A stretch of 64,000 nt of DNA from Thiobacillus sp. (GTDB lineage: Bacteria; Pseudomonadota; Gammaproteobacteria; Burkholderiales; Thiobacillaceae). Position numbers and translations under genes: made by a program. Positions 1 to 64,000 of the stretch are shown here, piece by piece. Location of the stretch: positions 1 to 64,000 of the forward strand of contig JAUXRY010000012.1 of assembly GCA_030679915.1 (NCBI GenBank), written 5' to 3'. Numbering within the stretch: the first letter of the stretch is position 1; each line of letters starts with the position of its first letter. Below the pieces are notes generated by a model that did no database searches, was not told the origin of the DNA, and saw nothing but the letters and a program-made list of their open reading frames with translations.

Positions 1-46
1 CGGCAAGGAAACGCGGACTGGTGTCGATATGCTTGTAACGTGCCAT
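1..46 (-). CDS. Transposase, N-terminal fragment cut by the window edge (IS1182-like)
   Basis: Only the first 15 codons are inside the window. They read MARYKHIDTSPRFLA on the minus strand, with an AAGG ribosome site just upstream. This opening resembles transposases of the IS1182-like group, whose members begin with a similar M-(A/P)-R-Y-K-H stretch. The family assignment rests on my recognition of this short start and is tentative. The gene points away from nrdD and continues off the left edge. The element it belongs to ends near position 130, where nrdD coding sequence begins abruptly. Confidence 0.55.
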   Translation of the reverse strand, partial: MARYKHIDTSPRFLA

Positions 47-132
47 GCCCTTCTACCCATGCCTGTTGTTGACTCCGCAGTTCGAGGATTGATGGGCGCC
101 AGGGTTCCGGATAGGCTGGGGTTTTTCTACAC
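1..132. mobile_element. Right end of an insertion sequence inside nrdD
   Basis: Bases 1 to about 130 do not encode NrdD: the nrdD frame has stops at about 70 and 115. They instead hold the transposase start on the minus strand (1-46) and an untranslated end of about 85 bases. The outermost part reads outward as GTGTAGAAAAACCCC, which could be the terminal inverted repeat. The exact boundary and target duplication cannot be fixed because the other end lies outside the window. Confidence 0.55.
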
Positions 133-741
133 CCTCGTTACCTTGGCACGCTGCGTAATCACTTCTCGACCATCGGTGTCAACGGCGTCAACGAGATGAT
201 CCGCAACTTCACCGATGATGAGCACGACATCACCAGCGAGTGGGGCCACGCTTTTGCGGTGCGCCTGCTCGATCACATCCGTGGACGCATCGCCGCGTTC
301 CAGGAAGAGACCGGCCACATGTACAACCTCGAAGCGACGCCGGCCGAAGGCACCACCTATCGCTTCGCCAAGGAAGACAAGAAACGCTATCCGGAGATCC
401 TGCAGGCAGGCACCGATGACGCGCCGTACTACACTAATTCGTCGCAACTGCCGGTGGGGTTTACCGACGATGCGTTCGAAGCGCTGGAGCGGCAGGATGA
501 TCTGCAACGCAAGTACACCGGCGGCACCGTGTTGCATCTGTATATGTCAGAAAACATCTCTTCCATTGATGCGTGCCGCAATCTGGTGCGCCGCTCGCTG
601 ACGCGCTTCCGTCTGCCCTACATAACGATTACGCCAACTTTTTCCATCTGCCCCAAACACGGCTACCTCGCCGGTGAGCACGAGTTCTGCCCCACGTGCG
701 ACGAAGAGGCGCTTTCCCGCAAACGCGCTATAGCAGCCTGA
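133..741 (+). pseudogene. nrdD: Anaerobic (class III) ribonucleotide reductase large chain, C-terminal part, interrupted by an IS
   Basis: NrdD reduces ribonucleoside triphosphates under anoxia with a glycyl radical. The frame contains the strongly conserved RYLGTLRNHFSTIGVNG stretch, then the MIRNFTDDEHDI region, and ends in a zinc-ribbon-like CPKHGY...CPTC segment. Identity breaks off exactly upstream of RYLG (about 133-136), where IS sequence begins, so the chain is split and no start is present. The C-terminus stops after the zinc ribbon without the usual glycyl-radical loop, which is found in the next ORF. The protein is presumably not made as a functional whole. An alternative is that the remainder was duplicated elsewhere. 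Confidence 0.8.
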
Positions 742-761
742 CCCAACCCAAGGAGATTGAG

Positions 762-947
762 ATGAATGACATGAGTGTTTCCACCCAGATCCAGAGCACT
801 GCACTGAAGGACGAAGAGCGCACCCGCTGCGAAGTGTGGACCCGCGTGATGGGTTACCACCGTCCGACCACCAGCTTCAACAAGGGCAAGCAAAGCGAGC
901 ACCGCGAGCGGCAGTTCTTTGTCGAAGGCCAGTGCCGAACGGCTTGA
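762..947 (+). CDS. Small NrdD-like protein carrying the glycyl-radical loop
   Basis: This 61-residue protein starts behind a clear AGGAG site (751-755), 20 bases after the nrdD stop. Residues 23-55 (CEVWTRVMGYHRP, then FNKGKQ.EH.ER) align with the end of ordinary NrdD chains such as the E. coli one (RVCGYLG...FNAGKQEEVKRR). Gly31 falls on the radical glycine. The cysteine beside the glycine in E. coli is Met30 here. The catalytic large chain and the radical-bearing segment are therefore encoded as two polypeptides. I infer that the small protein docks on NrdD and is activated by NrdG. I recall similar small ORFs annotated as NrdD in other proteobacteria but could not check this. Confidence 0.8.
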   Translation: MNDMSVSTQIQSTALKDEERTRCEVWTRVMGYHRPTTSFNKGKQSEHRERQFFVEGQCRTA

Positions 948-1008
948 TCATTTACATTGGCGAACAAGACACACCGGCATCTTGATATGACCCTGCGACA
1001 ACTTTGAT

Positions 1009-1701
1009 ATGACGCTACGTGTGGGCGGACTGACTCCGCTTTCAACCACGGACTGGCCCGGCATGCTGGCCGCAGTGGTGTTTTGCCAAGGGTGCCCCTG
1101 GCGTTGTGGCTATTGCCATAACCCTGACTTGATCCCACCACGCAGCGAAAATGAAATTCCCTGGCAAGCGGTGATGGAATTTTTGCACCGTCGCCAGGGG
1201 ATGCTTGACGGCGTGGTATTTTCCGGCGGCGAGCCGACCTTGCAGGCAGGCCTGCTTGATGCTGTGCACGAAGTGCGCGCGCTTGGATTCAAGGTCGGGC
1301 TACACACCGGTGGTATGTACCCGTCGCGCCTCGCAGCGGTGTTGCCGTTTGTGGATTGGGTGGGAATGGATGTCAAAGCGCCGTTTGCCGACTACCCGCG
1401 CACGACGGGTGCAGAGGGTAGTGGCGGACGTGCGCTTGCCGGCTTGCAACACCTTCTGGCATCCGGTGTTGAGCATGAAATTCGCACCACAGTGCACCCG
1501 GCGCTATTGAGCGACACGGACTTGATCCAGGTTGGTCACGAACTGGCTGAGCGGGGCGTCCACCGCTATGTCATCCAGGCTTTTCGCAGCCAGGGATGCA
1601 GGGATGAAAGCTTGCGTCAGAGTGCGGTCCGCGAGCGTTCATTGCAGGATGTGGGCGAAGAACTGGCAATGCTATTTGAGGAAATCACAGTGCGCACGTA
1701 A
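1009..1701 (+). CDS. nrdG: Anaerobic ribonucleotide reductase activating protein (radical SAM)
   Basis: NrdG cleaves S-adenosylmethionine with a 4Fe-4S cluster and installs the glycyl radical on NrdD. The cluster motif is C29-P-W-R-C33-G-Y-C36, followed by the SAM-contacting SGGEPTLQ near residue 72. At 230 residues it matches the longer proteobacterial NrdG/PflA-like type. It is intact although nrdD upstream is broken. The start region is odd: TTGATATGAC occurs twice, at 982 and 1004. The first copy opens a six-codon ORF that stops at 1005-1007, just before the real ATG. No strong ribosome site is seen for the real start. Confidence 0.9.
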   Translation: MTLRVGGLTPLSTTDWPGMLAAVVFCQGCPWRCGYCHNPDLIPPRSENEIPWQAVMEFLHRRQGMLDGVVFSGGEPTLQAGLLDAVHEVRALGFKVGLHTGGMYPSRLAAVLPFVDWVGMDVKAPFADYPRTTGAEGSGGRALAGLQHLLASGVEHEIRTTVHPALLSDTDLIQVGHELAERGVHRYVIQAFRSQGCRDESLRQSAVRERSLQDVGEELAMLFEEITVRT

Positions 1702-1746
1702 TCAGCTTTTCGCCCGATAACCTTCGAGAAGTGATCTTGAGTCCGC

Positions 1747-2838
1747 TTATTTAAGCAGCAGCGTCAGGCGCAGGTCGCCGCCAATCTGGCGCACGTCGGT
1801 CATGTGAAAGCGTGCAGCATCGGCCAGCGTCGTGAGCGGAGGTTGTGCAAACAATCCGCGCGCGTTGTCCCCTACCGCCATGGGCGCCATGTAAGCCACC
1901 CATTCATCGACCAGGCCGGCAGCGAGCAGTGCACCGTTTAACGCCGCGCCGGCTTCGACGTGCAGTTCGTTGATGCCGCGTTGCGCCAACAGCGTGAGCA
2001 ATGCCGCCAGATCAACGCGACTGCCTGTTCCGGGTAACTCGATCACTTCGGCGCCTGCCTGTTCGAGTGCAGCGCGGGCATCCGGCTCAGCGTGGTGACA
2101 GGCGATGAGCGCGGGCAACGTCGCTGAATCCGCTGGCGTGCGCAAGGTGGAATCGACAATGACTCTGAGTGGTTGCCGGCCGATGTCGAAGTCGCGCACG
2201 TTCATGCGTGGATTGTCGGCGAGTACCGTACCGCTGCCGGTGAGGATGGCACACGCACGTGCGCGCAGCTTTTGCACGTCGGCGCGCGCGGCTTCGCCAG
2301 TGATCCACTGCGATTGGCCATTAGACAACGCGGTTTTGCCGTCCAGCGTGGAGGCGGTTTTGAGCCGCACCCATGGACGTTGCCGCGTCATGCGTGAGAT
2401 GAAACCGGGGTTAAGCTCACGCGCTTCGTTTTCCAGCAGTCCGATTTCGGCTTGAATGCCGGCCAGGGTCAGCATGTCGATGCCGCCGCCCGCTACCAAA
2501 GGATTGGGGTCGGTCATGGCGGATACCACGCGCACCACGCCGGCCAGAATCAGCGCCTCGGCGCACGGGGGTGTACGCCCGTGGTGCGAGCAGGGTTCGA
2601 GCGTGACGTACGCTGTTGCACCGCGTGCGGCGTCACCGGCTAACTTCAGGGCATTGATTTCGGCATGTGGTGTGCCGGCGCGTTGATGCCAGCCTTCGCC
2701 GAGGATTTGGCCATCCTTGAAGATGACGCAGCCGACGCGCGGGTTGGGGGTGGTGGTGTACAGACCCTGAGTCGCGAGTTGCAGCGCGCGGGCCATGTGC
2801 GCATGGTCGGCAACGCTGAAACGATTTACGGCCGACAT
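1747..2838 (-). CDS. ribD: Riboflavin biosynthesis bifunctional deaminase/reductase
   Basis: RibD performs the second and third steps from GTP towards riboflavin: deamination of the pyrimidine, then NADPH-dependent reduction of the ribose. The N-terminal deaminase domain has zinc ligands H58-A-E60 and the PCSHHGRTPPC motif (C83, C92). The reductase domain fills residues from about 150 onward. The open frame runs further upstream, but the start MSAVNRF at 2838 gives 363 residues, the normal length. It leaves one base between the nrdR stop and this ATG, indicating translational coupling. It is the last gene of glyA-nrdR-ribD. Confidence 0.95.
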   Translation of the reverse strand: MSAVNRFSVADHAHMARALQLATQGLYTTTPNPRVGCVIFKDGQILGEGWHQRAGTPHAEINALKLAGDAARGATAYVTLEPCSHHGRTPPCAEALILAGVVRVVSAMTDPNPLVAGGGIDMLTLAGIQAEIGLLENEARELNPGFISRMTRQRPWVRLKTASTLDGKTALSNGQSQWITGEAARADVQKLRARACAILTGSGTVLADNPRMNVRDFDIGRQPLRVIVDSTLRTPADSATLPALIACHHAEPDARAALEQAGAEVIELPGTGSRVDLAALLTLLAQRGINELHVEAGAALNGALLAAGLVDEWVAYMAPMAVGDNARGLFAQPPLTTLADAARFHMTDVRQIGGDLRLTLLLK

Positions 2839-2839
2839 G

Positions 2840-3292
2840 TCAGGGCTGATCGATGTCGCGGATGACGTCTTGGAAATCTTCGACGTCCTGGAAGCTGCGA
2901 TACACCGAGGCAAAGCGGATGTAGGCGATCTTGTCGAGTTTCTTCAGCTCTTTCATCACCTGCTCGCCCACCTCACGTGCGGGGATTTCGCGTTCGCCCA
3001 GCGTCAGCAGGCGCTGGCGAATGCGGTCAACCGCGGCATCGACCAGCTCGGTCGAAACCGGGCGCTTGTGCAGCGCGCGGCGAAAACCCTCGCGCAGTTT
3101 GGCTTCCGAAAAGTCTTCACGGGTGCCGTTGGTCTTGACGATCTGCGGCGGACGCAACTCAGCGGTTTCCCACGTAGTGAAGCGCTTGTCGCAGTCGACG
3201 CAGCGGCGGCGGCGGCGAATCGCCTCGCCCGCTTCATTGACGCGGGAGTCAATGACCTGGGTATCAAAGGAACCGCAGAAAGGACATTTCAT
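2840..3292 (-). CDS. nrdR: Transcriptional repressor of ribonucleotide reductase genes
   Basis: NrdR binds ATP/dATP through its ATP-cone and represses nrd operons at paired NrdR boxes. This 150-residue protein has the zinc ribbon C3-x2-C6...C31-x2-C34, followed by FTTWE and the ATP-cone (about residues 49-139). Length and layout are standard. It sits between glyA and ribD, a common order in betaproteobacteria. Its likely target nrdD lies less than 2 kb away but convergent and interrupted. The nrdD promoter, where boxes would be expected, is outside the window. Confidence 0.96.
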
Positions 3293-3353
3293 AATGGAAT
3301 CGTCGTCGTGGGCCGAGAAGGGAATAAGCCCTTCATCGACACCTGTTCACCGT

Positions 3354-4598
3354 TCAGCCATACACCGGAAACTTCGCGGTCAGCTTTTTCACTTCGCCCT
3401 TCACGCGCTCGATCACCGCTTCATCGTTCGGCGCTTCGAGCACGTCGGCGATCAGGTGGGCGAGTTGCTCGGTTTCAAGTTCTTTGAAGCCGCGCGTGGT
3501 GATCGCCGGGGTGCCGACGCGGATGCCGCTGGTGACAAAAGGTTTCTGGGGATCGTTCGGAATCGCGTTCTTGTTGACCGTGATGTGGGCGCGGCCGAGT
3601 AGTGCTTCGGCTTCTTTGCCGGTGAGATTCTTGGGTTGCAAATCAACCAGAAACACATGGCTCTCGGTGCGGCCGGAAATGATGCGCAGGCCGCGTTCGA
3701 CCAGCACCTTGCACATCACCAGCGCATTGGCGATCACCTGCTCTTGATAATGCTTGAAGTCCTTGGTCGATGCTTCCTTGAACGCCACTGCCTTGCCAGC
3801 GATGACGTGCATCAGCGGGCCGCCCTGCAGGCCGGGGAAAATCGCCGAGTTGATGGCCTTTTCGTGCTCGGCGCGCATCAGAATGATGCCGCCGCGCGGG
3901 CCGCGCAGGGTCTTGTGGGTGGTCGAGGTCACCACGTCGGCATGCGGCACCGGGTTGGGGTAGACGCCTGCTGCGATCAGGCCGGCGTAGTGCGCCATGT
4001 CGACCATGAAGATCGCGCCGATTTCCTTGGCGACCTTGGCAAAGCGCGCGAAGTCGATGCGCAGAGCATAGGCCGAGGCACCGGCAATGATCAGCTTCGG
4101 CTTGTGCTCGCGCGCCAGCGCTTCCATCTTGTCGTAATCAATTTCTTCTTTTTCGTCGAGGCCGTAGGCCACCACGTTGAACCACTTGCCGCTCATGTTC
4201 AGCTTCATGCCGTGGGTGAGGTGGCCGCCTTCGGCCAGGCTCATGCCCATGATGGTGTCGCCGGGCTGGAGGAACGCCATGAACACCGCCTGATTGGCCT
4301 GCGAGCCGGAGTTGGGCTGCACGTTGGCGGCCTCGGCGCCGAACAGCGCCTTCACGCGGTCGATCGCCAGCTGCTCAACAATATCCACGTATTCGCAGCC
4401 GCCGTAATAGCGCTTGCCGGGATAGCCCTCAGCGTACTTGTTGGTGAGCTGCGAGCCCTGCGCTTCCATCACCGCCGGACTGGTGTAGTTCTCAGACGCG
4501 ATCAGTTCGATGTGATCTTCCTGGCGGCGATCTTCTTGTTGTATCGCCGCCCACAGGTCGGCGTCGGTCTTGGCGAGGGTGTCTTGGCGGTTGAACAT
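3354..4598 (-). CDS. glyA: Serine hydroxymethyltransferase
   Basis: GlyA interconverts serine and glycine with tetrahydrofolate, the main source of one-carbon units, using pyridoxal phosphate. The 414-residue protein shows the conserved N-terminal [23 protein letters not shown] and the PLP-lysine motif [15 protein letters not shown] (Lys near residue 229). It is the first gene of a minus-strand set with nrdR (61 bases downstream) and ribD. It starts about 90 bases from, and divergent to, the TRAP receptor gene. Confidence 0.97.
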
Positions 4599-4690
4599 GG
4601 CAGTGTAGGCTGGGCTTGAAGGAGCGGCATTTTAACACGCGGCGGTTTGTGCTTGCGCCTCGTATAATCGTTCGAAACGGAGAGAAACCC

Positions 4691-5779
4691 ATGCAAAGAA
4701 GAGATTTTCTGACCGGTGCAGGCGTGGCTGCGATGCTGCCGCTGGGCGCCGCGCAGGCAGCGCCCGCTGATTCAAGTCAGCTACCCACCCTACGCTGGCG
4801 ACTGGCTTCGAGCTTCCCGAAAAATCTCGACACCATCTACGGCGCAGCAGAAACCCTGAGCAAACGGGTCGCGGCGCTCACCGGTGGAAAATTCCAGATC
4901 CGCGTTTTTGCCGGCGGCGAACTGGTGCCTGGCCTGCAGGTGCTTGATGCGGTCGGCAATGGCACGGCAGAATGCGGCCATTCGGCGGGCTATTACTACG
5001 TCGGCAAAAACCTCGCCCTGGCTTTCGACACCGCCGTGCCGTTTGGCCTCACTGCACGGCAGCAAAATGCATGGATGTATGCCGGCGGCGGTATCGAGGC
5101 CTTGCGAAAAGTCTATGCTAAATACAATGTACTGCAGTTTCCCGGTGGCAACACCGGCACCCAGATGGGCGGCTGGTTCAAGCGCGAAATCAAATCGCTG
5201 GCCGACCTCAAGGGTCTGAAGATGCGCATTCCCGGCATCGGCGGCAAGATCATGGCCAAGCTGGGTGCCGTGCCGCAAACCATTCCCGGCGGCGATATCT
5301 ACCCAGCGCTTGAGCGCGGCGCACTCGACGCGACCGAGTGGGTGGGGCCATACGACGACGAAAAACTCGGCTTCCACAAAATCGCCAAGCATTACTACTA
5401 CCCCGGCTGGTGGGAAGGCGGCCCGCAGTTGAGCTTCTATGTGAACCAGACTAGTTGGCAGGCGCTGCCCGAGCAGTACCGCCAGGCATTTGAAGTCGCC
5501 ACAGCAGAAGCCAATCAGATGATGCTTGCGCAATACGACGCCAAGAATCCGCCGGCATTGCTGCGCCTGGTGGGGCAGGGCGTCAAACTGCATCCCTATC
5601 CCAAGGATGTCATGCTCGCGGCGCGCCGTGCTACTTTTGAGTTGTACGAAGAAGAAGCGAAAACCAATCCCGATTTTGCCGCCATCTATCGCCCCTGGAA
5701 GAAATTTCGCGACACCGAATTCCAGTGGTTCAAAGTCGCCGAAGCGGCGTATGCCAACTTCAACTACTACGTGAAATGA
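4691..5779 (+). CDS. TRAP transporter periplasmic substrate-binding protein (DctP family)
   Basis: This is the receptor of a tripartite ATP-independent periplasmic transporter, which captures an organic acid or similar ligand for DctQM permeases. The chosen start (MQRRDFLTGAGVAAMLPLG) follows an AGAGA site and creates a twin-arginine signal ending at AQA, so export is by Tat. The mature part has the family features GGELVPGLQVLDAV and PGGDIYPALERGALDATEW. It resembles the mannitol/chloroaromatic subgroup, which usually carries Tat signals. A -10-like TATAAT lies at 4663-4668. The only permease genes in the window (12924-14869) are 7 kb away on the other strand; whether they are its partners is unknown. 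Confidence 0.9.
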   Translation: MQRRDFLTGAGVAAMLPLGAAQAAPADSSQLPTLRWRLASSFPKNLDTIYGAAETLSKRVAALTGGKFQIRVFAGGELVPGLQVLDAVGNGTAECGHSAGYYYVGKNLALAFDTAVPFGLTARQQNAWMYAGGGIEALRKVYAKYNVLQFPGGNTGTQMGGWFKREIKSLADLKGLKMRIPGIGGKIMAKLGAVPQTIPGGDIYPALERGALDATEWVGPYDDEKLGFHKIAKHYYYPGWWEGGPQLSFYVNQTSWQALPEQYRQAFEVATAEANQMMLAQYDAKNPPALLRLVGQGVKLHPYPKDVMLAARRATFELYEEEAKTNPDFAAIYRPWKKFRDTEFQWFKVAEAAYANFNYYVK

Positions 5780-5798
5780 CCCCGCACTAACTTAAACT

Positions 5799-5894
5799 AC
5801 CGTTCGGGCTGAGCCCTTCGACGTTGCTCAGGAGAGCCCTGTCGAAACCCTGCACCCAATTGGACATGCCCTTCGATAAGATCAGGGCGAACGG
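5799..5894. repeat. Degenerate inverted repeat of the CCGTTCG...CGAACGG type
   Basis: The left arm ACCGTTCGGGCTGAGCCC at 5799 is mirrored imperfectly by GATCAGGGCGAACGGT ending at 5894, with a spacer of about 50 bases. This matches a dispersed intergenic repeat style (GAGC, CTTGTCGAA, GGGCGAACGG) seen in many proteobacterial genomes. It fills the 150-base gap between the TRAP receptor and coq7 and could act as an RNA hairpin. No coding content is seen. Confidence 0.55.
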
Positions 5895-5930
5895 TGCGGA
5901 GATTAATTTGAAATAAGTTTTGAGGCACCC

Positions 5931-6554
5931 ATGAATAAACTCGATCAGTTCATCACCACGTTTGACCTGGGTTTGCGCACCGTCTTCGCCAGCCCGCATG
6001 CAGGCCGCCCTTATCCCGGCGCCGGCCCCGAAGCCGAACTGGATGAAGCCGAACGCGCCCATGCCGCTGCGCTCATGCGCGTCAACCACGTCGGCGAAGT
6101 GTGTGCGCAGGCGCTGTATGCCGGGCAATCACTCACTACAAAAAATGAAGCCGTCCGCGCCGAACTTGAACAGGCTGCCAAAGAAGAAACTGATCACCTC
6201 GCCTGGTGCGAACAGCGCATCAACGAACTGGGTGGCCGCAAAAGCCTGCTCAACCCGCTGTGGTTCGGTGGGGCGTTTGCCATGGGTGCAGCGGCGGGTT
6301 TATTGGGCGACAAATGGAACCTAGGATTCCTCGCCGAAACCGAACGCCAGGTCGAAGCGCATCTTGATGGTCATCTGCAACAACTGCCCGAAGCCGATGC
6401 CAAAAGCCGCGCTGTCGTGGAACAGATGAAAACCGACGAAGCCCGACACGCCCAAACCGCCATCGACCACGGCGGTGCACCCTTGCCACAACCGGTTAAA
6501 TGGGTGATGCAGCTGGCAGCGAATGTGATGCGGAAGACGGCGAGCCGGGTTTAG
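5931..6554 (+). CDS. coq7: Demethoxyubiquinone hydroxylase (Coq7 type)
   Basis: Coq7 is a membrane-associated di-iron monooxygenase that hydroxylates 2-polyprenyl-3-methyl-6-methoxy-1,4-benzoquinone in ubiquinone synthesis. The 207-residue chain has ferritin-like helices with paired di-iron motifs: E in [14 protein letters not shown], the EETDHLAWC motif, and a C-terminal ExxH in [10 protein letters not shown]. Many betaproteobacteria use this enzyme instead of UbiF. It stands alone on the plus strand. The downstream neighbours are cassette genes in the opposite direction. Confidence 0.93.
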
Positions 6555-6633
6555 GCTGGGCTCGCTCGTTTTTCAGTACAGACTTCTCGCGGCTACCGGC
6601 AGGATGCCTTGCAGCCACGTGCAACTTGGCGCG

Positions 6634-6825
6634 CTACGCCCCGCGATCACGCGGTCCAAGAAAGAACCAAAGGATTAAGCCCAGCACGGGCAGCAGCACC
6701 ACTGCGAGTATCCAAATCAGCTTCTTCTCGTTCGAAGCAGCGCTTTGGAAAATATTGATAATTGCCCAGATATCGCCGATTAGTATCAGGAGACCCAAGA
6801 TACCGCTGTATCCGAAATTCATCAT
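6634..6825 (-). CDS. Small PLDc_N-like membrane protein
   Basis: This 63-residue protein has two hydrophobic segments (about residues 8-25 and 36-55) separated by a short polar stretch NEKKLIW, and ends FFLGPRDRG. That is the pattern of the phospholipase-D nuclease N-terminal (PLDc_N) family of tiny membrane proteins, whose function is not known. A GGAAGG ribosome site precedes ATGATG. It lies directly downstream of the attC core in the cassette direction (about 55 bases), as a next gene cassette would. I found no second attC after its stop. Confidence 0.75.
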   Translation of the reverse strand: MMNFGYSGILGLLILIGDIWAIINIFQSAASNEKKLIWILAVVLLPVLGLILWFFLGPRDRGA

Positions 6826-6880
6826 TTATTCCTTCCATGTTAAGTGGGAGCTGTAAATCCATGACGCCAGTTACGTGCGC

Positions 6881-6938
6881 GCCCAACGTTTGAATTCAGC
6901 GGCCGCCGAAGGCGGTCCGCTGGAATGAATTGTTCGGC
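6881..6938 (-). mobile_element. attC recombination site of an integron gene cassette
   Basis: On the plus strand the site opens with GCCCAAC (6881-6887) and closes with GTTCGGC (6932-6938), the RYYYAAC/GTTRRRY cores with one mismatch between them. In between are imperfect complementary arms (GTTTGAATTCAGCGG against CCGCTGGAATGAATTG) and a GCCG...CGGC apical stem. This is the layout of class 1-type attC sites that begin TAACAATTCATTC in the cassette orientation. Read on the minus strand it follows the VOC gene stop by 20 bases, the normal gene-then-attC order. No integrase gene is in the window. Confidence 0.85.
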
Positions 6939-6957
6939 CGCTTGCTCGGACTGGCGC

Positions 6958-7332
6958 TCACTGCCTCGACTCAAGGTCTTGACCAAACATAATGCGATGG
7001 CCGTCAGGCGTGGTAACCATAAACTCTCTCATTCCCCAGGGCTTGCTCTCCGGTGCCGAAAGAGATGTCAATCCGCGTGTCCGAAACTCCTCGTGAAGCT
7101 CATCGATACCATGGACCCCTATATATGCGAAATATGAGTGATCGTTGATCTGGCTGGCTGGTACTTCTTCGGGGCAGTGCCCCAACATCAACTGAATGCC
7201 GTCCCTGGAGAGAAAGCACCACCCATCGACCTCGAAGTCGATCGTGAAGCCCAGTTTTTCGCAATAGAAGGCCATGGAGACCAGCAGATCTTTTACGGCC
7301 AATACACTACGCACGTATGTCAGCTTGGGCAT
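6958..7332 (-). CDS. VOC-family protein (glyoxalase/bleomycin-resistance fold), cassette gene
   Basis: This is a 124-residue single-domain vicinal-oxygen-chelate protein. Visible features are the opening RSVLAVKDLLVSMAFYCEKLGF, a central GIQLMLG strand, and the closing PDGHRIMFGQ with an acidic ligand context. Family members include glyoxalases, dioxygenases and drug-binding resistance proteins; the substrate here cannot be told. A strong AGGAGGAAC site precedes the ATG. With the attC site 20 bases past its stop it has the form of an integron gene cassette, so horizontal acquisition is likely. Confidence 0.85.
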   Translation of the reverse strand: MPKLTYVRSVLAVKDLLVSMAFYCEKLGFTIDFEVDGWCFLSRDGIQLMLGHCPEEVPASQINDHSYFAYIGVHGIDELHEEFRTRGLTSLSAPESKPWGMREFMVTTPDGHRIMFGQDLESRQ

Positions 7333-7371
7333 GTTCCTCCTTGTGTGGTTCTCTTGCGACCGAATAGTTAA

Positions 7372-7395
7372 TATACGGACGCCAACGTCCGTATA
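7372..7395. repeat. Perfect palindrome upstream of the VOC cassette gene
   Basis: TATACGGACG, a CCAA loop, then CGTCCGTATA form perfect 10-base arms 40 bases upstream of the VOC start. The flanks continue as GTTAA on the left and TAAC on the right. It could be an operator or a hairpin. Its right flank, read on the minus strand, is GTTATAC, one base from the integron core GTTRRRY, so the 5' boundary of the cassette may lie here (cassette about 515 bases). Confidence 0.6.
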
Positions 7396-7730
7396 ACATT
7401 AATATTTAGGGCGCCCATCATGGCCTCCTATCTTGCTGATTATTAATCGTTTTCGTTTTCCTGCGTCTCTATAATAACCCCCAATAAAACGGACAGGTCG
7501 AATGTCTCTTTTCGAAGGGCAAGCAGACGCCTAAGTGAGTGAGCCAACACCGCCTTTTAGCCGGCAGGCTCCCGCGGCCCCGAATCAACCTGAACTGCCT
7601 GACTGGGCAAGCTCTAACTTAAGATTAAATCCACCCATTCCCGTGTATCGGACTATCATCAGTCTGTGTTGTGATTGCTGGGATCGTGAACCCATGCCCA
7701 ACACATATAGCCACTGCAAGGAGAACCATC
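7396..7730. other. Stretch without a convincing gene
   Basis: The stretch is AT-richer than its surroundings near 7397-7480. A GTG-initiated frame from 7535 runs on through the conserved small gene in another frame and looks spurious. A nine-codon ORF (MSLFEGQADA) at 7502 precedes it. I see no RNA gene, attC or clear promoter; presumably it holds the promoter and leader of the small basic protein at 7731. Confidence 0.4.
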
Positions 7731-7859
7731 ATGGCAAAAGGCCAAGTACGTGGAAACAAGGAAACAAAGAAACCCAAGAAACCGAAGCAGGTTGCTGTCC
7801 CGGTGAGTTCGATCATTCCCCCATCCAAAGCAGCCAAGCCGACCAAGCCCCAAAACTGA
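7731..7859 (+). CDS. Small basic conserved protein (MAKGQ family)
   Basis: This 42-residue protein begins MAKGQVRGNKETKKPKKPK, followed by a Pro/Ala/Lys-rich tail. It has a good AGGAG site (7720-7724) and is followed directly by a strong terminator. I recognise the opening M-A-K-G-Q-x-R-x-N-K-E-x-K-K-P-K as typical of short uncharacterised proteins in beta- and gammaproteobacteria. The charge suggests nucleic-acid or ribosome contact, which is inference only. It forms its own monocistronic unit. Confidence 0.75.
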   Translation: MAKGQVRGNKETKKPKKPKQVAVPVSSIIPPSKAAKPTKPQN

Positions 7860-7879
7860 TTTTTGGGGTCATCGTTGAA

Positions 7880-7905
7880 AACGCCACCTCAACGGTGGCG
7901 TTTTT
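7880..7905 (+). terminator. Rho-independent terminator after the small basic protein
   Basis: The stem AACGCCACC is closed by GGTGGCGTT over a short loop and runs into TTTTT. It lies about 20 bases past the stop codon. Confidence 0.9.
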
Positions 7906-8018
7906 ACGTTCGGGGAATGGGTTGATGGCGTCAGGAAGTCTGGTTGTCGGGTGCGTTAAAATCCACCCCAGTAGGAAATTGTCTTGTGTCGCACTGACTC
8001 CAAACAAAGCGGTTTGAG

Positions 8019-8044
8019 CGAGTAATCCTCGTGAGGATTACTCG
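8019..8044. promoter_or_regulatory. Perfect 11-base inverted repeat in the cytochrome leader
   Basis: CGAGTAATCCT, loop CGTG, AGGATTACTCG. It ends 18 bases before the ATG of the first cytochrome c, just upstream of its ribosome site (AAAGGA). With no T-tract it is more likely an operator or an mRNA-stabilising hairpin than a terminator. Confidence 0.65.
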
Positions 8045-8062
8045 TGCCACGAAAGGATAGCC

Positions 8063-8557
8063 ATGTATAGAACGATTTTTCCATGGGCGCTAGTCTTGCT
8101 GGTCGGGTTGTTGAGCGCTTGCGACAAGGCGGCGGAATCGGTTGCAACTCAAGAGACGCTTTCGCAGGTCGGCGCCGTTTCGGATGTCGCTGCGCTCGAC
8201 CGTAAACTTGACGCCGCACTGATCGCCCGTGGAAGCGCTATTTTCGAGAAAAACTGTGCGGAATGTCATGGTGCAAATGGCAAGGGGCAGCCGGGTGATT
8301 GGCGTATTCGCGATGCGGATGGAAAGTACCCGCCCCCACCGCTGGACGACAGTGCGCACGCCTGGCATCACCCCACCAAGGTGTTGATGGAAGCGATTCG
8401 CGATGGCAGCCCCGGGGGCGAAGGAAACATGCCCGCCTGGAAGGGCAAGCTTTCCGAGCAGGAGATGCAGGATACGGTGGTGTATATCAAGTCGCTGTGG
8501 AGCGACCCGGTTTATCGACTCTGGCTGCAGCTGGAGCAGCAATCGCTGGAGCCCTGA
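8063..8557 (+). CDS. Lipoprotein mono-heme cytochrome c (copy 1)
   Basis: This is a 164-residue secreted electron carrier. The signal ends in a lipobox (LLSAC, Cys20), so it is probably anchored in a membrane facing the periplasm. The single heme site is C65-A-E-C68-H69, and the Met of NMPAW is the likely distal ligand. The C-terminus WKGKLSEQEMQD...YIKSLWS is the usual closing helix of class I cytochromes. A sibling with nearly the same core (WRIRDADG.xPPPPL, MPAWKGKLSEQEMQD) follows at 8678, so the pair arose by tandem duplication. The redox partner is not evident nearby. Confidence 0.92.
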   Translation: MYRTIFPWALVLLVGLLSACDKAAESVATQETLSQVGAVSDVAALDRKLDAALIARGSAIFEKNCAECHGANGKGQPGDWRIRDADGKYPPPPLDDSAHAWHHPTKVLMEAIRDGSPGGEGNMPAWKGKLSEQEMQDTVVYIKSLWSDPVYRLWLQLEQQSLEP

Positions 8558-8633
8558 ATCCATAAGCTGAACCGCTGATCCTCTACCCGCCGGTGAGCGC
8601 GTGCGTTGACCGGGCTGCGACGGGAGTAAGTAG

Positions 8634-8681
8634 ATGACTGACAAGTACGATCTTATATTCGATGATGAAGGAACTGAATGA
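8634..8681 (+). CDS. Possible 15-codon leader ORF before the second cytochrome
   Basis: ATG at 8634 sits behind a GGGAG site and encodes MTDKYDLIFDDEGTE. Its TGA overlaps the ATG of the next cytochrome gene (ATGA at 8678). That arrangement would couple translation of the cytochrome to the leader. No known leader peptide is recognised, and the ORF could be chance. Confidence 0.35.
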   Translation: MTDKYDLIFDDEGTE

Positions 8682-9145
8682 GCAAGGCACCAAGGCTGGC
8701 CTTCGCAGTGATGCTGGCCGGACTGATGACAACGGGTTGCGAGCGGTGGCCTTTTAACGAGCATGGGAAGGGAAAATCTTCACTCAACCGCAGCCTCGAC
8801 GCCGATGAGGTTTCTCGCGGCGAATCCACATACAAGAAACATTGCCTGAAATGTCATGGCGAGGAAGGAAGCGGTCAGGTGCTGGACTGGCGCATTCGTG
8901 ATGCAGATGGCCACTTGCCCCCGCCCCCGCTCAACGATACTGGCCGCACCTCGCATTACCCCACTGCCGTATTGATTGAAATCATCCAGGATGGCAGTCC
9001 TGCAGGACAAGGAAAAATGCCGGCATGGAAAGGCAAGCTCTCCGAACAGGAAATGCAGGACGTGCTGGCCTATATCAAATCGCTGTGGTCCGAGCCTGTT
9101 TACCAGCTTTGGCGCAATATGGAACGGCATTCGCTGGAGGGATGA
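8678..9145 (+). CDS. Lipoprotein mono-heme cytochrome c (copy 2)
   Basis: This is a 155-residue paralogue of the preceding cytochrome. The lipobox is MTTGC (Cys21), the heme site is C56-L-K-C59-H60, and the Met of KMPAW is the likely sixth ligand. The core from WRIRDADG through YIKSLWSEPVYQLW is almost shared with copy 1, whereas signal peptide and linker differ. Both copies keep all heme ligands and are presumably functional. The start overlaps a small upstream ORF. A DUF302 protein follows in the same direction. Confidence 0.92.
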   Translation: MSKAPRLAFAVMLAGLMTTGCERWPFNEHGKGKSSLNRSLDADEVSRGESTYKKHCLKCHGEEGSGQVLDWRIRDADGHLPPPPLNDTGRTSHYPTAVLIEIIQDGSPAGQGKMPAWKGKLSEQEMQDVLAYIKSLWSEPVYQLWRNMERHSLEG

Positions 9146-9229
9146 AACTTGCTGGCATTTTTCGGCTCTGCTCCAGGGTGGAGATGTAAAATACCTGCCA
9201 TAGAACCCCCCATCATCAGGAGTAAACCC

Positions 9230-9625
9230 ATGAGCGAATACGGATTCGACACCCAGATCAGCGGCCCCTTTGACGCCGCCATAGAAAAAGTCACCAACGC
9301 ACTGAAAACCGAAGGTTTCGGCGTGCTGACTGATATCGACGTCAAGGCCACCATGAAAACCAAGCTCGACGTCGACTTGCGCCCCTACCGCATCCTGGGC
9401 GCCTGCAATCCGCCCTTGGCGCATCAGGCCATCAGTGCCGACGCCGATGTGGGCATGCTGCTGCCGTGTAACGTGGTGGTGCGCGAAGAAGAAGACGGCA
9501 AAGTCACCGTATCCTTCCTCGACCCCGGCATCATGATCAAGCTGGTGAGTAATACTGCAGTACATGGCGTAGCAACCGAAGCGCGTGAGCGCCTACAGCG
9601 GGTGAAAGCCAGCCTGGCCGCCTGA
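9230..9625 (+). CDS. DUF302 family protein
   Basis: The 131-residue chain begins [12 protein letters not shown] after AGGAG at 9218-9222. It shows the DUF302 pattern: [25 protein letters not shown], then [23 protein letters not shown], and a closing segment with L.PCNVVV and D/E-rich strand pairs. Family members are small alpha/beta proteins with no settled function and are often found beside sulfur, redox or metal genes. The upstream neighbours here are cytochromes c. The frame is open further upstream, but the ribosome site favours this start. A strong terminator follows. Confidence 0.88.
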
Positions 9626-9641
9626 GCAGTTTTGCATCCGT

Positions 9642-9670
9642 AAAAAAGCCCGCTTCAGCGGGCTTTTTTA
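9642..9670. terminator. Bidirectional rho-independent terminator
   Basis: AAAAAAGCCCGCT, loop TC, AGCGGGCTTTTTT. A-tract and T-tract flank the stem, so it can serve the DUF302 gene on the plus strand and the DUF2288 gene on the minus strand. Confidence 0.93.
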
Positions 9671-9690
9671 CGCGTGGCATTCACGGTGCG

Positions 9691-10005
9691 CTACGGCTCC
9701 AGTTGTTTCACGACTTCCTGAACCAGTACCCAGGGCGCCACCACCACCACCCAGAAATGGGGTTGACGCGCATGCCAGTCTTCGGCGTCGCTCATCTCGG
9801 CGCGCGCGATGGTGGCATCGGCAAGCCATCCCTGCACCGTGGCTGCGTTGTTTTCGGCGATGTGGAGTGCCGCGTCGATCAGGTCGGTGCCGATGGCGAC
9901 CTTGATGACACTGCCGCGCGCGAAATGGCGTTCGAGTTCGGACCACTGCAACTGGGCAGTTTCCAGATTGAGTTTGGTGCGGAGAATATCGCTGGGGCTG
10001 GTCAT
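9691..10005 (-). CDS. DUF2288 family protein
   Basis: This is a small alpha/beta protein of 104 residues starting MTSPSDILRTKLN. It has the DUF2288 signatures: TAQ..W.ELERHFARG.VI.V..G.DLI.AA, followed by VQGWLADATIARA and a hydrophobic WVVVVAPWVLVQ strand. The function is unknown. The frame extends 27 codons upstream, but that part has no family character and would run into the ygiQ-like gene's 3' end. The gene lies 61 bases downstream of that radical SAM gene and may be cotranscribed. Confidence 0.85.
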   Translation of the reverse strand: MTSPSDILRTKLNLETAQLQWSELERHFARGSVIKVAIGTDLIDAALHIAENNAATVQGWLADATIARAEMSDAEDWHARQPHFWVVVVAPWVLVQEVVKQLEP

Positions 10006-10066
10006 GGTCGGGCGTGATGAAAGCTGATGTTGCGGATCACCGCAGGCGAATGCCTGCGATGAAGTT

Positions 10067-12370
<2,304 letters not shown>

Positions 12371-12398
12371 GAGGGAAATTTACCCGTGGTTAAAAGCA

Positions 12399-12441
12399 CA
12401 GAAGGGAGCCCGGCAGCCTTTCGGCTAGCCCGCCCCCTTCT
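12399..12441 (-). terminator. Probable terminator of the FKBP gene
   Basis: Read on the minus strand, AGAAGGG...GCC-GAAA-GGC...CCCTTCT forms an interrupted hairpin with a GNRA-type loop and is followed by GTGCTTTT. It lies just beyond the FKBP stop. Confidence 0.7.
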
Positions 12442-12463
12442 GGTTGACGCTATGAAATCAGAC

Positions 12464-12790
12464 TTAGCGTACGCCCAGCAGTTCCACTTCGAACACCAGC
12501 GTGGCGTTCGGGGGGATCACGCCGCCTGCGCCCCGTTCACCGTAGCCCATTTCTGGTGGAATGGTGAGTTTGCGCTTGCCGCCGATTTGCATGCCGGCCA
12601 CACCCTGATCCCAGCCGGCGATAACCTGACCCTGGCCAAGGTTGAATTCGAAGGGGTCGTTACGGTCGACGCTGGAGTCGAACTTGGTGCCGTCGGTGAG
12701 CCAGCCGGTGTAATGCACGGAAACGGATTGTCCGGCTGCAGCGGTCGCGCCGTCGCCTACCGTCAGTTCTTCAATGATGAGTTCGCTCAT
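12464..12790 (-). CDS. FKBP-type peptidyl-prolyl isomerase
   Basis: This 108-residue single-domain FKBP catalyses cis-trans isomerisation of Xaa-Pro bonds. The whole protein is the FKBP fold: [16 protein letters not shown], the aromatic pocket motif [16 protein letters not shown], then [11 protein letters not shown] and a closing LVFEVELL. There is no signal peptide, so it acts in the cytoplasm. It is a monocistronic gene between the ygiQ-like gene and the TRAP permease operon, with its own terminator. Confidence 0.94.
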
Positions 12791-12923
12791 GGGGTTTGTC
12801 CTTGGAGATAAATTTGAAAAAGCAGCGCGTTATAGGTAATGCAAAACGCGCGACCTGTCATTTTCGCACGTTTGGACAGTTTTTATAAGCAAAATCCTGA
12901 GCTTAGCCCCGTGGCAGGCAGGG

Positions 12924-14333
12924 TCATCGCCACTCGACCGGCAGGTAAAAAGCGTCGGGGTCAACGTCGATATGGATTTCCTTGACGCTGCTGGCATCCG
13001 GTGGGGGATCGCGCAGTACGATCTGCGGGAAGCTCAGCACGATCGCCACCATGACCAGCTGGATGAACAGGAAGGGAATCGCGCCCCAGTAGATGTCTGC
13101 GGTGCGGATGGTCTTGGGCGCAACACTTCGCAGATAAAACAGTGCAAATCCGAACGGCGGATGCATGAAGGCGGTTTGCATGTTGACCGCGAGCATGACA
13201 CCGAACCAGACCGGGTCGATGCCGAGCTTGTAGGATATCGGCGCGAGCAGGGGCACCACGATGAAGGCGATCTCGAAGAAATCGAGAAAGAACGCCAGCG
13301 TAAACACCAGCAGGTTCACCGCGATGAGAAAGCCGAGCACGCCACCGGGCAGCTGGTTGAACAGGTGTTCGACCCAGAGGTCGCCGTCGAGTCCGCGGAA
13401 GACCAGCGAGAAAATGGTTGAGCCGATGAGGATGAAAATGACGAAGGTGGTCAGCCGCGTCGTGCTGTCCATCGCTTGCGTCAGCTTGAGTCGGGACAGT
13501 CGACCGCGCCCCACTGCCAGCAGCAGCGCACCGGCCGCGCCCATCGCGCCGCCCTCGGTGGGAGTGGCGACGCCGAGGAAAATGGTGCCGAGCACCAGGA
13601 AGATCAGTACCAGCGGCGGGATCAGCGTGGTGAACACGCGAAGCATCAGCGCCGAGCCGTGCAGGGTGCGCGCGCTGGCCGGCATGGCGGGCGCAGCGTT
13701 GGGCCTGAACACGGTCACCGCAAATACATACGCCAGATACAGCCCCACCATCAGCAGGCCGGGCAGCAACGCGCCTTTGTACATGTCGCCGACCGAGGCA
13801 CCGAGCTGGTCGGCCAGCACGATCAAGACCAGCGAAGGCGGAATGATCTGCGCCAGCGTGCCGGAGGCGGCGATGACGCCGGACGCCAGCCGCTTGTCGT
13901 AACCATAGCGCAGCATCACCGGCAGCGAAATCAGGCCCATTGCAATCACCGTTGCGGCGACCACGCCGGTCGTGGCCGCGAGCAGGCCGCCGACCAGGAT
14001 CACCGCGTACGCAAGGCCGCCGCGCAACGAACCGAACAGCTGGCCGATGGTGTCGAGCAGGTCTTCGGCCATGCCGGAGCGTTCGAGAATCAAGCCCATG
14101 AAAGCGAAGAAGGGGATTGCCAGCAGCGTCGGGTTGGCGACGATGCCGTAGACGCGTTCGGGGAGCGCCTGCAGCAACGAGAAATCGAACAACCCGACGG
14201 CGATGCCGATTCCGGCAAACAGCAGGCCGTTGGCGGCGAGCGAAAACGCTACCGGATAGCCCAGCAGCAGGAACACCACCAGTCCCATAAACATCAGCGG
14301 TGCGATGTTTGCCAACAGCATGGCTTCCATCAC
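12924..14333 (-). CDS. dctM: TRAP transporter large permease (DctM)
   Basis: This 469-residue inner-membrane protein has about twelve hydrophobic segments and carries the sodium-driven transport step of TRAP systems. Family markers are the opening LLLGYPVAFSLAANGL, FAFMGLILERSGMAEDLL and the IIPPSLVLIVLADQLGASVGDMY stretch. It overlaps dctQ by four bases (ATGA). The two genes form an operon with the esterase gene upstream. The matching receptor is not adjacent; a DctP-type receptor lies at 4691-5779 on the other strand. Confidence 0.95.
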   Translation of the reverse strand: MMEAMLLANIAPLMFMGLVVFLLLGYPVAFSLAANGLLFAGIGIAVGLFDFSLLQALPERVYGIVANPTLLAIPFFAFMGLILERSGMAEDLLDTIGQLFGSLRGGLAYAVILVGGLLAATTGVVAATVIAMGLISLPVMLRYGYDKRLASGVIAASGTLAQIIPPSLVLIVLADQLGASVGDMYKGALLPGLLMVGLYLAYVFAVTVFRPNAAPAMPASARTLHGSALMLRVFTTLIPPLVLIFLVLGTIFLGVATPTEGGAMGAAGALLLAVGRGRLSRLKLTQAMDSTTRLTTFVIFILIGSTIFSLVFRGLDGDLWVEHLFNQLPGGVLGFLIAVNLLVFTLAFFLDFFEIAFIVVPLLAPISYKLGIDPVWFGVMLAVNMQTAFMHPPFGFALFYLRSVAPKTIRTADIYWGAIPFLFIQLVMVAIVLSFPQIVLRDPPPDASSVKEIHIDVDPDAFYLPVEWR

Positions 14334-14869
14334 ACCTCCTCTTCCGGGGCTTCGTGTGGAAGGACGAGATGCCCGCTGAGGACGCCAAGCCGCTTGATGA
14401 TTTCAGCCACGCCCTGCAAAGCGAGCAGGCCGAATCCCAGCGGCAGCAGCAGTTTCACCGGCCAGCGCAGCAGGCCGCCGGCGTCGGGCGAGTGCTCTTG
14501 GGTCTGCCAGGCTTCAAAGAACATCGGCCATGCCAGCCAGGCCAGCAACAGCGCCATCGGCAGCAGGAACAGCAGGCCGCCGACCAGATCGATCCAGGCC
14601 TGACCCCGCGTACTCAGGCGGTTGTAGAAAATGTCGATGCGCACATGGCCGTTGTGCTTGAGTGTGTAGCCCGCCGCCAGCAAAAACATGGCGCCGAACA
14701 GATACCACTGGATTTCCAGCCAGGCGTTCGAGCTTTCGCCCAGCGCATAACGGGCGAGGGCGTTGCCTGCGGAAATCAGCGTGGCGATCAGCACCAGCCA
14801 GATCGCCAGACGGCCCACGCGCTCGGTCAGTGCATCAATTAAACGGGCCAGCGTGAGCAAAGCATTCAT
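14330..14869 (-). CDS. dctQ: TRAP transporter small permease (DctQ)
   Basis: DctQ is the four-helix subunit that pairs with DctM. The 179-residue chain shows four hydrophobic segments and the family motif NAWLEIQWYLFGAMFLLAAGYTLKHNGHVRIDI split over helix 2 and the following loop. Its start overlaps the end of the esterase gene (ATGA, 14866-14869) and its end overlaps dctM, so the three are translationally coupled. Confidence 0.94.
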   Translation of the reverse strand: MNALLTLARLIDALTERVGRLAIWLVLIATLISAGNALARYALGESSNAWLEIQWYLFGAMFLLAAGYTLKHNGHVRIDIFYNRLSTRGQAWIDLVGGLLFLLPMALLLAWLAWPMFFEAWQTQEHSPDAGGLLRWPVKLLLPLGFGLLALQGVAEIIKRLGVLSGHLVLPHEAPEEEV

Positions 14870-15468
14870 AGCGCACCGGCCTCCTTGAGAAACGCCGCAA
14901 GTCGTTCGGCAACCTGGCGATAGCCGGCGGCGTTGGCGTGGATGGGATCGGATTTGAGACGATTGTCTTTCAATACCTCGTTGAATATCTCGCGCTCAAG
15001 CGGCAGTTTCATCTCGTCGGCGATCCGGGTATAGAAGTCGGGCGCACCGCCGAACAGCCTGGGTCCGGGCACGCCAATCAGCACCACGTTGGCCCCGCTG
15101 GCGCGGATGGTCTGCACCAGCAGGCGCAGGTTGTTTTCGGTGCTGGCCTCCGGTTGCTTGCGCAGCATGTCGTTGCCTCCGAGGCACAGCAGCACCAGGC
15201 GCGGTTTGTATTCGTCCAGCACGGCGGGCAGACGCTGCAACCCCAAGGACGTGGTGTCGCCGGGCACGCCCGCGTTGATCACGATGTGGCCAGTGAGCGA
15301 TGCCAATACGGCGGGATAGGCAGTTGTTTCGCTCGCGCCGGTGCCGTGGGTGAGGCTGTCGCCAAACGCGACGATGACATCGTGCGGGCTGAGTTTGGGT
15401 AGCGTCGGCGCGCGCTCGCACGCGGCGAGCAGTAAAGCAAAACAAACCGCAAAGACAAAGCGGCTCAC
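14866..15468 (-). CDS. SGNH/GDSL lipase-esterase, predicted lipoprotein (TesA-like)
   Basis: This hydrolase of the TesA/arylesterase group acts on esters or thioesters in the periplasm. The block I motif is FGDSLTHGTGA with the nucleophile Ser. The oxyanion Gly is in NAGVPGDT, the GGND block follows, and the catalytic D/H pair is in DPIHANAAGY. A GTG start at 15468 behind GGAG gives a clean lipoprotein signal (FALLLAAC). The alternative ATG at 15531 adds 21 polar residues that would spoil the signal. It is coupled to dctQ downstream and lies just after pmbA. Confidence 0.88.
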   Translation of the reverse strand: MSRFVFAVCFALLLAACERAPTLPKLSPHDVIVAFGDSLTHGTGASETTAYPAVLASLTGHIVINAGVPGDTTSLGLQRLPAVLDEYKPRLVLLCLGGNDMLRKQPEASTENNLRLLVQTIRASGANVVLIGVPGPRLFGGAPDFYTRIADEMKLPLEREIFNEVLKDNRLKSDPIHANAAGYRQVAERLAAFLKEAGAL

Positions 15469-15531
15469 GGCAAGGGTACTCCGATCCACTACGGGCTGAA
15501 GCCTGTGTGGAGTCGTATGTGCTGCCAGCAT

Positions 15532-16872
15532 TTAGTTGCCGGCCACCGTCATCTTGTCGATCAGGATCGAGCCGACCTGCTTTGAGCTGCGGCGCTCGAT
15601 ATCCTTGCCGATGCCGACGATGCCTTTGAACATCGTGGCCAGATTGCCGGCGATGGTGATTTCTTCGACCGGGTATTGAATCTCGCCGTTTTCCACCCAG
15701 AAGCCGGCGGCACCGCGCGAATAGTCGCCGGTGACCATGTTGGCGCCTGAGCCAAGCAGTTCGGTGACCAGGAGACCCGTGCCCATTTGTTTCAACAGGC
15801 CTTCGAGGTCGTGCTCGCCGGGGGTGACGATGAGGTTGTGGCTGCCGCCGGCGTTGCCGGTCGTGGTCATGCCCAGCTTGCGGGCCGAGTAGCTCGACAG
15901 GAAATAGCCTTGCAGCACGCCGTCTTTCACGATGTCGCGTTCCAGGCAGGCGACGCCCTCGCTGTCGAAAGGCGCGCTACCCAAACCGTTCGTGATGAAA
16001 GGCATTTCGCGAATCTGCATCAGCGGCGCGAAGACTTCCTTGCCCAGGCTGTCGAGCAGGAACGACGATTTTCGATACAGGCTGCCGCCGGAGACCGCTG
16101 CGACAAAGCTGCCGATTAGGCCGGTGGCGATCTGTGCTTCGAAAATCACCGGGCAGGTGCGGGTGTCGAGCTTGCGGCCGTTGAGCCGCCGCACGGTGCG
16201 GGTGCCGGCGATACGGCCTACCGCTTCGGGGGAATCCAGGTCGTTGGCATTACGTGCGCTGGTGTACCAGTAGTCGCGCTGCATCGCGCCTTTTTCTTCG
16301 CCGATCACCGCCACCGACATGCCGTGGCGCGAACTGGCATAGCCGTTGCAGAAACCGAGGCTGTTGGCATAAATGAATTGCGAGGTGTGACAGTTGACGC
16401 CAGCGCCTTCCGAATTGGTCAGTCGCTTGTCGATCGCCAGAGCAGCAGCTTCGCAGGCCCGGGCGCGCTCGGCCGCTTCTTCGACAGTCAGCGCCCAAGG
16501 GTGATAGAGGTCGAGATCGCGGATGTCCTTTGCCACCTTGTCGGCGTCGGGCAAGCCGGCGCAGTCATCTTCGGCGGTGAAGCGGGCGATGGTCATCGCT
16601 TTTTCAACCGAGCTTTTGAGCGCGGCTTCCGACAAATCCGAGGTTGAGGCGTGGCCGCGTCGCTTGCCGATGTGGACGGTGACCCCTGCGCCCTTGTCCT
16701 TGTTGTATTCGATGGTCTCGATTTCGCCCTGACGCACGCTGACGCTCTGTCCAACGCCTTCTGAAATCTCGGTGTCGGCGGCGGTCGCGCCCAGTTGGGT
16801 GGCGTGCCCGATCACGAGTTGAGACAGGGCAATGAGCTGGTCGCGGGTATAGCTGAATTGGGAGCGGGACAT
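15532..16872 (-). CDS. pmbA: TldE/PmbA subunit of the TldD/E metalloprotease
   Basis: PmbA (TldE) pairs with TldD in a cytoplasmic zinc protease that trims peptides such as microcins and CcdA; the metal site resides in TldD. The 446-residue sequence shows family features RQGEIETIEYNKDKG, EGAGVNCHTSQFIYANSLGF and the C-terminal TGDYSRGAAGFWVENGEI. tldD is not in the window, which is usual since the two are often unlinked. It stands divergent to darP, a conserved neighbour pair in betaproteobacteria. Confidence 0.95.
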   Translation of the reverse strand: MSRSQFSYTRDQLIALSQLVIGHATQLGATAADTEISEGVGQSVSVRQGEIETIEYNKDKGAGVTVHIGKRRGHASTSDLSEAALKSSVEKAMTIARFTAEDDCAGLPDADKVAKDIRDLDLYHPWALTVEEAAERARACEAAALAIDKRLTNSEGAGVNCHTSQFIYANSLGFCNGYASSRHGMSVAVIGEEKGAMQRDYWYTSARNANDLDSPEAVGRIAGTRTVRRLNGRKLDTRTCPVIFEAQIATGLIGSFVAAVSGGSLYRKSSFLLDSLGKEVFAPLMQIREMPFITNGLGSAPFDSEGVACLERDIVKDGVLQGYFLSSYSARKLGMTTTGNAGGSHNLIVTPGEHDLEGLLKQMGTGLLVTELLGSGANMVTGDYSRGAAGFWVENGEIQYPVEEITIAGNLATMFKGIVGIGKDIERRSSKQVGSILIDKMTVAGN

Positions 16873-16928
16873 ATTGTTTTACAAAAGGTGGAGGGCGCGA
16901 ATACGCTTTTACAGGGGTAGAAACTACA

Positions 16929-17492
16929 ATGGCGATAATAACAGTAACCGAAAGTCCCGCCGTGCGCCTGATTGATCCCGATGCCGAGTTAGAGTTTGAC
17001 CCCGATGATGTCTACGATGGCCCCAGCAAAAGCCAGCAAAAGCGCGATGTAGAGGCGCTTCAGGCGCTTGGCGAGGAACTCGTCAAGCTCCCCGATTCCC
17101 AGTTCAAGCGGATGGAACTGCCTGACGACCTGCGGACGGCTGTCGCAGCCTGCCGCAAAATCACCCAAAATGGTGCGCTGCGGCGGCAAAAGCAATATAT
17201 CGGCAAGATCATGCGACATATCGACCCGGAGCCGATTCAGGTTCAACTCGATGTCTTCAATGGCGTGTCGGCGGCAGCCAATCTCAAGCTGCATCAGGCT
17301 GAAAGATGGCGCGACAAGCTCATTGCCGAAAATGACGCCTTGACGCTATTCCTCAATAGCTTTCCCGATACAGATGCGACGCATCTGCGTCAACTCATAC
17401 GCAATGCACGCGACGAAGCGGCACATGACAAGCCGCCCAAATCCTTTCGGGAGGTTTTTCGGGTGATTCGCGAGGCCATAGAAGCAAAATAA
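16929..17492 (+). CDS. darP: Ribosome-associated protein DarP (YjgA)
   Basis: DarP (formerly YjgA) binds the late pre-50S particle and helps shape the peptidyl-transferase centre. The 187-residue protein contains the family signatures PSKSQQKRDVEALQALGEELVKL and ALRRQKQYIGKIMR, and ends in the charged FREVFRVIREA. The highly acidic N-terminus (DPDAELEFDPDDVYD) is common in betaproteobacterial members. It is transcribed divergently from pmbA. Confidence 0.93.
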   Translation: MAIITVTESPAVRLIDPDAELEFDPDDVYDGPSKSQQKRDVEALQALGEELVKLPDSQFKRMELPDDLRTAVAACRKITQNGALRRQKQYIGKIMRHIDPEPIQVQLDVFNGVSAAANLKLHQAERWRDKLIAENDALTLFLNSFPDTDATHLRQLIRNARDEAAHDKPPKSFREVFRVIREAIEAK

Positions 17493-17837
17493 ACAAGCTT
17501 GAGCCTGCCGATTTTGGTTGCCGGGGTTTTTCTGGCTGACGCGCGTTTCGCAAACAGGGCGAGGTGAGAGCGATCTGATTCGCGTTGGCGAGCCGGTGAA
17601 AAACGCAGACAGCGGCAAGCGGGTCGCCAGCAAAATGAAACTGGGCGCGGGGAAAAGCCCGCTTTTGGCCCGCTACCTGCTGCGATGCTTCGGTTGTCAT
17701 GCGCTGAATCAGGCACCGCATGCATTGATGTCCCACTATGAAATCTCAAGCCATGGTTATTCTTATGCTGTCTGCAGCAAGCCGGCATGGGTGGCTGAAG
17801 TAAACATCTGAAACGCAGCGAAGCTGGAGGCGCCAGT
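17493..17837. other. Intergenic stretch before the hybrid kinase
   Basis: No convincing gene is seen. A frame at 17518-17811 has no ribosome site or family character. The stretch presumably holds the end of the darP transcript and the promoter of the kinase gene, whose GGAGG ribosome site is at 17826-17830. Confidence 0.4.
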
Positions 17838-20831
17838 GTGAGAATGAAAATAAACCTGGAATTGCTGACCCGTATCCGGGTTGCTTATACCTTGGGTATG
17901 GGCCTATTGGTCGTGGCCGTGCTTGGCGCCTATTTCCTGGTCGATAACCGCATCCAGAAACTTGAGCAAGATGCCGACCTTCTCTACTCTGTGGCGCAGC
18001 AACGTATGTGGTCTCAGCGCATCCTTTTGCTGGCGACCCGTCTGTCTTCGCCTGACGATGCCGAAGGACTCGATGACAGCCGCGAGGAGCTGGAATCAGC
18101 GCTGACCGAGATGCGCAAGAGTCATGAAGCCGTAAAAATCGCGCTGAAGGATCCCTACGCTCAGAAATCCTTTACCAAAGTTGAGGCGCTTTACTTTGAC
18201 GGCCCAACACCCATCGACAGTCTGTTGAATACCTATCTTTACGAGATTGAGCGTGTTGCTGCCTTGCGGAATTATCGCTTGGTAGCAAGCGAACTGGGGC
18301 CTGACTCACCCTTGCGCGAGCAAGCAAAGAATCTGCTGCAGGGGTTTCAAACTGCGGTGGAAATGACGGTTGAGGATAGCCACGATCAAGTAAATGCGCT
18401 CCATCAGCTTTATACCTATCTGGCCGGTGGAACTGTGTTGCTGGCCTTGGTACTGGTGTTCCTGGTGTTTCGTCCCATGGAGCAGCGAATTCTGCGCGAG
18501 CGCACCATCTTGCGCGATATGAACGCCAAACTGGAGAGCTTGGCGGAGAAGCGGGCGGCTGAACTGATGTCGAGCGAAGTGCGCGCCGAAGGCGTACTGA
18601 ATACGGTGCTCGATGGAATCATCACCATCGACGGCCGTGGCATCATCCAGTCATTTAATCCCGCAGCGGAACGGTTGTTTGGATACGATGCCAAGGAGAT
18701 TGTGGGTGAGAACGTCAAGGTTCTGATGCCGGAGCCCTATCACAGCGAACATGATGGCTATTTGCAGCACTATGCCGATACACGAGAGGCACGCATTATT
18801 GGCAGCGGTCGTGAAGTCATCGGCAAGCGGCGCGATGGCAGCACCTTTCCGATGGAATTGGCGGTGAATGAATTCGAGAAGGGAAGTGGCACAGGCTACG
18901 TTGGAATCGTGCATGACATTACCGAGCGCAAGCTCGCCGAAACAGAATTAACTGTGGTGATGGCGATGCGCCAAGCCATCCTCAATAGCGCCAACTTTAC
19001 GATCATCGCCACCAATACCGAGGGGGTCATTACCGTCTTCAATGAAGGCGCTCAACGCATGTTGGGTTACGCCGAGGAGGAAGTTGTTGGCAATCTCACC
19101 CCGGCAGCATTTCACATTCCGGATGAAGTGGTGGCGCAGGCCAAAGCACTGACCGCCGAGTTAGGGAAAACGATCGAGCCCGGTTTTGAAGTGTTTGTGG
19201 TTAAAACGCGGGATGGGATGCCCGACGAGACCGAATGGACCTATGTCCGCAAGGATGGAAGCACCTTCCGTGTCCTGTTGTCAGTGACCGCTTTGTTCGA
19301 TGACGCGGGTACGATTACCGGCTATCTGGGCATCGGCTACGACATCACAGAACGCAAACGGATGGACTTGATGAAGCGTGAGTTTATTTCCACCGTAAGT
19401 CACGAACTGCGCACCCCCCTCACTTCAATCCGAGGAGCGCTGGGGCTGGTGGCAGGCGGTGCGACCGGTGCGCTGCCAGATAAAGCCAAAGAATTGATCA
19501 ATATCGCCACCAATAACTGCGACCGGCTGGTACGTCTGATTAATGACATTCTGGATATGGAGAAAATCGAGTCTGGAAAGATGGTGTTTGATCTGAGGCC
19601 ACTCGACCTTTCCGAGATGTTGACCGAAACCATCGCGGCCAACCAATCCTTTGCCACCCAGCATCAGGCGAAGATCGAAGTGGTGGGGGCATTGCCTGCG
19701 TTACAGGTGGCAGGTGATCGTGATCGTCTGATTCAGGTGATGACCAATCTGCTTTCCAATGCCGTCAAGTTCACTCCCCCCGGCGGCAGTGTGTCCGTCA
19801 GCCTCGAAGAGCAGAACGGCCATGCGCGTATTGCTGTGCGGGATCAAGGGCCGGGTATCCCTGCAGAATTCCAATCCAGATTGTTCCAGAAGTTTAGTCA
19901 AGCTGATTCGTCTGACACCCGCAAGAAAGGCGGGACGGGATTGGGCCTGAGCATCACCAAGGCCATTGTGGAACATCACAATGGGCGGATCAGCTACCAG
20001 ACAGAACCAAGCCAGGGCACCACATTTTTTGTGGAAGTGCCTCTGCGCGCTGCCCTGACGGAAACCAGCGAGAAACGGGGTCCGCGGATTCTGGTGGTCG
20101 AAGATGACCCGGATATCGCCAAGCTTCTAAGGCTCATGCTTGAGCATCAGGGTTATGCGGCAGACACTGCTGGCAGTGTTAAACAAGCCCGCGAACGCAT
20201 GGCAACCGTGACTTATGCTGCCATGACGCTCGACCTGCTTCTGCCCGGCGAAAGTGGAATCAGTTTTTTGCAGCAGTTGCGCAGCAACCCTGAAACCGCC
20301 ACTTTGCCCGTGATTGTCGTGTCGGCCGTTGCTGACGATGGACGCAAACAACTGGGAAATGCAGCGGTGTCGGCAGTGCTGGACTGGCTGGAGAAACCCA
20401 TTGATGAGGAACGTTTGTTACGAGCTGTATCACGAGCGGTGAAAAGTGGCACGGGCAAGGGGCGGCGAGTTCTGCACGTGGAAGATGATCCGGACATTGC
20501 TGCGATTGTTCGAGTCATGCTGGAAGGGTTAGCCGAGGTTGAATTGGCCGACTCACTGGCGACGGCACGTGAAAAGCTCGGAACCGGGGAATATGCGTTG
20601 GTGATTCTAGACATAGGTCTGCCGGATGGCTCAGGATTGGATCTGCTGGCGCTGTTGAATGCGGCAGATCCACCGATACCCGCACTTGTGTTTTCGGCTC
20701 AGGAGGTGGACAAAAATATACGCGCTCAGGTGTCTGCGGCATTTGTAAAATCACGCACCGATGAGGCAAGCTTGATCCGTGCAATTCGTGCGAGCCTGGA
20801 TGTGCCGTTAACTGATCAATCACCGGCTTAG
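17838..20831 (+). CDS. Hybrid sensor histidine kinase with PilJ/NIT-like sensor, two PAS and two receiver domains
   Basis: This is a 997-residue inner-membrane kinase. The GTG start sits 7 bases after GGAGG. TM1 spans about residues 15-33 and TM2 about 193-213. The periplasmic part begins with SVAQQRMWSQRI, reminiscent of the QRMLSQR box of NarX/PilJ-type sensors. PAS domains follow (about 245-360 and 375-505), then HisKA with SHELRTPL (His522). The ATPase has NLLSNAVKF, DQGPGIP and GGTGLGLSI. Two receivers close the chain (about 749-865 and 876-990), with acidic clusters VEDDPD and phospho-Asp in LDLLLPG and LDIGLPDGSG. It probably passes phosphate to the receiver protein encoded next. The ligand is unknown. 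Confidence 0.93.
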   Translation: MRMKINLELLTRIRVAYTLGMGLLVVAVLGAYFLVDNRIQKLEQDADLLYSVAQQRMWSQRILLLATRLSSPDDAEGLDDSREELESALTEMRKSHEAVKIALKDPYAQKSFTKVEALYFDGPTPIDSLLNTYLYEIERVAALRNYRLVASELGPDSPLREQAKNLLQGFQTAVEMTVEDSHDQVNALHQLYTYLAGGTVLLALVLVFLVFRPMEQRILRERTILRDMNAKLESLAEKRAAELMSSEVRAEGVLNTVLDGIITIDGRGIIQSFNPAAERLFGYDAKEIVGENVKVLMPEPYHSEHDGYLQHYADTREARIIGSGREVIGKRRDGSTFPMELAVNEFEKGSGTGYVGIVHDITERKLAETELTVVMAMRQAILNSANFTIIATNTEGVITVFNEGAQRMLGYAEEEVVGNLTPAAFHIPDEVVAQAKALTAELGKTIEPGFEVFVVKTRDGMPDETEWTYVRKDGSTFRVLLSVTALFDDAGTITGYLGIGYDITERKRMDLMKREFISTVSHELRTPLTSIRGALGLVAGGATGALPDKAKELINIATNNCDRLVRLINDILDMEKIESGKMVFDLRPLDLSEMLTETIAANQSFATQHQAKIEVVGALPALQVAGDRDRLIQVMTNLLSNAVKFTPPGGSVSVSLEEQNGHARIAVRDQGPGIPAEFQSRLFQKFSQADSSDTRKKGGTGLGLSITKAIVEHHNGRISYQTEPSQGTTFFVEVPLRAALTETSEKRGPRILVVEDDPDIAKLLRLMLEHQGYAADTAGSVKQARERMATVTYAAMTLDLLLPGESGISFLQQLRSNPETATLPVIVVSAVADDGRKQLGNAAVSAVLDWLEKPIDEERLLRAVSRAVKSGTGKGRRVLHVEDDPDIAAIVRVMLEGLAEVELADSLATAREKLGTGEYALVILDIGLPDGSGLDLLALLNAADPPIPALVFSAQEVDKNIRAQVSAAFVKSRTDEASLIRAIRASLDVPLTDQSPA

Positions 20832-20867
20832 CCGAATTGGAAATCAAGACCTGAAAAGAGAAACTTT

Positions 20868-21257
20868 ATGACCAAGGCATTGAACACGATTTTGTACGTT
20901 GAAGATGAGCCCGACATCCGGACGGTGGCGCAACTTGCGCTGGAAACCGTGGGGGGGTTTACGGTCAAGTTATGTGGCAGTGGAGAAGAGGCAGTGCAGG
21001 CCGGTCCGGCATTCAAACCGGACTTGCTTCTGCTGGATGTGATGATGCCTGGCATGGATGGTCCGACAACGCTGGCCGCGCTGCGCAAGGACCCTTCAAT
21101 GAAAGATACCCCGGTGATATTCATGACAGCCAAGGTTCAGCCCAGCGAGATCCAGCAATACCGCGAGCTGGGCGCGCTGGATGTCATCGCCAAGCCATTT
21201 AATCCCATGACGCTAGCCGAGCAGGTGAGAAGTATTTGGGCGCGCGCTTATGGCTGA
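20868..21257 (+). CDS. Stand-alone CheY-like response regulator
   Basis: This 129-residue receiver domain has no output domain. The acidic pocket is YVEDEPD, the phospho-acceptor Asp is in LLLLDVMMPGMDG, and the Thr/Lys switch residues are FMTAK and AKPFNP. It begins 36 bases after the hybrid kinase stop in the same direction, so it is very probably a phosphate partner of that kinase. It may work by protein-protein contact or as a phosphate sink. Confidence 0.92.
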   Translation: MTKALNTILYVEDEPDIRTVAQLALETVGGFTVKLCGSGEEAVQAGPAFKPDLLLLDVMMPGMDGPTTLAALRKDPSMKDTPVIFMTAKVQPSEIQQYRELGALDVIAKPFNPMTLAEQVRSIWARAYG

Positions 21258-21320
21258 TGACGTGCAGGAAAAGCTGCATGTTGATCTTTTATTTTTTAGC
21301 ACCTCATTTATTTTCAACCC

Positions 21321-22121
21321 ATGACTTTTAAACGATTCCGGATTTTGATCCTTTTGGGCCTTTTGGCCGCCGCGCTGGGATTGACCTGGCTTGAGCAGAG
21401 CATGGCACGCGGCTGGCGGGTGCCGTTAACGGTGGACGTGATTCCAATCAATGGAGATGGATCAGCGCTTGCGAGCGAGACGATACGCGCGTTGCAGGTG
21501 GAAGACTTTTCTGGCCTCAATGCCTTCGTCGAACGTGAGACGACCCGATATGGCATGAAGTTTTCCCCTGCCATGCAGTTGACATTGAAGCCCGAACTGA
21601 AAGTCCATCCACCTGCACCACCCCACGATGGCAGTGTGCTGAAAACCATGCTCTGGAGTTTGAATCTGCGCTGGTGGGTGTATCAACACTCGGGCCAACT
21701 GCTGCCGCAGCTTGGCAGGATCAAGCTATATGTGTTGTATCACGCACCGCAGGACGGCATCGCGCTTCAGCATTCACTTGGTTTGCAAAAAGGGTTGATC
21801 GGTGTGGTGCATGCTTTCGCCGATCCCAAACAGATTGACCAGAACAACATTGTGATTGCACACGAGTTATTGCATACGCTGGGTGCAACCGACAAATATG
21901 ATGCCGAAGGAAAACCGATTTACCCGCAAGGTTATGCCGATTCCGGATCGCCAAAATTCGTGCCGCGTACTGAAGCGGAAATCATGGCGGGCCGTTATCT
22001 GGCGGTGAATGGGCGTGCGGTGATGCCACCCAGTCTGGAGCGGTGCGTTATTGGGGCGCAGACCGCTCACGAGATCAACTTTGATGAAGGGTTCAGGCTG
22101 CGGTTTGCTTCGGATCGTTGA
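21321..22121 (+). CDS. Membrane-anchored protein with HExxH metalloprotease motif
   Basis: This 266-residue protein has an N-terminal signal anchor (LILLGLLAAALGLTWL). Near residue 180 it carries AHELLHTLGATDKYD, an HExxHxxG zinc motif of metzincin style. Ahead of this is a conserved-looking VPLTVDVIPINGDGS segment. No named family is recognised. I infer a periplasm-facing zinc-dependent peptidase or a protein that uses the same zinc site. It follows the receiver gene by 64 bases and may belong to the same transcript. Its 3' end overlaps the tail-to-tail neighbour by 29 bases. Confidence 0.75.
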   Translation: MTFKRFRILILLGLLAAALGLTWLEQSMARGWRVPLTVDVIPINGDGSALASETIRALQVEDFSGLNAFVERETTRYGMKFSPAMQLTLKPELKVHPPAPPHDGSVLKTMLWSLNLRWWVYQHSGQLLPQLGRIKLYVLYHAPQDGIALQHSLGLQKGLIGVVHAFADPKQIDQNNIVIAHELLHTLGATDKYDAEGKPIYPQGYADSGSPKFVPRTEAEIMAGRYLAVNGRAVMPPSLERCVIGAQTAHEINFDEGFRLRFASDR

Positions 22122-22830
22122 GGAGACGATGTCGGTTCAGACGGGCGAGGCCGTAGTGGATGAATGCCAGCGCAGCAATCACCGGGCCGAATAAATTCAA
22201 CACTGGAATAAACTGTATCAAGCCGGTCAGCAGGCCGAGTCCCCACCAGCCCCCACGTTCGCTCTTGAATAGCGCTGCCATTTCGTTTGCCGTGGCATGC
22301 TCGGCGATGGCGTCGTAACGGAACAGGCGCTGGTTCAGGTAGGCGGCGGCGACAAAGGGAATCAGGATGCCGACACCGATCAGCCACAGCGGCAGGCTCA
22401 CCACCCACAAGGAAATAAACACAATGATTGCGATCACGGCATTCCACACGCTACCAACCAAGCCACCGCCATTTTCCCGTTTGAGTTGCGGATAGTCGCG
22501 CTCGGCCACCACGCGGATCAGCGCGGGCATGCCGAACAAGGCGGTCAGCACGAGCGCGGTCAGCATCACCAGCGGCACAAACAGCATGAGATGCAATAGT
22601 GCCTGAATGCCGTTGGCGATCCACACCGGTTCAAGTTCGCTTAGCCACACCTGGATGCCGATTTTATCGAGCCCGTATTCAAGCCAGCCGGAAAAGGTGC
22701 TCCAGAACGTGATGCCCAGCGCCAGCCACAGCAGCAGGGCGACCAGCATCGGCCAGATCACCACCCACAGCACGCGCAGGCTGAACAGATCACGCAGGGC
22801 GCGTGCGAGTGAATCGAGTATGGCTGTCAT
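22093..22830 (-). CDS. EI24 domain membrane protein (CysZ-like)
   Basis: The protein has 245 residues with four to five hydrophobic segments. It opens with LARALRDLFSLRVLWVVIWPMLVALLLW split by charges and ends FNLFGPVIAALAFIHYGL, as in the EI24/CysZ group. CysZ members move sulfate, but many EI24 proteins are uncharacterised, so substrate is uncertain. The gene follows mogA with a four-base overlap (22827-22830), and its end overlaps the convergent HExxH gene. Confidence 0.85.
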   Translation of the reverse strand: MTAILDSLARALRDLFSLRVLWVVIWPMLVALLLWLALGITFWSTFSGWLEYGLDKIGIQVWLSELEPVWIANGIQALLHLMLFVPLVMLTALVLTALFGMPALIRVVAERDYPQLKRENGGGLVGSVWNAVIAIIVFISLWVVSLPLWLIGVGILIPFVAAAYLNQRLFRYDAIAEHATANEMAALFKSERGGWWGLGLLTGLIQFIPVLNLFGPVIAALAFIHYGLARLNRHRLLNDPKQTAA

Positions 22831-23381
22831 GATGTGGGCCTCAGTGCGGATTTGGGACGGAACACGGCGATGGTTTCCGGCTTGGCTTCGAGATAGGGGC
22901 CACCTATCAGATCGATGCAGTACGGCACGGCAGCAAAAATGCCGTCGAGGGTTTCCTTGATTGCCTTGGGCTGCCCTGGGAGGTTGAGGATCAGGCTGGC
23001 GCCGCGCGTGACGCCAACCTGGCGTGACAGAATGGCGGTCGGCACATACTTCAATGACACGGCGCGCATCGCCTCGCCAAAGCCAGGCAACACCTTGTGC
23101 GCGATCGCCAGCGTGGCTTCGGGGGTGACATCACGCGGCGAAGGGCCAGTGCCACCGGTGGTCAGGATCAGCGAACAGCCTTCGGTGTCAGCCAGTTCGA
23201 TCAGTGTGGCTTCGATCAGTGCCTGCTCGTCGGGAATCAGGCGGGTGATGAACTCGGCGGGATTGACCATGACGTCGCCAAACCAGGCTTCGAGTGCGGG
23301 TAACCCTTTGTCTTCATAGATGCCGCTGCTGGCGCGGTCGCTGATGGAAACCAGGCCGATGCGGATGGAGTCGTGTGTCAT
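22827..23381 (-). CDS. mogA: Molybdopterin adenylyltransferase
   Basis: MogA adenylates molybdopterin ahead of molybdenum insertion. Starting at MTHDSIRIGLVSISDRAS the protein has 184 residues and contains the MoCF-fold motifs: TTGGTGPSPRDVTPEA (nucleotide-binding GGTG) and GASLILNLPGQPKAI. The longer open frame upstream is hydrophobic, unlike the family, and overlaps the divergent thioredoxin-like gene, so it is rejected. It is translationally coupled to the EI24 gene downstream. Confidence 0.93.
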   Translation of the reverse strand: MTHDSIRIGLVSISDRASSGIYEDKGLPALEAWFGDVMVNPAEFITRLIPDEQALIEATLIELADTEGCSLILTTGGTGPSPRDVTPEATLAIAHKVLPGFGEAMRAVSLKYVPTAILSRQVGVTRGASLILNLPGQPKAIKETLDGIFAAVPYCIDLIGGPYLEAKPETIAVFRPKSALRPTS

Positions 23382-23466
23382 ATGGTCGGAAAAGAGGGTT
23401 GCATGAATGCTTGAATTTAGCAGAATGAAGATCAGCAGGCAGATCGTCTTGCCAAAGGAGAACTGG

Positions 23467-23958
23467 ATGAATGTAATTAAATACTTGATGATGGCGTGCT
23501 GTTTATGGGCTTCCGCGGTGCTGGCCGACCCGCCACCCAACTATCCGTTCGTTAATTTTGACGCGGGTCTCAAGGCGGCGCGCGCGAGCGGCAAGCCGAT
23601 TTTTCTTTATTTTGGCCGCTACGGTTGTGCCTGGTGTGACCACACCAACAAGAAAACATTTTCCGATGAGTCGCTGAAAACGCTCTACAGCGACCACTAC
23701 GAACTGGTGTATGTCGATGCTGAATCGGGTCGTCGGGTGACATTGCCGAGCGGAGAACGTATCACCGAGGCTGAGCTGGGGGTGCGGCTGCAGGCGTTTG
23801 CCACGCCGCTGTTCGTCTACATGACGCCGCAGGGCGAAAAAATCATGCAGATTCCTGGCTTCAAGACGGTGCAGGATTTTCGCGATTACGACCGCTACGT
23901 GCATGGTGGCCATTACAAGCAGAAAACGCTGCTTGAATTTCTGGGCGGCAAGTCGTGA
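23467..23958 (+). CDS. Secreted thioredoxin-fold protein, CAWC active site (SoxW-like)
   Basis: This 163-residue periplasmic protein has a signal peptide ending near VLADP, then a thioredoxin fold with the redox pair C54-A-W-C57 in YFGRYGCAWCDHT and the cis-Pro in FATPLFVYM. It resembles SoxW/DsbD-gamma-like thiol-disulfide proteins linked to sulfur oxidation or cytochrome maturation. AAAGGAG precedes the chosen ATG. The next gene overlaps it by four bases (GTGA). A paralogue with CPFC is encoded at 57071. Confidence 0.88.
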   Translation: MNVIKYLMMACCLWASAVLADPPPNYPFVNFDAGLKAARASGKPIFLYFGRYGCAWCDHTNKKTFSDESLKTLYSDHYELVYVDAESGRRVTLPSGERITEAELGVRLQAFATPLFVYMTPQGEKIMQIPGFKTVQDFRDYDRYVHGGHYKQKTLLEFLGGKS

Positions 23959-25136
23959 GATCGATCCTGCCGTTGATGCTGGTCGCGCTGGCGAGTTCGG
24001 CGCAGGCTGCGTGGGAGTGGAGTGAAGCCCTGACAGTCAATTCGGCTCAAGGTGCGAAAATATTTCCGCATATTGAATCAGCCAACCGGCAAGGGATCGC
24101 GGTGTCGGGAGGCGCGGTGGGTGTGGTGTGGGAAGACAACCGCAACGGCAGTCCACAGTGTTATCTGGCAATCAAGCCCGCCGCAGCAAAAGCATTTCAG
24201 CCGGAAATCCGCCTGAGCCAGACGGAGTGTTACGAGCCCGTGGTGGTTGCTTTGGGCGCGGGGCGTTTTGTGGCTGCGTGGGAAGAGGCGGGAAAGGTGC
24301 ATGCGCGGGGCGTGCCCGGGAACGCAGCGCTCAAGCTGACTGAAGCCGAGTCGGCGCAGGCCACACTGGCCGTTGGCGCAGGCAAGCTGTATGCCGCATG
24401 GGCCGAGCAGGCTGGGCAGTTTCGCCGTATCGTCGTTGCGTCGTTAACGGAGAAGCGTGGCGTGTTGAATATCAATCACGCCCAACCCGTCGAGACCGCC
24501 GCACCGATAGACGAGCAAGGCTGGCCGGCGTTGGCGATTGCCGGGGATGGCAGCGTGACGGTGGCGTGGGAAGACCGCCGTAACCATCACACTGTACCGA
24601 TGGTGAGCCAAAGCCTGGATGGCCGCAGTTTTGCGTCGCCCGCCCGATTGATCGAGATACGAAGCGGCAGCGCGGACGGGCTGGGTGCAGGTATCGGCGC
24701 CATGCGGCCGACGCTGTCGGCCTGGGGCAAGCAGGGCGTTGCCGCTGCCTGGCTCGACAAGCGCGATTTTCTTTCAGGCTATGACGTCTACGCGGCGCTG
24801 GATACAGGAACGCGTCGCTTCGGCAGCAACCTCAAGGTGCAGGACAGTTTCGGCGACAACATGGTGCAATGGCACGCCAAGATTGTGAGCGATGCGTCCG
24901 GTCGACTGCTGGCCGTGTGGGACGATGCCCGCGACGGCACGCCTGATGTGTGGCTGGCCGAATGGAAAGGCGAGGCATTTGGGGATGATGTGGCGGTACC
25001 TGCCGCATCGGGAACCGGTGAGCAGGCTGATCCGGTTGCTGTCCTGGATGAATCGGGGGGCTTGCACCTGGCGTGGCTGGAACGCGATGAGAAAAATGGT
25101 ACTCGTATTCGCTATGTGCGGGGCACGTCGCGCTGA
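23955..25136 (+). CDS. Secreted repeat protein, sialidase/BNR-like beta-propeller
   Basis: This 393-residue exported protein has a signal ending AQAAW. It carries at least four degenerate repeats of the form VAWED.R.(G/N)...V....S, for example VGVVWEDNRNGSPQCYLA, VTVAWEDRRNHHTVPMVSQS and LLAVWDDARDGTPDVWLAEW. These are typical of BNR/sialidase-like propellers. No catalytic residues of sialidases can be assigned, so I call it a propeller protein of unknown function. The GTG start overlaps the thioredoxin-like gene stop, so the two are one unit. Confidence 0.8.
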   Translation: MRSILPLMLVALASSAQAAWEWSEALTVNSAQGAKIFPHIESANRQGIAVSGGAVGVVWEDNRNGSPQCYLAIKPAAAKAFQPEIRLSQTECYEPVVVALGAGRFVAAWEEAGKVHARGVPGNAALKLTEAESAQATLAVGAGKLYAAWAEQAGQFRRIVVASLTEKRGVLNINHAQPVETAAPIDEQGWPALAIAGDGSVTVAWEDRRNHHTVPMVSQSLDGRSFASPARLIEIRSGSADGLGAGIGAMRPTLSAWGKQGVAAAWLDKRDFLSGYDVYAALDTGTRRFGSNLKVQDSFGDNMVQWHAKIVSDASGRLLAVWDDARDGTPDVWLAEWKGEAFGDDVAVPAASGTGEQADPVAVLDESGGLHLAWLERDEKNGTRIRYVRGTSR

Positions 25137-25146
25137 ATGCGCGAAC

Positions 25147-26130
25147 TCAAATCCAGCCGCGCCGCCTCAGTCGCCGATACAGCACCCATACCCCCAGCCC
25201 GGTCAGCAGCAGCAGGGCAGGATAAGCCCACGGCCATTGCAGTTCGGGCATGTTGACGAAGTTCATGCCGTATAGGCTGAAGACCACCGTAGGCAATGCC
25301 AGCAAGGCACCCCAGCCTGCCAGTTTTTGTACTGATTCATTTTGTTTGACCGACAGCGTGGCGAGGTGGAACTGCATCGCATCCGATGTTGAAACGCGTA
25401 AACGGTCGATCGAGGCGGATACGCGAACCGAGTGGTCGTGGATATCGCGGTAATACGCTTTCAGTTCCTTGGTGGAAAATTCCGGGTGCAGGCGGATCAG
25501 GTTCAGGGTGATTTCCTGCATCGGCTCGGTGGCATCGCGCAATGCGGTCAGGTCGCGTTTCATTTCGTATAGCTGCTCAAGGATGTCGCGCCCCGGCTTG
25601 GCGCCGCTCATCAACTGACTTTCGAGCGAATGGAATCGATCCTGAGTGGCTTCGATGACAGGTCTGAACTGATCGACGATGAGGTCGAGCACCAGATACA
25701 GGGCATAGGGGGTGGCGGCGGTGATGCCATTTGGGCGATGTTGCAGGCGTTCGCTGACGCGTTGGTATCCGCTACCGCTATCGTGCCGGATGGCTGCAAC
25801 GTAATTGTCGCCAACAAACAAATGGGTTTCACCCAACTCAATACGTTTTTCCCACAATTGGGCAGTGCGCGTAGCGATGAATACATGGCCCTCATATTCT
25901 TCCAGCTTGGGGCGCTGATGGGTCGAGATCGCATCTTCGAGTGCCAATGCATGCAGGCCCAGCTCATCACCCAGACGCCGCATGGTCTGGCTGTCAGGGG
26001 TTTTCAGTTCAATCCAGATAAAGCGATCTGGCTGATTAACGTGGTCGCTAATATCGGCAAACGCAATGGTCTGGATTTTTGAATTGTGGAAGAGGAGGCA
26101 GTCGATGATGGCACCCGGTTGCAAAATCAA
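25147..26130 (-). CDS. corA: CorA-family magnesium/cobalt transporter
   Basis: This 327-residue protein has the large cytoplasmic helical domain of CorA and two C-terminal helices. The selectivity motif YGMNFVNMPEL lies between them. The last residues YRRLRRRGWI are the usual basic tail. It forms a homopentameric Mg2+ channel in the inner membrane. No magnesium riboswitch is visible in the 180-base leader. The exact start is uncertain by a few codons. It is convergent with the propeller gene. Confidence 0.92.
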   Translation of the reverse strand: MILQPGAIIDCLLFHNSKIQTIAFADISDHVNQPDRFIWIELKTPDSQTMRRLGDELGLHALALEDAISTHQRPKLEEYEGHVFIATRTAQLWEKRIELGETHLFVGDNYVAAIRHDSGSGYQRVSERLQHRPNGITAATPYALYLVLDLIVDQFRPVIEATQDRFHSLESQLMSGAKPGRDILEQLYEMKRDLTALRDATEPMQEITLNLIRLHPEFSTKELKAYYRDIHDHSVRVSASIDRLRVSTSDAMQFHLATLSVKQNESVQKLAGWGALLALPTVVFSLYGMNFVNMPELQWPWAYPALLLLTGLGVWVLYRRLRRRGWI

Positions 26131-26241
26131 AGTCAGTCGCTGATTCTAGACCTTAATCCTCAATCCTCCTGTCCTGCCATTTCGATGAAACCGAGAATAC
26201 CGTAGCAGCGTGGATCAGATTTAAAACAGTTAAGCCTGGTC

Positions 26242-26271
26242 TTGAGAAATGCCTTCTGAGCAAGGTACACT
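26242..26271 (+). promoter_or_regulatory. Likely sigma-70 promoter of the PhnD-GGDEF/EAL pair
   Basis: TTGAGA at 26242-26247 and TACACT at 26266-26271 are spaced by 18 bases, about 40 bases before the ATG of the PhnD-like gene. Confidence 0.45.
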
Positions 26272-26313
26272 CGCCGAATAATAATATTTTCAGATAAAGC
26301 AACAGGAGACAGG

Positions 26314-27150
26314 ATGCGGGGATCTTTGATGTGCTTGGCCATGATGCTGAGTGCCATGTGTCATGCAGCGCCACAAATTCCTTACGCCTTTGGCGTACTC
26401 AACCAGCGAAGCCTGCAAGCGACAGCGGCGTACTGGAATCCCATTCTCAATTTTGTCTCGATGCGCTCAGGCGTCCCGCTGGAATTGCATATCGGGCGCA
26501 CCGCCAATGAAACCACCGATCGTGCAGTGGCTGGGCAACTTGATTTTACTTACACCAATCACTTATTCACGCCGAAACGAGATCGTCTAGGCTGGCGCGT
26601 GTTGGCGCGACAGGATTCGCCTGGTATTCGCGGCCAAATAGTAGTACTCGACAGCTCGCCGATTCAAACTGTAAAGGCGTTGGATGGAAAGCCGGTCGCG
26701 TTTGCCAATCCGTATGGCGTGACGGGTTATTACTTGCCGATCGATTTGCTGGTGCGCGCTGGCGTCAACGTGATACCGGTGTTTTCAGGTAATCAGGAAG
26801 CGTCCATGGGGCAGCTTGAGTCGGGACAGGTGGCTGCAGCAGGCGTGAACCATCAGGTTATGGCAGATTTTGCCCAGCGTCGCCAACTGAAGTATCGCGT
26901 CCTGGCCGAATCAGAAGCTTATTTTGACTTGGCCGTGATGGCGTCTCCGCGGATCAGCGCCGCAGACGGAGAAAAAGTTCGCCAAGCATTCATTAACATG
27001 GCCCGCGATCCAGAAGGCCAAAATGTATTGAAACAGGCCGCCCAATCGCTCAACTTGCCACAGGTTCGCGGATTCGTCTCTGCGGATAATCGAGACTACA
27101 ACAATTACCGGCGCTTTTTCAAGCAGACTCAGGTTCCTGTGAATGAGTAA
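26314..27150 (+). CDS. PhnD-like periplasmic binding protein
   Basis: This 278-residue secreted protein has a signal ending MCHAA, followed by a PhnD/phosphate-phosphonate type binding fold: FGVLNQRSLQATAAYWNPIL, then YTNHLFTP, KPVAFANPYGVTGYYLPIDLL and the C-terminal LPQVRGFVSADNRDYNNYRR. No ABC permease or ATPase lies nearby. Instead its last 8 bases overlap a GGDEF/EAL gene with a periplasmic domain. I infer that it acts as a ligand-sensing partner for that enzyme and not as a transporter subunit. The ligand is unknown. Confidence 0.88.
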   Translation: MRGSLMCLAMMLSAMCHAAPQIPYAFGVLNQRSLQATAAYWNPILNFVSMRSGVPLELHIGRTANETTDRAVAGQLDFTYTNHLFTPKRDRLGWRVLARQDSPGIRGQIVVLDSSPIQTVKALDGKPVAFANPYGVTGYYLPIDLLVRAGVNVIPVFSGNQEASMGQLESGQVAAAGVNHQVMADFAQRRQLKYRVLAESEAYFDLAVMASPRISAADGEKVRQAFINMARDPEGQNVLKQAAQSLNLPQVRGFVSADNRDYNNYRRFFKQTQVPVNE

Positions 27151-29539
27151 CGGGCAGCGAATAAGCGGTATGCGCTATAGCTTGTTTTCGCGCATCATGG
27201 GTACCGTGTTTGTGCTGGTGGTGTTGATGTATCTGGTGACCCTGGCTGTTTTGGGCGTGCCGCTCAAGGAGCGAGCGCAGCAGCATCTCAATGTGCGTGC
27301 CGAGAGCGAGTTGAGTGCAATTACCGCAGCGATTCAGGATCATGTCTTGTTGCGAGACTATCCTGCAATTGAACAAGCCATCGCGGCCCGCACCGCCCGA
27401 TTCCAGATTCTGCGGGTGCGGCTGACCTCACCTCATGTCACCCTGGAATCACACACCGCTAAACAGACGCAACACTATCCCTCCTGGTTTTCCAGTGCGC
27501 TTGATATGCTTGCACCGAATGCAAATGCCGAAATCAAGGTGGGTGGGATGTCGTATGGCATGCTGGAAGTCGAGTTGGATACCGGATCGACTATCCAGGG
27601 TTTATGGGACTTGATTGTACGGTTCACCCTGTTGGTATTAGGCAGTGTGTTCGTCGTCATGCTGATTTTGCGTTGGCGGCTGCGAGTCAACCTGCGCGGT
27701 TTGTATGCCTTGAGCGGGGCGGCACGTGCGATTGCAAGTGGCAATCTGGATGCACGTGCCAGTCTGGCTTTTGGCTCGCCCCCAGAGGTTTACGAAACAA
27801 AACTCGCATTCAATTCCATGGCCGATCACGTCAGTCGTCTGGTTGTCGAGTTGGAAAAAAAGCACGCCGACTTGATGGTAGAAAAGGAACGATTGCGGGT
27901 GACGATTGAGTCGATCGGCGATGCCGTAATTGTTAGCGATGCCAACGGCATGATCGAGTTCATCAACCCCAAGGCACAAGAATTAACTGGGTTCAGTAGT
28001 GAGAGTGCGCATGGCAGGCGTGTATCGGACGTATTGCCGTTGATAAATGATAAAACCGGTTCAATGGCGGCATGCCCGCTGGAACTCGCCTTGCGAAACA
28101 ATACCGTGGTTGAACTCGATAGCCATACGTTGCTTCTTACCAGGAGCGGCAATCGAATTGCCATTAGCGATACGGCCGCACCCATACGTTCTGACGATGG
28201 CAAGGTTCAGGGGGGCGTGCTGGTTTTTCAGGACGAAAGTGAACGGCGTAGCCTGATGCATCGTCTGGCATGGCAGGCCGAGCGTGACCACCTCACCGGT
28301 TTGTGGAACCGACGCGCGATGGAGGACAAATTGAATGCGGCGCTTTCGGGCGTGAAGCATGAATCGCGGCGCTGTATTTTTTGTTACATTGATCTCGATC
28401 GTTTCAAACTTGTGAATGACACCTGCGGCCACCGTGCCGGAGATACCTTGTTGCAGCGGCTGTCTGCCATCATGGCGCGCCGTGTTGATGACAAAAATCA
28501 TTACCTGGCCAGGCTTGGGGGGGATGAGTTCGGTTTGTTGTTCGTAGATGCGACGCTGCAAGAGGCACTTGAGCACATCCAGGGCTTACGCGATGAAATC
28601 AGTCGATTCCGCTTCGAATGGGATGACAAGATGTTCATGTTAGGTGTGAGCCTTGGTGTAACCGAGCTTCACCCAGGGATGACCGATATCGGTGATGTTT
28701 TGGCACAAGCAGATACAGCGTGTTATCACGCAAAATCGCTGGGTGGAAACGCCATTCAGGTGTACGAAAAAACCCATCCTGCATTGCGGAAAATAAATGA
28801 TGAAATGCAATGGGTGGGCACGATTACCAAGGCCTTTGAAGCCCATCGATTTGTCCTGTATCGCCAACAAAAAGTTGCACTGATGTCAGGAGGTAAAACA
28901 GAGCATTACGAGATTTTGTTGCGTTTGCGCGGTGAAGATGGCGAAATCATTTCTCCAGGTGAATTTCTGCCGGCCGCTGAACGGTATGGCCTCGCCCCCA
29001 GCTTCGATCGTTGGGTGGTCCGAAATTTCTGCGCGTATCTCGATACCCATCCCGAAGACACCGCATCGTATGCGCTCAATTTGTCAGGCCGCAGTCTCGG
29101 CGATTCGAGCCTGGCTGATTTCATTCTCGATGAAATCAATAAATATTCGTTTGACCCTTCCAGAATCAGCTTCGAAGTGACCGAGTCTGCCGCAATTGAC
29201 AGTCTGGATGCGTGCGAAAACCTGATACTCACGCTGAAGTCCCGGGGTATTCTGTTTGCGCTGGATGACTTTGGCAAAGGCCAGTCATCGTTTGGCTATT
29301 TGAAGCGTTTGCCGGTTGCCTATCTCAAAATCGATGGTGAGTTTGTTCGCGGAATGAATGTCGACCGCGAAAAGCTGGCCATCGTCAAAGCCATGCACAC
29401 GCTGGGGCATGAACTGGGCAAGCAGACCATTGCAGAACAAGTGGAAACCGAAGAAGAGTTGACCTGCCTGAAAAAAATGGGAGTGGATTTTGTGCAGGGT
29501 TATCTGCTGCACAAGCCGGCACCCTTGCCAGTGGACTGA
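27143..29539 (+). CDS. Membrane GGDEF/EAL protein with HAMP and PAS domains
   Basis: This is a 798-residue c-di-GMP enzyme. Two membrane spans (about 18-38 and 155-175) enclose a periplasmic domain. HAMP, a coiled coil and a PAS domain (about 250-370) follow. GGDEF has the intact RLGGDEF motif near residue 458. In the phosphodiesterase domain the signature is YEILLRL, not the usual EALLR. The other catalytic residues appear kept: NLSG, FEVTESA, ALDDFGKGQSS, YLKIDGEFV, IAEQVET and VQGYLLHKP. It may have both activities. Overlap with the PhnD-like gene points to joint sensing. Confidence 0.93.
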   Translation: MSNGQRISGMRYSLFSRIMGTVFVLVVLMYLVTLAVLGVPLKERAQQHLNVRAESELSAITAAIQDHVLLRDYPAIEQAIAARTARFQILRVRLTSPHVTLESHTAKQTQHYPSWFSSALDMLAPNANAEIKVGGMSYGMLEVELDTGSTIQGLWDLIVRFTLLVLGSVFVVMLILRWRLRVNLRGLYALSGAARAIASGNLDARASLAFGSPPEVYETKLAFNSMADHVSRLVVELEKKHADLMVEKERLRVTIESIGDAVIVSDANGMIEFINPKAQELTGFSSESAHGRRVSDVLPLINDKTGSMAACPLELALRNNTVVELDSHTLLLTRSGNRIAISDTAAPIRSDDGKVQGGVLVFQDESERRSLMHRLAWQAERDHLTGLWNRRAMEDKLNAALSGVKHESRRCIFCYIDLDRFKLVNDTCGHRAGDTLLQRLSAIMARRVDDKNHYLARLGGDEFGLLFVDATLQEALEHIQGLRDEISRFRFEWDDKMFMLGVSLGVTELHPGMTDIGDVLAQADTACYHAKSLGGNAIQVYEKTHPALRKINDEMQWVGTITKAFEAHRFVLYRQQKVALMSGGKTEHYEILLRLRGEDGEIISPGEFLPAAERYGLAPSFDRWVVRNFCAYLDTHPEDTASYALNLSGRSLGDSSLADFILDEINKYSFDPSRISFEVTESAAIDSLDACENLILTLKSRGILFALDDFGKGQSSFGYLKRLPVAYLKIDGEFVRGMNVDREKLAIVKAMHTLGHELGKQTIAEQVETEEELTCLKKMGVDFVQGYLLHKPAPLPVD

Positions 29540-29578
29540 TTGCACAGTCTGCCTGGCGAGGGCTGTCGTTTGCATCCC

Positions 29579-30952
29579 CTAGAATGGCAGCGTGAGGTCT
29601 GGGGCAGCCTGGTGGATTACGCGACGGAAGTCGGCTTGAATTTTTTCCAGCGCTTCTGTGTTGTCAGCCTCGAAACGCAACACGATGACTGGTGTGGTGT
29701 TGGATGGACGCGCGAGCCCAAAGCCGTCGGCGTATTCCACGCGTAAGCCGTCGAGGGTGATGATTTCCTGCGCATCCGGGAAGCGCGCGATTTTTTTCAG
29801 CGTATCCATCAGCGTGTAATGCTCTCCTTCAGCCAGCTTGATGTTGAGTTCGGGTGTGTTTACCGAGTCAGGCAGGTTGTGCAGGGTGGCATTGATGTCC
29901 GGCTGCTTGGACAGATACTCGAGCAGACGTGCGCCGGCGTACATACCATCATCAAAGCCGAACCAGCGTTCCTTGAAGAACACGTGGCCGGACATTTCAC
30001 CGGCTAACAGAGCGCCTGTTTCCTTCATCTTGGCCTTGATGAAGCTGTGTCCCGTTTTCCACAGCAGGGGCTTTCCGCCGCGCTCGCGGATCCAGCTGAA
30101 CAGGTTGCGGGTTGATTTCACGTCGAAAATGATTTCGGCACCGGGGTTGCGGCTGAGCACATCGTCGGCGAACAGCATCAACTGGCGGTCGGGAAAAATG
30201 ATTGTGCCGTCCTTGGTCACGACACCCAGCCGATCGCCGTCACCGTCGAATGCGAGGCCGATTTCTGCATCGCTGGTTTTCAGTGCGGCGATCAGGTCCT
30301 GCAGGTTTTTCGGTTGTGATGGGTCGGGATGATGGTTGGGGAAGTTGCCATCGACTTCGCAGAACAGCTCTTCGACCTGGCAGCCCATGTCACGATAAAG
30401 CTTGGGCGCAAATGCCCCGGCCACACCGTTACCGCAGTCGATGATGATTTTCATCGCGCGCGCGAGTTTCACGTCGGAGACAATGCGCGACAGATATTCG
30501 TCGGCGATGTTGTACTCGCGGTAACTGCCGTCGCCTTCGGTCAGGTCGTTGTTGACCAGACGTTCACGCAACTTCTGGATCGATTCGCCCGAAAGCGTTT
30601 CGTCGCCAAGAACCATTTTCAGGCCATTGTAATCGGGCGGATTATGGCTGCCTGTGAGCATGACCGCGCTGTTTGTTCCCAGTTGATACGCGGCGAAGTA
30701 CGTCATCGGCGTTGCCACCATTCCCAAGTCGATGACATCCACGCCGGCCTTGCGTATGCCGCGTGCCAGCGCCGCGGCCAGTTCCGGGCCGGACAGCCGG
30801 CCGTCGCGACCAATGCAAATTTCCTTCTGCTTGCGGGCGATCGCTTCCGAGCCGATGGCTTGGCCAATCGCCTCGACGATTTCGGCTGTGAAGGTCTTGC
30901 CTACGATGCCACGGATGTCATAGGCCTTGAAGATTTCCTTGGGTGTTTCCAC
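29579..30952 (-). CDS. Phosphomannomutase/phosphoglucomutase
   Basis: This 457-residue alpha-D-phosphohexomutase of the AlgC type interconverts hexose 6- and 1-phosphates for sugar nucleotides used in polysaccharide and LPS. The phosphoserine loop is TGSHNPPDYNG (near residue 100), the metal loop is DGDGDRLG, the sugar loop is GEMSGHVFF and the phosphate-binding C-terminal loop is RPSNTTP. It is a single gene. Its products could feed the exopolysaccharide operon at 38-42 kb, which is inference. Confidence 0.95.
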   Translation of the reverse strand: METPKEIFKAYDIRGIVGKTFTAEIVEAIGQAIGSEAIARKQKEICIGRDGRLSGPELAAALARGIRKAGVDVIDLGMVATPMTYFAAYQLGTNSAVMLTGSHNPPDYNGLKMVLGDETLSGESIQKLRERLVNNDLTEGDGSYREYNIADEYLSRIVSDVKLARAMKIIIDCGNGVAGAFAPKLYRDMGCQVEELFCEVDGNFPNHHPDPSQPKNLQDLIAALKTSDAEIGLAFDGDGDRLGVVTKDGTIIFPDRQLMLFADDVLSRNPGAEIIFDVKSTRNLFSWIRERGGKPLLWKTGHSFIKAKMKETGALLAGEMSGHVFFKERWFGFDDGMYAGARLLEYLSKQPDINATLHNLPDSVNTPELNIKLAEGEHYTLMDTLKKIARFPDAQEIITLDGLRVEYADGFGLARPSNTTPVIVLRFEADNTEALEKIQADFRRVIHQAAPDLTLPF

Positions 30953-31048
30953 AACGCACTCCTGAAGTTGAAGCGTCGATTTTACCCAGAAATGCAGGCC
31001 GAACGCGTGCGAAACCCGTTTCTGGCAGAGAACTGTCTGAACTCCGGG

Positions 31049-32080
31049 TCAGTGAGCGGGCAGGTCGAAATGCTGCATCAGGCGCTGCGGAAGCCAGTCG
31101 ATGTTGCCGGGGAACGGTCCGGAAGGAAAGGCAACGTGTCCCCCTGTAGCGGGTTGTTCCAGTGTGACCGCTGAAGAAACTTGCGAAGAATCCGGCAGTG
31201 CCCATTCAGGCAGGAAAGGGTCGTTTCTGGCGTTAAGCACCAGCGTCGGGACCGCGATGAATTTTAGCCAGGGCTTGGATGAGACCTTTAACCAGTAGTC
31301 GTTGGCATCGCGAAAGCCATGCAAACGTGCAGTGACCAGCGTGTCAAATTCCTGGAACGTCGTCGCAGCCTCGATTGCCACTGCGTCGAGCGTACCGGGA
31401 AAGCGCTCGGCTTTTATCAAGGCCTTGCGCTTGAGCGTGGTTAAAAAGCGCGCGGTATAGGTATACCGATTAAAACCCTGGTCGAGGGCATTTCCTGCCG
31501 CTGTGAGATCAAGTGGCGCCGAAACCCCGGCCGCACGACTGACCAGTTTTTTGGCGGATTCACCGGATTCGCCGAGCCATTTGAGCAACGCGTTGCCGCC
31601 CAGCGAAACGCCGACAGCATAGAGCGGCACGTCTGGCATGCGACTTTTGACGTGCTTGAGCATGCGTTCGATTTCTTCGCTGTCGCCCGCAAAATACGCA
31701 CGCGGCAAGCGGTTCGCTTCTCCTGACGTGCCCCTGAAATGAGCGACAACGCCGTTCCAGTTTCTTTGTTTGACCGTGTCCATGAGGTCGCGGGCGTAAT
31801 GGCTGTCTGAACTGCCTTCGAGCCCATGGAACAACACTACAACTGGCGCGTCCGCGTCACCGTCCACCCAGTCGAAATCGAGGAAGTCGCCGTCATCAAG
31901 TTCCAGTCGCTCGCGTCGGTATTCAACCTTGTGCACCGAGATGAAGACACTGCTATAAATAGTTTGCAGATGACCGCCCGGTAACCAGGCCGGGGCGGAG
32001 TAAGGTTCGACTGCGTAAGCGTGCATGGCCGCCATCATGGCGGCACAGGCAATAGCGAGGCAAGTCTTTCGCGTGCTCAA
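31049..32080 (-). CDS. YheT-family alpha/beta hydrolase
   Basis: The protein has 343 residues with a probable signal peptide (AIACAAMMAAMHAYA). The YheT markers are APAWLPGGHLQTIYSS, VVLFHGLEGSSDSHY and the nucleophile elbow GVSLGGNALL. A His-containing GGHVAF closes the triad region. YheT proteins are esterase-like with undefined substrates. An N-terminal export signal is not usual for the family. The gene overlaps the ChrR-like cupin gene by four bases and so belongs to the ECF sigma operon. Confidence 0.88.
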   Translation of the reverse strand: MSTRKTCLAIACAAMMAAMHAYAVEPYSAPAWLPGGHLQTIYSSVFISVHKVEYRRERLELDDGDFLDFDWVDGDADAPVVVLFHGLEGSSDSHYARDLMDTVKQRNWNGVVAHFRGTSGEANRLPRAYFAGDSEEIERMLKHVKSRMPDVPLYAVGVSLGGNALLKWLGESGESAKKLVSRAAGVSAPLDLTAAGNALDQGFNRYTYTARFLTTLKRKALIKAERFPGTLDAVAIEAATTFQEFDTLVTARLHGFRDANDYWLKVSSKPWLKFIAVPTLVLNARNDPFLPEWALPDSSQVSSAVTLEQPATGGHVAFPSGPFPGNIDWLPQRLMQHFDLPAH

Positions 32081-32538
32081 CTGCGATGCGCGTGCTGCTC
32101 AATCGCCCCGCGTACGAACAATAAACAGCCATTTTCCGACGTTAGCCAGTCGTGGGGTTTGCCTTGCGGGGCTAGATGGTAATCCCCCTGCCGACACAAT
32201 ATGCCGTCTACCGTTGCATCGCCTTCCAGAACCAGGCACTCCTCGTCGACCGGATGGTCGTGCGGCGGAAGCCGCGCACCGGGGGCGATGCGCAGAAGAT
32301 ACGAGCGGCTCTGCGCATCCTGCCGCAGAATCTTGAGTTCGACTCCTTTGCGCAACCTAACCCATTCGCCTTCGTGGCTGTGAATGAACATGTAAGTCGT
32401 TGCCGATCCGTGTACGCGCTGGAAGAGCTGCGTGCGTATCCGCTGGCTGGTTTCTGTGTCAGGAGCGAGAGCGGACTCACCGCTGGCGAGGGCGTCGATC
32501 AAAAAAGCATCAAGGACGGGAGGAGTGGTTTTTTTCAT
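32077..32538 (-). CDS. ChrR-like cupin protein, likely regulator of the ECF sigma factor
   Basis: This 153-residue protein has a ChrR-type cupin domain with metal ligands in LPPHDHPVDEECLVLEG and a later His in YHLAPQGKPHDW. In Rhodobacter ChrR an N-terminal zinc domain binds the sigma factor and the cupin domain responds to singlet oxygen. Here the N-terminal 50 residues are short and lack the H-x3-C-x2-C zinc motif, so the mode of sigma control may differ. It sits 8 bases after the sigma gene and overlaps the YheT gene, a normal sigma/anti-sigma arrangement. Confidence 0.82.
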   Translation of the reverse strand: MKKTTPPVLDAFLIDALASGESALAPDTETSQRIRTQLFQRVHGSATTYMFIHSHEGEWVRLRKGVELKILRQDAQSRSYLLRIAPGARLPPHDHPVDEECLVLEGDATVDGILCRQGDYHLAPQGKPHDWLTSENGCLLFVRGAIEQHAHRS

Positions 32539-32545
32539 GACGGCC

Positions 32546-33127
32546 TCATGCCTGACAAAGAACAGTGCGCAGACACTCCTGCGCGCGTTTGAGATGGGAT
32601 TTGACTGTGCCCAGCGGCAGACCGGTCTGATCGCATATTTCCTGATGCGTCAGGTCCTTGTAAAAGGCCAGTGCGATCAGTTGGCGCTGGGTAGGACTCA
32701 GGGCGCCGAGTGCGGACCTGAGGGCGTTTGCACGTTCTTCCTGCAACACCCGTTCCAGCGGGGTAGCTGATGGGCATGGTTCAGTCTCCAGGTATATCTC
32801 GGGTTCGGCGCAATAACTCGTACGGTCAAGTTTACGCAACGCATCAAGAGCACGGCTGCGCGTCATCACCATCAGCCAGGCCAGGGGTTCGCCGCGCAGT
32901 GCATCGTAGCGACCGGCTTCGCGCCAGCTTTGCCAGAACGTCTCGATGCAGACTTCTTCGGCCAGCTCGCGGCGGCCGGTGATCTTCATCGCAAGCCCGA
33001 ATACACGTGGAAGTGTCAGGTCGTAGAGGCGACCCAACGCCACTTCATCTCCTGCAGCCATAAGCTCGATCAGCGCTGCAAGTTGCAGGCCGTTCGAACT
33101 TTCCAAGGATTGAGGATTGGCACTCAT
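32546..33127 (-). CDS. ECF-family RNA polymerase sigma factor
   Basis: The 193-residue alternative sigma factor has region 2 visible as VALGRLYDLTLPRVFGLAMKI, ELAEEVCIETFWQSWREAGRYD and PLAWLMVMTRSRALD. Region 4 includes LSPTQRQLIALAFYKDLTHQEI and GLPLGTVKSHLKRAQECLR. The start MSANPQS at 33127 is chosen by family length. ATG at 33175, with GGAA upstream, is possible. Its own promoter region shares an element with two other transcription units, suggesting self-activation. The partner is the adjacent cupin protein. Confidence 0.92.
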   Translation of the reverse strand: MSANPQSLESSNGLQLAALIELMAAGDEVALGRLYDLTLPRVFGLAMKITGRRELAEEVCIETFWQSWREAGRYDALRGEPLAWLMVMTRSRALDALRKLDRTSYCAEPEIYLETEPCPSATPLERVLQEERANALRSALGALSPTQRQLIALAFYKDLTHQEICDQTGLPLGTVKSHLKRAQECLRTVLCQA

Positions 33128-33204
33128 CACGCTGATTATAGCGTTCGTGCTAGTCCGGCTCATTGCAAGATTCATCGATATTCCAGTTGGAAGGGCTCTT
33201 TTCT

Positions 33205-33235
33205 CAATACGCACATCTCCTCTATTTGGATGCAC
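33205..33235 (-). promoter_or_regulatory. Shared ECF promoter-like element, site 1 (sigma operon)
   Basis: On the minus strand GTGCATCC (33235-33228), 16 bases, then CGTATTG (33211-33205). The same two blocks with the same spacing occur at 33525 and 37344. It lies 30-80 bases before the sigma gene start options. Blocks and spacing fit a -35/-10 pair of an ECF sigma factor. Confidence 0.7.
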
Positions 33236-33524
33236 AGGAATTTCCCGACCGCGCTTGTTTTCGTCTGAGCTGCTTTATTTGTAGCGTGCAAGTTTTAATC
33301 CATTCGCTCGACGTAACGAATATGAGATGGCTTGGGATGACCGCATTTTTGATAAGTTCCGTGACGATTCACTTTTTACTACGGGATTTTAGGACGTGTC
33401 TGACAGCAATCACGTGCAACCCGACCACAATGGTCCATCTGCGATCGGGTCGATCAGTATGTCGGCATCGGTGCACGTGCTTTATTCTTTTGCAAGCTTC
33501 ATCAGCGCAAAGGTTTCATGAAAC

Positions 33525-33554
33525 GTGCATCCAATATCAAACGGCCAGCGTAGT
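33525..33554 (+). promoter_or_regulatory. Shared ECF promoter-like element, site 2 (DUF4331 gene)
   Basis: GTGCATCC (33525-33532), 16 bases, then CGTAGT (33549-33554), about 62 bases before the DUF4331 ATG. Between the two divergent copies (33236-33524) I see no gene; a 141-residue frame there has no family character. Confidence 0.7.
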
Positions 33555-33616
33555 AACAAAATGGTTGGCAAAATGCCACCCACGTTGAAATTTCGACATA
33601 ACTACTAGGAGGTCTC

Positions 33617-35176
33617 ATGAACCGCATTCTGAACCGCACGTTGCTGAGCATTGCCCTGACATTTGCCTTGACTCATACGGGACAGGCTGCCAATCACCGC
33701 GAAGCGCCGATTACCGCACTCGATCACAAAGCCGATATCACCGATGTCTATGCCTTCCGCAGCTATAGCGGCGATGCAACGCCTAAAGTCACACTTATTA
33801 TGGGTGTGGACCCTTTTCTCGAGCCCGCGAACGGACCGAACTGGTTTCCGTTTGATCCGGACATCCTGTACGAACTGAAGGTGGACAACAATAACGATGC
33901 CAAACCTGATGTCGTGTTTGAATTCCGCTTTGTGACCGAACAGCGTTTGCCTGGCTTGTTCCAGGTTTATGCCGGCATCGAAGGTGGCGCGGTCGCACCC
34001 GCCAATTCGCCGTCTCCGGTAGCTCCCGGCACCCCTATCGTGCCCGATCGCATCAACAGTTTTGACAGCCCCGGTCTGGGCCAGATTCAGCGCTACACGG
34101 TCACCATGGTGAAATACAACACGAATGGCCAGGTCATTTCACGCCAGGTGCTGGCGCAGAATTTGCCAGCTGTTCCCGCCAATGTCGGTCCGCGCACGAT
34201 GGATTACAGTGCGCTCTACCAGGCTGGAATTCACACCCTGCCGGGCGGCGCCAAGTCATTTGCCGGCACGACTGACGATGCCTTCTGGATTGATCTCGGT
34301 GGCGCATTTGATACGTTCAACACGCATATCTTCCCCGTTCTGACCGCTGCACAGGATGCGGCCGCCGAGAATTTTGCGCCCGATACGGTTTCTGGATTCG
34401 CGGTTAATCATATTGCGGTTGAAGTTCCTGTTGCCATGCTGACCCGCACCGGACAGGTAGAGTCTGCCACATCTACGGCTGCAACCATTGGCGTCTGGGC
34501 GACGACTTCGCGTCCGCAGGTAACAGTGCGTCGTTCACCGCTCCCTTCAAGCAGTCAGGGCCAATGGCGTCAGGTTCAACGCATGGGAAATCCACTGATC
34601 AATGAATTGCTGATCGGCACCGGCTCCAAAGACCGTTTCAGCATGGATGTACCGGCTAATGACGGCCAGTTCGCAAGCTTCCTGCTCGACCCTGCATTGC
34701 CGCGCGTGATCAACGCATTGACGAATGGAGCGGTCGCCATTCCCGCCGCACCGCGTACCGATCTGCTGCCGGTCGTGACGTATGCAGCGCCGATCGCTGC
34801 GGCGGGAACGCCTGCTGGGCCGGTTGCCGATTTGCTGCGTCTTAACACCGGCGTAGCACCGACCGCTCCCGCCAGTGCCAGTCGTCTTGGCCTGCTGGGA
34901 GGCGACGTCGCAGGTTTCCCCAACGGACGCCGTGTGTTTGATGACGTGACCGATGTGGCGTTGCGCATAGTCGTAGGGGGTGTACTCGCTGCGACGTTCC
35001 CGGGTTATGACGCCAACATTGGCGGCCGACTCGGTGACGGCGTTAATGTCAACGATACCGCCTACAAGACCAGCTTCCCCTATGTGGGTGAAGCACCGTC
35101 GGGTCGTGACCGGCGTCATATAGACCCAGGTGAGCCAGGCTGTACCGCAGGTGGCGGAGCCGACTGCCCGCAGTAA
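33617..35176 (+). CDS. Secreted DUF4331 family protein
   Basis: This 519-residue exported protein has a signal ending GQAAN. It opens with the DUF4331 hallmark NHREAPITALDHKADITDVYAF and holds PNWFPFDPDILYELKVDNNNDAKPDVVFEF broken over two strands. It ends near cysteines (GCTAGGGADC). Family function is unknown; members are large secreted beta-rich proteins. A strong AGGAGG precedes the ATG. The upstream element shared with the ECF sigma operon makes it a likely target of that sigma factor. Confidence 0.9.
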   Translation: MNRILNRTLLSIALTFALTHTGQAANHREAPITALDHKADITDVYAFRSYSGDATPKVTLIMGVDPFLEPANGPNWFPFDPDILYELKVDNNNDAKPDVVFEFRFVTEQRLPGLFQVYAGIEGGAVAPANSPSPVAPGTPIVPDRINSFDSPGLGQIQRYTVTMVKYNTNGQVISRQVLAQNLPAVPANVGPRTMDYSALYQAGIHTLPGGAKSFAGTTDDAFWIDLGGAFDTFNTHIFPVLTAAQDAAAENFAPDTVSGFAVNHIAVEVPVAMLTRTGQVESATSTAATIGVWATTSRPQVTVRRSPLPSSSQGQWRQVQRMGNPLINELLIGTGSKDRFSMDVPANDGQFASFLLDPALPRVINALTNGAVAIPAAPRTDLLPVVTYAAPIAAAGTPAGPVADLLRLNTGVAPTAPASASRLGLLGGDVAGFPNGRRVFDDVTDVALRIVVGGVLAATFPGYDANIGGRLGDGVNVNDTAYKTSFPYVGEAPSGRDRRHIDPGEPGCTAGGGADCPQ

Positions 35177-35186
35177 AAGCAGGGTT

Positions 35187-35214
35187 GTGTTGACGGGCTT
35201 TGGCCTGTCAACAC
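35187..35214 (+). terminator. Hairpin after the DUF4331 gene
   Basis: GTGTTGAC and GTCAACAC enclose a 12-base loop that can itself pair (GGGC/GGCC). No T-tract follows, so it may be an attenuating or mRNA-protecting hairpin. Downstream TPR expression may be partial read-through. Confidence 0.55.
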
Positions 35215-35242
35215 ATTTGGGCAACTGTTTAGAGAGAACGTA

Positions 35243-36451
35243 ATGATTCGCCACATATTTCTGATTGCTTTGACATTGTTGCTGGGTCACCTCCCGGCCT
35301 ATGCAGAGCCTGTACCTCTTCCCGAATTTTCTCCTGCCGAGCAGCGAATCAGCCTTGCGCGTAAAGCTATCGACAAGAACCCTCAACGCTATGAAGCGCA
35401 TGCCCAGCTTGCCATGGCCTTGGCGCAACGCGCCCGTGAAACCTCCAATACGATGTATTACACCCAGGCAGAAACCGCCGTTCTGCAATCGCTGAAACTT
35501 TCACCTGGCAACCTCGAAGCACGGCGGGTACAAATCTGGGTAATGCTGGGCAAACACGAGTTTGCCGATGCGCTGGTCGCAGCCCAGGCGTTAAACAAGC
35601 TGATACCTGATGATGTTCAAACCTACGGCTACCTGACTGATGCCAATATCGAACTCGGCCACTATGCGGAGGCAGAGCGTGCTGCGCAATGGATGCTCGA
35701 CCTGCGTCCCGGCAACATTCCGGGCCTGACGCGCGCCGCCTATCTGCGCGAGTTGTATGGTGATCTACCAGGGAGTCTGGATCTGATGGCGCAGGCTTAT
35801 CAACGCACTCCCATCACCGAACGCGAAGACCGCGCATGGTTGCTGACGCATATGGCCCACCTGCAATTGGTCAGCAAGCAGCCTCAACGGGCCGACGATC
35901 TGTTGACTCTGGCCTTGCAGCAGTTCCCTGATTATCACTATGCGCTGGCACAGCGGGCGAAAGTCCGTCAGGCCCAGGGTCGCCATGCCGAGGCTGTTGC
36001 TTTTTATCGACAGCATGTAGCCGTTGCGCCTCACCCTGAGAATTTTTTCTATCTTGGTGAAGCATTGTTGCAGCAGGGACAAAAACGTGAAGCCAGACAG
36101 GTTTTCACTAAATTCGAAACGCTGGCACGTGCCGAAAGTCTGTCATGGGATAACGCCAATCGCGAACTGATCGCCTATTACGCCGACTATGCCAAGCGGC
36201 CAGCCGATGCACTGAAACTGGCTGAAGCCGAAATGACGCGCCGCCAGGACATCCATACGCTGGACGCCTACGCCTGGGCACTATATCTCAACGGGAAATA
36301 CACGCAGGCCCAGCAGGTCATCGATCGTGCCCTGGGTGTTGGCGCGCTTGATGCCCAGTTGCACGATCACGCACGCAGGATAGCTGAGAAAAGCGGTGCG
36401 GTCGGCAAGCAACTTCGAAATTCTGAAACTCATAAACTGGGATGGCTTTGA
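35243..36451 (+). CDS. Secreted TPR-repeat protein
   Basis: This 402-residue protein has a signal peptide ending AYAEP and then a chain of helical tetratricopeptide repeats along its whole length, for example YEAHAQLAMALAQRAR, PDDVQTYGYLTDANIELGHYAEAERA and YHYALAQRAKVRQAQGRHAEAVAFY. It is probably a periplasmic or outer-membrane scaffold. It lies 66 bases downstream of the DUF4331 gene in the same direction and probably works with it; the process is not known. Confidence 0.85.
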   Translation: MIRHIFLIALTLLLGHLPAYAEPVPLPEFSPAEQRISLARKAIDKNPQRYEAHAQLAMALAQRARETSNTMYYTQAETAVLQSLKLSPGNLEARRVQIWVMLGKHEFADALVAAQALNKLIPDDVQTYGYLTDANIELGHYAEAERAAQWMLDLRPGNIPGLTRAAYLRELYGDLPGSLDLMAQAYQRTPITEREDRAWLLTHMAHLQLVSKQPQRADDLLTLALQQFPDYHYALAQRAKVRQAQGRHAEAVAFYRQHVAVAPHPENFFYLGEALLQQGQKREARQVFTKFETLARAESLSWDNANRELIAYYADYAKRPADALKLAEAEMTRRQDIHTLDAYAWALYLNGKYTQAQQVIDRALGVGALDAQLHDHARRIAEKSGAVGKQLRNSETHKLGWL

Positions 36452-36554
36452 TATTTCAGACCGAGGACCGACTTGCTTGATGCATGCGCGGGGAACGATG
36501 GTGTGAGTTGGTGTCACGCTTTTTAATATCGATTTTTAATGAGGAGATTTTCCC

Positions 36555-37274
36555 ATGCTAGCCATCCGCTCTACCCTGATCACTTTGCTGTTTGCCGGAT
36601 ATGTGGGGATTGCCCAATCCGCGCCCATTGTTTTCACTGACACCAGTTACACCACCTTTGCACAGGCTGATGCCGGCAATGCCAGCGGTGGACCCGATAG
36701 TGCGTTTACGATGAACCTATTGCCGATCAGTTCAGCGGCAGCCGCCACGAGTGACGACGGTGACTCCGCATCAGCCGTGGCATTTGCCGACACTCCGATG
36801 TTCCTCACCGCCACCAACGATGCTTTCGGCGTGTCAGGCCCGGCGTCTTCCAATGCCGTCGCGACGTTCACAGGACTATTTGATGCATTGCCCGGATTGC
36901 TGACGCTCTCGTTTGATTTTGAATCACTGGTTGAACAGATGACGAACGGTTTCGGCAACAATTCTCTTGCGGTCACGCTTGAGGTCGGTGGCATTACCTT
37001 GTTCAATGACATCCTGTTTGCTTCAGGTTCGATCAATCAGCAATTCCTGCTGGCCACCGGTGGCTCGGGATTGTTTGACCTTACGCTTATTAGTACGGCT
37101 GATGCGTCAGCCGGTGATTCAGCGTTCAGCCTGGGCACCGTGAATGCTTCGCTTGACGCCGTGGCAGCCTCGGCTGTACCAGAGCCAGCCAGTGTTGCCT
37201 TGTTGATGACGGGATTGCTCGGACTGGGTTTCATGCGTCGCGGTCAGTTATCTGCGCGTTTGAAGATGACCTAA
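36555..37274 (+). CDS. PEP-CTERM sorted protein
   Basis: This 239-residue exported protein has a signal ending AQSAP and a C-terminal sorting tag: VPEPASVALLMTGLLGLGF, then MRRG. This tag is cut by an exosortase, and the protein is delivered to the envelope or extracellular matrix in bacteria making exopolysaccharide. The middle is Ala/Ser/Asp-rich beta-type sequence of unknown function. GAGGAG precedes the ATG. No exosortase gene is in the window. The neighbourhood suggests a surface role together with the DUF4331 and TPR proteins. Confidence 0.88.
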   Translation: MLAIRSTLITLLFAGYVGIAQSAPIVFTDTSYTTFAQADAGNASGGPDSAFTMNLLPISSAAAATSDDGDSASAVAFADTPMFLTATNDAFGVSGPASSNAVATFTGLFDALPGLLTLSFDFESLVEQMTNGFGNNSLAVTLEVGGITLFNDILFASGSINQQFLLATGGSGLFDLTLISTADASAGDSAFSLGTVNASLDAVAASAVPEPASVALLMTGLLGLGFMRRGQLSARLKMT

Positions 37275-37343
37275 GTTTCAGCGCGGATTTAACCTTCGCC
37301 GCACAGCACAAGGCGAATCCGGAGATAAAGAATGCATAGGAGG

Positions 37344-37374
37344 GTGCATCCACCGCGGGTCACGGTCCGTAATT
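37344..37374 (+). promoter_or_regulatory. Shared ECF promoter-like element, site 3 (before the broken FGE-like gene)
   Basis: GTGCATCC (37344-37351), 16 bases, CGTAATT (37368-37374). Block sequence and spacing equal sites 1 and 2. It lies just upstream of the wrecked formylglycine-enzyme gene, which suggests that gene once belonged to the same regulon. Confidence 0.65.
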
Positions 37375-37388
37375 GCTGTGAATTGTGA

Positions 37389-37866
37389 ATGTTGAATCCA
37401 TCCCGGGTACGTCAAACGCGTACTCAATATTCAGCCCTCGCTTCTTGGGTAATCTATCTGCGACAAGTGATCTTTCCGATTTTCGCCTTGCTGCTCCTGC
37501 TGGCAAGTCAAGCCGCCTTTGCTGAAACGGATCTGGTCGATACCGACTTTGTCAGGCTGGAGAATGCATGGGAATGGGTAGGCGATCGGTATCAAACGGA
37601 CTATTACGCGCCTAGTCTCGCTGTCGATTCGTCAGGCCCGGCAAGCGATGAGCGGCGTGTCAGACGGGGCGGCTCCTACTCATTGCGAACCCCATCAGGT
37701 GCGCGTAATTTACCGCGCGGTCGATACCCCGGACACCTGCTATTCGGCAATCGGTTTCAGGGTGCTGCGCGAGGCAAAATGCCCCGGATTAGATAAATAT
37801 AAGACTGCTACTTTGCGGCCGAGCTGCAGTCTGGGACTAATGCAATACTTGAGACGGCGGATGTGA
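37389..37866 (+). pseudogene. Formylglycine-generating-enzyme (FGE-sulfatase) domain remnant with frameshift
   Basis: The first frame gives a signal peptide (FPIFALLLLLASQAAFAET) followed almost at once by ENAWEWVGDRYQTDYY and RRVRRGGSY, parts of the C-terminal third of the FGE-sulfatase domain. The domain then continues in the next frame as HCEPHQVRVIYRAVDTPDT and YSAIGFRVLREAKC. One extra T at about 37680 accounts for the shift. The N-terminal two thirds of the domain are missing, so there is an internal deletion plus a frameshift. The product cannot be an active enzyme. Confidence 0.75.
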
Positions 37867-38259
37867 AACGGAGGGCGCGCCCACCTGCAGCGGTGAGGCA
37901 TGGTGTAGAACAAGGTGCCAACCCTCATTTTCTTTGCGGAATACGTTAGTTGCCAGAATGGGGGGCCGTGGTTCGGTCTCTTGACCTATCACCAGGTATT
38001 CACGTACGAGTCGAATGACCTGGTTGGCTTCGCGTATTTCGTGTGCGACTTCGACTTGAACCTGAAAGTGTCCGGCAGCCTCGAACATGCTGCGCCAGCC
38101 TGCCGCTACGGCACTTCGACCATTGAGCGGGGCGGTTAGCGGATGGATGCAGGCAATGCTATTGTCGCTGGCCCAGACCGCCATCATCGCGTCGAGATCG
38201 CGTGCTTCAAAAGCAGCGTAGAAAGCAGATTCGGCAGCTTCCGGCGTAGGAAAACTCAT
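37837..38259 (-). CDS. NTF2-like (SnoaL-type) protein
   Basis: This 140-residue single NTF2-like domain opens FPTPEAAESAFYAAFEARDLDAMMAVWA, and the later strands are VAHEIREANQVIRLVREYLV and GWHLVLHHASP. These folds bind small ligands or act as isomerases; several proteobacterial versions are annotated as DUF4440/SnoaL-like. It lies 21 bases downstream of the outer-membrane TPR/barrel gene and is the last gene of the exopolysaccharide operon. Its role there is unknown. Confidence 0.82.
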   Translation of the reverse strand: MSFPTPEAAESAFYAAFEARDLDAMMAVWASDNSIACIHPLTAPLNGRSAVAAGWRSMFEAAGHFQVQVEVAHEIREANQVIRLVREYLVIGQETEPRPPILATNVFRKENEGWHLVLHHASPLQVGAPSVSHPPSQVLH

Positions 38260-38280
38260 ATTTCACACATGGCTGTGGCG

Positions 38281-39948
38281 TCAGTAATACCAGATCAGGC
38301 TGGCACCCAGATAGTTCCGGGTGTAACCGCTGCCGGTTCGCAAAAAAGCGCTGCTGTCGCTGCCGCCCGTATGCAGGCGTAGCCGAAACTGTGGTGCCAG
38401 ATCGCGTGAGGCGGACAACTCCCAAGCATACAGACCGCTGCTGCCACCGGGTGTTTCCCACAGTTTTCCCAACGCCAAACGTGCTTCCAGCAGCCAGCCT
38501 GCGGCTTCCTGTTCGGCGCGAGCTTGCAGCTTGAGTTCACGGTAGTGTTCAGGATTGTAATAACCGCGCGCGATGGCGGGATCCGAGTTGCTGAATCCCA
38601 TGCCTTCCACACCCACAATGATACGGGGCTGCGACGAGGTAAGCGTGTGTTCGACACGACCAATCACCCGCGTACGCTGGTTACCATCGTCAAAGCGCAG
38701 CACGGCACCGCCCAGGGTGGCGCTCCAACGGGGTGCAAAGCGCCAGTCTGTGCTGGCGGAGAATACGTTGAGTGTGACCTTGTTGTTGATGGACTGGATG
38801 TTTTCGATCACGTCATTGCCGGCTTCAAGGTCGATACGCCAGAAATCTGCCGGAATCCACTTGCCTTGCAGTTTCCAGGCAGCTGTCTGCCAGCCGTCAT
38901 AGTCGCGGACGCCTACTGTCAATGCAGGCCAGAACAAGCCTTGCTCGATATTGCCCACACGGGAACCGACCTTGATCAGCAGTTGGCGGCCATCGATACG
39001 GCGTCCGTTTTGCTCGATACGGGCACCGCGTGCAGAAACATCAAGCGAGCGCCCTGCGTTGAAGTGTTGTTGCCAGCCCAGGCTCACGGCATGGATGTCG
39101 AGCTGGTCGCTGTCCCATGAAGTATCGAATTCGCCACGGATGGAAGAGCTGGTTTCCCGTTTGAGCGTGTTGCGCAGGGTCGCTGCATCGGCTCCTTCAG
39201 CGTTGCCCAAAGTCGACCAGGCACTGTCTTCCAGCCCTGACCACCGCAAGGCAAGTGCGCGCTCCACCCGGGTGTCGCGTGCGAGCTCAGGGTTATCCGC
39301 TATCGCCGACGCATAGGCTGCGACCGCATCGAAATGGCGGCCACGGGCGTTGAGTGCGCGCGCGAGCCCGATACGGGCATGCCGATTCTCGGGGTGAGAT
39401 TCCGTGATGGTGCGGTATTTCACGGCGGCCTCATCGTGACGGTCCAGCCATAAAAGCATCCGGGCTTCACCCAGACGAGCCTGAAGGTTGTCGGGCGGGC
39501 CTGACATTGTGCGGTACACCACCAGGGCCTCGGCAAATCGATTGCTGAGGGACAAGGATTCGGCGAGGCCGAGCAAGGCTTCGGTTTTTTGTGCTGGCAC
39601 CTGTTGTGAAACTTCCTGGAACAGCGGAATCGCTTCGGTATGACGGCCCCCCCAGGCGAGTTGCCACGCCAGGGCCAACAGTACGTCATATCGTCGCCGG
39701 GGTGCAGTTGCGAGTACTTGCTGATAAAGGCTTGCAGCGGGCTGATGCTGGTCTGACCACGCACGAACGCGCGCGGCTTCTATCATTAAATCGGCCTGGC
39801 CGGGTTGCTCGGCCAATAGCACATCGTACAAGGTGTTGGCCTCGGCATAGCGCTGCTGGTCGACCAGCGCGCGCGCCTGATTCAGGTCAGCGCCCAAGGC
39901 GGAAATACTGAGACCGAGACCGGCGATCAGGAACAGCCGTTTGATCAT
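38281..39948 (-). CDS. TPR-plus-beta-barrel outer-membrane protein (PgaA/YaiO-like)
   Basis: This 555-residue exported protein has a signal ending SALGA. The N-terminal half is TPR helices (QQRYAEANTLYDVLLAEQPGQ and similar). From about residue 290 the sequence becomes alternating amphipathic strands ending LGASLIWYY, an outer-membrane barrel terminus. PgaA has the same order (TPR then barrel) and exports poly-GlcNAc; the barrel here looks closer to the YaiO type and is smaller. It overlaps the glycosyltransferase gene by four bases, so I infer a polysaccharide export role. Confidence 0.85.
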   Translation of the reverse strand: MIKRLFLIAGLGLSISALGADLNQARALVDQQRYAEANTLYDVLLAEQPGQADLMIEAARVRAWSDQHQPAASLYQQVLATAPRRRYDVLLALAWQLAWGGRHTEAIPLFQEVSQQVPAQKTEALLGLAESLSLSNRFAEALVVYRTMSGPPDNLQARLGEARMLLWLDRHDEAAVKYRTITESHPENRHARIGLARALNARGRHFDAVAAYASAIADNPELARDTRVERALALRWSGLEDSAWSTLGNAEGADAATLRNTLKRETSSSIRGEFDTSWDSDQLDIHAVSLGWQQHFNAGRSLDVSARGARIEQNGRRIDGRQLLIKVGSRVGNIEQGLFWPALTVGVRDYDGWQTAAWKLQGKWIPADFWRIDLEAGNDVIENIQSINNKVTLNVFSASTDWRFAPRWSATLGGAVLRFDDGNQRTRVIGRVEHTLTSSQPRIIVGVEGMGFSNSDPAIARGYYNPEHYRELKLQARAEQEAAGWLLEARLALGKLWETPGGSSGLYAWELSASRDLAPQFRLRLHTGGSDSSAFLRTGSGYTRNYLGASLIWYY

Positions 39949-41216
39949 GATGCAATTTCCTGGGCGAAATCCTTACGTACAGTGTGCCAGCGAATTGACT
40001 GACGCGAGGGACGCCGGAACAGCCAAAGCAGCGAGATGAAGTTGGCCCATGCCAGGAGCATCCAGTACACAATCGGGTAGTACACGGCATAAGGATAATA
40101 TTTCAGCGTATCGGGATCGTAGCGTCGATCCATCAAGGTGCCGGTGAGCAATTGCAGCATGGCCAGCGTGGCGATCACCATGCCCCACAGGTTGGGGAGG
40201 GGGTGCGCGCCTACCGGCGGATAGCCTGCCGCATAGGACACGGCCCATAAGCTGGTGAGCACGACAAAGCAGGCCGCCCACAGGATGGACAATGACGATT
40301 CAATATAAATCGGCCACATGCGGCGGTATTTCCAGTGCATGATCACGTCGCGATGCTTGTGTAACACCTGCATCAGGCCGCGTGACCAGCGGCGGCGCTG
40401 ACTGAACAGTGCAGAAAGGGTGGAGGGCACCGTCATCCATACCAGCGCGCGCGGTTCATAGCGAATGTCCCAGAAACGCCGTTGCAGCTTCCAGGTGAGC
40501 TCGATGTCTTCGGTCGGCATTTCCGGTGAGAAACCACCGACGTCAAGCAGGGCTGATTTGCGGAAGGCGGCCACCACGCCGGATACCGTCATGATGCGCC
40601 CCCATATGCGTTGCGAGCGACGCAGCAAGCTGACGATCGAGCTGAATTCGATCAGTTGCAGCCGGGCCAGAAAGGTGTCCACATTCTTGACGCGCGGATT
40701 GCCGGTAACCGCAGCGACCCGCGCATGATCGAAGTGCGGCAGCATGTGCTGGAGTATGTCAGGCGCCGGCTCGGCATCGGCATCCATGATGAGCACGATC
40801 TCTCCATTCAGACACGGCAGGGCATCATTCATCGCCATGGCCTTGCCTTCGTTCTGCTGTTTGGCGATCAGCCGTACCTGGCCCGTCCGGACGTATTGTT
40901 CTACGACACTACGCGTGTTGTCGGTGGAGCCGTCGTCGACCACCACGATTTCATAATGGGGATAGTCGATGGCTGTCACGGCTGCCAGCGCGTGGGCAAT
41001 GACCCGTTCTTCGTTATGGGCCGGGATCAGTATCGAGACACTGGGGTAGTGGGTGAGTGCGACCGGGGCTTCATGTTTTTCCCAGCGGTTGCGGAAAAAA
41101 AGTGAAGTGGTGATCCACATCACGCTGGTGACGATCGGATATGCCGCAAAAAAAATGATCGCGATCCAGTAGGCCCAACTGTGCTGGATCGCGCCCAGAA
41201 AATCGATAAGAGTCAT
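39945..41216 (-). CDS. Processive family 2 glycosyltransferase (PgaC-like)
   Basis: This 423-residue membrane synthase has one N-terminal span, a GT2 domain and C-terminal spans. The catalytic set is VVVDDGSTDNT, MDADAEP, a later TEDIELTWKL acidic residue and QRRRWSRG (the QxxRW motif of processive enzymes). Poly-beta-1,6-GlcNAc synthases PgaC/IcaA are the nearest known type by layout, but cellulose- or hyaluronan-like products cannot be excluded. It is coupled by four-base overlaps to the PgaD-like gene before it and the porin gene after it. Confidence 0.92.
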   Translation of the reverse strand: MTLIDFLGAIQHSWAYWIAIIFFAAYPIVTSVMWITTSLFFRNRWEKHEAPVALTHYPSVSILIPAHNEERVIAHALAAVTAIDYPHYEIVVVDDGSTDNTRSVVEQYVRTGQVRLIAKQQNEGKAMAMNDALPCLNGEIVLIMDADAEPAPDILQHMLPHFDHARVAAVTGNPRVKNVDTFLARLQLIEFSSIVSLLRRSQRIWGRIMTVSGVVAAFRKSALLDVGGFSPEMPTEDIELTWKLQRRFWDIRYEPRALVWMTVPSTLSALFSQRRRWSRGLMQVLHKHRDVIMHWKYRRMWPIYIESSLSILWAACFVVLTSLWAVSYAAGYPPVGAHPLPNLWGMVIATLAMLQLLTGTLMDRRYDPDTLKYYPYAVYYPIVYWMLLAWANFISLLWLFRRPSRQSIRWHTVRKDFAQEIAS

Positions 41217-41623
41217 GATGCGAAGCGTTGCAGGTGCGGTGATGATTCATGCTGGGCATGAAAACACTTTTTTTCGCTGTTGCTCAGAATGGTGATGCTG
41301 CGTGCCTGCTTCAGTTGATCGAAATTGGCCTGTATCGCCCGCCCCATCCAGTCTTTCTCATAGCGCGTTTCAACGACCTGAACCTGTCGCCGCGGTCCTT
41401 TATGTGCGTAGATCCCCCGGTTATGCTGGACCCATAAAAGCGTAATGATAGGCAGGAGTATCAGTGCACCAGAGAATAGCCAGATGATGCTGGAAAGCGA
41501 GTTTGATGTTTGCTGCAGGACCACCCACCAGAGTCCGCCAAAAAGGCCCCAGCCAAGTATGACAAGGATGATATGCCAGACAACATGGAGCGGTCCGGAC
41601 AAGGCTGGACGCTGGAAAAGCAT
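41213..41623 (-). CDS. PgaD-like small membrane subunit
   Basis: This 136-residue protein has two hydrophobic helices (about 15-35 and 44-63) followed by a soluble, charged tail. PgaD of E. coli has the same layout and forms the c-di-GMP-responsive synthase complex with PgaC. Sequence likeness is limited, so the name rests on size, topology and position directly before the PgaC-like gene. If it works like PgaD, polymer synthesis would be stimulated by c-di-GMP, which is inference. Confidence 0.75.
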   Translation of the reverse strand: MLFQRPALSGPLHVVWHIILVILGWGLFGGLWWVVLQQTSNSLSSIIWLFSGALILLPIITLLWVQHNRGIYAHKGPRRQVQVVETRYEKDWMGRAIQANFDQLKQARSITILSNSEKKCFHAQHESSPHLQRFAS

Positions 41624-41626
41624 GGT

Positions 41627-42406
41627 TTAGTTCAAGCTGCGCCGAGCCAGGCCGAGGGCAATCAAGCCTGCCAGCATCAGCACAGGTACTGAAGGTTCCG
41701 GAATAGGGCTGGCGAACAAATGGGCCTGAGGCACCAGTGCCCAGTCACTCGCTCCCGGCGTAGACCACGCGAGTTGCACAGCACCGGCCTCAAGCCGCTC
41801 ATAAGCATTCAGCTGAAAGCCATACAGTCCAGGTGAAAGCAACAGATCTTCTGAAAACCCCAGGCGGTCTCGCGCGTTGAGCCCGTCAAGCTGGATGCTT
41901 CTGGAGCGGCCGTTCTCGCCGAACAGGCTGAACTGGAAACCGTCGTCGTACAGCACGCCGAAGTTGTAGGCGCCGGGTGTGGTGATGGCGATATACCCCC
42001 AGAAACTGGAGGCCCAGTTGTCCTGGTTTTCACCGGGGGTGTTGTTGAAAATGGGCGCGAGTAACGGCGTGCTCCATGAATTACCCCACTCATTGATGAA
42101 GCGCTGGTCGGAAAAATTGATTTGGTTGACCCGAGTTGTAGCAGTCTGAACAACGAAAGGATTGCCATCGGCCAAGCCCATGACCAGTGCGTGATCACTG
42201 AGCCCCCAGATGCCGGTGCCCCAGGATTGATCGCCATAAATATTGCCGCGCCAGTCCTCGGTGACCTGTGCCCATCGGCTGTTGGCGCCATCGCCATTTT
42301 CATACATTCCCGCATATTGCGGTGTGAGTGGCAGTGCATTTGTTGGGGCGGTCATGCCAAGCAGAAACAGGATCGAGAATGCGTTGCGTAGAAGGGGTAA
42401 ATACAT
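41627..42406 (-). CDS. PEP-CTERM protein with PA14-like domain
   Basis: This 259-residue secreted protein has a signal ending TNALP. Its middle resembles a PA14 domain (WASSFWGYIAITTPGAYNF, GVLYDDGFQFSLFGE and LLLSPGLYGFQLNAYER), a fold that often binds carbohydrate. The C-terminal exosortase tag is IPEPSVPVLMLAGLIALGL, then ARR. It leads the operon, three bases before the PgaD-like gene. I infer a matrix protein delivered together with the polymer made by the following genes. Confidence 0.88.
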   Translation of the reverse strand: MYLPLLRNAFSILFLLGMTAPTNALPLTPQYAGMYENGDGANSRWAQVTEDWRGNIYGDQSWGTGIWGLSDHALVMGLADGNPFVVQTATTRVNQINFSDQRFINEWGNSWSTPLLAPIFNNTPGENQDNWASSFWGYIAITTPGAYNFGVLYDDGFQFSLFGENGRSRSIQLDGLNARDRLGFSEDLLLSPGLYGFQLNAYERLEAGAVQLAWSTPGASDWALVPQAHLFASPIPEPSVPVLMLAGLIALGLARRSLN

Positions 42407-42445
42407 GGCGACTCCAGAGATAGGACAGGGCTTGACTCAATAATC

Positions 42446-42461
42446 AGCAAGTTCCGTTCCA
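42446..42461 (-). promoter_or_regulatory. Sigma-54 promoter of the PEP-CTERM/exopolysaccharide operon
   Basis: On the minus strand TGGAACGGAACTTGCT matches the RpoN consensus TGGCACGRNNNTTGCW at all but one fixed base, with exact GG-GC spacing. Transcription would start near 42435, leaving a leader of about 30 bases before the ATG at 42406. PEP-CTERM genes in other bacteria are known to be driven by RpoN with the PrsK/PrsR pair. The remaining bases up to 42686 hold no gene I can support. Confidence 0.75.
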
Positions 42462-42686
42462 CTCTCTGAATCGACAGAGCGCCCAGCTGGGCGGAGTTGG
42501 CATGAAGTGGAGACAGTCAGGAATTTTGAGATCTGTTGGGAAATCGACAGACTTGCCTGGAACGTGCCGACGGTTACCCGGAGACGCGTGCCAGGAGGAT
42601 TCTCTATATTTCGAAAACGACCGCAACAGCGGTGTGAACACGATTGCAGCTAATGCGGTGTTAATTTGCTGGATGAGGCGTTGCGC

Positions 42687-42890
42687 CTAATGTGAGCTGC
42701 CGCTGGGCTTGCCTTTCAGACGATAGAGCGTGCCGCAGTAAGGACAAAGCGCATCACCGCGTGATTCGATCGGCAAATACACGCGAGGATGCGCATTCCA
42801 GTCTGCGTGCTGCGGCATCGGGCAATGAAGGGGTAAATCGGCTTCGGTGACTTCGATTACGCGCTGGGTGTTGTCGGGTAATTCGCTCAT
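42687..42890 (-). CDS. zf-CHCC zinc-finger protein
   Basis: This 67-residue protein has the zf-CHCC pattern: C in LHCPMP, His in NAHPRVYLP, and CPYCG near the end. It is a single zinc site like that of the complex I subunit NDUFS6. Small bacterial members are common in betaproteobacteria next to ilvE; their function is not settled. It lies 11 bases after ilvE in the same direction and is probably cotranscribed. Confidence 0.9.
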   Translation of the reverse strand: MSELPDNTQRVIEVTEADLPLHCPMPQHADWNAHPRVYLPIESRGDALCPYCGTLYRLKGKPSGSSH

Positions 42891-42901
42891 GGTGTACCCG
42901 C

Positions 42902-43825
42902 TTATTTGACGGGGGTGAGCCAGTCAAGATGGCCAGCAGCACGGCCGTGCACGCAATCAAAATACATGGCCTGTAACCGGGTGGTGAGCGGGCCGCGCGT
43001 GCCTTCGCCAATCGCCCGGTTATCGAGTTCGCGGATTGGTGTGACTTCAGCAGCGGTGCCGGTGAAAAATGCTTCGTCTGCCGAATAGACTTCATCGCGG
43101 GTGATGCGTTTTTCAACCAGTTGGAGGCCGATTTCATCCGCCAGCTGGATGATGGTGTCGCGGGTAATACCTTCCAGTGCGCTGGTCAGGTCCGGTGTGT
43201 AGAGCTTGCCGTTGCGGATAATGAAGACGTTTTCACCCGAGCCTTCCGCCACGAAGCCGTCCACGTCCAGCAGCAGCGCCTCGTCGTAACCGTCCATCTC
43301 GGCTTCTTTGTGCGCGAGGATGGAGTTCATGTAGTTGCCGTTGGCTTTGGCTTTGCACATGGTGATGTTCACATGGTGGCGCGAGAACGATGAGGTTTTC
43401 ACTCGGATGCCGCGGTCGAGCGCTTCCTGCCCCAGGTAGGTGCCCCACGGCCAGGCAGCGACGATAACGTGCACTGACAAATTCTTGGCTGAGATGCCCA
43501 TGGCTTCCGAGCCGAAAAATGCCATTGGGCGCAAGTAGCCTGATTCGAGATTGTTTTCGCGCACCACGGTGCGCTGGGCTTCGTAAATGGTTTCTTTATC
43601 GAACGGCAGCTTCATCCCGAGTATATGGGCGGAGCGAAACAGCCGGTCGGTGTGCTCCTGCAGGCGGAAAATCGCCGTGCCCTGTTCAGCCTTATAAGCG
43701 CGCACGCCCTCGAAAACGCCCATGCCGTAATGCAGGGTGTGGGTGAGAACGTGTGTAGTGGCATCGCGCCAGGGAACGAGTTTGCCGTCGTACCAGATGA
43801 CGCCATCGCGGTCGGCCATGGACAT
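42902..43825 (-). CDS. ilvE: Branched-chain amino acid aminotransferase
   Basis: IlvE transfers the amino group between glutamate and the branched-chain 2-oxo acids, using PLP. The 307-residue fold-type IV enzyme has HYGMGVFEGVRAY, the active-site region FSRHHVNITMCKAKANGNYMNSILA and SALEGITRDTIIQLA. Length and motifs are standard for the proteobacterial type. It is followed closely by the zf-CHCC gene. Confidence 0.96.
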   Translation of the reverse strand: MSMADRDGVIWYDGKLVPWRDATTHVLTHTLHYGMGVFEGVRAYKAEQGTAIFRLQEHTDRLFRSAHILGMKLPFDKETIYEAQRTVVRENNLESGYLRPMAFFGSEAMGISAKNLSVHVIVAAWPWGTYLGQEALDRGIRVKTSSFSRHHVNITMCKAKANGNYMNSILAHKEAEMDGYDEALLLDVDGFVAEGSGENVFIIRNGKLYTPDLTSALEGITRDTIIQLADEIGLQLVEKRITRDEVYSADEAFFTGTAAEVTPIRELDNRAIGEGTRGPLTTRLQAMYFDCVHGRAAGHLDWLTPVK

Positions 43826-43939
43826 GGTGAAAAATCTCTTTGCAAATTAGAAAACAGGATTTTACCGGATTCCGGGCGGAGCAATGGTTTAGCTTGACGG
43901 GTCGGGCTGGAGGCTGCTGGTAGACTGTTGCAGCACCTC

Positions 43940-43969
43940 CAGTGATGGAGGCTGCAGTGATGGAGGCTG
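43940..43969. repeat. Two perfect 15-base tandem copies
   Basis: CAGTGATGGAGGCTG occurs twice head to tail between ilvE and the DsrC-like gene; the preceding bases GCACCTCC can pair with GGAGG in either unit. The stretch 43826-44071 holds no gene. Confidence 0.7.
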
Positions 43970-44071
43970 GCGCATAAAGGGACAGTGAAGCGGTGAAAAT
44001 TGATGTCATCGGGCGGCTTCAACGTGCCCAGCGCGAATACGCTGACGCGTGGGTATTCACCCATCAGCGGA

Positions 44072-44395
44072 TCACATATACGCTTTGGCTTCCTCGCCCG
44101 GATTGGGCAAACCCGCTACCCGCCAGGCTTCGCGAGCGTTAGGGAACAGATGGTGCATGCAGTCGCCCTTTTGTCCCGTGAGATGGCAGACGTGGCTTAG
44201 GGCAGTGACGGTTCCATGTTTGGAAAACTCACGGCGCAAGGCAATCAATAAACCAATTTGCAGTTCACTGAGTTCGCCTAAACCGTCATTTTGCGCGATG
44301 TGACCCGCCAAACCCTCGCTCCACATGGACGGGTCGAGCAGAAAGCCATCAAGGTCGAAAACGGCTGTGCCGGGCGAAGCGGATGGTATGCCCAT
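44072..44395 (-). CDS. DsrC/TusE-family protein lacking the catalytic cysteines (RspA-like)
   Basis: This 107-residue protein is clearly of the DsrC/TusE family (DLDGFLLDPSMWSEGLAGHIA and the closing LFPNAREAWRVAGLPNP). DsrC carries sulfur on two C-terminal cysteines. Here the first is replaced by Trp91 (EAW-RVAGLP in place of QGC-KIAGLP) and the penultimate Cys by Tyr106, so it cannot be a normal persulfide carrier. Two other cysteines, Cys70 and Cys79, are present. Family members without these cysteines have been grouped as RspA, proposed regulators. It stands alone between ilvE and mutY. Confidence 0.82.
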   Translation of the reverse strand: MGIPSASPGTAVFDLDGFLLDPSMWSEGLAGHIAQNDGLGELSELQIGLLIALRREFSKHGTVTALSHVCHLTGQKGDCMHHLFPNAREAWRVAGLPNPGEEAKAYM

Positions 44396-44502
44396 AATTA
44401 ATCACCATATGGTCCGAATGTGTAAACCATTTATAGCACCGTCCTCAGATACAGCCAGCCTCATTCCACTATGTTTACTCAAGTTTACATTTTGCGTACG
44501 AT

Positions 44503-45537
44503 TCACGGCGTCTCCCTCATCAAAACCAGTTTGCGTATAGGGGCGGGCAGCGCAGCATCCAGAGCCCCTTCTTTGGAAAGCCATCTTTGGCCGGGCCGTG
44601 TGGGTGGACGGGCTGCCGGGCGGAGCCGAGTCGCTTGAATTTCCAGTTTGAAGTGGGTGAAGCTATGTGCGAGTTGAGCCCACGGTTGTTGCTCAAGGGT
44701 GTCTATTCCGAAATGCTCCAGGCAATGGGCAATGGGGTCGGCATTAAAGTCGAGCTCGGGCAAACTCCATAGACCACCCCAGATACCTCTTGCAGGCCGT
44801 TTCTCCAGAAATATCTCACCCCGATCAACCAGCAACAGCATTTGGATCTGTTTTTCAGGCAAAACTTTTTTTGGGCGTGGCGTGGGCAGTTCGGCAGTGC
44901 GATGCTGGGTATGGGCTATGCAATCAGTACTGACCGGACAAGCATGGCAGGCGGGCTGACTACGGGTGCAGATTAATGCGCCGAGATCCATCATGCCCTG
45001 GGTATAGGCCTCGATAGATGTGGCAGGCAACCGTGCTTCCGCCAATTGCCATAAAGTAGTCTCTATTTTTTTGTCGCCTGCCCAGCCTGAAATCCCTCCA
45101 TGGCGTGCCAGCACACGTTTGACATTACCGTCGAGGATGGCACAGCGCTGGCCAAAAGCGAGTACAGCCACGGCTGCAGCGGTGGAGCGCCCTACGCCGG
45201 GGAGTTGCGCAATGTCATTGAGTGAATCTGGAAATTGCCCATCATGACTTTCGGCGACAATCCGTGCGGCTGCATGCAGATTGCGCGCGCGGCTGTAATA
45301 CCCCAGCCCGCTCCATAGCGCGAGTACTTCGTCCTCATGTGCTGAAGCCAGTAGGGGCAGGTTGGGGAAGCGTGCCAGAAAGCGTTCGAAGTAGGGGATG
45401 ACCGTGGCAACCTGGGTCTGCTGCAACATGATTTCAGACAGCCAGATTCGATAGGCGTCATGGCTACCCTGCCAAGGCAAGGTATGGCGGCCATGCTGAC
45501 GTTGCCACCGAATAATGCGGGATGCAAAGGAATTCAC
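44503..45537 (-). CDS. mutY: A/G-specific adenine DNA glycosylase
   Basis: MutY removes adenine mispaired with 8-oxoguanine. The 344-residue protein has the helix-hairpin-helix LPGVGRSTAAAVAVLAFG with catalytic Asp in ILDGNVKRVL, and the 4Fe-4S ligands C-x6-C-x2-C-x5-C in CTRSQPACHACPVSTDC. A C-terminal Nudix-like recognition domain begins near residue 230. All key features are present. It is probably a single-gene unit. Confidence 0.96.
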   Translation of the reverse strand: MNSFASRIIRWQRQHGRHTLPWQGSHDAYRIWLSEIMLQQTQVATVIPYFERFLARFPNLPLLASAHEDEVLALWSGLGYYSRARNLHAAARIVAESHDGQFPDSLNDIAQLPGVGRSTAAAVAVLAFGQRCAILDGNVKRVLARHGGISGWAGDKKIETTLWQLAEARLPATSIEAYTQGMMDLGALICTRSQPACHACPVSTDCIAHTQHRTAELPTPRPKKVLPEKQIQMLLLVDRGEIFLEKRPARGIWGGLWSLPELDFNADPIAHCLEHFGIDTLEQQPWAQLAHSFTHFKLEIQATRLRPAARPPTRPGQRWLSKEGALDAALPAPIRKLVLMRETP

Positions 45538-45661
45538 CCTAGCAGGGTAGCATTCTTAAAGGTCCATGCCGAGGTGAGAAATAGAATCAATGCGCGTGTC
45601 TTGACTGTGCAAGTTGAGTGATCAGTACCCCCGCCCGACAAGGACGCAAATCCCCAAAATT

Positions 45662-47887
45662 TTAGGCGTGGCCGAGTTTGTTCCGGAACAATTTCATTAG
45701 CTTGCCGAATGCCGATTCCGTAATGGATTTGCGTTCAACCAGTACGGCTTCGCCACGCCGAAACTTTTCGGCTAAACGGGGCAGGCTGATAGAAAAACTG
45801 TTCATGCCGTCCTGGTCTGAGAAAAGATACGTATTTTTGACGCCGCCGACCCAGCCCAAGCGCGCCCAGCGGAAGGTGCCATCATCGTAGTGAAACTCAA
45901 TCCATTCACCCTTGGAGAGACCGCGAGCCTGCTGTGTGGATTCGTCTTCAATTTCTGGTTCAACCGCACTTTCCTGGGCGGGGGCGACGCTTTCAGGAAG
46001 ATCCGATGTGGGAACAGCTGCTATTTCCTCAACTTCCTCCGGGGTCATTTCGGGTAGCGGCACAGGTTGCGCATTAGGGCGCACCGCGTTGGCATGCAGG
46101 ATGACCAGGTTTGCGAAGAAACGATCACACAGTTTGGACGGTAATTCGATTTCGGCCACGCCCTCGCGCAGGCGCTTCAACAGACCTGGCAGGATGCGTA
46201 CCAGCATCAGCCGCGCATCCATGTCGATCTTGGGCTGCACACTCCATACCAGTTCACGCATGGTTTCAACATGGCTGTTGAAATGCGCACCCTGCTCACC
46301 CTCACTGACGTAATCCGACGTAAGCAAGTGTGCCCAGTCGCGGCGCAAGAATTCGCGAGCAGCTTCGGCTACAGGTTGATCCTTCAGGGCTCGATTGATG
46401 AAGTCATGCACGATAACGGGCGCAATTTCGGTGCGTTCCAATCGCTTGATCTGAGTAATTTCCGGTTGCAGGCTGACATCAGCCGTTTCTTCCAGTGCCA
46501 CTTCCAGCTTGGAGCCGAGTGCTTCGAGCTCCGCCGCAGCCAAGTCGAAAACAGCCACATCCTTTTCGAAGTCGTCGACTACACGGCTGACAATTCCGGA
46601 TATGAGCTCCAGCCGCGCATGACCGGCTTCGTTCTCGGGAAGATGAACAGAAAGGGTGGCAATCGCATCCAGCATCCGGCGAACCGGATGGTTCGACTGC
46701 GAGAAAAAGTTACGGTCCAGCATCGCAGCCTTGAGCACGGGAATCTGCAACCGGGCAATTTGAGCCTTGAGGTGATCCGGAATGGCTGCATCATCGAACA
46801 CAACATCGAACAGCATGGCCACTGCATCAACCAGGACGGCATCAAGTGGTGTAGCAGACTGCATGACTGGACTTTGTTGCAAACTTCTTAATACATTGTG
46901 AATCGTAGCGACTTCAAGCAACGGAAGTTCGAACCGGCCACCATCGGGCAGCCGCAGACCGCCCATTTGCAATTGGCTGAGAGAATCAAGCAGGTTAAGT
47001 CCGGTTAAACCAGTCGATCCAGTTGATCCCGATGACCCCATTCCGGACATCTGGCCAGCGTTGCCGCGCGCAAGTTGCTCAAACATGTTGAACATCTCAG
47101 CGCCTGATTCACCTTGTGAGGAAACGTGGTTCCCGGGAGCGGACACATTTCCAGAAGACGTCCCAGTTGGTGAGTTGGCCGTATTACGGGAGCGGCTCTT
47201 CATTCCAATTTTGAGGTCTGGAAGAATGCCATGACCCGCCAAGTATTGGTTGATTGATTGATAGACGTGCGCAAGCTCGGTGGTCAACACCAAATCGAAT
47301 TGGTTTAGCAAAACAACCTGCGCGCTTTGCGGGAGCTGCATGCTGGAAAAGCCGTCCATAAAGGCACTGCACAGAATGCGCGGGCCTAGCGGATTATCGT
47401 TCTCGATCAGATCGGGACGGCTCATCACGTGTCCAACGCGGGCGTCCAGCGCAACCATTTCTTCGGCACAGTTGTAGCGCAGGCGAGAAGTCGCCTTGTC
47501 TACTGCCAGCGTCAGTTCATAGTCTTGGTCGCCAATCAATGTCAGCTCAAGCAACTCACCACTGGGGGGCTTTTCATTGTTGCTGGTGAATTTGTCGAAT
47601 GCTCTGTAGTAAGCATCCTTGCAAGCACTGAGCAATTCATTGGCCTGTCTGCTCAGGAGACCTTGGGCGCTGTAGAAAGCATTGCGTGTTTCGAGCAATG
47701 GGGAACGTTCAGCCATGGTCAACAGCGCATTTTCCATTGCCTCGGTTTGCCGAGTCAGCGCACGGGTAGCACCCTCGATCAACAGGTCTCGGCTGCCATG
47801 CAGCATGGCCAGGGTTTCGGCAGAAATCTGCGGCCGGCGTGAACGCTCGTATTGGTTTAGGTTTACTACGACTGAATTGTCAGACAT
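45662..47887 (-). CDS. DUF1631 family protein under c-di-GMP riboswitch control
   Basis: This 741-residue, mostly helical protein of the DUF1631 family opens SAETLAMLHGSRDLLIEGATRAL. It has a Ser/Gly/Thr-rich linker near residues 230-290, an acidic Pro/Glu linker near 640-670 and a small beta-rich C-terminal domain (GEWIEFHYDDGTFRWARLGW) that resembles PilZ-like folds in outline. Function is not established. The leader carries a GEMM (c-di-GMP-I) riboswitch 60 bases upstream, so expression responds to c-di-GMP. The ribosome site AAAGGAG is bracketed by CGCAC and GTGCG, which could pair and hide it. Confidence 0.88.
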   Translation of the reverse strand: MSDNSVVVNLNQYERSRRPQISAETLAMLHGSRDLLIEGATRALTRQTEAMENALLTMAERSPLLETRNAFYSAQGLLSRQANELLSACKDAYYRAFDKFTSNNEKPPSGELLELTLIGDQDYELTLAVDKATSRLRYNCAEEMVALDARVGHVMSRPDLIENDNPLGPRILCSAFMDGFSSMQLPQSAQVVLLNQFDLVLTTELAHVYQSINQYLAGHGILPDLKIGMKSRSRNTANSPTGTSSGNVSAPGNHVSSQGESGAEMFNMFEQLARGNAGQMSGMGSSGSTGSTGLTGLNLLDSLSQLQMGGLRLPDGGRFELPLLEVATIHNVLRSLQQSPVMQSATPLDAVLVDAVAMLFDVVFDDAAIPDHLKAQIARLQIPVLKAAMLDRNFFSQSNHPVRRMLDAIATLSVHLPENEAGHARLELISGIVSRVVDDFEKDVAVFDLAAAELEALGSKLEVALEETADVSLQPEITQIKRLERTEIAPVIVHDFINRALKDQPVAEAAREFLRRDWAHLLTSDYVSEGEQGAHFNSHVETMRELVWSVQPKIDMDARLMLVRILPGLLKRLREGVAEIELPSKLCDRFFANLVILHANAVRPNAQPVPLPEMTPEEVEEIAAVPTSDLPESVAPAQESAVEPEIEDESTQQARGLSKGEWIEFHYDDGTFRWARLGWVGGVKNTYLFSDQDGMNSFSISLPRLAEKFRRGEAVLVERKSITESAFGKLMKLFRNKLGHA

Positions 47888-47944
47888 CTCGCACTCCTTT
47901 AAGGCACCTTACGGTTGTGCGGCTGGCCGATTAGGAAAGGGCGT

Positions 47945-48051
47945 GCTTGACCGGGATTTACCGGCAGTCCCGCTGTCTCAATTCCAGGGGCGGAATGAGA
48001 CCGGTGACTTTGCGTCCCCGCCTCGCGGCGGGTTTGCCCTGTTCGGTGGTC
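47945..48051 (-). ncRNA. Cyclic-di-GMP-I (GEMM) riboswitch
   Basis: Read on the minus strand, the conserved blocks occur in order. CAGGGCAAACC (48041-48031) is followed by a hairpin CCCGCC-GCGA-GGCGGG with a GNRA tetraloop, and then by GACGCAAAG (48016-48008). CCGG leads into the second arm with its stem GTCTCA...TGAGAC, and GGGACTGCCGG closes the P1 side. This is the signature of GEMM class I aptamers. The regulated gene is DUF1631, starting at 47887. Between aptamer and ATG no T-tract terminator is evident, so control of translation is more likely. Confidence 0.9.
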
Positions 48052-48211
48052 GACGGAAGTGTCGAAATTCAGACACTAAGACCGCATAACAGCACTATCG
48101 GTCAGGGTAGGAAAAACTTGAGCGTATGAAGTGAATATAGTGCCAGGGTGAAGGCCAGCCTGGCTGGCTGATTAGAACTGCGCTCGGTCGAGCGGGTTCC
48201 AGAGCGGTATT

Positions 48212-48285
48212 TGGAGCGGGCGAAGGGAATCGAACCCTCCTCATGAGCTTGGGAAGCTCAGGTAATGCCTCTATACGACGCCCGC
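48212..48285 (-). tRNA. tRNA-Gly (anticodon CCC)
   Basis: The acceptor stem is GCGGGCG/CGCCCGC with discriminator T and an encoded CCA. The anticodon arm is TGAGC-TTCCCAA-GCTCA, giving CCC. The T arm is GAGGG-TTCGATT-CCCTT. It is 74 bases including CCA and reads codon GGG. Confidence 0.95.
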
Positions 48286-48397
48286 TTGGTATTTGACCGA
48301 TAAGGGCATATGTACCGTCATGCCCATCGGAGTGCTTCAGGGTAGAATCCGGGATGATACTGAAACTCATGTCCGCCGGATAGAAAAGAAGTGAATT

Positions 48398-48601
48398 GTG
48401 ATTGAACTGGCCATCAATGGCGAGCCTCGTACCTTCCCTGCGCCGCTTACCCTCATCCAACTGATCGAGTCGCTTGACCTGACAGGCAAGCGGATTGCCA
48501 TTGAGAAAAATGGCGAAATCGTCCCGCGCAGTCTGCATGCCGACACGACGCTAACCAATGGCGATCAGCTGGAAATTGTCGTTGCAGTCGGCGGCGGTTG
48601 A
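48398..48601 (+). CDS. thiS: Sulfur carrier protein ThiS
   Basis: This 67-residue ubiquitin-like protein ends in GGG, whose terminal Gly is thiocarboxylated to donate sulfur to the thiazole ring of thiamine. It starts with GTG behind AAGAAG. The motifs IELAINGEPRTF and NGDQLEIVVAVGGG are typical. thiG follows after 31 bases. No TPP riboswitch is seen in the leader. Confidence 0.95.
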   Translation: MIELAINGEPRTFPAPLTLIQLIESLDLTGKRIAIEKNGEIVPRSLHADTTLTNGDQLEIVVAVGGG

Positions 48602-48632
48602 TCTTTTAATACGTTTTAGCCTCTAAGAATTT

Positions 48633-49418
48633 ATGGAACCACTCGTTATTGCTGGAAAGTCTTATGCCTCCCGTCTTCTGGTCGGAACCGGCAAGTACAA
48701 GGATTTCGAACAGACTCGACTCGCAGTCGAAGCTTCGGGCGCGGAGATCGTTACTGTCGCGATCCGCCGTACCAATATCGGCCAGGATGCCAGTCAACCG
48801 AGTTTGCTGGATGCGCTGCCGCCGTCGAAATACACCTATCTACCCAACACTGCCGGCTGTTACACCGCTGACGACGCGATCCGCACTTTGCGGCTGGCGC
48901 GCGAGCTGCTCGATGGTCATTCATTAGTCAAGCTCGAAGTGCTGGGCGATGCTGAATCGCTCTACCCCAATGTGGGTGAAACGCTGAAAGCTGCCGAGGT
49001 GCTGGTGAAGGAGGGTTTTCAGGTGATGGTCTATACATCCGACGACCCCATCGTCGCCAAGCAATTGGAAGACATCGGCTGCGTCGCGGTGATGCCGCTG
49101 GCAAGCCTAATTGGCTCGGGGATGGGCATCCTCAATCCGTGGAACCTGCAAATTATTATCGACCGCTTGAGTGTGCCGGTGATTGTTGATGCGGGTGTCG
49201 GCACGGCAAGCGATGCCGCCATCGCGATGGAACTCGGTTGTGATGCCGTGCTGATGAATACTGCGATAGCCGGTGCAGGCAATCCGGTGCTGATGGCCTC
49301 GGCGATGAGAAAAGCGGTGGAAGCCGGCCGTGAAGCGTTCTTGGCCGGGCGGATGCCGAAGAAAATTTATCAGGCCAGCCCCAGTTCGCCCACTGCAGGC
49401 CTGATTACAGGCAACTAA
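48633..49418 (+). CDS. thiG: Thiazole synthase
   Basis: ThiG forms the thiazole phosphate from deoxyxylulose 5-phosphate, ThiS thiocarboxylate and dehydroglycine in a (beta/alpha)8 barrel. The 261-residue protein has the Schiff-base Lys in [10 protein letters not shown] and the phosphate loops [15 protein letters not shown] and [11 protein letters not shown]. It is in an operon with thiS upstream and trmB five bases downstream. Confidence 0.96.
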
Positions 49419-49423
49419 TAACC

Positions 49424-50107
49424 ATGACGGCTGATACTGGCGTGCATCCGCGCATCCGTTCCTACGTACTGCGTGCCGGTCGTGTCGGCCCCGGGCAGGC
49501 GCGTGCGCTGGCTGAAATCGGACCGCAGTTTTTGTTGCCATATCAGCCGGGTGAGCTTGATCTGGACCAGGTGTTTGGTCGTGTTGCACCGCGTATTCTG
49601 GAAATTGGTTTTGGCATGGGCGAGGGGCTGGCGGAAATTGCCGCGGCGCATCCTGAAAACGATTACATCGGGGTTGAAGTACATACCCCGGGTGTGGGCG
49701 CACTCTTAAAACAGCTTGGCGAGCGCGGCCTCACCAATGTCCGCGTAGTTCAGCATGACGCGTTCGAAGTGCTGACCAGGATGCTGGCGCCAGCCAGCCT
49801 GAACGGCATTCACATTTTCTTTCCCGACCCGTGGCACAAAACACGTCACCACAAACGCCGGCTGATTCAACCGCCACTGGTGCGACTCCTGACGAGCCGA
49901 CTGCTCAGCGGCGGTTATATCCATTTGGCAACCGATTGGGAAAATTACGCTGAGCAGATGCTTGAGGTATTGGCGGCAGAACCGCTGTTGCACAACACGG
50001 TGACGGGTTACGCACCGCGCCCGGACACCCGACCCCTGACCAAGTTTGAGCAGCGCGGCATTCGCCTGGGTCATGGGGTGTGGGATCTGGTGTTTCGCAC
50101 GGCTTGA
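49424..50107 (+). CDS. trmB: tRNA (guanine-N7-)-methyltransferase
   Basis: TrmB methylates G46 in the variable loop of tRNAs using SAM. The 227-residue protein has the SAM motif [15 protein letters not shown], then [12 protein letters not shown], and the catalytic [19 protein letters not shown]. The start lies five bases after the thiG stop, so it is cotranscribed with the thiamine genes, a known order in betaproteobacteria. Confidence 0.95.
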
Positions 50108-50306
50108 GCTTTACGCTTGGGATCCTTCTCTTGATGTCCAGCTCGGACTGTCATTACCGCCCGATCGGAATAATTACAGCCAAACTGAGTGAACTGTTCC
50201 CGGGTTGCCCGGCCTGACTTGTCTGCTTGTGGTGCGGCATGCACCCCTGGAGTGCGTGTTCGGGATCAAGAATTACGCTTTCCACGTTCTATCATGTAGT
50301 TACAGT

Positions 50307-50322
50307 TGGCACGATTGCTGCG
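50307..50322 (+). promoter_or_regulatory. Possible sigma-54 promoter before gnd
   Basis: TGGCACGATTGCTGCG has a perfect -24 block, and CTGC in place of TTGC at -12 with correct spacing. The predicted start is about 25 bases before the gnd ATG. The match could be chance. Confidence 0.35.
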
Positions 50323-50356
50323 CCATACCTAGTCATCCCACATCAAGGAGGAAAGC

Positions 50357-51271
50357 ATGGAATTCGGTATTGTCGGACTCGGACGCATGGGCGGCAACAT
50401 GGCGCGACGCTTGGCGCGACAGGGGATCAAAATCGCGGTCAATAACCGCAGCCATGATGTCAGCGAGGGCATCGCGACTGAAACCGGACACCAGGCCTGC
50501 GCAACGCTGGACGAGATGGTCAAGGCCTTGCAGGCGCCGCGCATAGTCTGGCTGATGTTGCCGGCAGGTGAGGCAACCGAGACGGCGCTGGATGCACTGG
50601 TGCCGCTGCTTTCCCCGGGCGATCTGGTGGTCGATGGCGCAAACGCGTATTACAAGGACGACCAGCCCCATGCCGACAAACTGGCAGCGCACAAGATCGA
50701 CTTTGCCGATGCCGGCGTGTCCGGAGGGGTGTGGGGGCTGGAGAATGGCTACTGCATCATGTTTGGCGGCAGCGACGCTGCGGCGGCGCGACTCAAGCCT
50801 TATATGGAAGCGCTCGCACCCACACCTACCACCGGCTGGCTTCACACGGGCCCGGTCGGCTCCGGCCACTTCGTCAAGATGGTTCATAACGGCATCGAGT
50901 ACGGCATGATGCAGGCGTTTGCCGAAGGCTTTGCCCTGATGAAGAACAAGTCTGGGTTTGATCTCGACATCGCCGACATCACCGAATTGTGGCGTCATGG
51001 CAGCGTCGTGCGGTCCTGGCTGCTGGATTTGTCGGTGGACTTTCTGGCGCAGGATCAAACGCTGGATTCCATCGAACCCTTTGTGGCCGATTCGGGCGAG
51101 GGGCGCTGGACCGCACTGGAATCAGTGGAACAGGGCATTCCCACCCCGGTGATGTCGTTGGCGCTGATGATGCGCTTTGCCAGCCAGGGCAAGAATGATT
51201 ACGCCTCCAAGGTTCTTGCCAAGATGCGCCAGGGGTTTGGCGGCCATGCAATCAAAGAGGAAGGCAAATGA
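50357..51271 (+). CDS. gnd: 6-Phosphogluconate dehydrogenase, short form
   Basis: Gnd oxidatively decarboxylates 6-phosphogluconate to ribulose 5-phosphate. At 304 residues this is the short (GntZ/YqeC-like) form and not the 470-residue E. coli type. The nucleotide fold is GIVGLGRMGGNMARRL, the substrate motif is ADAGVSGGVWGLENGY and the catalytic Lys lies in GSGHFVKMVHNGIEYG. AAGGAGG precedes the ATG. It overlaps zwf by four bases and opens the oxidative pentose phosphate operon. Confidence 0.95.
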   Translation: MEFGIVGLGRMGGNMARRLARQGIKIAVNNRSHDVSEGIATETGHQACATLDEMVKALQAPRIVWLMLPAGEATETALDALVPLLSPGDLVVDGANAYYKDDQPHADKLAAHKIDFADAGVSGGVWGLENGYCIMFGGSDAAAARLKPYMEALAPTPTTGWLHTGPVGSGHFVKMVHNGIEYGMMQAFAEGFALMKNKSGFDLDIADITELWRHGSVVRSWLLDLSVDFLAQDQTLDSIEPFVADSGEGRWTALESVEQGIPTPVMSLALMMRFASQGKNDYASKVLAKMRQGFGGHAIKEEGK

Positions 51272-52749
51272 ACGACAAAGTTGACATCGTTCTGCCGTGC
51301 ACTTTCGTTATTTTTGGCGCCACCGGCAATCTGTCCACCAATAAATTGCTGCCTGCGCTGTATCACCTGGAAGCAGCGGGCCGCCTGACGGAAGCCCTCA
51401 ATATCATCGCATTTTCACGGCGCGCATTTAGCGACGATGAATGGCGTAACCACATGCGCGAAGTCCTTGCCGACAAGATCAAAGGCAAGCAGGACACCCC
51501 GATATTCGAGCGCTTCATTGCCCGCTTCACCTATCAGAAGGGTGATCTCAACGACGTTGAGACTTATAAGGAGCTGGCCAGGCGCCTGCCGTCCGAAGAG
51601 GCCTGCTCGGCCACGGTGTTTTACCTGGCGATCAAACCCGCTGAATTTGGCGCGGTCGTCCGCAACCTCGAAGTCGTGGGTTTGAACCGGCCGCGCGGAC
51701 TGAACCGTGTGGTGGTGGAAAAACCTTTTGGCGAGGACATCGAATCGGCACGCATGCTGAATCAGTTATTGCATCAGCATTTCGACGAAGAACAGATTTT
51801 CCGCATCGACCATTTTCTCGGCAAGGAAACCGTGCAGAACCTGCTGGTTTTCCGCTTTGCCAACACCCTGATCGAACCCTTGTGGAATCGCAATTTCATC
51901 GATCACGTGCAGATCACCGTGGCCGAATCAATCGGGATCGAACAGCGCGCCGACTATTACGACAATGCAGGCGCGCTGCGCGACATGCTGCAAAACCACT
52001 TGATGCAGCTGCTCACCGTCGTGGCGATGGAACCGCCGCCTGCGCTCGAAGCCGATGCTTTGCACGATGAAAAAGTGAAAGTGTTGCGTTCGATTCGGCC
52101 GATTGCCAAGCAAGCCGTTCACGCTCACGCGATCCGTGCGCAGTACGCACGTGGCGTAATTGATGGCAAGTCCGCGTTGGGCTACCAGCAGGAAGAAAAC
52201 GTCGCGTCGAATTCCATTACCGAAACCTATGTCGCGGCCAAGTTCTATATCGACAACTGGCGCTGGCGCGGGGTGCCGTTTTACCTGCGTACGGGTAAAC
52301 GCATGCCACGTCAGACGTCGATGATTGCGATCCGCTTCCGTCATCCGCCGCAGCAGCTGTTCCGCGAAACGCCACTCGAAACGATCGATCCGAACTGGAT
52401 CCTGTTGTCGATCCAGCCCGATGAGTCGATGCGCATGGAAATCCATGTCAAGCAACCCGGGCTCGACATGGATACGCGGATGATGCAGATGAACGCGAGC
52501 TTCCTCAAAACGGATGAAGAAGCGCTCGATGCGTATGAGACCTTGCTGCTCGATGTCATCGAAGGCGACCGTTCGTTGTTCCTGCGCTTTGATGAAGTGG
52601 AATGGGCGTGGCGGGTGGTTGATCCCATCCTCAAGAACTGGGCGGTGGAGCGCGAATACATTCCGACCTACGCTGCGGGAAGTTGGGGTCCAGCTGATGC
52701 CAACCGTTTGTTCGATAGCGACGACCAGACCTGGCGCAATGAACTATGA
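51268..52749 (+). CDS. zwf: Glucose-6-phosphate 1-dehydrogenase
   Basis: Zwf produces 6-phosphogluconolactone and NADPH or NADH. The 493-residue protein has the coenzyme motif FGATGNLSTNKLLPALY and the active-site RIDHFLGKETVQNLLVFRFAN segment with catalytic His in the usual place. It is coupled by ATGA overlaps to gnd upstream and pgl downstream, so all three steps of the oxidative branch are made together. Confidence 0.96.
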   Translation: MNDKVDIVLPCTFVIFGATGNLSTNKLLPALYHLEAAGRLTEALNIIAFSRRAFSDDEWRNHMREVLADKIKGKQDTPIFERFIARFTYQKGDLNDVETYKELARRLPSEEACSATVFYLAIKPAEFGAVVRNLEVVGLNRPRGLNRVVVEKPFGEDIESARMLNQLLHQHFDEEQIFRIDHFLGKETVQNLLVFRFANTLIEPLWNRNFIDHVQITVAESIGIEQRADYYDNAGALRDMLQNHLMQLLTVVAMEPPPALEADALHDEKVKVLRSIRPIAKQAVHAHAIRAQYARGVIDGKSALGYQQEENVASNSITETYVAAKFYIDNWRWRGVPFYLRTGKRMPRQTSMIAIRFRHPPQQLFRETPLETIDPNWILLSIQPDESMRMEIHVKQPGLDMDTRMMQMNASFLKTDEEALDAYETLLLDVIEGDRSLFLRFDEVEWAWRVVDPILKNWAVEREYIPTYAAGSWGPADANRLFDSDDQTWRNEL

Positions 52750-53441
52750 AGCTGCCCGGCTGGCGTGTATTTTCCGATGCGGAATCGCTGGTTGAAAAAC
52801 TGACCAATGCCTTGTGTGAAGCAGCCGATCAGGCCATTGCCGCGCGTGGTGCGTTTCATCTGGTGTTGGCTGGAGGCAGCACGCCGTTGGCGCTCTATCG
52901 TGCTTTGGCAACGCGTGGCGTGGGAGATGCCCACTGGCATGTCTGGTATGGTGACGAGCGTTGTTTGCCGGTGGATCACCTCGAACGCAATAGCCACATT
53001 ATTGAAACAGCCTGGCTTGCGGCTTCATCGATTCCTTTGGGTAACCGTCAGCCGATTCCGGCCGAACGGGGCGCCGTTCAGGCTGCGGCGTTCTATGCGG
53101 ATAGATTGAAAGCCGTGGTCGATTTCGATGTGGTGCTGTTGGGCATGGGCGAAGACGGCCACACTGCCAGCCTGTTTCCCGGACAAAACTGGGGAGTCGA
53201 GCCCGACAGCTCAGACGTGCTCGCGGTTTTTGGAGCGCCCAAGCCGCCGCCCGAACGGGTCAGCCTGTCGGCTGCCCGCTTGAGCCGCAGCGCACAGGTG
53301 TGGTTTTTGATCACCGGCAGCGGCAAGAGGACGGCAATCTCGCACTGGCAAGCGGGTGAAGCCCTGCCGGCCGCGCAGGTGCATGGCAAACAGGAAACCG
53401 TGGCCTGGCTGGATGCCGAAGCCTTGCCGGTAACCGATTAA
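52746..53441 (+). CDS. pgl: 6-Phosphogluconolactonase
   Basis: Pgl hydrolyses 6-phosphogluconolactone. The 231-residue NagB/DevB-type protein has LVLAGGSTPLALYRALA, WYGDERCLPVDHLERN and the catalytic LLGMGEDGHTASLFPG. It is the last gene of gnd-zwf-pgl. Its stop abuts the convergent GTPase gene (53441/53442) with no intervening terminator visible. Confidence 0.96.
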   Translation: MKLPGWRVFSDAESLVEKLTNALCEAADQAIAARGAFHLVLAGGSTPLALYRALATRGVGDAHWHVWYGDERCLPVDHLERNSHIIETAWLAASSIPLGNRQPIPAERGAVQAAAFYADRLKAVVDFDVVLLGMGEDGHTASLFPGQNWGVEPDSSDVLAVFGAPKPPPERVSLSAARLSRSAQVWFLITGSGKRTAISHWQAGEALPAAQVHGKQETVAWLDAEALPVTD

Positions 53442-54386
53442 CTACTCCGTCGTGTCAGGCGCTGTTGTATCTGGAGCCGGTGTATCGGGCGCAGGGCTGC
53501 CGGGTTTGTCGGGTTTGCTGCGTGCCGCCGCCAGCATGACCTGTCGCGTGTCGGGGGTTTCCAGGCTGATGCGACCCAGCGCGCCGGTGCGGTAATCGGT
53601 CAAAAAAATCATCGCCGCTTTTTCCAGATCCAGCTCACCGCCGCGCCCCTTCAGCACGCAGCCGCGTTTTTTGGCCACTGCTTCCAGCACCCCGGTCGCA
53701 TCCATCCCTTCCAGCGAAAACTTGTAGCGCGCCTTCAGCAGCCCCGGGTAGCGTTCGAGCAGTATCCCCGCCAAAAACACCGCCACTTCCTCGTCGATCA
53801 CCGCGTTGCGGCCAATCGCGTGGCTGGCTGCCAGCATGAAGCCATCGGCATCGTGCTCGATCTTGGGCCAGGTCATCCCCGGCGTGTCGATCAGAGACAG
53901 GCGCTGCGAGATATTGATGCGCTGCTGCGACTTGGTCACCGCCGGCTCGTCGCCTACTGCCGCCACCCGACGTTTCACCATCGCATTCAGCAGCGTGGCT
54001 TTGCCGACGGTTGGAATACCCAGGATCATCAGCCGCAGCGGCTTGAACGTGTCGTCGCGGTGCGGCGCCAGCTTTTGCGCCAGTGCAGGCAACTTCGCCA
54101 CATCGCTGGGTTTCTTGGCCGAAATCGCCACCGCCATCACGCCGGGCTGCTTGTTGAAGTAATCCAGCCAGGCGCGCGTCGCCTCGGGGTCGGCCAGATC
54201 GGCCTTGTTCAATAGCTTGAGGCAGGAGCGCTGACGATGCAGACGCAACTCGTGAATCATCGGATTGCTGCCCGCTTCCGGCAGGCGCGCATCCAGCACC
54301 TCGACCACCACGTCGATCAGCGCCATCGTTTCCGCAGCCTTCTTGCGCGCGGTTGTCATGTGACCAGGGAACCATTGGATAGGCAT
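53442..54386 (-). CDS. Circularly permuted GTPase, YlqF/RbgA-like, with altered P-loop
   Basis: The protein has 314 residues. The G motifs come in permuted order: G4 LLNKADL and G5 ISAKKP precede the P-loop GIPTVGKATLL (around residues 122-130) and G3 DTPGM. It opens with WFPGHMTTARKKA, the YlqF family start, so a role in late 50S assembly is likely. The P-loop residue after Lys, normally Ser or Thr that binds Mg2+, is Ala here (GKAT). The C-terminus has a Pro/Asp/Thr-rich tail. Convergent with pgl. Confidence 0.9.
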   Translation of the reverse strand: MPIQWFPGHMTTARKKAAETMALIDVVVEVLDARLPEAGSNPMIHELRLHRQRSCLKLLNKADLADPEATRAWLDYFNKQPGVMAVAISAKKPSDVAKLPALAQKLAPHRDDTFKPLRLMILGIPTVGKATLLNAMVKRRVAAVGDEPAVTKSQQRINISQRLSLIDTPGMTWPKIEHDADGFMLAASHAIGRNAVIDEEVAVFLAGILLERYPGLLKARYKFSLEGMDATGVLEAVAKKRGCVLKGRGGELDLEKAAMIFLTDYRTGALGRISLETPDTRQVMLAAARSKPDKPGSPAPDTPAPDTTAPDTTE

Positions 54387-54522
54387 GGTGTGTATGTGTT
54401 CAGGAAAGGTGGGGATTATCCCACTGGTTGCATGGGCTGTCGTTTAGATGAGCTGTTTCAGAAGGCAGGCCGGTCAAATGGCAGTATTTGTTTGAGGATC
54501 AAGAAGAACCCCGTGTTTTGCG

Positions 54523-55081
54523 TTACTCCAATGCGCCAGCAGACTTAAGTAGGTCGATCATGTTCTGGTCTTTCTTTGCATTTGCCCATGAGAGTGGTGT
54601 GTTTCCGTCAGATAGGCGCACGTTCACATCAGCATCTTTTTCGATCAGTAGACGAGCAATATCAAAATAACCTTTGCGAGCTGCAAAAGTGAGCGCAGTC
54701 CACCCGCTTTCATCCTTGGCATTTGGATTGCTGCCCGCTTGTAATAATGACGAGCACAGTATCGGCATGACCTGCCCAAGCCGCCATAATCAGTGGAGTT
54801 GCTTCACCAGGTTGTTCATTTGATTTCGCGCCTTTCTTTATTAGGAATTTAACGATTTCAGTGTGGCCAGCGCTTGCGGCATTGAAAAGAGCCGTATGAC
54901 CATTTCCAACAACTTCCTCTCGTGCATTGATATCGTCCACTTTCCCAGCCAAATACTGCACTTTTTCAAGATCGCCTATTCGAGCAGCGGCAATCATCTG
55001 GTTATTAATGTTGACCTCTGGAGCGCAGGCACTTAAGCCTATAAGGCACAAGAAAAGCAGAACCATGCGTTGCAATATCAC
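54523..55081 (-). pseudogene. Ankyrin-repeat lipoprotein, frameshifted
   Basis: The first frame gives a lipoprotein signal (LIGLSAC) from a GTG at 55081 or ATG at 55066. Ankyrin repeats follow (GNGHTALFNAASAGHTEIVKF, then EATPLIMAAWAGHADTV). The repeats continue in another frame from about 54755 (LLQAGSNPNAKDESGWTAL, GNTPLSWANAKKDQNM). A single-base slip near 54745-54760 explains the break. Either a recent mutation or a sequencing error; as written the chain ends early. It is otherwise a typical periplasmic ankyrin protein. Confidence 0.78.
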
Positions 55082-55115
55082 GTGACTAATTCCTGACCTG
55101 ATTTGCCATCTGACT

Positions 55116-56516
55116 TTAACCCGCTCCGCCCCCACCCCCCACCCCATGCGCCGCTTGCAACACCAGGGCATCAAAATCCTCAGCCTTCATTAATCCTCGT
55201 TCAGCAACGATGTCGCGCACCGGCCGCCCGGACTTCTCCGATTCCTTGGCAACTTCAGCCGCCTGGTTGTAGCCGATCTGCGTATTAAGCAGGGTGGCCA
55301 GCGCGACGCTCTGGTGGATAAAGAACGCGCAGCGTTCCCTGTTAACAATAATCCCCTTGAGATTCTTCTCGGTGGCGGCGTTCATCGCGTTGGTCAGCCA
55401 GTCCATGGCGTCGAACAGCGCGGAACCCATCGCCGGCATCATCACATTCAGTTCCATCTGCCCGGCCTGCACCATATAGGAGACGGCGGCGTCCTGCCCC
55501 AGCACCTGGAAACAGACCTGGTTGAGCATCTCGAACATCACCGGGTTGACCTTGCCGGGCATGATGGACGAACCGGGCTGTACTGGCGGCAACTGGATTT
55601 CGCCGAGGCCGGTGCGCGGGCCGGAGGCGAGCAGGCGCAGGTCGTTGGAGATGCGGGTAAGTTCCAGCGCGAGGTTGCGGATTTCGCCCGACAGCCGCGC
55701 GAGGTCGTTCATCGACTGCATTTGCGCGACCAGCTGGCCGACACGGATCGGTTCGCCGGTGAGTTGCGCCAGTTCGCTTGCTGCGCGTGCCGGGTAATCG
55801 GGCGAGGTATTGAGGCCGGTGCCGGCGGCCGAACCACCGAGGCCGATTTCGCACAGGGCGGGGCGCAACTCATCGAGCGCGGCTTCGCAGCGGGCAAGCG
55901 TCCAGGCGTAGCCGGCAAATTCATGGCCGATGGTGGTGGGCACGGCGTCCTGCAAATGCGTGCGGCCGGATTTGACGGTGTCTTTTTCGCGCTCGGCCAG
56001 GCGGCTAAATTCCGCAGCCATGCCGTTTACCGCAGCGGTCAGCCGTGGCAGCTTGGCCAGCACGGCAAGGCGGATTGCGGTGGGGATAGTGTCGTTGGTC
56101 GACTGTCCCATGTTGACGTCGTCGTTGGGGTTGACCGGTGTGTACGCGCCTTTTTCACCGCCTAGCGCCACGTTGGCAAGGTTGGCGATGACTTCGTTGC
56201 TGTTCATGTTGTGGCTGGTGCCGGCGCCGGCCTGAAAACGGTCGACCACGAATTGATCGATATACTCGCCGGCGAGAATCTTGTCGCAGGCGGCGGCGAT
56301 GGCATCGCGCTTTTGCTCGGATAACCAGCCCGGCTGGCAGTTGGCATTCGCGGCGGCGAGCTTGATACGTACATGGGCTAGTACGAAATCCTTATCCGGA
56401 CCACGGCCGGAAATGGGAAAATTGACTATTGCACGAGCGGTTTGTGCGCCATACCAAGCATCCTGGGGAACCTGGACCTCGCCAAGCGAGTCTTTCTCAG
56501 TACGCAATTCATTCAT
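55116..56516 (-). CDS. fumC: Class II fumarate hydratase
   Basis: FumC hydrates fumarate to L-malate in the TCA cycle without iron. The 466-residue protein carries the superfamily signature GSSIMPGKVNP, the active-site segment SGRTHLQDAVPTTIGHEF and GTSHNMNSNEV. The C-terminus ends in a glycine run (HGVGGGGGAG) that is longer than usual and of doubtful meaning. It stands divergent to the TlpA-like gene, separated by only 13 bases. Confidence 0.96.
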   Translation of the reverse strand: MNELRTEKDSLGEVQVPQDAWYGAQTARAIVNFPISGRGPDKDFVLAHVRIKLAAANANCQPGWLSEQKRDAIAAACDKILAGEYIDQFVVDRFQAGAGTSHNMNSNEVIANLANVALGGEKGAYTPVNPNDDVNMGQSTNDTIPTAIRLAVLAKLPRLTAAVNGMAAEFSRLAEREKDTVKSGRTHLQDAVPTTIGHEFAGYAWTLARCEAALDELRPALCEIGLGGSAAGTGLNTSPDYPARAASELAQLTGEPIRVGQLVAQMQSMNDLARLSGEIRNLALELTRISNDLRLLASGPRTGLGEIQLPPVQPGSSIMPGKVNPVMFEMLNQVCFQVLGQDAAVSYMVQAGQMELNVMMPAMGSALFDAMDWLTNAMNAATEKNLKGIIVNRERCAFFIHQSVALATLLNTQIGYNQAAEVAKESEKSGRPVRDIVAERGLMKAEDFDALVLQAAHGVGGGGGAG

Positions 56517-56529
56517 GATGGGAAAACCA

Positions 56530-57033
56530 ATGCAGACGTTACAAAGAAGTCGATTTTATCCGATGTGGCTGGCAGGGCTATTTCTGGCGTTGATGACGCT
56601 GGTTGTGGTTGGCGCGCAGGCCGCAGACTTCAAAGTAACGGACACCACCGGCAAGACGCATACCCTCTCGGGCTACAAGGGAAAATGGGTGCTGGTGAAC
56701 TACTGGGCCACCTGGTGCCCGCCTTGCCTGGAAGAGATTCCGGATTTGATTTCGCTGCATGATTCCAAGAAGAACAATCTCGTCGTCATCGGGGTTGCAA
56801 TGGATTATAAATCACCCAAACAAGTGACGGACTTTGCCGAAGGCTTGTTGGTAACCTATCCCATCGTGCTGGGGACACCGAAAATCGTGAGCCAGATTGG
56901 TCCGATGCAAGGCTTGCCGACCACCTATTTATTTAACCCTGAGGGTAAGATGGTCGCACATCAGGTTGGGGCACTTACGCGCGAAGCGGTTGAAAGCTTC
57001 ATCAGCAGCAAAAAGGTCAGTGCCAGTAAATAA
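56530..57033 (+). CDS. TlpA-family thioredoxin-like protein
   Basis: This 167-residue membrane-anchored periplasmic thiol-disulfide protein has an N-terminal hydrophobic segment (about 12-30) and a TlpA/ResA fold with W-A-T-W-C63-P-P-C66. The cis-Pro is in MQGLPTTYLF. Such proteins reduce cysteines of apocytochromes c or oxidase subunits. The start is chosen at MQTLQRS; an ATG five codons upstream is possible. A second thioredoxin-like gene follows after 37 bases. Confidence 0.9.
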   Translation: MQTLQRSRFYPMWLAGLFLALMTLVVVGAQAADFKVTDTTGKTHTLSGYKGKWVLVNYWATWCPPCLEEIPDLISLHDSKKNNLVVIGVAMDYKSPKQVTDFAEGLLVTYPIVLGTPKIVSQIGPMQGLPTTYLFNPEGKMVAHQVGALTREAVESFISSKKVSASK

Positions 57034-57070
57034 GCCACGTGTAAAAAACAGGCTGTATTCAGGAGACTCC

Positions 57071-57577
57071 ATGCGTCATTTGTTACTCGCATTTGTTTTA
57101 GTGTTCGCGACACCCACTTGGGCGGAAACACGCGACCCCGGGAATTTCTTCTTCCAACCGAAATTTGGAGACTTGCAGGCGGATTTGCAGGAAGCCAAAA
57201 AACAGGGGAAGAAAGGCGTGTTTCTGTTTTTCGAGCAGGATGCCTGCCCGTTTTGCGAGCGCATGAAAACCACTATCCTCAATCAGTCTGAGGTTCAGAA
57301 TGCCTTCCGTGCGCAGTTTTTGCTGTATCCGATTGATGTCAATGGCGATACTGAAATGACTGATTTTCAGGGAAAGGCTACGACTGAAAAAGATTTTGCA
57401 TTTTCGCATCGAGTTCGCGCCACCCCAACTTTATTGTTCTTCGATCTCGACGGAAAACTCATTACACGCTACACCGGGCCCACAAAAGACAAGGCCGAGT
57501 TTCTGTTGCTCGAAAAATATGTAGTCGAAGGTGCTTACGCAAACCAACCCTTTACCAAATACAAGCAAGCTAAATGA
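57071..57577 (+). CDS. Secreted thioredoxin-fold protein, CPFC active site (SoxW-like)
   Basis: This 168-residue exported protein has a signal ending PTWAE. The redox pair C59-P-F-C62 lies in FFEQDACPFCERM and the cis-Pro in VRATPTLLFFD. It is similar in plan to the CAWC protein at 23467. SoxW-type proteins keep SoxYZ reduced in thiosulfate oxidisers; no sox genes are in the window, so this link is only suggestive. A strong AGGAG lies 10 bases before the ATG, and the next gene overlaps by four bases. Confidence 0.9.
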   Translation: MRHLLLAFVLVFATPTWAETRDPGNFFFQPKFGDLQADLQEAKKQGKKGVFLFFEQDACPFCERMKTTILNQSEVQNAFRAQFLLYPIDVNGDTEMTDFQGKATTEKDFAFSHRVRATPTLLFFDLDGKLITRYTGPTKDKAEFLLLEKYVVEGAYANQPFTKYKQAK

Positions 57578-58842
57578 TGCGTGCAGCCGCTTGTGTGCTG
57601 TTGGCGTGGGCATTGTCTGCGCCGGTGTGGGCTGAGCGTTTGACGCTTGAAGCGGCGCTGGCCAGTGTGTCGGCGGCTCATCCGGATCGTCGCGTGGCGG
57701 AAAGCGAATTGGCGGTAGCGCGAGCCGACCGCGAACAGGCGGGTAGTCGACAGGATTTTAATCTGTTTCTGGACGGCAGCTTGCGCACAGGCCATCGTCC
57801 TGATGGTGACTGGGAACCGGACAATATCGGACGCATCGTTGCGCGAAAATCTTTGCTTGATTTTGGCCGCAGCAGCCAGGCCATCGCAGCGGCCGATCAG
57901 GAAGTCGTGGCGCGTCAGGCGGCGCTATTCAATGTCGAAAACTTGCGCCGCATCGACATCATGGCGCGATATTTCGATGTGTTGATGGCGGATATGCAAT
58001 ACGCCGCGGATAACGAATTGATGGCCGTGACCTATGTGTCCTGGGATAACGCCAGGAAACGCTTTGAAGTCGGACAGATCAGCCAGCCTGAACTGATGCG
58101 AATAGAGGCGACTTTTCAGGATGTTCGCGAGCGGCGTTACGCCAGCCAGCAACGTATGAGCAGCACGCGGCAGAAGTTGGCCCATGCGATGAACCAACCA
58201 AGGGTGTTTCCTTCAGAGCTTGAAGAGCCTGCGTTGAAAGAAAACGCCCGTGCTGTCGCCGATTTCAACATGCTGCTCGCTGCAGTAATGCGCAACAACC
58301 CGCGTGTACTGGCGTTGCAGGCACAGGTTGCGGCAATGGACGGGCGGATCGCGGCGGTGCGTGCAGACCGCAATCCTACGCTGGATGCGGAAGTGATTGG
58401 TGCGGGATATAGCCGTAGCTCTAACACGCGCGATGACCTGAGTGCCGGGCTAGTGTTTACGATTCCCTTGTATCAAGGTGCGCGAGTGGATGCACGCGTG
58501 GCGCGCGAACTTGCGCAAAAAGAGCGCGTTGCAGCCGAGCTGGAAAAACTCAAGCTCGACTTGTCTGAATCGCTGTATACGACACTGCAGGAAATTCAAT
58601 GGTTGCGTGAAAGCGGTCGTGCCGCCGCAGACAAGCAAATCGAATATCGGGATTGGGCGCTGGAACGCGCGCGCGCGGAGTATGAAATGGAAATGAAAAC
58701 TAGTCTGGGCGCAAGCATGGCTGACACGCAGCTTGCATTGCTGCGTCGCAAGCAGGTGGAATACAGGCTGGCGCTGGCGCTGGCGCGCCTTGATGCATTG
58801 TCAGGGGGGCATTTGCCGCCTGTTGAGGGAGCAAAAAAATGA
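57574..58842 (+). CDS. TolC-family outer-membrane efflux protein
   Basis: This 422-residue exported protein has a signal ending PVWAE. It shows the TolC/OEP pattern of long coiled helices with two internally similar halves (RLTLEAALASVSAAHPD...; AAVMRNNPRVLALQAQVAA) and the VFTIPLYQGARVDARV segment. It forms an outer-membrane channel tunnel. It is coupled by four-base overlaps to the thioredoxin-like gene before it and to an adaptor gene after it. No inner-membrane pump follows. Confidence 0.9.
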   Translation: MMRAAACVLLAWALSAPVWAERLTLEAALASVSAAHPDRRVAESELAVARADREQAGSRQDFNLFLDGSLRTGHRPDGDWEPDNIGRIVARKSLLDFGRSSQAIAAADQEVVARQAALFNVENLRRIDIMARYFDVLMADMQYAADNELMAVTYVSWDNARKRFEVGQISQPELMRIEATFQDVRERRYASQQRMSSTRQKLAHAMNQPRVFPSELEEPALKENARAVADFNMLLAAVMRNNPRVLALQAQVAAMDGRIAAVRADRNPTLDAEVIGAGYSRSSNTRDDLSAGLVFTIPLYQGARVDARVARELAQKERVAAELEKLKLDLSESLYTTLQEIQWLRESGRAAADKQIEYRDWALERARAEYEMEMKTSLGASMADTQLALLRRKQVEYRLALALARLDALSGGHLPPVEGAKK

Positions 58843-59360
58843 AACAGAGCCGATTGGTGCTGGCACTGGCCGGTTGGGGGGCGCTGGTAGCGACCCCATT
58901 GTGGGCCGCAGAAAAAATCGAACTGACCACGCGGGTGTCCGGGGTGGTGGACCAGGTGCTGGTCAAAGTCGGGCAGCGTGTGAACAAGGGGACAGTGCTG
59001 CTGCGGCTGGAGAAAACCATCCTGCAGGCGCGTCTGGACGAAGCGACTGCGGAGCACGTGCGCGCGCAGGCAGATGAAGGGGATGCCAAGCGCGAGGCGG
59101 AGCGTGCGCAGGAGCTGTTCAACCGTACGGTGTCTTCGACCACGGAGCTCGATGCTGCGCTGTTGCGGCACACTCGTGCTCAGGCAACCTTGTCCGCCGC
59201 CAATGCGCGTAAAGTCATCGCGCAAAAGAATCTGAACGACGCCGAGTTGAAAGCACCGTCTGATGGCGTGGTGAGCGCGGTCCCGGGCGCGCCTGGAACG
59301 GTAGTGGCGGCGGATTGCCAACCCAAAACGCTGATTATTCTACGTTCCGGGCAGCCCTGA
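58839..59360 (+). CDS. Short periplasmic adaptor (HlyD/MFP-like)
   Basis: The chain has 173 residues with a signal ending LWAAE. A split lipoyl/biotinyl-like domain (VSGVVDQVLVKVGQRVNKGTVLLRL and NDAELKAPSDGVVSAV) surrounds a helical hairpin (about 65-130). The beta-barrel and membrane-proximal domains of normal adaptors are missing, as the chain stops soon after the second lipoyl half. It would make a minimal adaptor for the TolC-like protein. There is no sign of frameshift at the end. Confidence 0.85.
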   Translation: MKQSRLVLALAGWGALVATPLWAAEKIELTTRVSGVVDQVLVKVGQRVNKGTVLLRLEKTILQARLDEATAEHVRAQADEGDAKREAERAQELFNRTVSSTTELDAALLRHTRAQATLSAANARKVIAQKNLNDAELKAPSDGVVSAVPGAPGTVVAADCQPKTLIILRSGQP

Positions 59361-59376
59361 TTCCGTTGCGAAGGGT

Positions 59377-59874
59377 TTATACACCCAGTCGCTGAGCGGC
59401 GCCGGCTTCCATCTCGGCCGCCTGGTGTGGCGAAGCGACGGCCGCGATAACCTTGCGACACAGGGGCAATGACGCCTTGAATCCTGCAATATCCTTGACT
59501 TCACTCATCTGTTTGTAGGCTGGCGATTTGGTTCCCACCAAAGCGGCCATGAACTCAAGCACGAAGGCATGCGCTTCCGTCATGCTGCCCGTGGGTTGAA
59601 CCGGGCTCGCGATGGGTGCAACCGGGGAAGCTGGTCGGGCAGCAGGAACGGATGCCATGTTGCGCAGCGTCTGAATGAAGCCGCTTTGTAGCATTTCATT
59701 CACCATGCTTTCGAGCTCTACACATTTCGGATGTCTGCTGCACAGCTCTCCGAATGAAATGCCGTTCCCGATATCGAACAGAAGCTGACGGTATCGAGGC
59801 CGCAATGTGTGACCCAGATTGAAGATTTCTTCTTGCCCCTTGACTGTGCGGCCCAGCTGTATTGTCATTTCCAT
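59377..59874 (-). CDS. Hypothetical protein
   Basis: The protein has 165 residues with no recognised family. The N-terminal 65 residues look like a small helical domain (KGQEEIFNLGHTLRPRYRQLLF, ELCSRHPKCVELESMVNEML). A Pro/Ala/Val-rich linker (about 75-95) follows, then a second helical part (EAHAFVLEFMAALVGTKSPAY). No signal peptide. The first part has winged-helix-like spacing, but I would not call it DNA-binding. It is convergent with the adaptor gene. Confidence 0.65.
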   Translation of the reverse strand: MEMTIQLGRTVKGQEEIFNLGHTLRPRYRQLLFDIGNGISFGELCSRHPKCVELESMVNEMLQSGFIQTLRNMASVPAARPASPVAPIASPVQPTGSMTEAHAFVLEFMAALVGTKSPAYKQMSEVKDIAGFKASLPLCRKVIAAVASPHQAAEMEAGAAQRLGV

Positions 59875-60229
59875 GGTCGTCTCTCCATTATTGTGTTGCA
59901 GGTCATTGCCTGTAACGAATAAGCAGCATAGGGTGTGCCAGCAGGGGCATCACGCGGAAACGCTTGTTTGATAGGGATCTGCGGAGGGTTGCGGACGGTA
60001 TGGAACGCGCCAACTTGCTGCGAAACGTTGGGGAAGCGACAGAACGTTGAAAGTTCGTCAGCCTGCTGGGTAACCAGATCGAGTGAAATCACGCTGGACA
60101 GCGCGCTGGGGAAGGCATGTCGGTGTTACGTTGGCGTGGTCTGGTCAAGGGCGTCGCATGGATGATTGTCCTCGCAGAAAGCGGCATGGCCACCGGATTC
60201 GTGGGAAGCCGGCCTTGACGTTCTGAATG
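59875..60229. other. Stretch without a supported gene
   Basis: Short frames on both strands (up to 76 residues) have no ribosome sites or family character. No RNA gene, repeat or terminator stands out. It lies upstream of the hypothetical protein gene and downstream of the transglycosylase gene, both on the minus strand. Confidence 0.4.
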
Positions 60230-60865
60230 TCAGCTGCGTGATGCCGAGGAGGTATCAGCTGATTTGGTCGTGGGTTGGTAATCCCAGTGTCGCTTCCAGG
60301 CACCGACAACAAGGTTGGGGTATTCCGGGCGGCCGAGGCTGCCATTGAAGCGTCCCAGCGCGCGGAATAAATCGCCGCGTTCAATATCGATGTAATGGCG
60401 CAAGATGAGTGCGCCATAGCGTAGATTGGTCCGCAGTTGAAACAGGTTGTGATCGGGGTTGCCAATGGCCTTGATCCAGAATGGCATCACCTGGGTGTAG
60501 CCGCGTGCGCCCACTGGCGATACGGCGTATTTACGAAAGCCGCTTTCGACCTGAATCAGTCCCAGCATTAATTGGGGATCGACGCCTGCACGCGAGGCTT
60601 CCCAGTGCAACGTGGTTAGAAACTCCATGCGCTCGGATTCGTCCGGCATGCGTTTTGACAGCCGACGCGACATTTCTTGCAGCCAGGCTGTTTCATCTGC
60701 GGCTTGTCTAAATGCGGTGCGGGTGACAGCGGTGTCGGCCAGTCCACGTTGCAGGGACGAACGCACATTCGCCGACATCGCTTCCTCCCGCTGCCCCCCT
60801 GCCAATGCAGGAAAGGTCAGGAAGAGCGAGGCCAGCAACAGGCTGATGTGCGTCAATGCTTTCAT
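60230..60865 (-). CDS. Soluble lytic murein transglycosylase-like protein
   Basis: This 211-residue exported protein has a signal ending PALAGG. The SLT domain covers about residues 85-195. The catalytic Glu lies in LGLIQVESGFRKYAVSPVGARGYTQVMP (split here by its loops), followed by NLRYGALILRHYI. It cuts glycan strands, forming anhydromuropeptides. It sits immediately downstream of proS with one base between stop and start. Confidence 0.92.
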   Translation of the reverse strand: MKALTHISLLLASLFLTFPALAGGQREEAMSANVRSSLQRGLADTAVTRTAFRQAADETAWLQEMSRRLSKRMPDESERMEFLTTLHWEASRAGVDPQLMLGLIQVESGFRKYAVSPVGARGYTQVMPFWIKAIGNPDHNLFQLRTNLRYGALILRHYIDIERGDLFRALGRFNGSLGRPEYPNLVVGAWKRHWDYQPTTKSADTSSASRS

Positions 60866-60866
60866 G

Positions 60867-62588
60867 TCAATGATTCAGTATTCCTGTCAGAAATTCCATG
60901 GCTTCTATAAGTACAATTTTCTTGGGTTCGACGGCCTGGCCTGCTTCGGCAAGGCGCGTTTGATATTCGATGATGCTGTCCTTCAACCCGCGTTCACCCA
61001 CCGTGATACGGTGGGGAATGCCGATTAATTCGGCATCGGCAAACATGACGCCGGGACGCTCATCGCGGTCGTCCAACAGTACGTCATGACCAGCAGCCTT
61101 CAATTCAGCATACAAGTTATCGGCAGCCGTTTTAACCATTTCGCTTTTACCATAGCCGATTGCCACAATTACGAGCAAAAACGGTGCCATGGCCTTGGGC
61201 CAGATGATGCCTTTGTCGTCGTGGTGCTGTTCGATGGCCGCGGCCACGATACGCGAGACACCGACGCCGTAACAACCCATTTCCATGGGCTGCGATTTAC
61301 CCGCCTCGTCCAGATAAGTGGCGTCCATGGCGAGCGAATACTTGCTGCCCAGTTGGAACACATGCCCGACTTCGATGCCACGGCATAGTTTCAGCGAACC
61401 TTTGCCGTCGGGGCTGGGGTCGCCTGCCTGGACGTTGCGCAGGTCGACTACAACCGGTTCGGGCAGGTCGCGGCCAAAATTGACACCGGTAAGGTGTTGA
61501 CCGTCGACATTGGCACCACAGACAAAATCGCTCATCGCGGCCACCGCGCGGTCGGCAATCACCGTGATTGTCAAACCTACCGGACCGACTGAACCGGGTG
61601 CGCAGCCGGTTGCGGCACGGACTGCAGCTTCGTTTGCAAAGGCAAAGGGTATTTTCACGCCCTCAATTTTCTCGGCTTTGATGTCGTTCAACACATGGTC
61701 GCCTCGAACCAGCAAGGCAATCGGGCCCTCCGTACCTTCCACAATCAGGGTTTTAACGGTCTGATTGACGTTGAACTTGAGAAAAGCGGCCACCTCATCA
61801 ATGGTTTTCACGCCCGGTGTGGCGATGGACTGCATCGCCTGATCCGGTGCGGCGCGCGGCGCGGCGGGCGCAACGGCCTCGGCCAGTTCAACGTTGGCGG
61901 CGTAATCGGATTCCGGGCAATAGGCGAGGAGGTCTTCGCCCGAATCGGCCAGCACATGGAATTCGTGCGAGCCCGAGCCACCGATGGCGCCCGTGTCAGC
62001 CGCGACCGCGCGGAAGGTCAGCCCCAGCCGGGTGAATATCCGGGTATAGGCGTCGTACATGATCTGGTAGGTGGCCGCGAGGCTTTGCTTGTTGGGATGG
62101 AAGGAATAGGCGTCCTTCATCAAAAATTCGCGCGCGCGCATGACGCCGAAGCGTGGGCGGATTTCATCGCGGAATTTCATCTGGATTTGATAGAAATTCA
62201 GCGGCAACTGGCGGTAGCTCTTGATTTCGCGACGCGCGATGTCAGTGATGACTTCTTCGTGAGTGGGGCCAAAACAGAAATCGCGCTTGTGGCGATCCTT
62301 GATTTTCAGCATCTGCGGGCCGAACTCTGCCCAGCGTCCGGTTTCTTCCCATAATTCGGCGGGTTGCACCGCCGGCATCAGCAATTCAATTGCGCCGGCA
62401 CGGTTCATTTCCTCGCGCACCACCGCTTCCACCCGGCGCAGGACCCGCAAACCCAGCGGCATCCAGGTATAAAGCCCTGATCCCAGTCGTCTGATCAAAC
62501 CGGCGCGCAGCATCAGCTTGTGGCTGACGAGTTCGGCCTCCGATGGGGCTTCTTTGGTGGTGGAAATGAAAAACTGGCTGGCACGCAT
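60867..62588 (-). CDS. proS: Prolyl-tRNA synthetase (bacterial type with editing domain)
   Basis: This 573-residue class II synthetase has motif 1 region [19 protein letters not shown], motif 2 [25 protein letters not shown], and motif 3 [17 protein letters not shown]. The YbaK-like insertion (about 230-390) that removes mischarged alanine lies between motifs 2 and 3. The C-terminal anticodon-binding domain is complete. It is followed by the transglycosylase gene. Confidence 0.97.
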
Positions 62589-62668
62589 GATGAGTCATTA
62601 AGGGGGAAAGCAGTATTTTAGCGTGCGGGCGTGTAATCTTTCGCGCTCATTTTAAAGACAGGGCAGCC

Positions 62669-63439
62669 ATGCGCATGAAGTTTGGGAAACGCCGGGCAGA
62701 TGATGACGGCATTGAAGTGATCGAAGAGCGCGGCTTGCGCACCCTGCGGCTGGGCAGTTGCGCCATTCAGAGCTTGATGCGGGTGAGCCGGCCGTGGGAT
62801 CTGGAGCTTGCCTATACGCGCGCGATGATGGGGGTTTTGATGTTCAACCCGGCGCCGCAAAACGTGTTGATGGTTGGCCTGGGTGGCGGCTCGCTCGCCA
62901 AGTTCATCCGCAAGCATCTCCCGCAGACACAGGTTACAGCAGTGGAAATCGATCCCCGGGTGATTGCCGCCGCACGCACGCATTTCGAGCTGCCACCCGA
63001 CGACGAGACCCTGACTGTGATCGAAGCCGATGGCGCGCTGTTCGTGAAGCAGCAGCCCGAATGTGCCGACGTTATCCTGCTGGACGGTTTCGATGCCGGC
63101 AATCAGGTGGAGGGCTTGGCCACGCAAAAGTTTTATACGGCTTGTTATCGTGCGCTCAAGCCCGGCGGCATTCTGGTGGTTAACTTATGGGGGGTCGACG
63201 CTGATTTCGCCGAGTATTTTGCGCGACTTTCGCGGGCATTTGACGGGGAAGTGGGTTGGATTGCTGTGCAGCACAAGGTCAATATCATTGTGATGGCATT
63301 CAAGGAACCGGGCGCCGCAGCGCGTCTCGAATCCGTACAACCTCAGCTGGCTGACTTGTCGAAACACTTTGGGCTGGACTTGCGCGGTTTTTCGAGAGAC
63401 CTTCAGTGGGCAGAGGGCATCGTACCGCTGCTCAATTAG
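62669..63439 (+). CDS. Spermidine-synthase-like protein
   Basis: This 256-residue Rossmann-fold protein of the polyamine aminopropyltransferase family has the nucleotide motif VLMVGLGGGSLAKFIRK, the acidic VEIDPRVIAAAR and ILLDGFDAGNQVEGLATQKFY. The N-terminal domain of true spermidine synthases is short here and the gatekeeper motif is not evident, so substrate is uncertain. Such spermidine-synthase-like proteins are common in betaproteobacteria. It is divergent from proS. Confidence 0.85.
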   Translation: MRMKFGKRRADDDGIEVIEERGLRTLRLGSCAIQSLMRVSRPWDLELAYTRAMMGVLMFNPAPQNVLMVGLGGGSLAKFIRKHLPQTQVTAVEIDPRVIAAARTHFELPPDDETLTVIEADGALFVKQQPECADVILLDGFDAGNQVEGLATQKFYTACYRALKPGGILVVNLWGVDADFAEYFARLSRAFDGEVGWIAVQHKVNIIVMAFKEPGAAARLESVQPQLADLSKHFGLDLRGFSRDLQWAEGIVPLLN

Positions 63440-63732
63440 TGAAGTCGGTGCTGCTGCTTCCCTTCTTCGGCGTCAGGGAAAGATATCTGCAGAATTGCAT
63501 ATCGGGTCAGAACTGCGTGACTTTTGTCTGTGGGTGTCTGATAGACGCAGGCCGCAGAAATACATTTCCGCATCGGCAGAATCGCTTTAAAAGCGTATTC
63601 CTGTTTCTGCTGTGTTTTTGAAAATTCCTGTAAAAACAATAACTAAAGACTGATTTCAGACCGCTGCAGGTTTGCAAATTCCGGTGGGTGTGAAAGAATG
63701 CAGCTAATCGAATTTTTCAGATGGTGGCGGCC

Positions 63733-64000
63733 ATGATTGACCGAGAGGGGTACCGCCCGAACGTCGGCATCATATTGTGCAATGCGCAAAACCAGGTTTT
63801 CTGGGGTAAGCGTGTAAATCAGCACGCCTGGCAGTTTCCCCAAGGTGGCATGAATGCAGGGGAAACGCCTGAACAAGCCATGTTCCGGGAACTGGAAGAA
63901 GAAGTGGGTTTGCTCCCTGACCACGTACGCATTTTGGGGCGCACGCGCGAGTGGTTGCGTTATGACGTGCCCGCCCACTGGACGCGGCGAGACAATCGCG
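63733..64000 (+). CDS. rppH: RNA pyrophosphohydrolase, cut by the window edge
   Basis: RppH removes pyrophosphate from the 5' end of mRNAs and starts their decay. The visible 89 residues open [17 protein letters not shown], followed by WQFPQGG and the Nudix box [22 protein letters not shown]. This is the canonical start of proteobacterial RppH. The 3' part lies outside the window. The 290 bases upstream hold no gene I can support. Confidence 0.95.

Follow-up and report, generated by a model that had tools for sequence, protein, structure and literature searches.

A predicted ECF sigma factor promoter element common to a cupin-linked sigma operon, a DUF4331 operon and an FGE-like remnant in Thiobacillus sp.

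A bipartite element, GTGCATCC-N16-CGTA, occurs in three exact copies in the window (the whole stretch of 64,000 nucleotides of Thiobacillus sp. DNA that was analysed) and is in all likelihood the -35/-10 promoter of the adjacent, cupin-linked ECF sigma factor, driving the sigma factor's own operon, the DUF4331 operon and a former FGE-like gene (Table 1). The comparative data support this prediction of an autoregulated ECF promoter common to the DUF4331 and FGE-like genes, and the three short repeats would thereby point to a predicted regulon whose promoter code is exact and testable. In the proposed mechanism, the cytoplasmic cupin protein encoded in the same operon would hold the sigma factor until its metal centre meets a signal, with oxidants or reactive nitrogen species the likeliest candidates. 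The freed sigma factor would then raise its own operon and switch on the DUF4331-TPR-PEP-CTERM operon, whose TPR and PEP-CTERM genes would share the DUF4331 transcript; the third element would once have served the FGE-like gene, since decayed. The binding of sigma by the cupin protein, the operon limits and the nature of the signal are each parts of this scheme that we infer.

Table 1. Positions of the genes and promoter elements discussed, numbered from the first base of the window
Feature	Coordinates	Strand	Description
Alpha/beta hydrolase	31049..32080	-	Pfam Abhydrolase_1
Cupin-type presumed anti-sigma	32077..32538	-	Pfam Cupin_7 (3.6e-18); two N-terminal helices and a ChrR-like cupin
ECF sigma factor	32546..33127	-	Pfam Sigma70_r2 and Sigma70_r4_2
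ECF promoter element 1 (predicted)	33208..33235	-	Exact GTGCATCC-N16-CGTA; upstream of the ECF sigma/cupin operon
ECF promoter element 2 (predicted)	33525..33552	+	Exact match; upstream of the DUF4331 gene; CGTA-to-ATG 64 nt
DUF4331 protein	33617..35176	+	Pfam DUF4331 (3.1e-107); signal peptide judged by eye
TPR-repeat protein	35243..36451	+	Pfam TPR families; follows DUF4331
PEP-CTERM protein	36555..37274	+	Pfam PEP-CTERM; follows the TPR gene
ECF promoter element 3 (predicted)	37344..37371	+	Exact match; upstream of the FGE-like remnant; CGTA-to-ATG 17 nt
FGE-like remnant	37389..37796	+	Pfam FGE-sulfatase, below its cut-off; C-terminal part left, in two frames

Exact copies of the element in the Thiobacillus sp. 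assembly

All three copies described in an earlier, sequence-only reading of this DNA were found as exact matches in the orientations it gave, and its positions were present apart from the minus-strand end, which it had placed at 33205, 3 bases off. They were the only exact matches to GTGCATCC-N16-CGTA in the assembly (2,519,593 bases, approximately 80% complete), where base composition predicts about 0.35 per genome and 0.0007 per 5 kb and the reversed-pattern control gave 0. Frequent genome-wide matches inside coding sequence, named beforehand as an outcome that would count against the regulon, were absent for the exact N16 pattern. When one mismatch was allowed, TGCATCC-N16-CGTA gave 33 matches (including the 3 exact ones) compared with 23 for the control, and since this equals background the one-mismatch matches were not taken as regulon members. 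The pattern YGCATCC-N17-CGTA gave 5 matches in this genome and 0 in the control, all of them within stop-to-stop frames of 237-735 codons; these five are probably chance occurrences and not regulon members. The frame criterion is not a strict one because the ECF site itself sits in a 242-codon frame, which is the ECF frame extended upstream.

Conservation of the element in related loci and genomes

The comparison set comprised 1.14 Mb from 80 loci around related ECF genes (not deduplicated), in which TGCATCC and CGTA were separated by 16 bases 79 times, by 17 bases 13 times, by 13 and 14 bases once each, and never by 15 or 18-20 bases; the reversed control gave 0 at N15-N17. A site with at most one mismatch was located upstream of 48 of the 80 ECF genes, compared with 0.35 in mononucleotide shuffles. 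Same-strand sites, again with at most one mismatch, preceded the estimated gene start by 42-133 nt in 20 of the 26 DUF4331 genes linked to these loci. The motif was thus found near both kinds of gene in relatives, where the sequence-only reading had proposed to look for it, and its interpretation of the blocks and their spacing as the -35/-10 pair of an ECF regulon is supported by the spacing peak together with these two counts. Among 119 distinct related sites, 21% had the G with which that reading began the element, and this base was rejected as part of it. Two features that the reading lacked were seen in the same sites: TGCATCC was directly followed by a purine in 96%, and CGTA was preceded by a G in 79%. 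Other promoter codes counted in the 80 loci and rejected were TGATCC/CGTA (ECF11), GTAACC/CGAA (ECF16 type) and CCATCC/CGAA (the SigK promoter type; 0-6 per spacer), none of which peaked at spacer 16 or 17.

The site was not present at every locus. An exact site within 350 nt was absent in 41 of the 80 ECF loci, with one further locus cut by a contig end, and 32 loci were without even a one-mismatch site nearby; no site was found in the Rubrivivax-type clade (5 of 5 rows). Several Nitrosomonas loci carried sites approximately 450-2000 nt upstream, in front of other genes, and 31 of 132 distinct sites were without a clustered downstream gene. At the level of whole genomes, matches to DUF4331 and to the ECF (E up to 1e-20) fell in the identical 6 of 56 genomes of the genus, and of 149 genomes 11 had DUF4331, each of which belonged to the 24 in which the ECF was matched. 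Within the family, exact TGCATCC-N16-CGTA sites averaged 3.9 in the 7 genomes with the ECF versus 0.71 in the 83 without it (Mann-Whitney p 3.4e-6, kinship not corrected), the latter holding up to 3 exact sites and exceeding the control pattern's mean of 0.27. One genome (G144) had DUF4331, yet no exact N16 site in the surrounding 14 kb.

The sigma factor and its cupin partner compared with known systems

The sigma factor contains regions 2 and 4 only, as in general ECF sigma factors, and its best matches among solved chains were SigK 4nqw (7.3e-23) and then RpoE 2q1z (2.5e-21). Its translation could alternatively begin at an in-frame ATG at 33175. It was the single ECF of its own genome to reach E 1e-20, and 10 other first-look candidates fell short; with approximately 80% of the genome assembled, a further ECF may therefore have been missed. 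Judging by position and co-occurrence, this ECF very probably reads the three sites. A cupin gene follows the ECF gene in 75 of the 80 loci. The predicted structure of the cupin protein (mean pLDDT 86.8) aligned in Foldseek with 2q1z ChrR chains (143 and 147 columns), and its residues H93, H95, E99 and H129, which from general knowledge of cupins we take to be metal ligands, are also the commonest at their positions across 52 aligned cupin proteins (85-96%). The two NCBIfam ChrR models matched the cupin part of the protein only, at 25.4 of 124.5 and 26.1 of 300 bits, far under cut-off.

The RpoE-ChrR system (ECF11) of Rhodobacter, Shewanella and Pseudomonas syringae, with core targets such as phrB and cfa, resembles the one described here in several respects: an ECF sigma gene beside a gene for a cupin-bearing partner, a cupin with metal ligands at the C-terminus of that partner, a promoter in front of the sigma factor's own operon, and the -10 block CGTA at 16-base spacing. 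However, HxxxCxxC, the motif of the N-terminal zinc anti-sigma domain, was found in 0 of 78 cupin partner proteins, and the -35 block is TGCATCC here and TGATCC in the RpoE-ChrR consensus (TGATCC-N16-CGTA in the part of PMC5507510 available to us). TGATCC-N16-CGTA occurred once in the 80 loci, with 0-2 occurrences at other spacers (chance level), versus 79 for TGCATCC. The downstream families found here are also not among the targets named in the accessible parts of PMC5507510 and PMC4336711. The ChrR-like sensor suggested by the sequence-only reading is thus retained as regards the cupin domain, whereas the absent motif, the low model scores and the different promoter argue against a closer equivalence.

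Likeness to SigK-RskA (ECF19) lies in the best solved match of the sigma factor; the difference is that its partner is a cupin and not an RskA_C protein. RskA_C was found beside sister ECFs in 4 of the 4 tested, and cupin-linked and RskA-linked ECFs lay on opposite sides of a branch with support 100/99. Upstream of 7 of 18 RskA-linked ECFs there was a site with at most one mismatch (0.14 in shuffles), exact in 3 of the 7 (0.01 in shuffles). Some RskA-linked sister ECFs of the order thus share TGCATCC-N16-CGTA, which suggests one code under two sensors, and because they can stand behind this motif, the motif by itself cannot tell which sigma factor reads it. These counts would also suit ECF promoters whose main reader is a different ECF in the same cell, such as an RskA-linked one, but the genome's single ECF at the above threshold adjoins the sites and we consider such a reader very unlikely. 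An operator of a conventional DNA-binding regulator could likewise recur before several kinds of genes, as these sites do. Against it, the two blocks differ from each other, are not palindromic and are spaced 16 or, less frequently, 17 bases apart, CGTA is the block closer to the gene, and the motif tracks an ECF gene, as is the case for ECF promoters; CGTA also serves as the -10 block of RpoE-ChrR promoters (PMC5507510 and PMC4336711, in the parts available). We regard an operator as very improbable. Chance repetition, already judged unlikely in the sequence-only reading and favoured by nothing more than the shortness of the blocks, is refuted by the comparative counts, with which the excess of exact copies in the assembly agrees, and its probability is negligible.

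Downstream genes and a possible exchange of sensors

The alpha/beta hydrolase gene is probably the last of the ECF operon. In one related locus (L076) it follows the ECF and cupin genes; in another (L078) it sits between the ECF and DUF4331 genes. The TPR gene follows DUF4331 in identical order in both loci, and the PEP-CTERM gene follows the TPR gene in the first. Neither of these two genes has an exact site of its own in this genome, and the proposed tie of DUF4331 and surface proteins to the regulon would hold directly for DUF4331 and for the others by way of its operon. The FGE-like gene has its exact site and a full-length counterpart in a related locus (L149), where an exact N16 site stands 20 nt before the gene, but as a target it is a remnant here: of the 267-aa counterpart, only residues 194-236 and 235-265 have a match, and these fall in two frames. 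For the DUF4331 protein, a sequence search for solved relatives found none at E up to 1, and its predicted structure (mean pLDDT 53.1, 9 sequences) matched nothing in the PDB at E up to 0.001; we propose no function from either result.

In the literature searched, the names DUF4331 and DUF4394 were not found, nor were anti-sigma, cupin, ECF and RskA together or ECF19, ECF26, fasciclin and a promoter motif in combination. A search for a TGCATCC sigma promoter gave nothing on this system among the matches listed, in the portions of text available; figures or supplements of ECF classification papers may show the motif, and therefore we do not claim that it is unpublished. The chances are even, in our judgement, that TGCATCC-N16-CGTA and its core target DUF4331 have been wired to a cytoplasmic metal-cupin or to a membrane RskA anti-sigma according to betaproteobacterial lineage, sometimes to both in one genome. 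If so, a conserved regulon would have had its sensor swapped, and DUF4331 would be a core effector in the response to envelope redox stress. DUF4331, a family of unknown function, would gain a regulatory context, and the system would be a naturally occurring example of a single promoter code possibly coupled to two kinds of sensor. Because site-bearing loci came from Thiobacillus, Nitrosomonas and Methylomonas among others, the signal may matter to bacteria that take part in sulfur, nitrogen and methane cycling. Genes lying 324-393 nt downstream of single sites in relatives were excluded for their distance, namely one for a small Cys-rich protein (L093) and one whose product resembles glutathione peroxidase by eye (L105).

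Promoter element in the window and related loci

Three copies of GTGCATCC-N16-CGTA, a predicted -35/-10 pair for the ECF sigma factor, had been claimed in the sequence-only reading, and we found exactly three exact matches in the window. The genome-wide scan proposed there gave three in the entire assembly (2.52 Mb, about 80% complete, with the window as contig 25), at places identical to those in the window, and the reversed pattern, used as a control, had no match in the window or the whole assembly. With 0.35 matches expected per genome and 0.0007 per 5 kb, chance repetition is unlikely, as had been argued.

For comparison we employed the best 80 of 441 ECF-relative loci from one scan (1,136,352 bases). 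In these 80 loci, which are related sequences, some near-identical, counted without deduplication, TGCATCC-CGTA occurred 79 times with N16, 13 times with N17, once each with N13 and N14, and never with N15 or N18-N20; the reversed control gave 0 at N15-N17. Altering one consensus base reduced the 79 matches to 0-6, except for the first T to C (15). An exact site lay within 350 nt upstream of the ECF gene in 38 of the 80; 41 had none, and one more was cut by a contig end. A check for the motif near ECF and DUF4331 genes of relatives had been proposed, and it turned up before both: 48 of the best 80 loci had a site with at most one mismatch before the ECF gene (0.35 in mononucleotide shuffles), and 20 of the 26 DUF4331 genes there had such a site on the same strand, beginning 42-133 nt ahead of the estimated gene start, with a mild bias in favour because the queries were the window protein and genes found behind sites. 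The six without were in L171 (a weak partial match), L198, L216, L217, L218 and L221. The code does not hold throughout this part of the sigma family: in 32 of the best 80 of 441 loci, among them a whole Rubrivivax-type clade, the 350 nt upstream contained no site with at most one mismatch.

Gene neighbourhood and the cupin-type presumed anti-sigma factor

Features of the window around the predicted regulon
Feature	Position	Strand	Remark
Alpha/beta hydrolase	31049-32080	minus	
Cupin protein	32077-32538	minus	Pfam Cupin_7 (ChrR cupin-like)
ECF sigma factor	32546-33127	minus	
Site before ECF/cupin operon	33208-33235	minus	
Site before DUF4331	33525-33552	plus	
DUF4331	33617-35176	plus	
TPR protein	35243-36451	plus	
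PEP-CTERM protein	36555-37274	plus	
Site before FGE-like remnant	37344-37371	plus	
TPR/beta-barrel protein, family-2-like glycosyltransferase, small membrane protein	38281-41623	minus	PgaA_barrel match barely over cut-off; latter two by eye

The closest named relatives of the window ECF gene carry the labels Hydrogenophilales, Hydrogenophilaceae and Thiobacillus, which makes the source a Thiobacillus-type bacterium. In the related genome G019 (locus L076, which coincides with L146) the genes for ECF, cupin, hydrolase, DUF4331, TPR and PEP-CTERM proteins follow in this order on one strand, with an additional site of spacing 17 immediately upstream of DUF4331, whereas in the window they are split into two divergent groups with one exact spacing-16 site each. 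Behind the third window site only the C-terminal part of the FGE-like frame remains, split over two frames; a precedent is locus L149, where a full-length FGE gene (Pfam 4.8e-47), divergent from ECF, has an exact N16 site 20 nt upstream of its start. The minus-strand genes at 38281-41623, adjoining the predicted regulon, resemble an export cluster of the poly-N-acetylglucosamine type. Mechanical ORF calling begins the ECF gene at the GTG at 33235, the first three bases of the -35 block first proposed, and in such an annotation the promoter would be hidden within the gene.

In the model of the cupin protein (mean pLDDT 86.8), two helices at the N terminus are joined to a cupin barrel. Foldseek aligned the model with the ChrR chains of the SigE-ChrR complex 2q1z over 143 and 147 columns (ranks 5 and 11), with a different domain placement given the rmsd of about 13; the top ranks were single-domain cupins. 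HxxxCxxC was absent in 78 of 78 frames. At H93, H95, E99 and H129 of the window protein, these residues predominate among 52 aligned cupin proteins, each being present in 85-96% of them; the range is approximate because some relatives are double cupins clipped by the length limit.

RpoE-ChrR promoters are given as TGATCC-N16-CGTA in excerpts of two reports (PMC5507510, PMC4336711), compared with which the present code carries one extra C. TGATCC pairs were at chance level in the best 80 of 441 loci. The system would work like RpoE-ChrR, with cupin-sigma contact, the reading sigma, operon limits and signal all predicted, yet for these two reasons we do not class it there.

RskA-linked sister sigma factors and co-occurrence

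ECF relatives of 30-43% identity had an RskA-type protein gene next downstream (RskA_C in 4 of 4 tested; the other 14 assigned from N-terminal sequence by eye). In a midpoint-rooted tree of 104 ECF rows, the branch dividing the 18 RskA-linked from the 86 others (84 cupin-linked, 2 undetermined) was supported 100/99. In this small sample, collected using a cupin-linked query, 7 of 18 had an upstream site with at most one mismatch (0.14 in shuffles), 3 of them exact (0.01), and 11 had no near site. The sole ECF match of genome G121 (E up to 1e-20) is RskA-linked, and exact sites precede both it and DUF4331; G105 and G118 each have an RskA-linked and a cupin-linked ECF, exact sites for the two, and a site before DUF4331. 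These arrangements suggest that two sensors may share one promoter code and a common target.

At E up to 1e-20, with RskA-linked matches counted as ECF, all 11 of 149 genomes with a DUF4331 match fell within the 24 with an ECF match (hypergeometric 1.8e-10, not corrected for kinship). At genus level both occurred in the same 6 of 56 genomes (3e-8, likewise uncorrected); G070, of another genus, had ECF and no DUF4331. Within the family the mean number of exact sites per genome was 3.9 with ECF (7 genomes) versus 0.71 without (83), and of control matches 0 and 0.27, respectively; single matches mean little because some ECF-less genomes hold up to 3 sites.

Genes behind the sites

We surveyed 132 distinct sites from the window, L082-L115 and L146-L225; L076-L081 were omitted, since L146-L225 already cover most of them. 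Clusters other than 11 and 15 took their names from Pfam searches with one or two members each.

Downstream-gene clusters
Cluster	Sites (of 132)
ECF, RskA-linked included	45
DUF4331	17
Nitrosomonas protein, no Pfam match	9
ABM monooxygenase	7
Bacterial globin	5
DUF3034	4
DUF4394	3
Ferritin_2	3
Methylomonas protein, no Pfam match	3
Cytochrome P460	2

Singletons included another Ferritin_2, CHRD, YHS, FGE, a PEP-CTERM protein, an EF-hand protein and an O-methyltransferase. A large share of the targets seem to be exported proteins or fall into haem, metal or redox families, from which we infer an envelope redox signal. Thirty-one of the 132 sites had no clustered gene, and part of these are surely chance. 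Nine clusters (2, 6, 9, 10 and 16-20) appeared by eye to be overlapping wrong frames.

Two tandem TGCATCC-N16-CGTA units with identical cores, set 119 bases apart, were seen in G137, contig 3 (L115:2445 and L115:2564). In the Thiobacillus relative G030 an exact site (L106:2530) lies 15 nt ahead of a different ECF-like sigma gene, a possible sigma cascade. The exact site L093:2030 in G121 has, 324 nt downstream, a small Cys-rich secreted protein, which may be bufferin-like.
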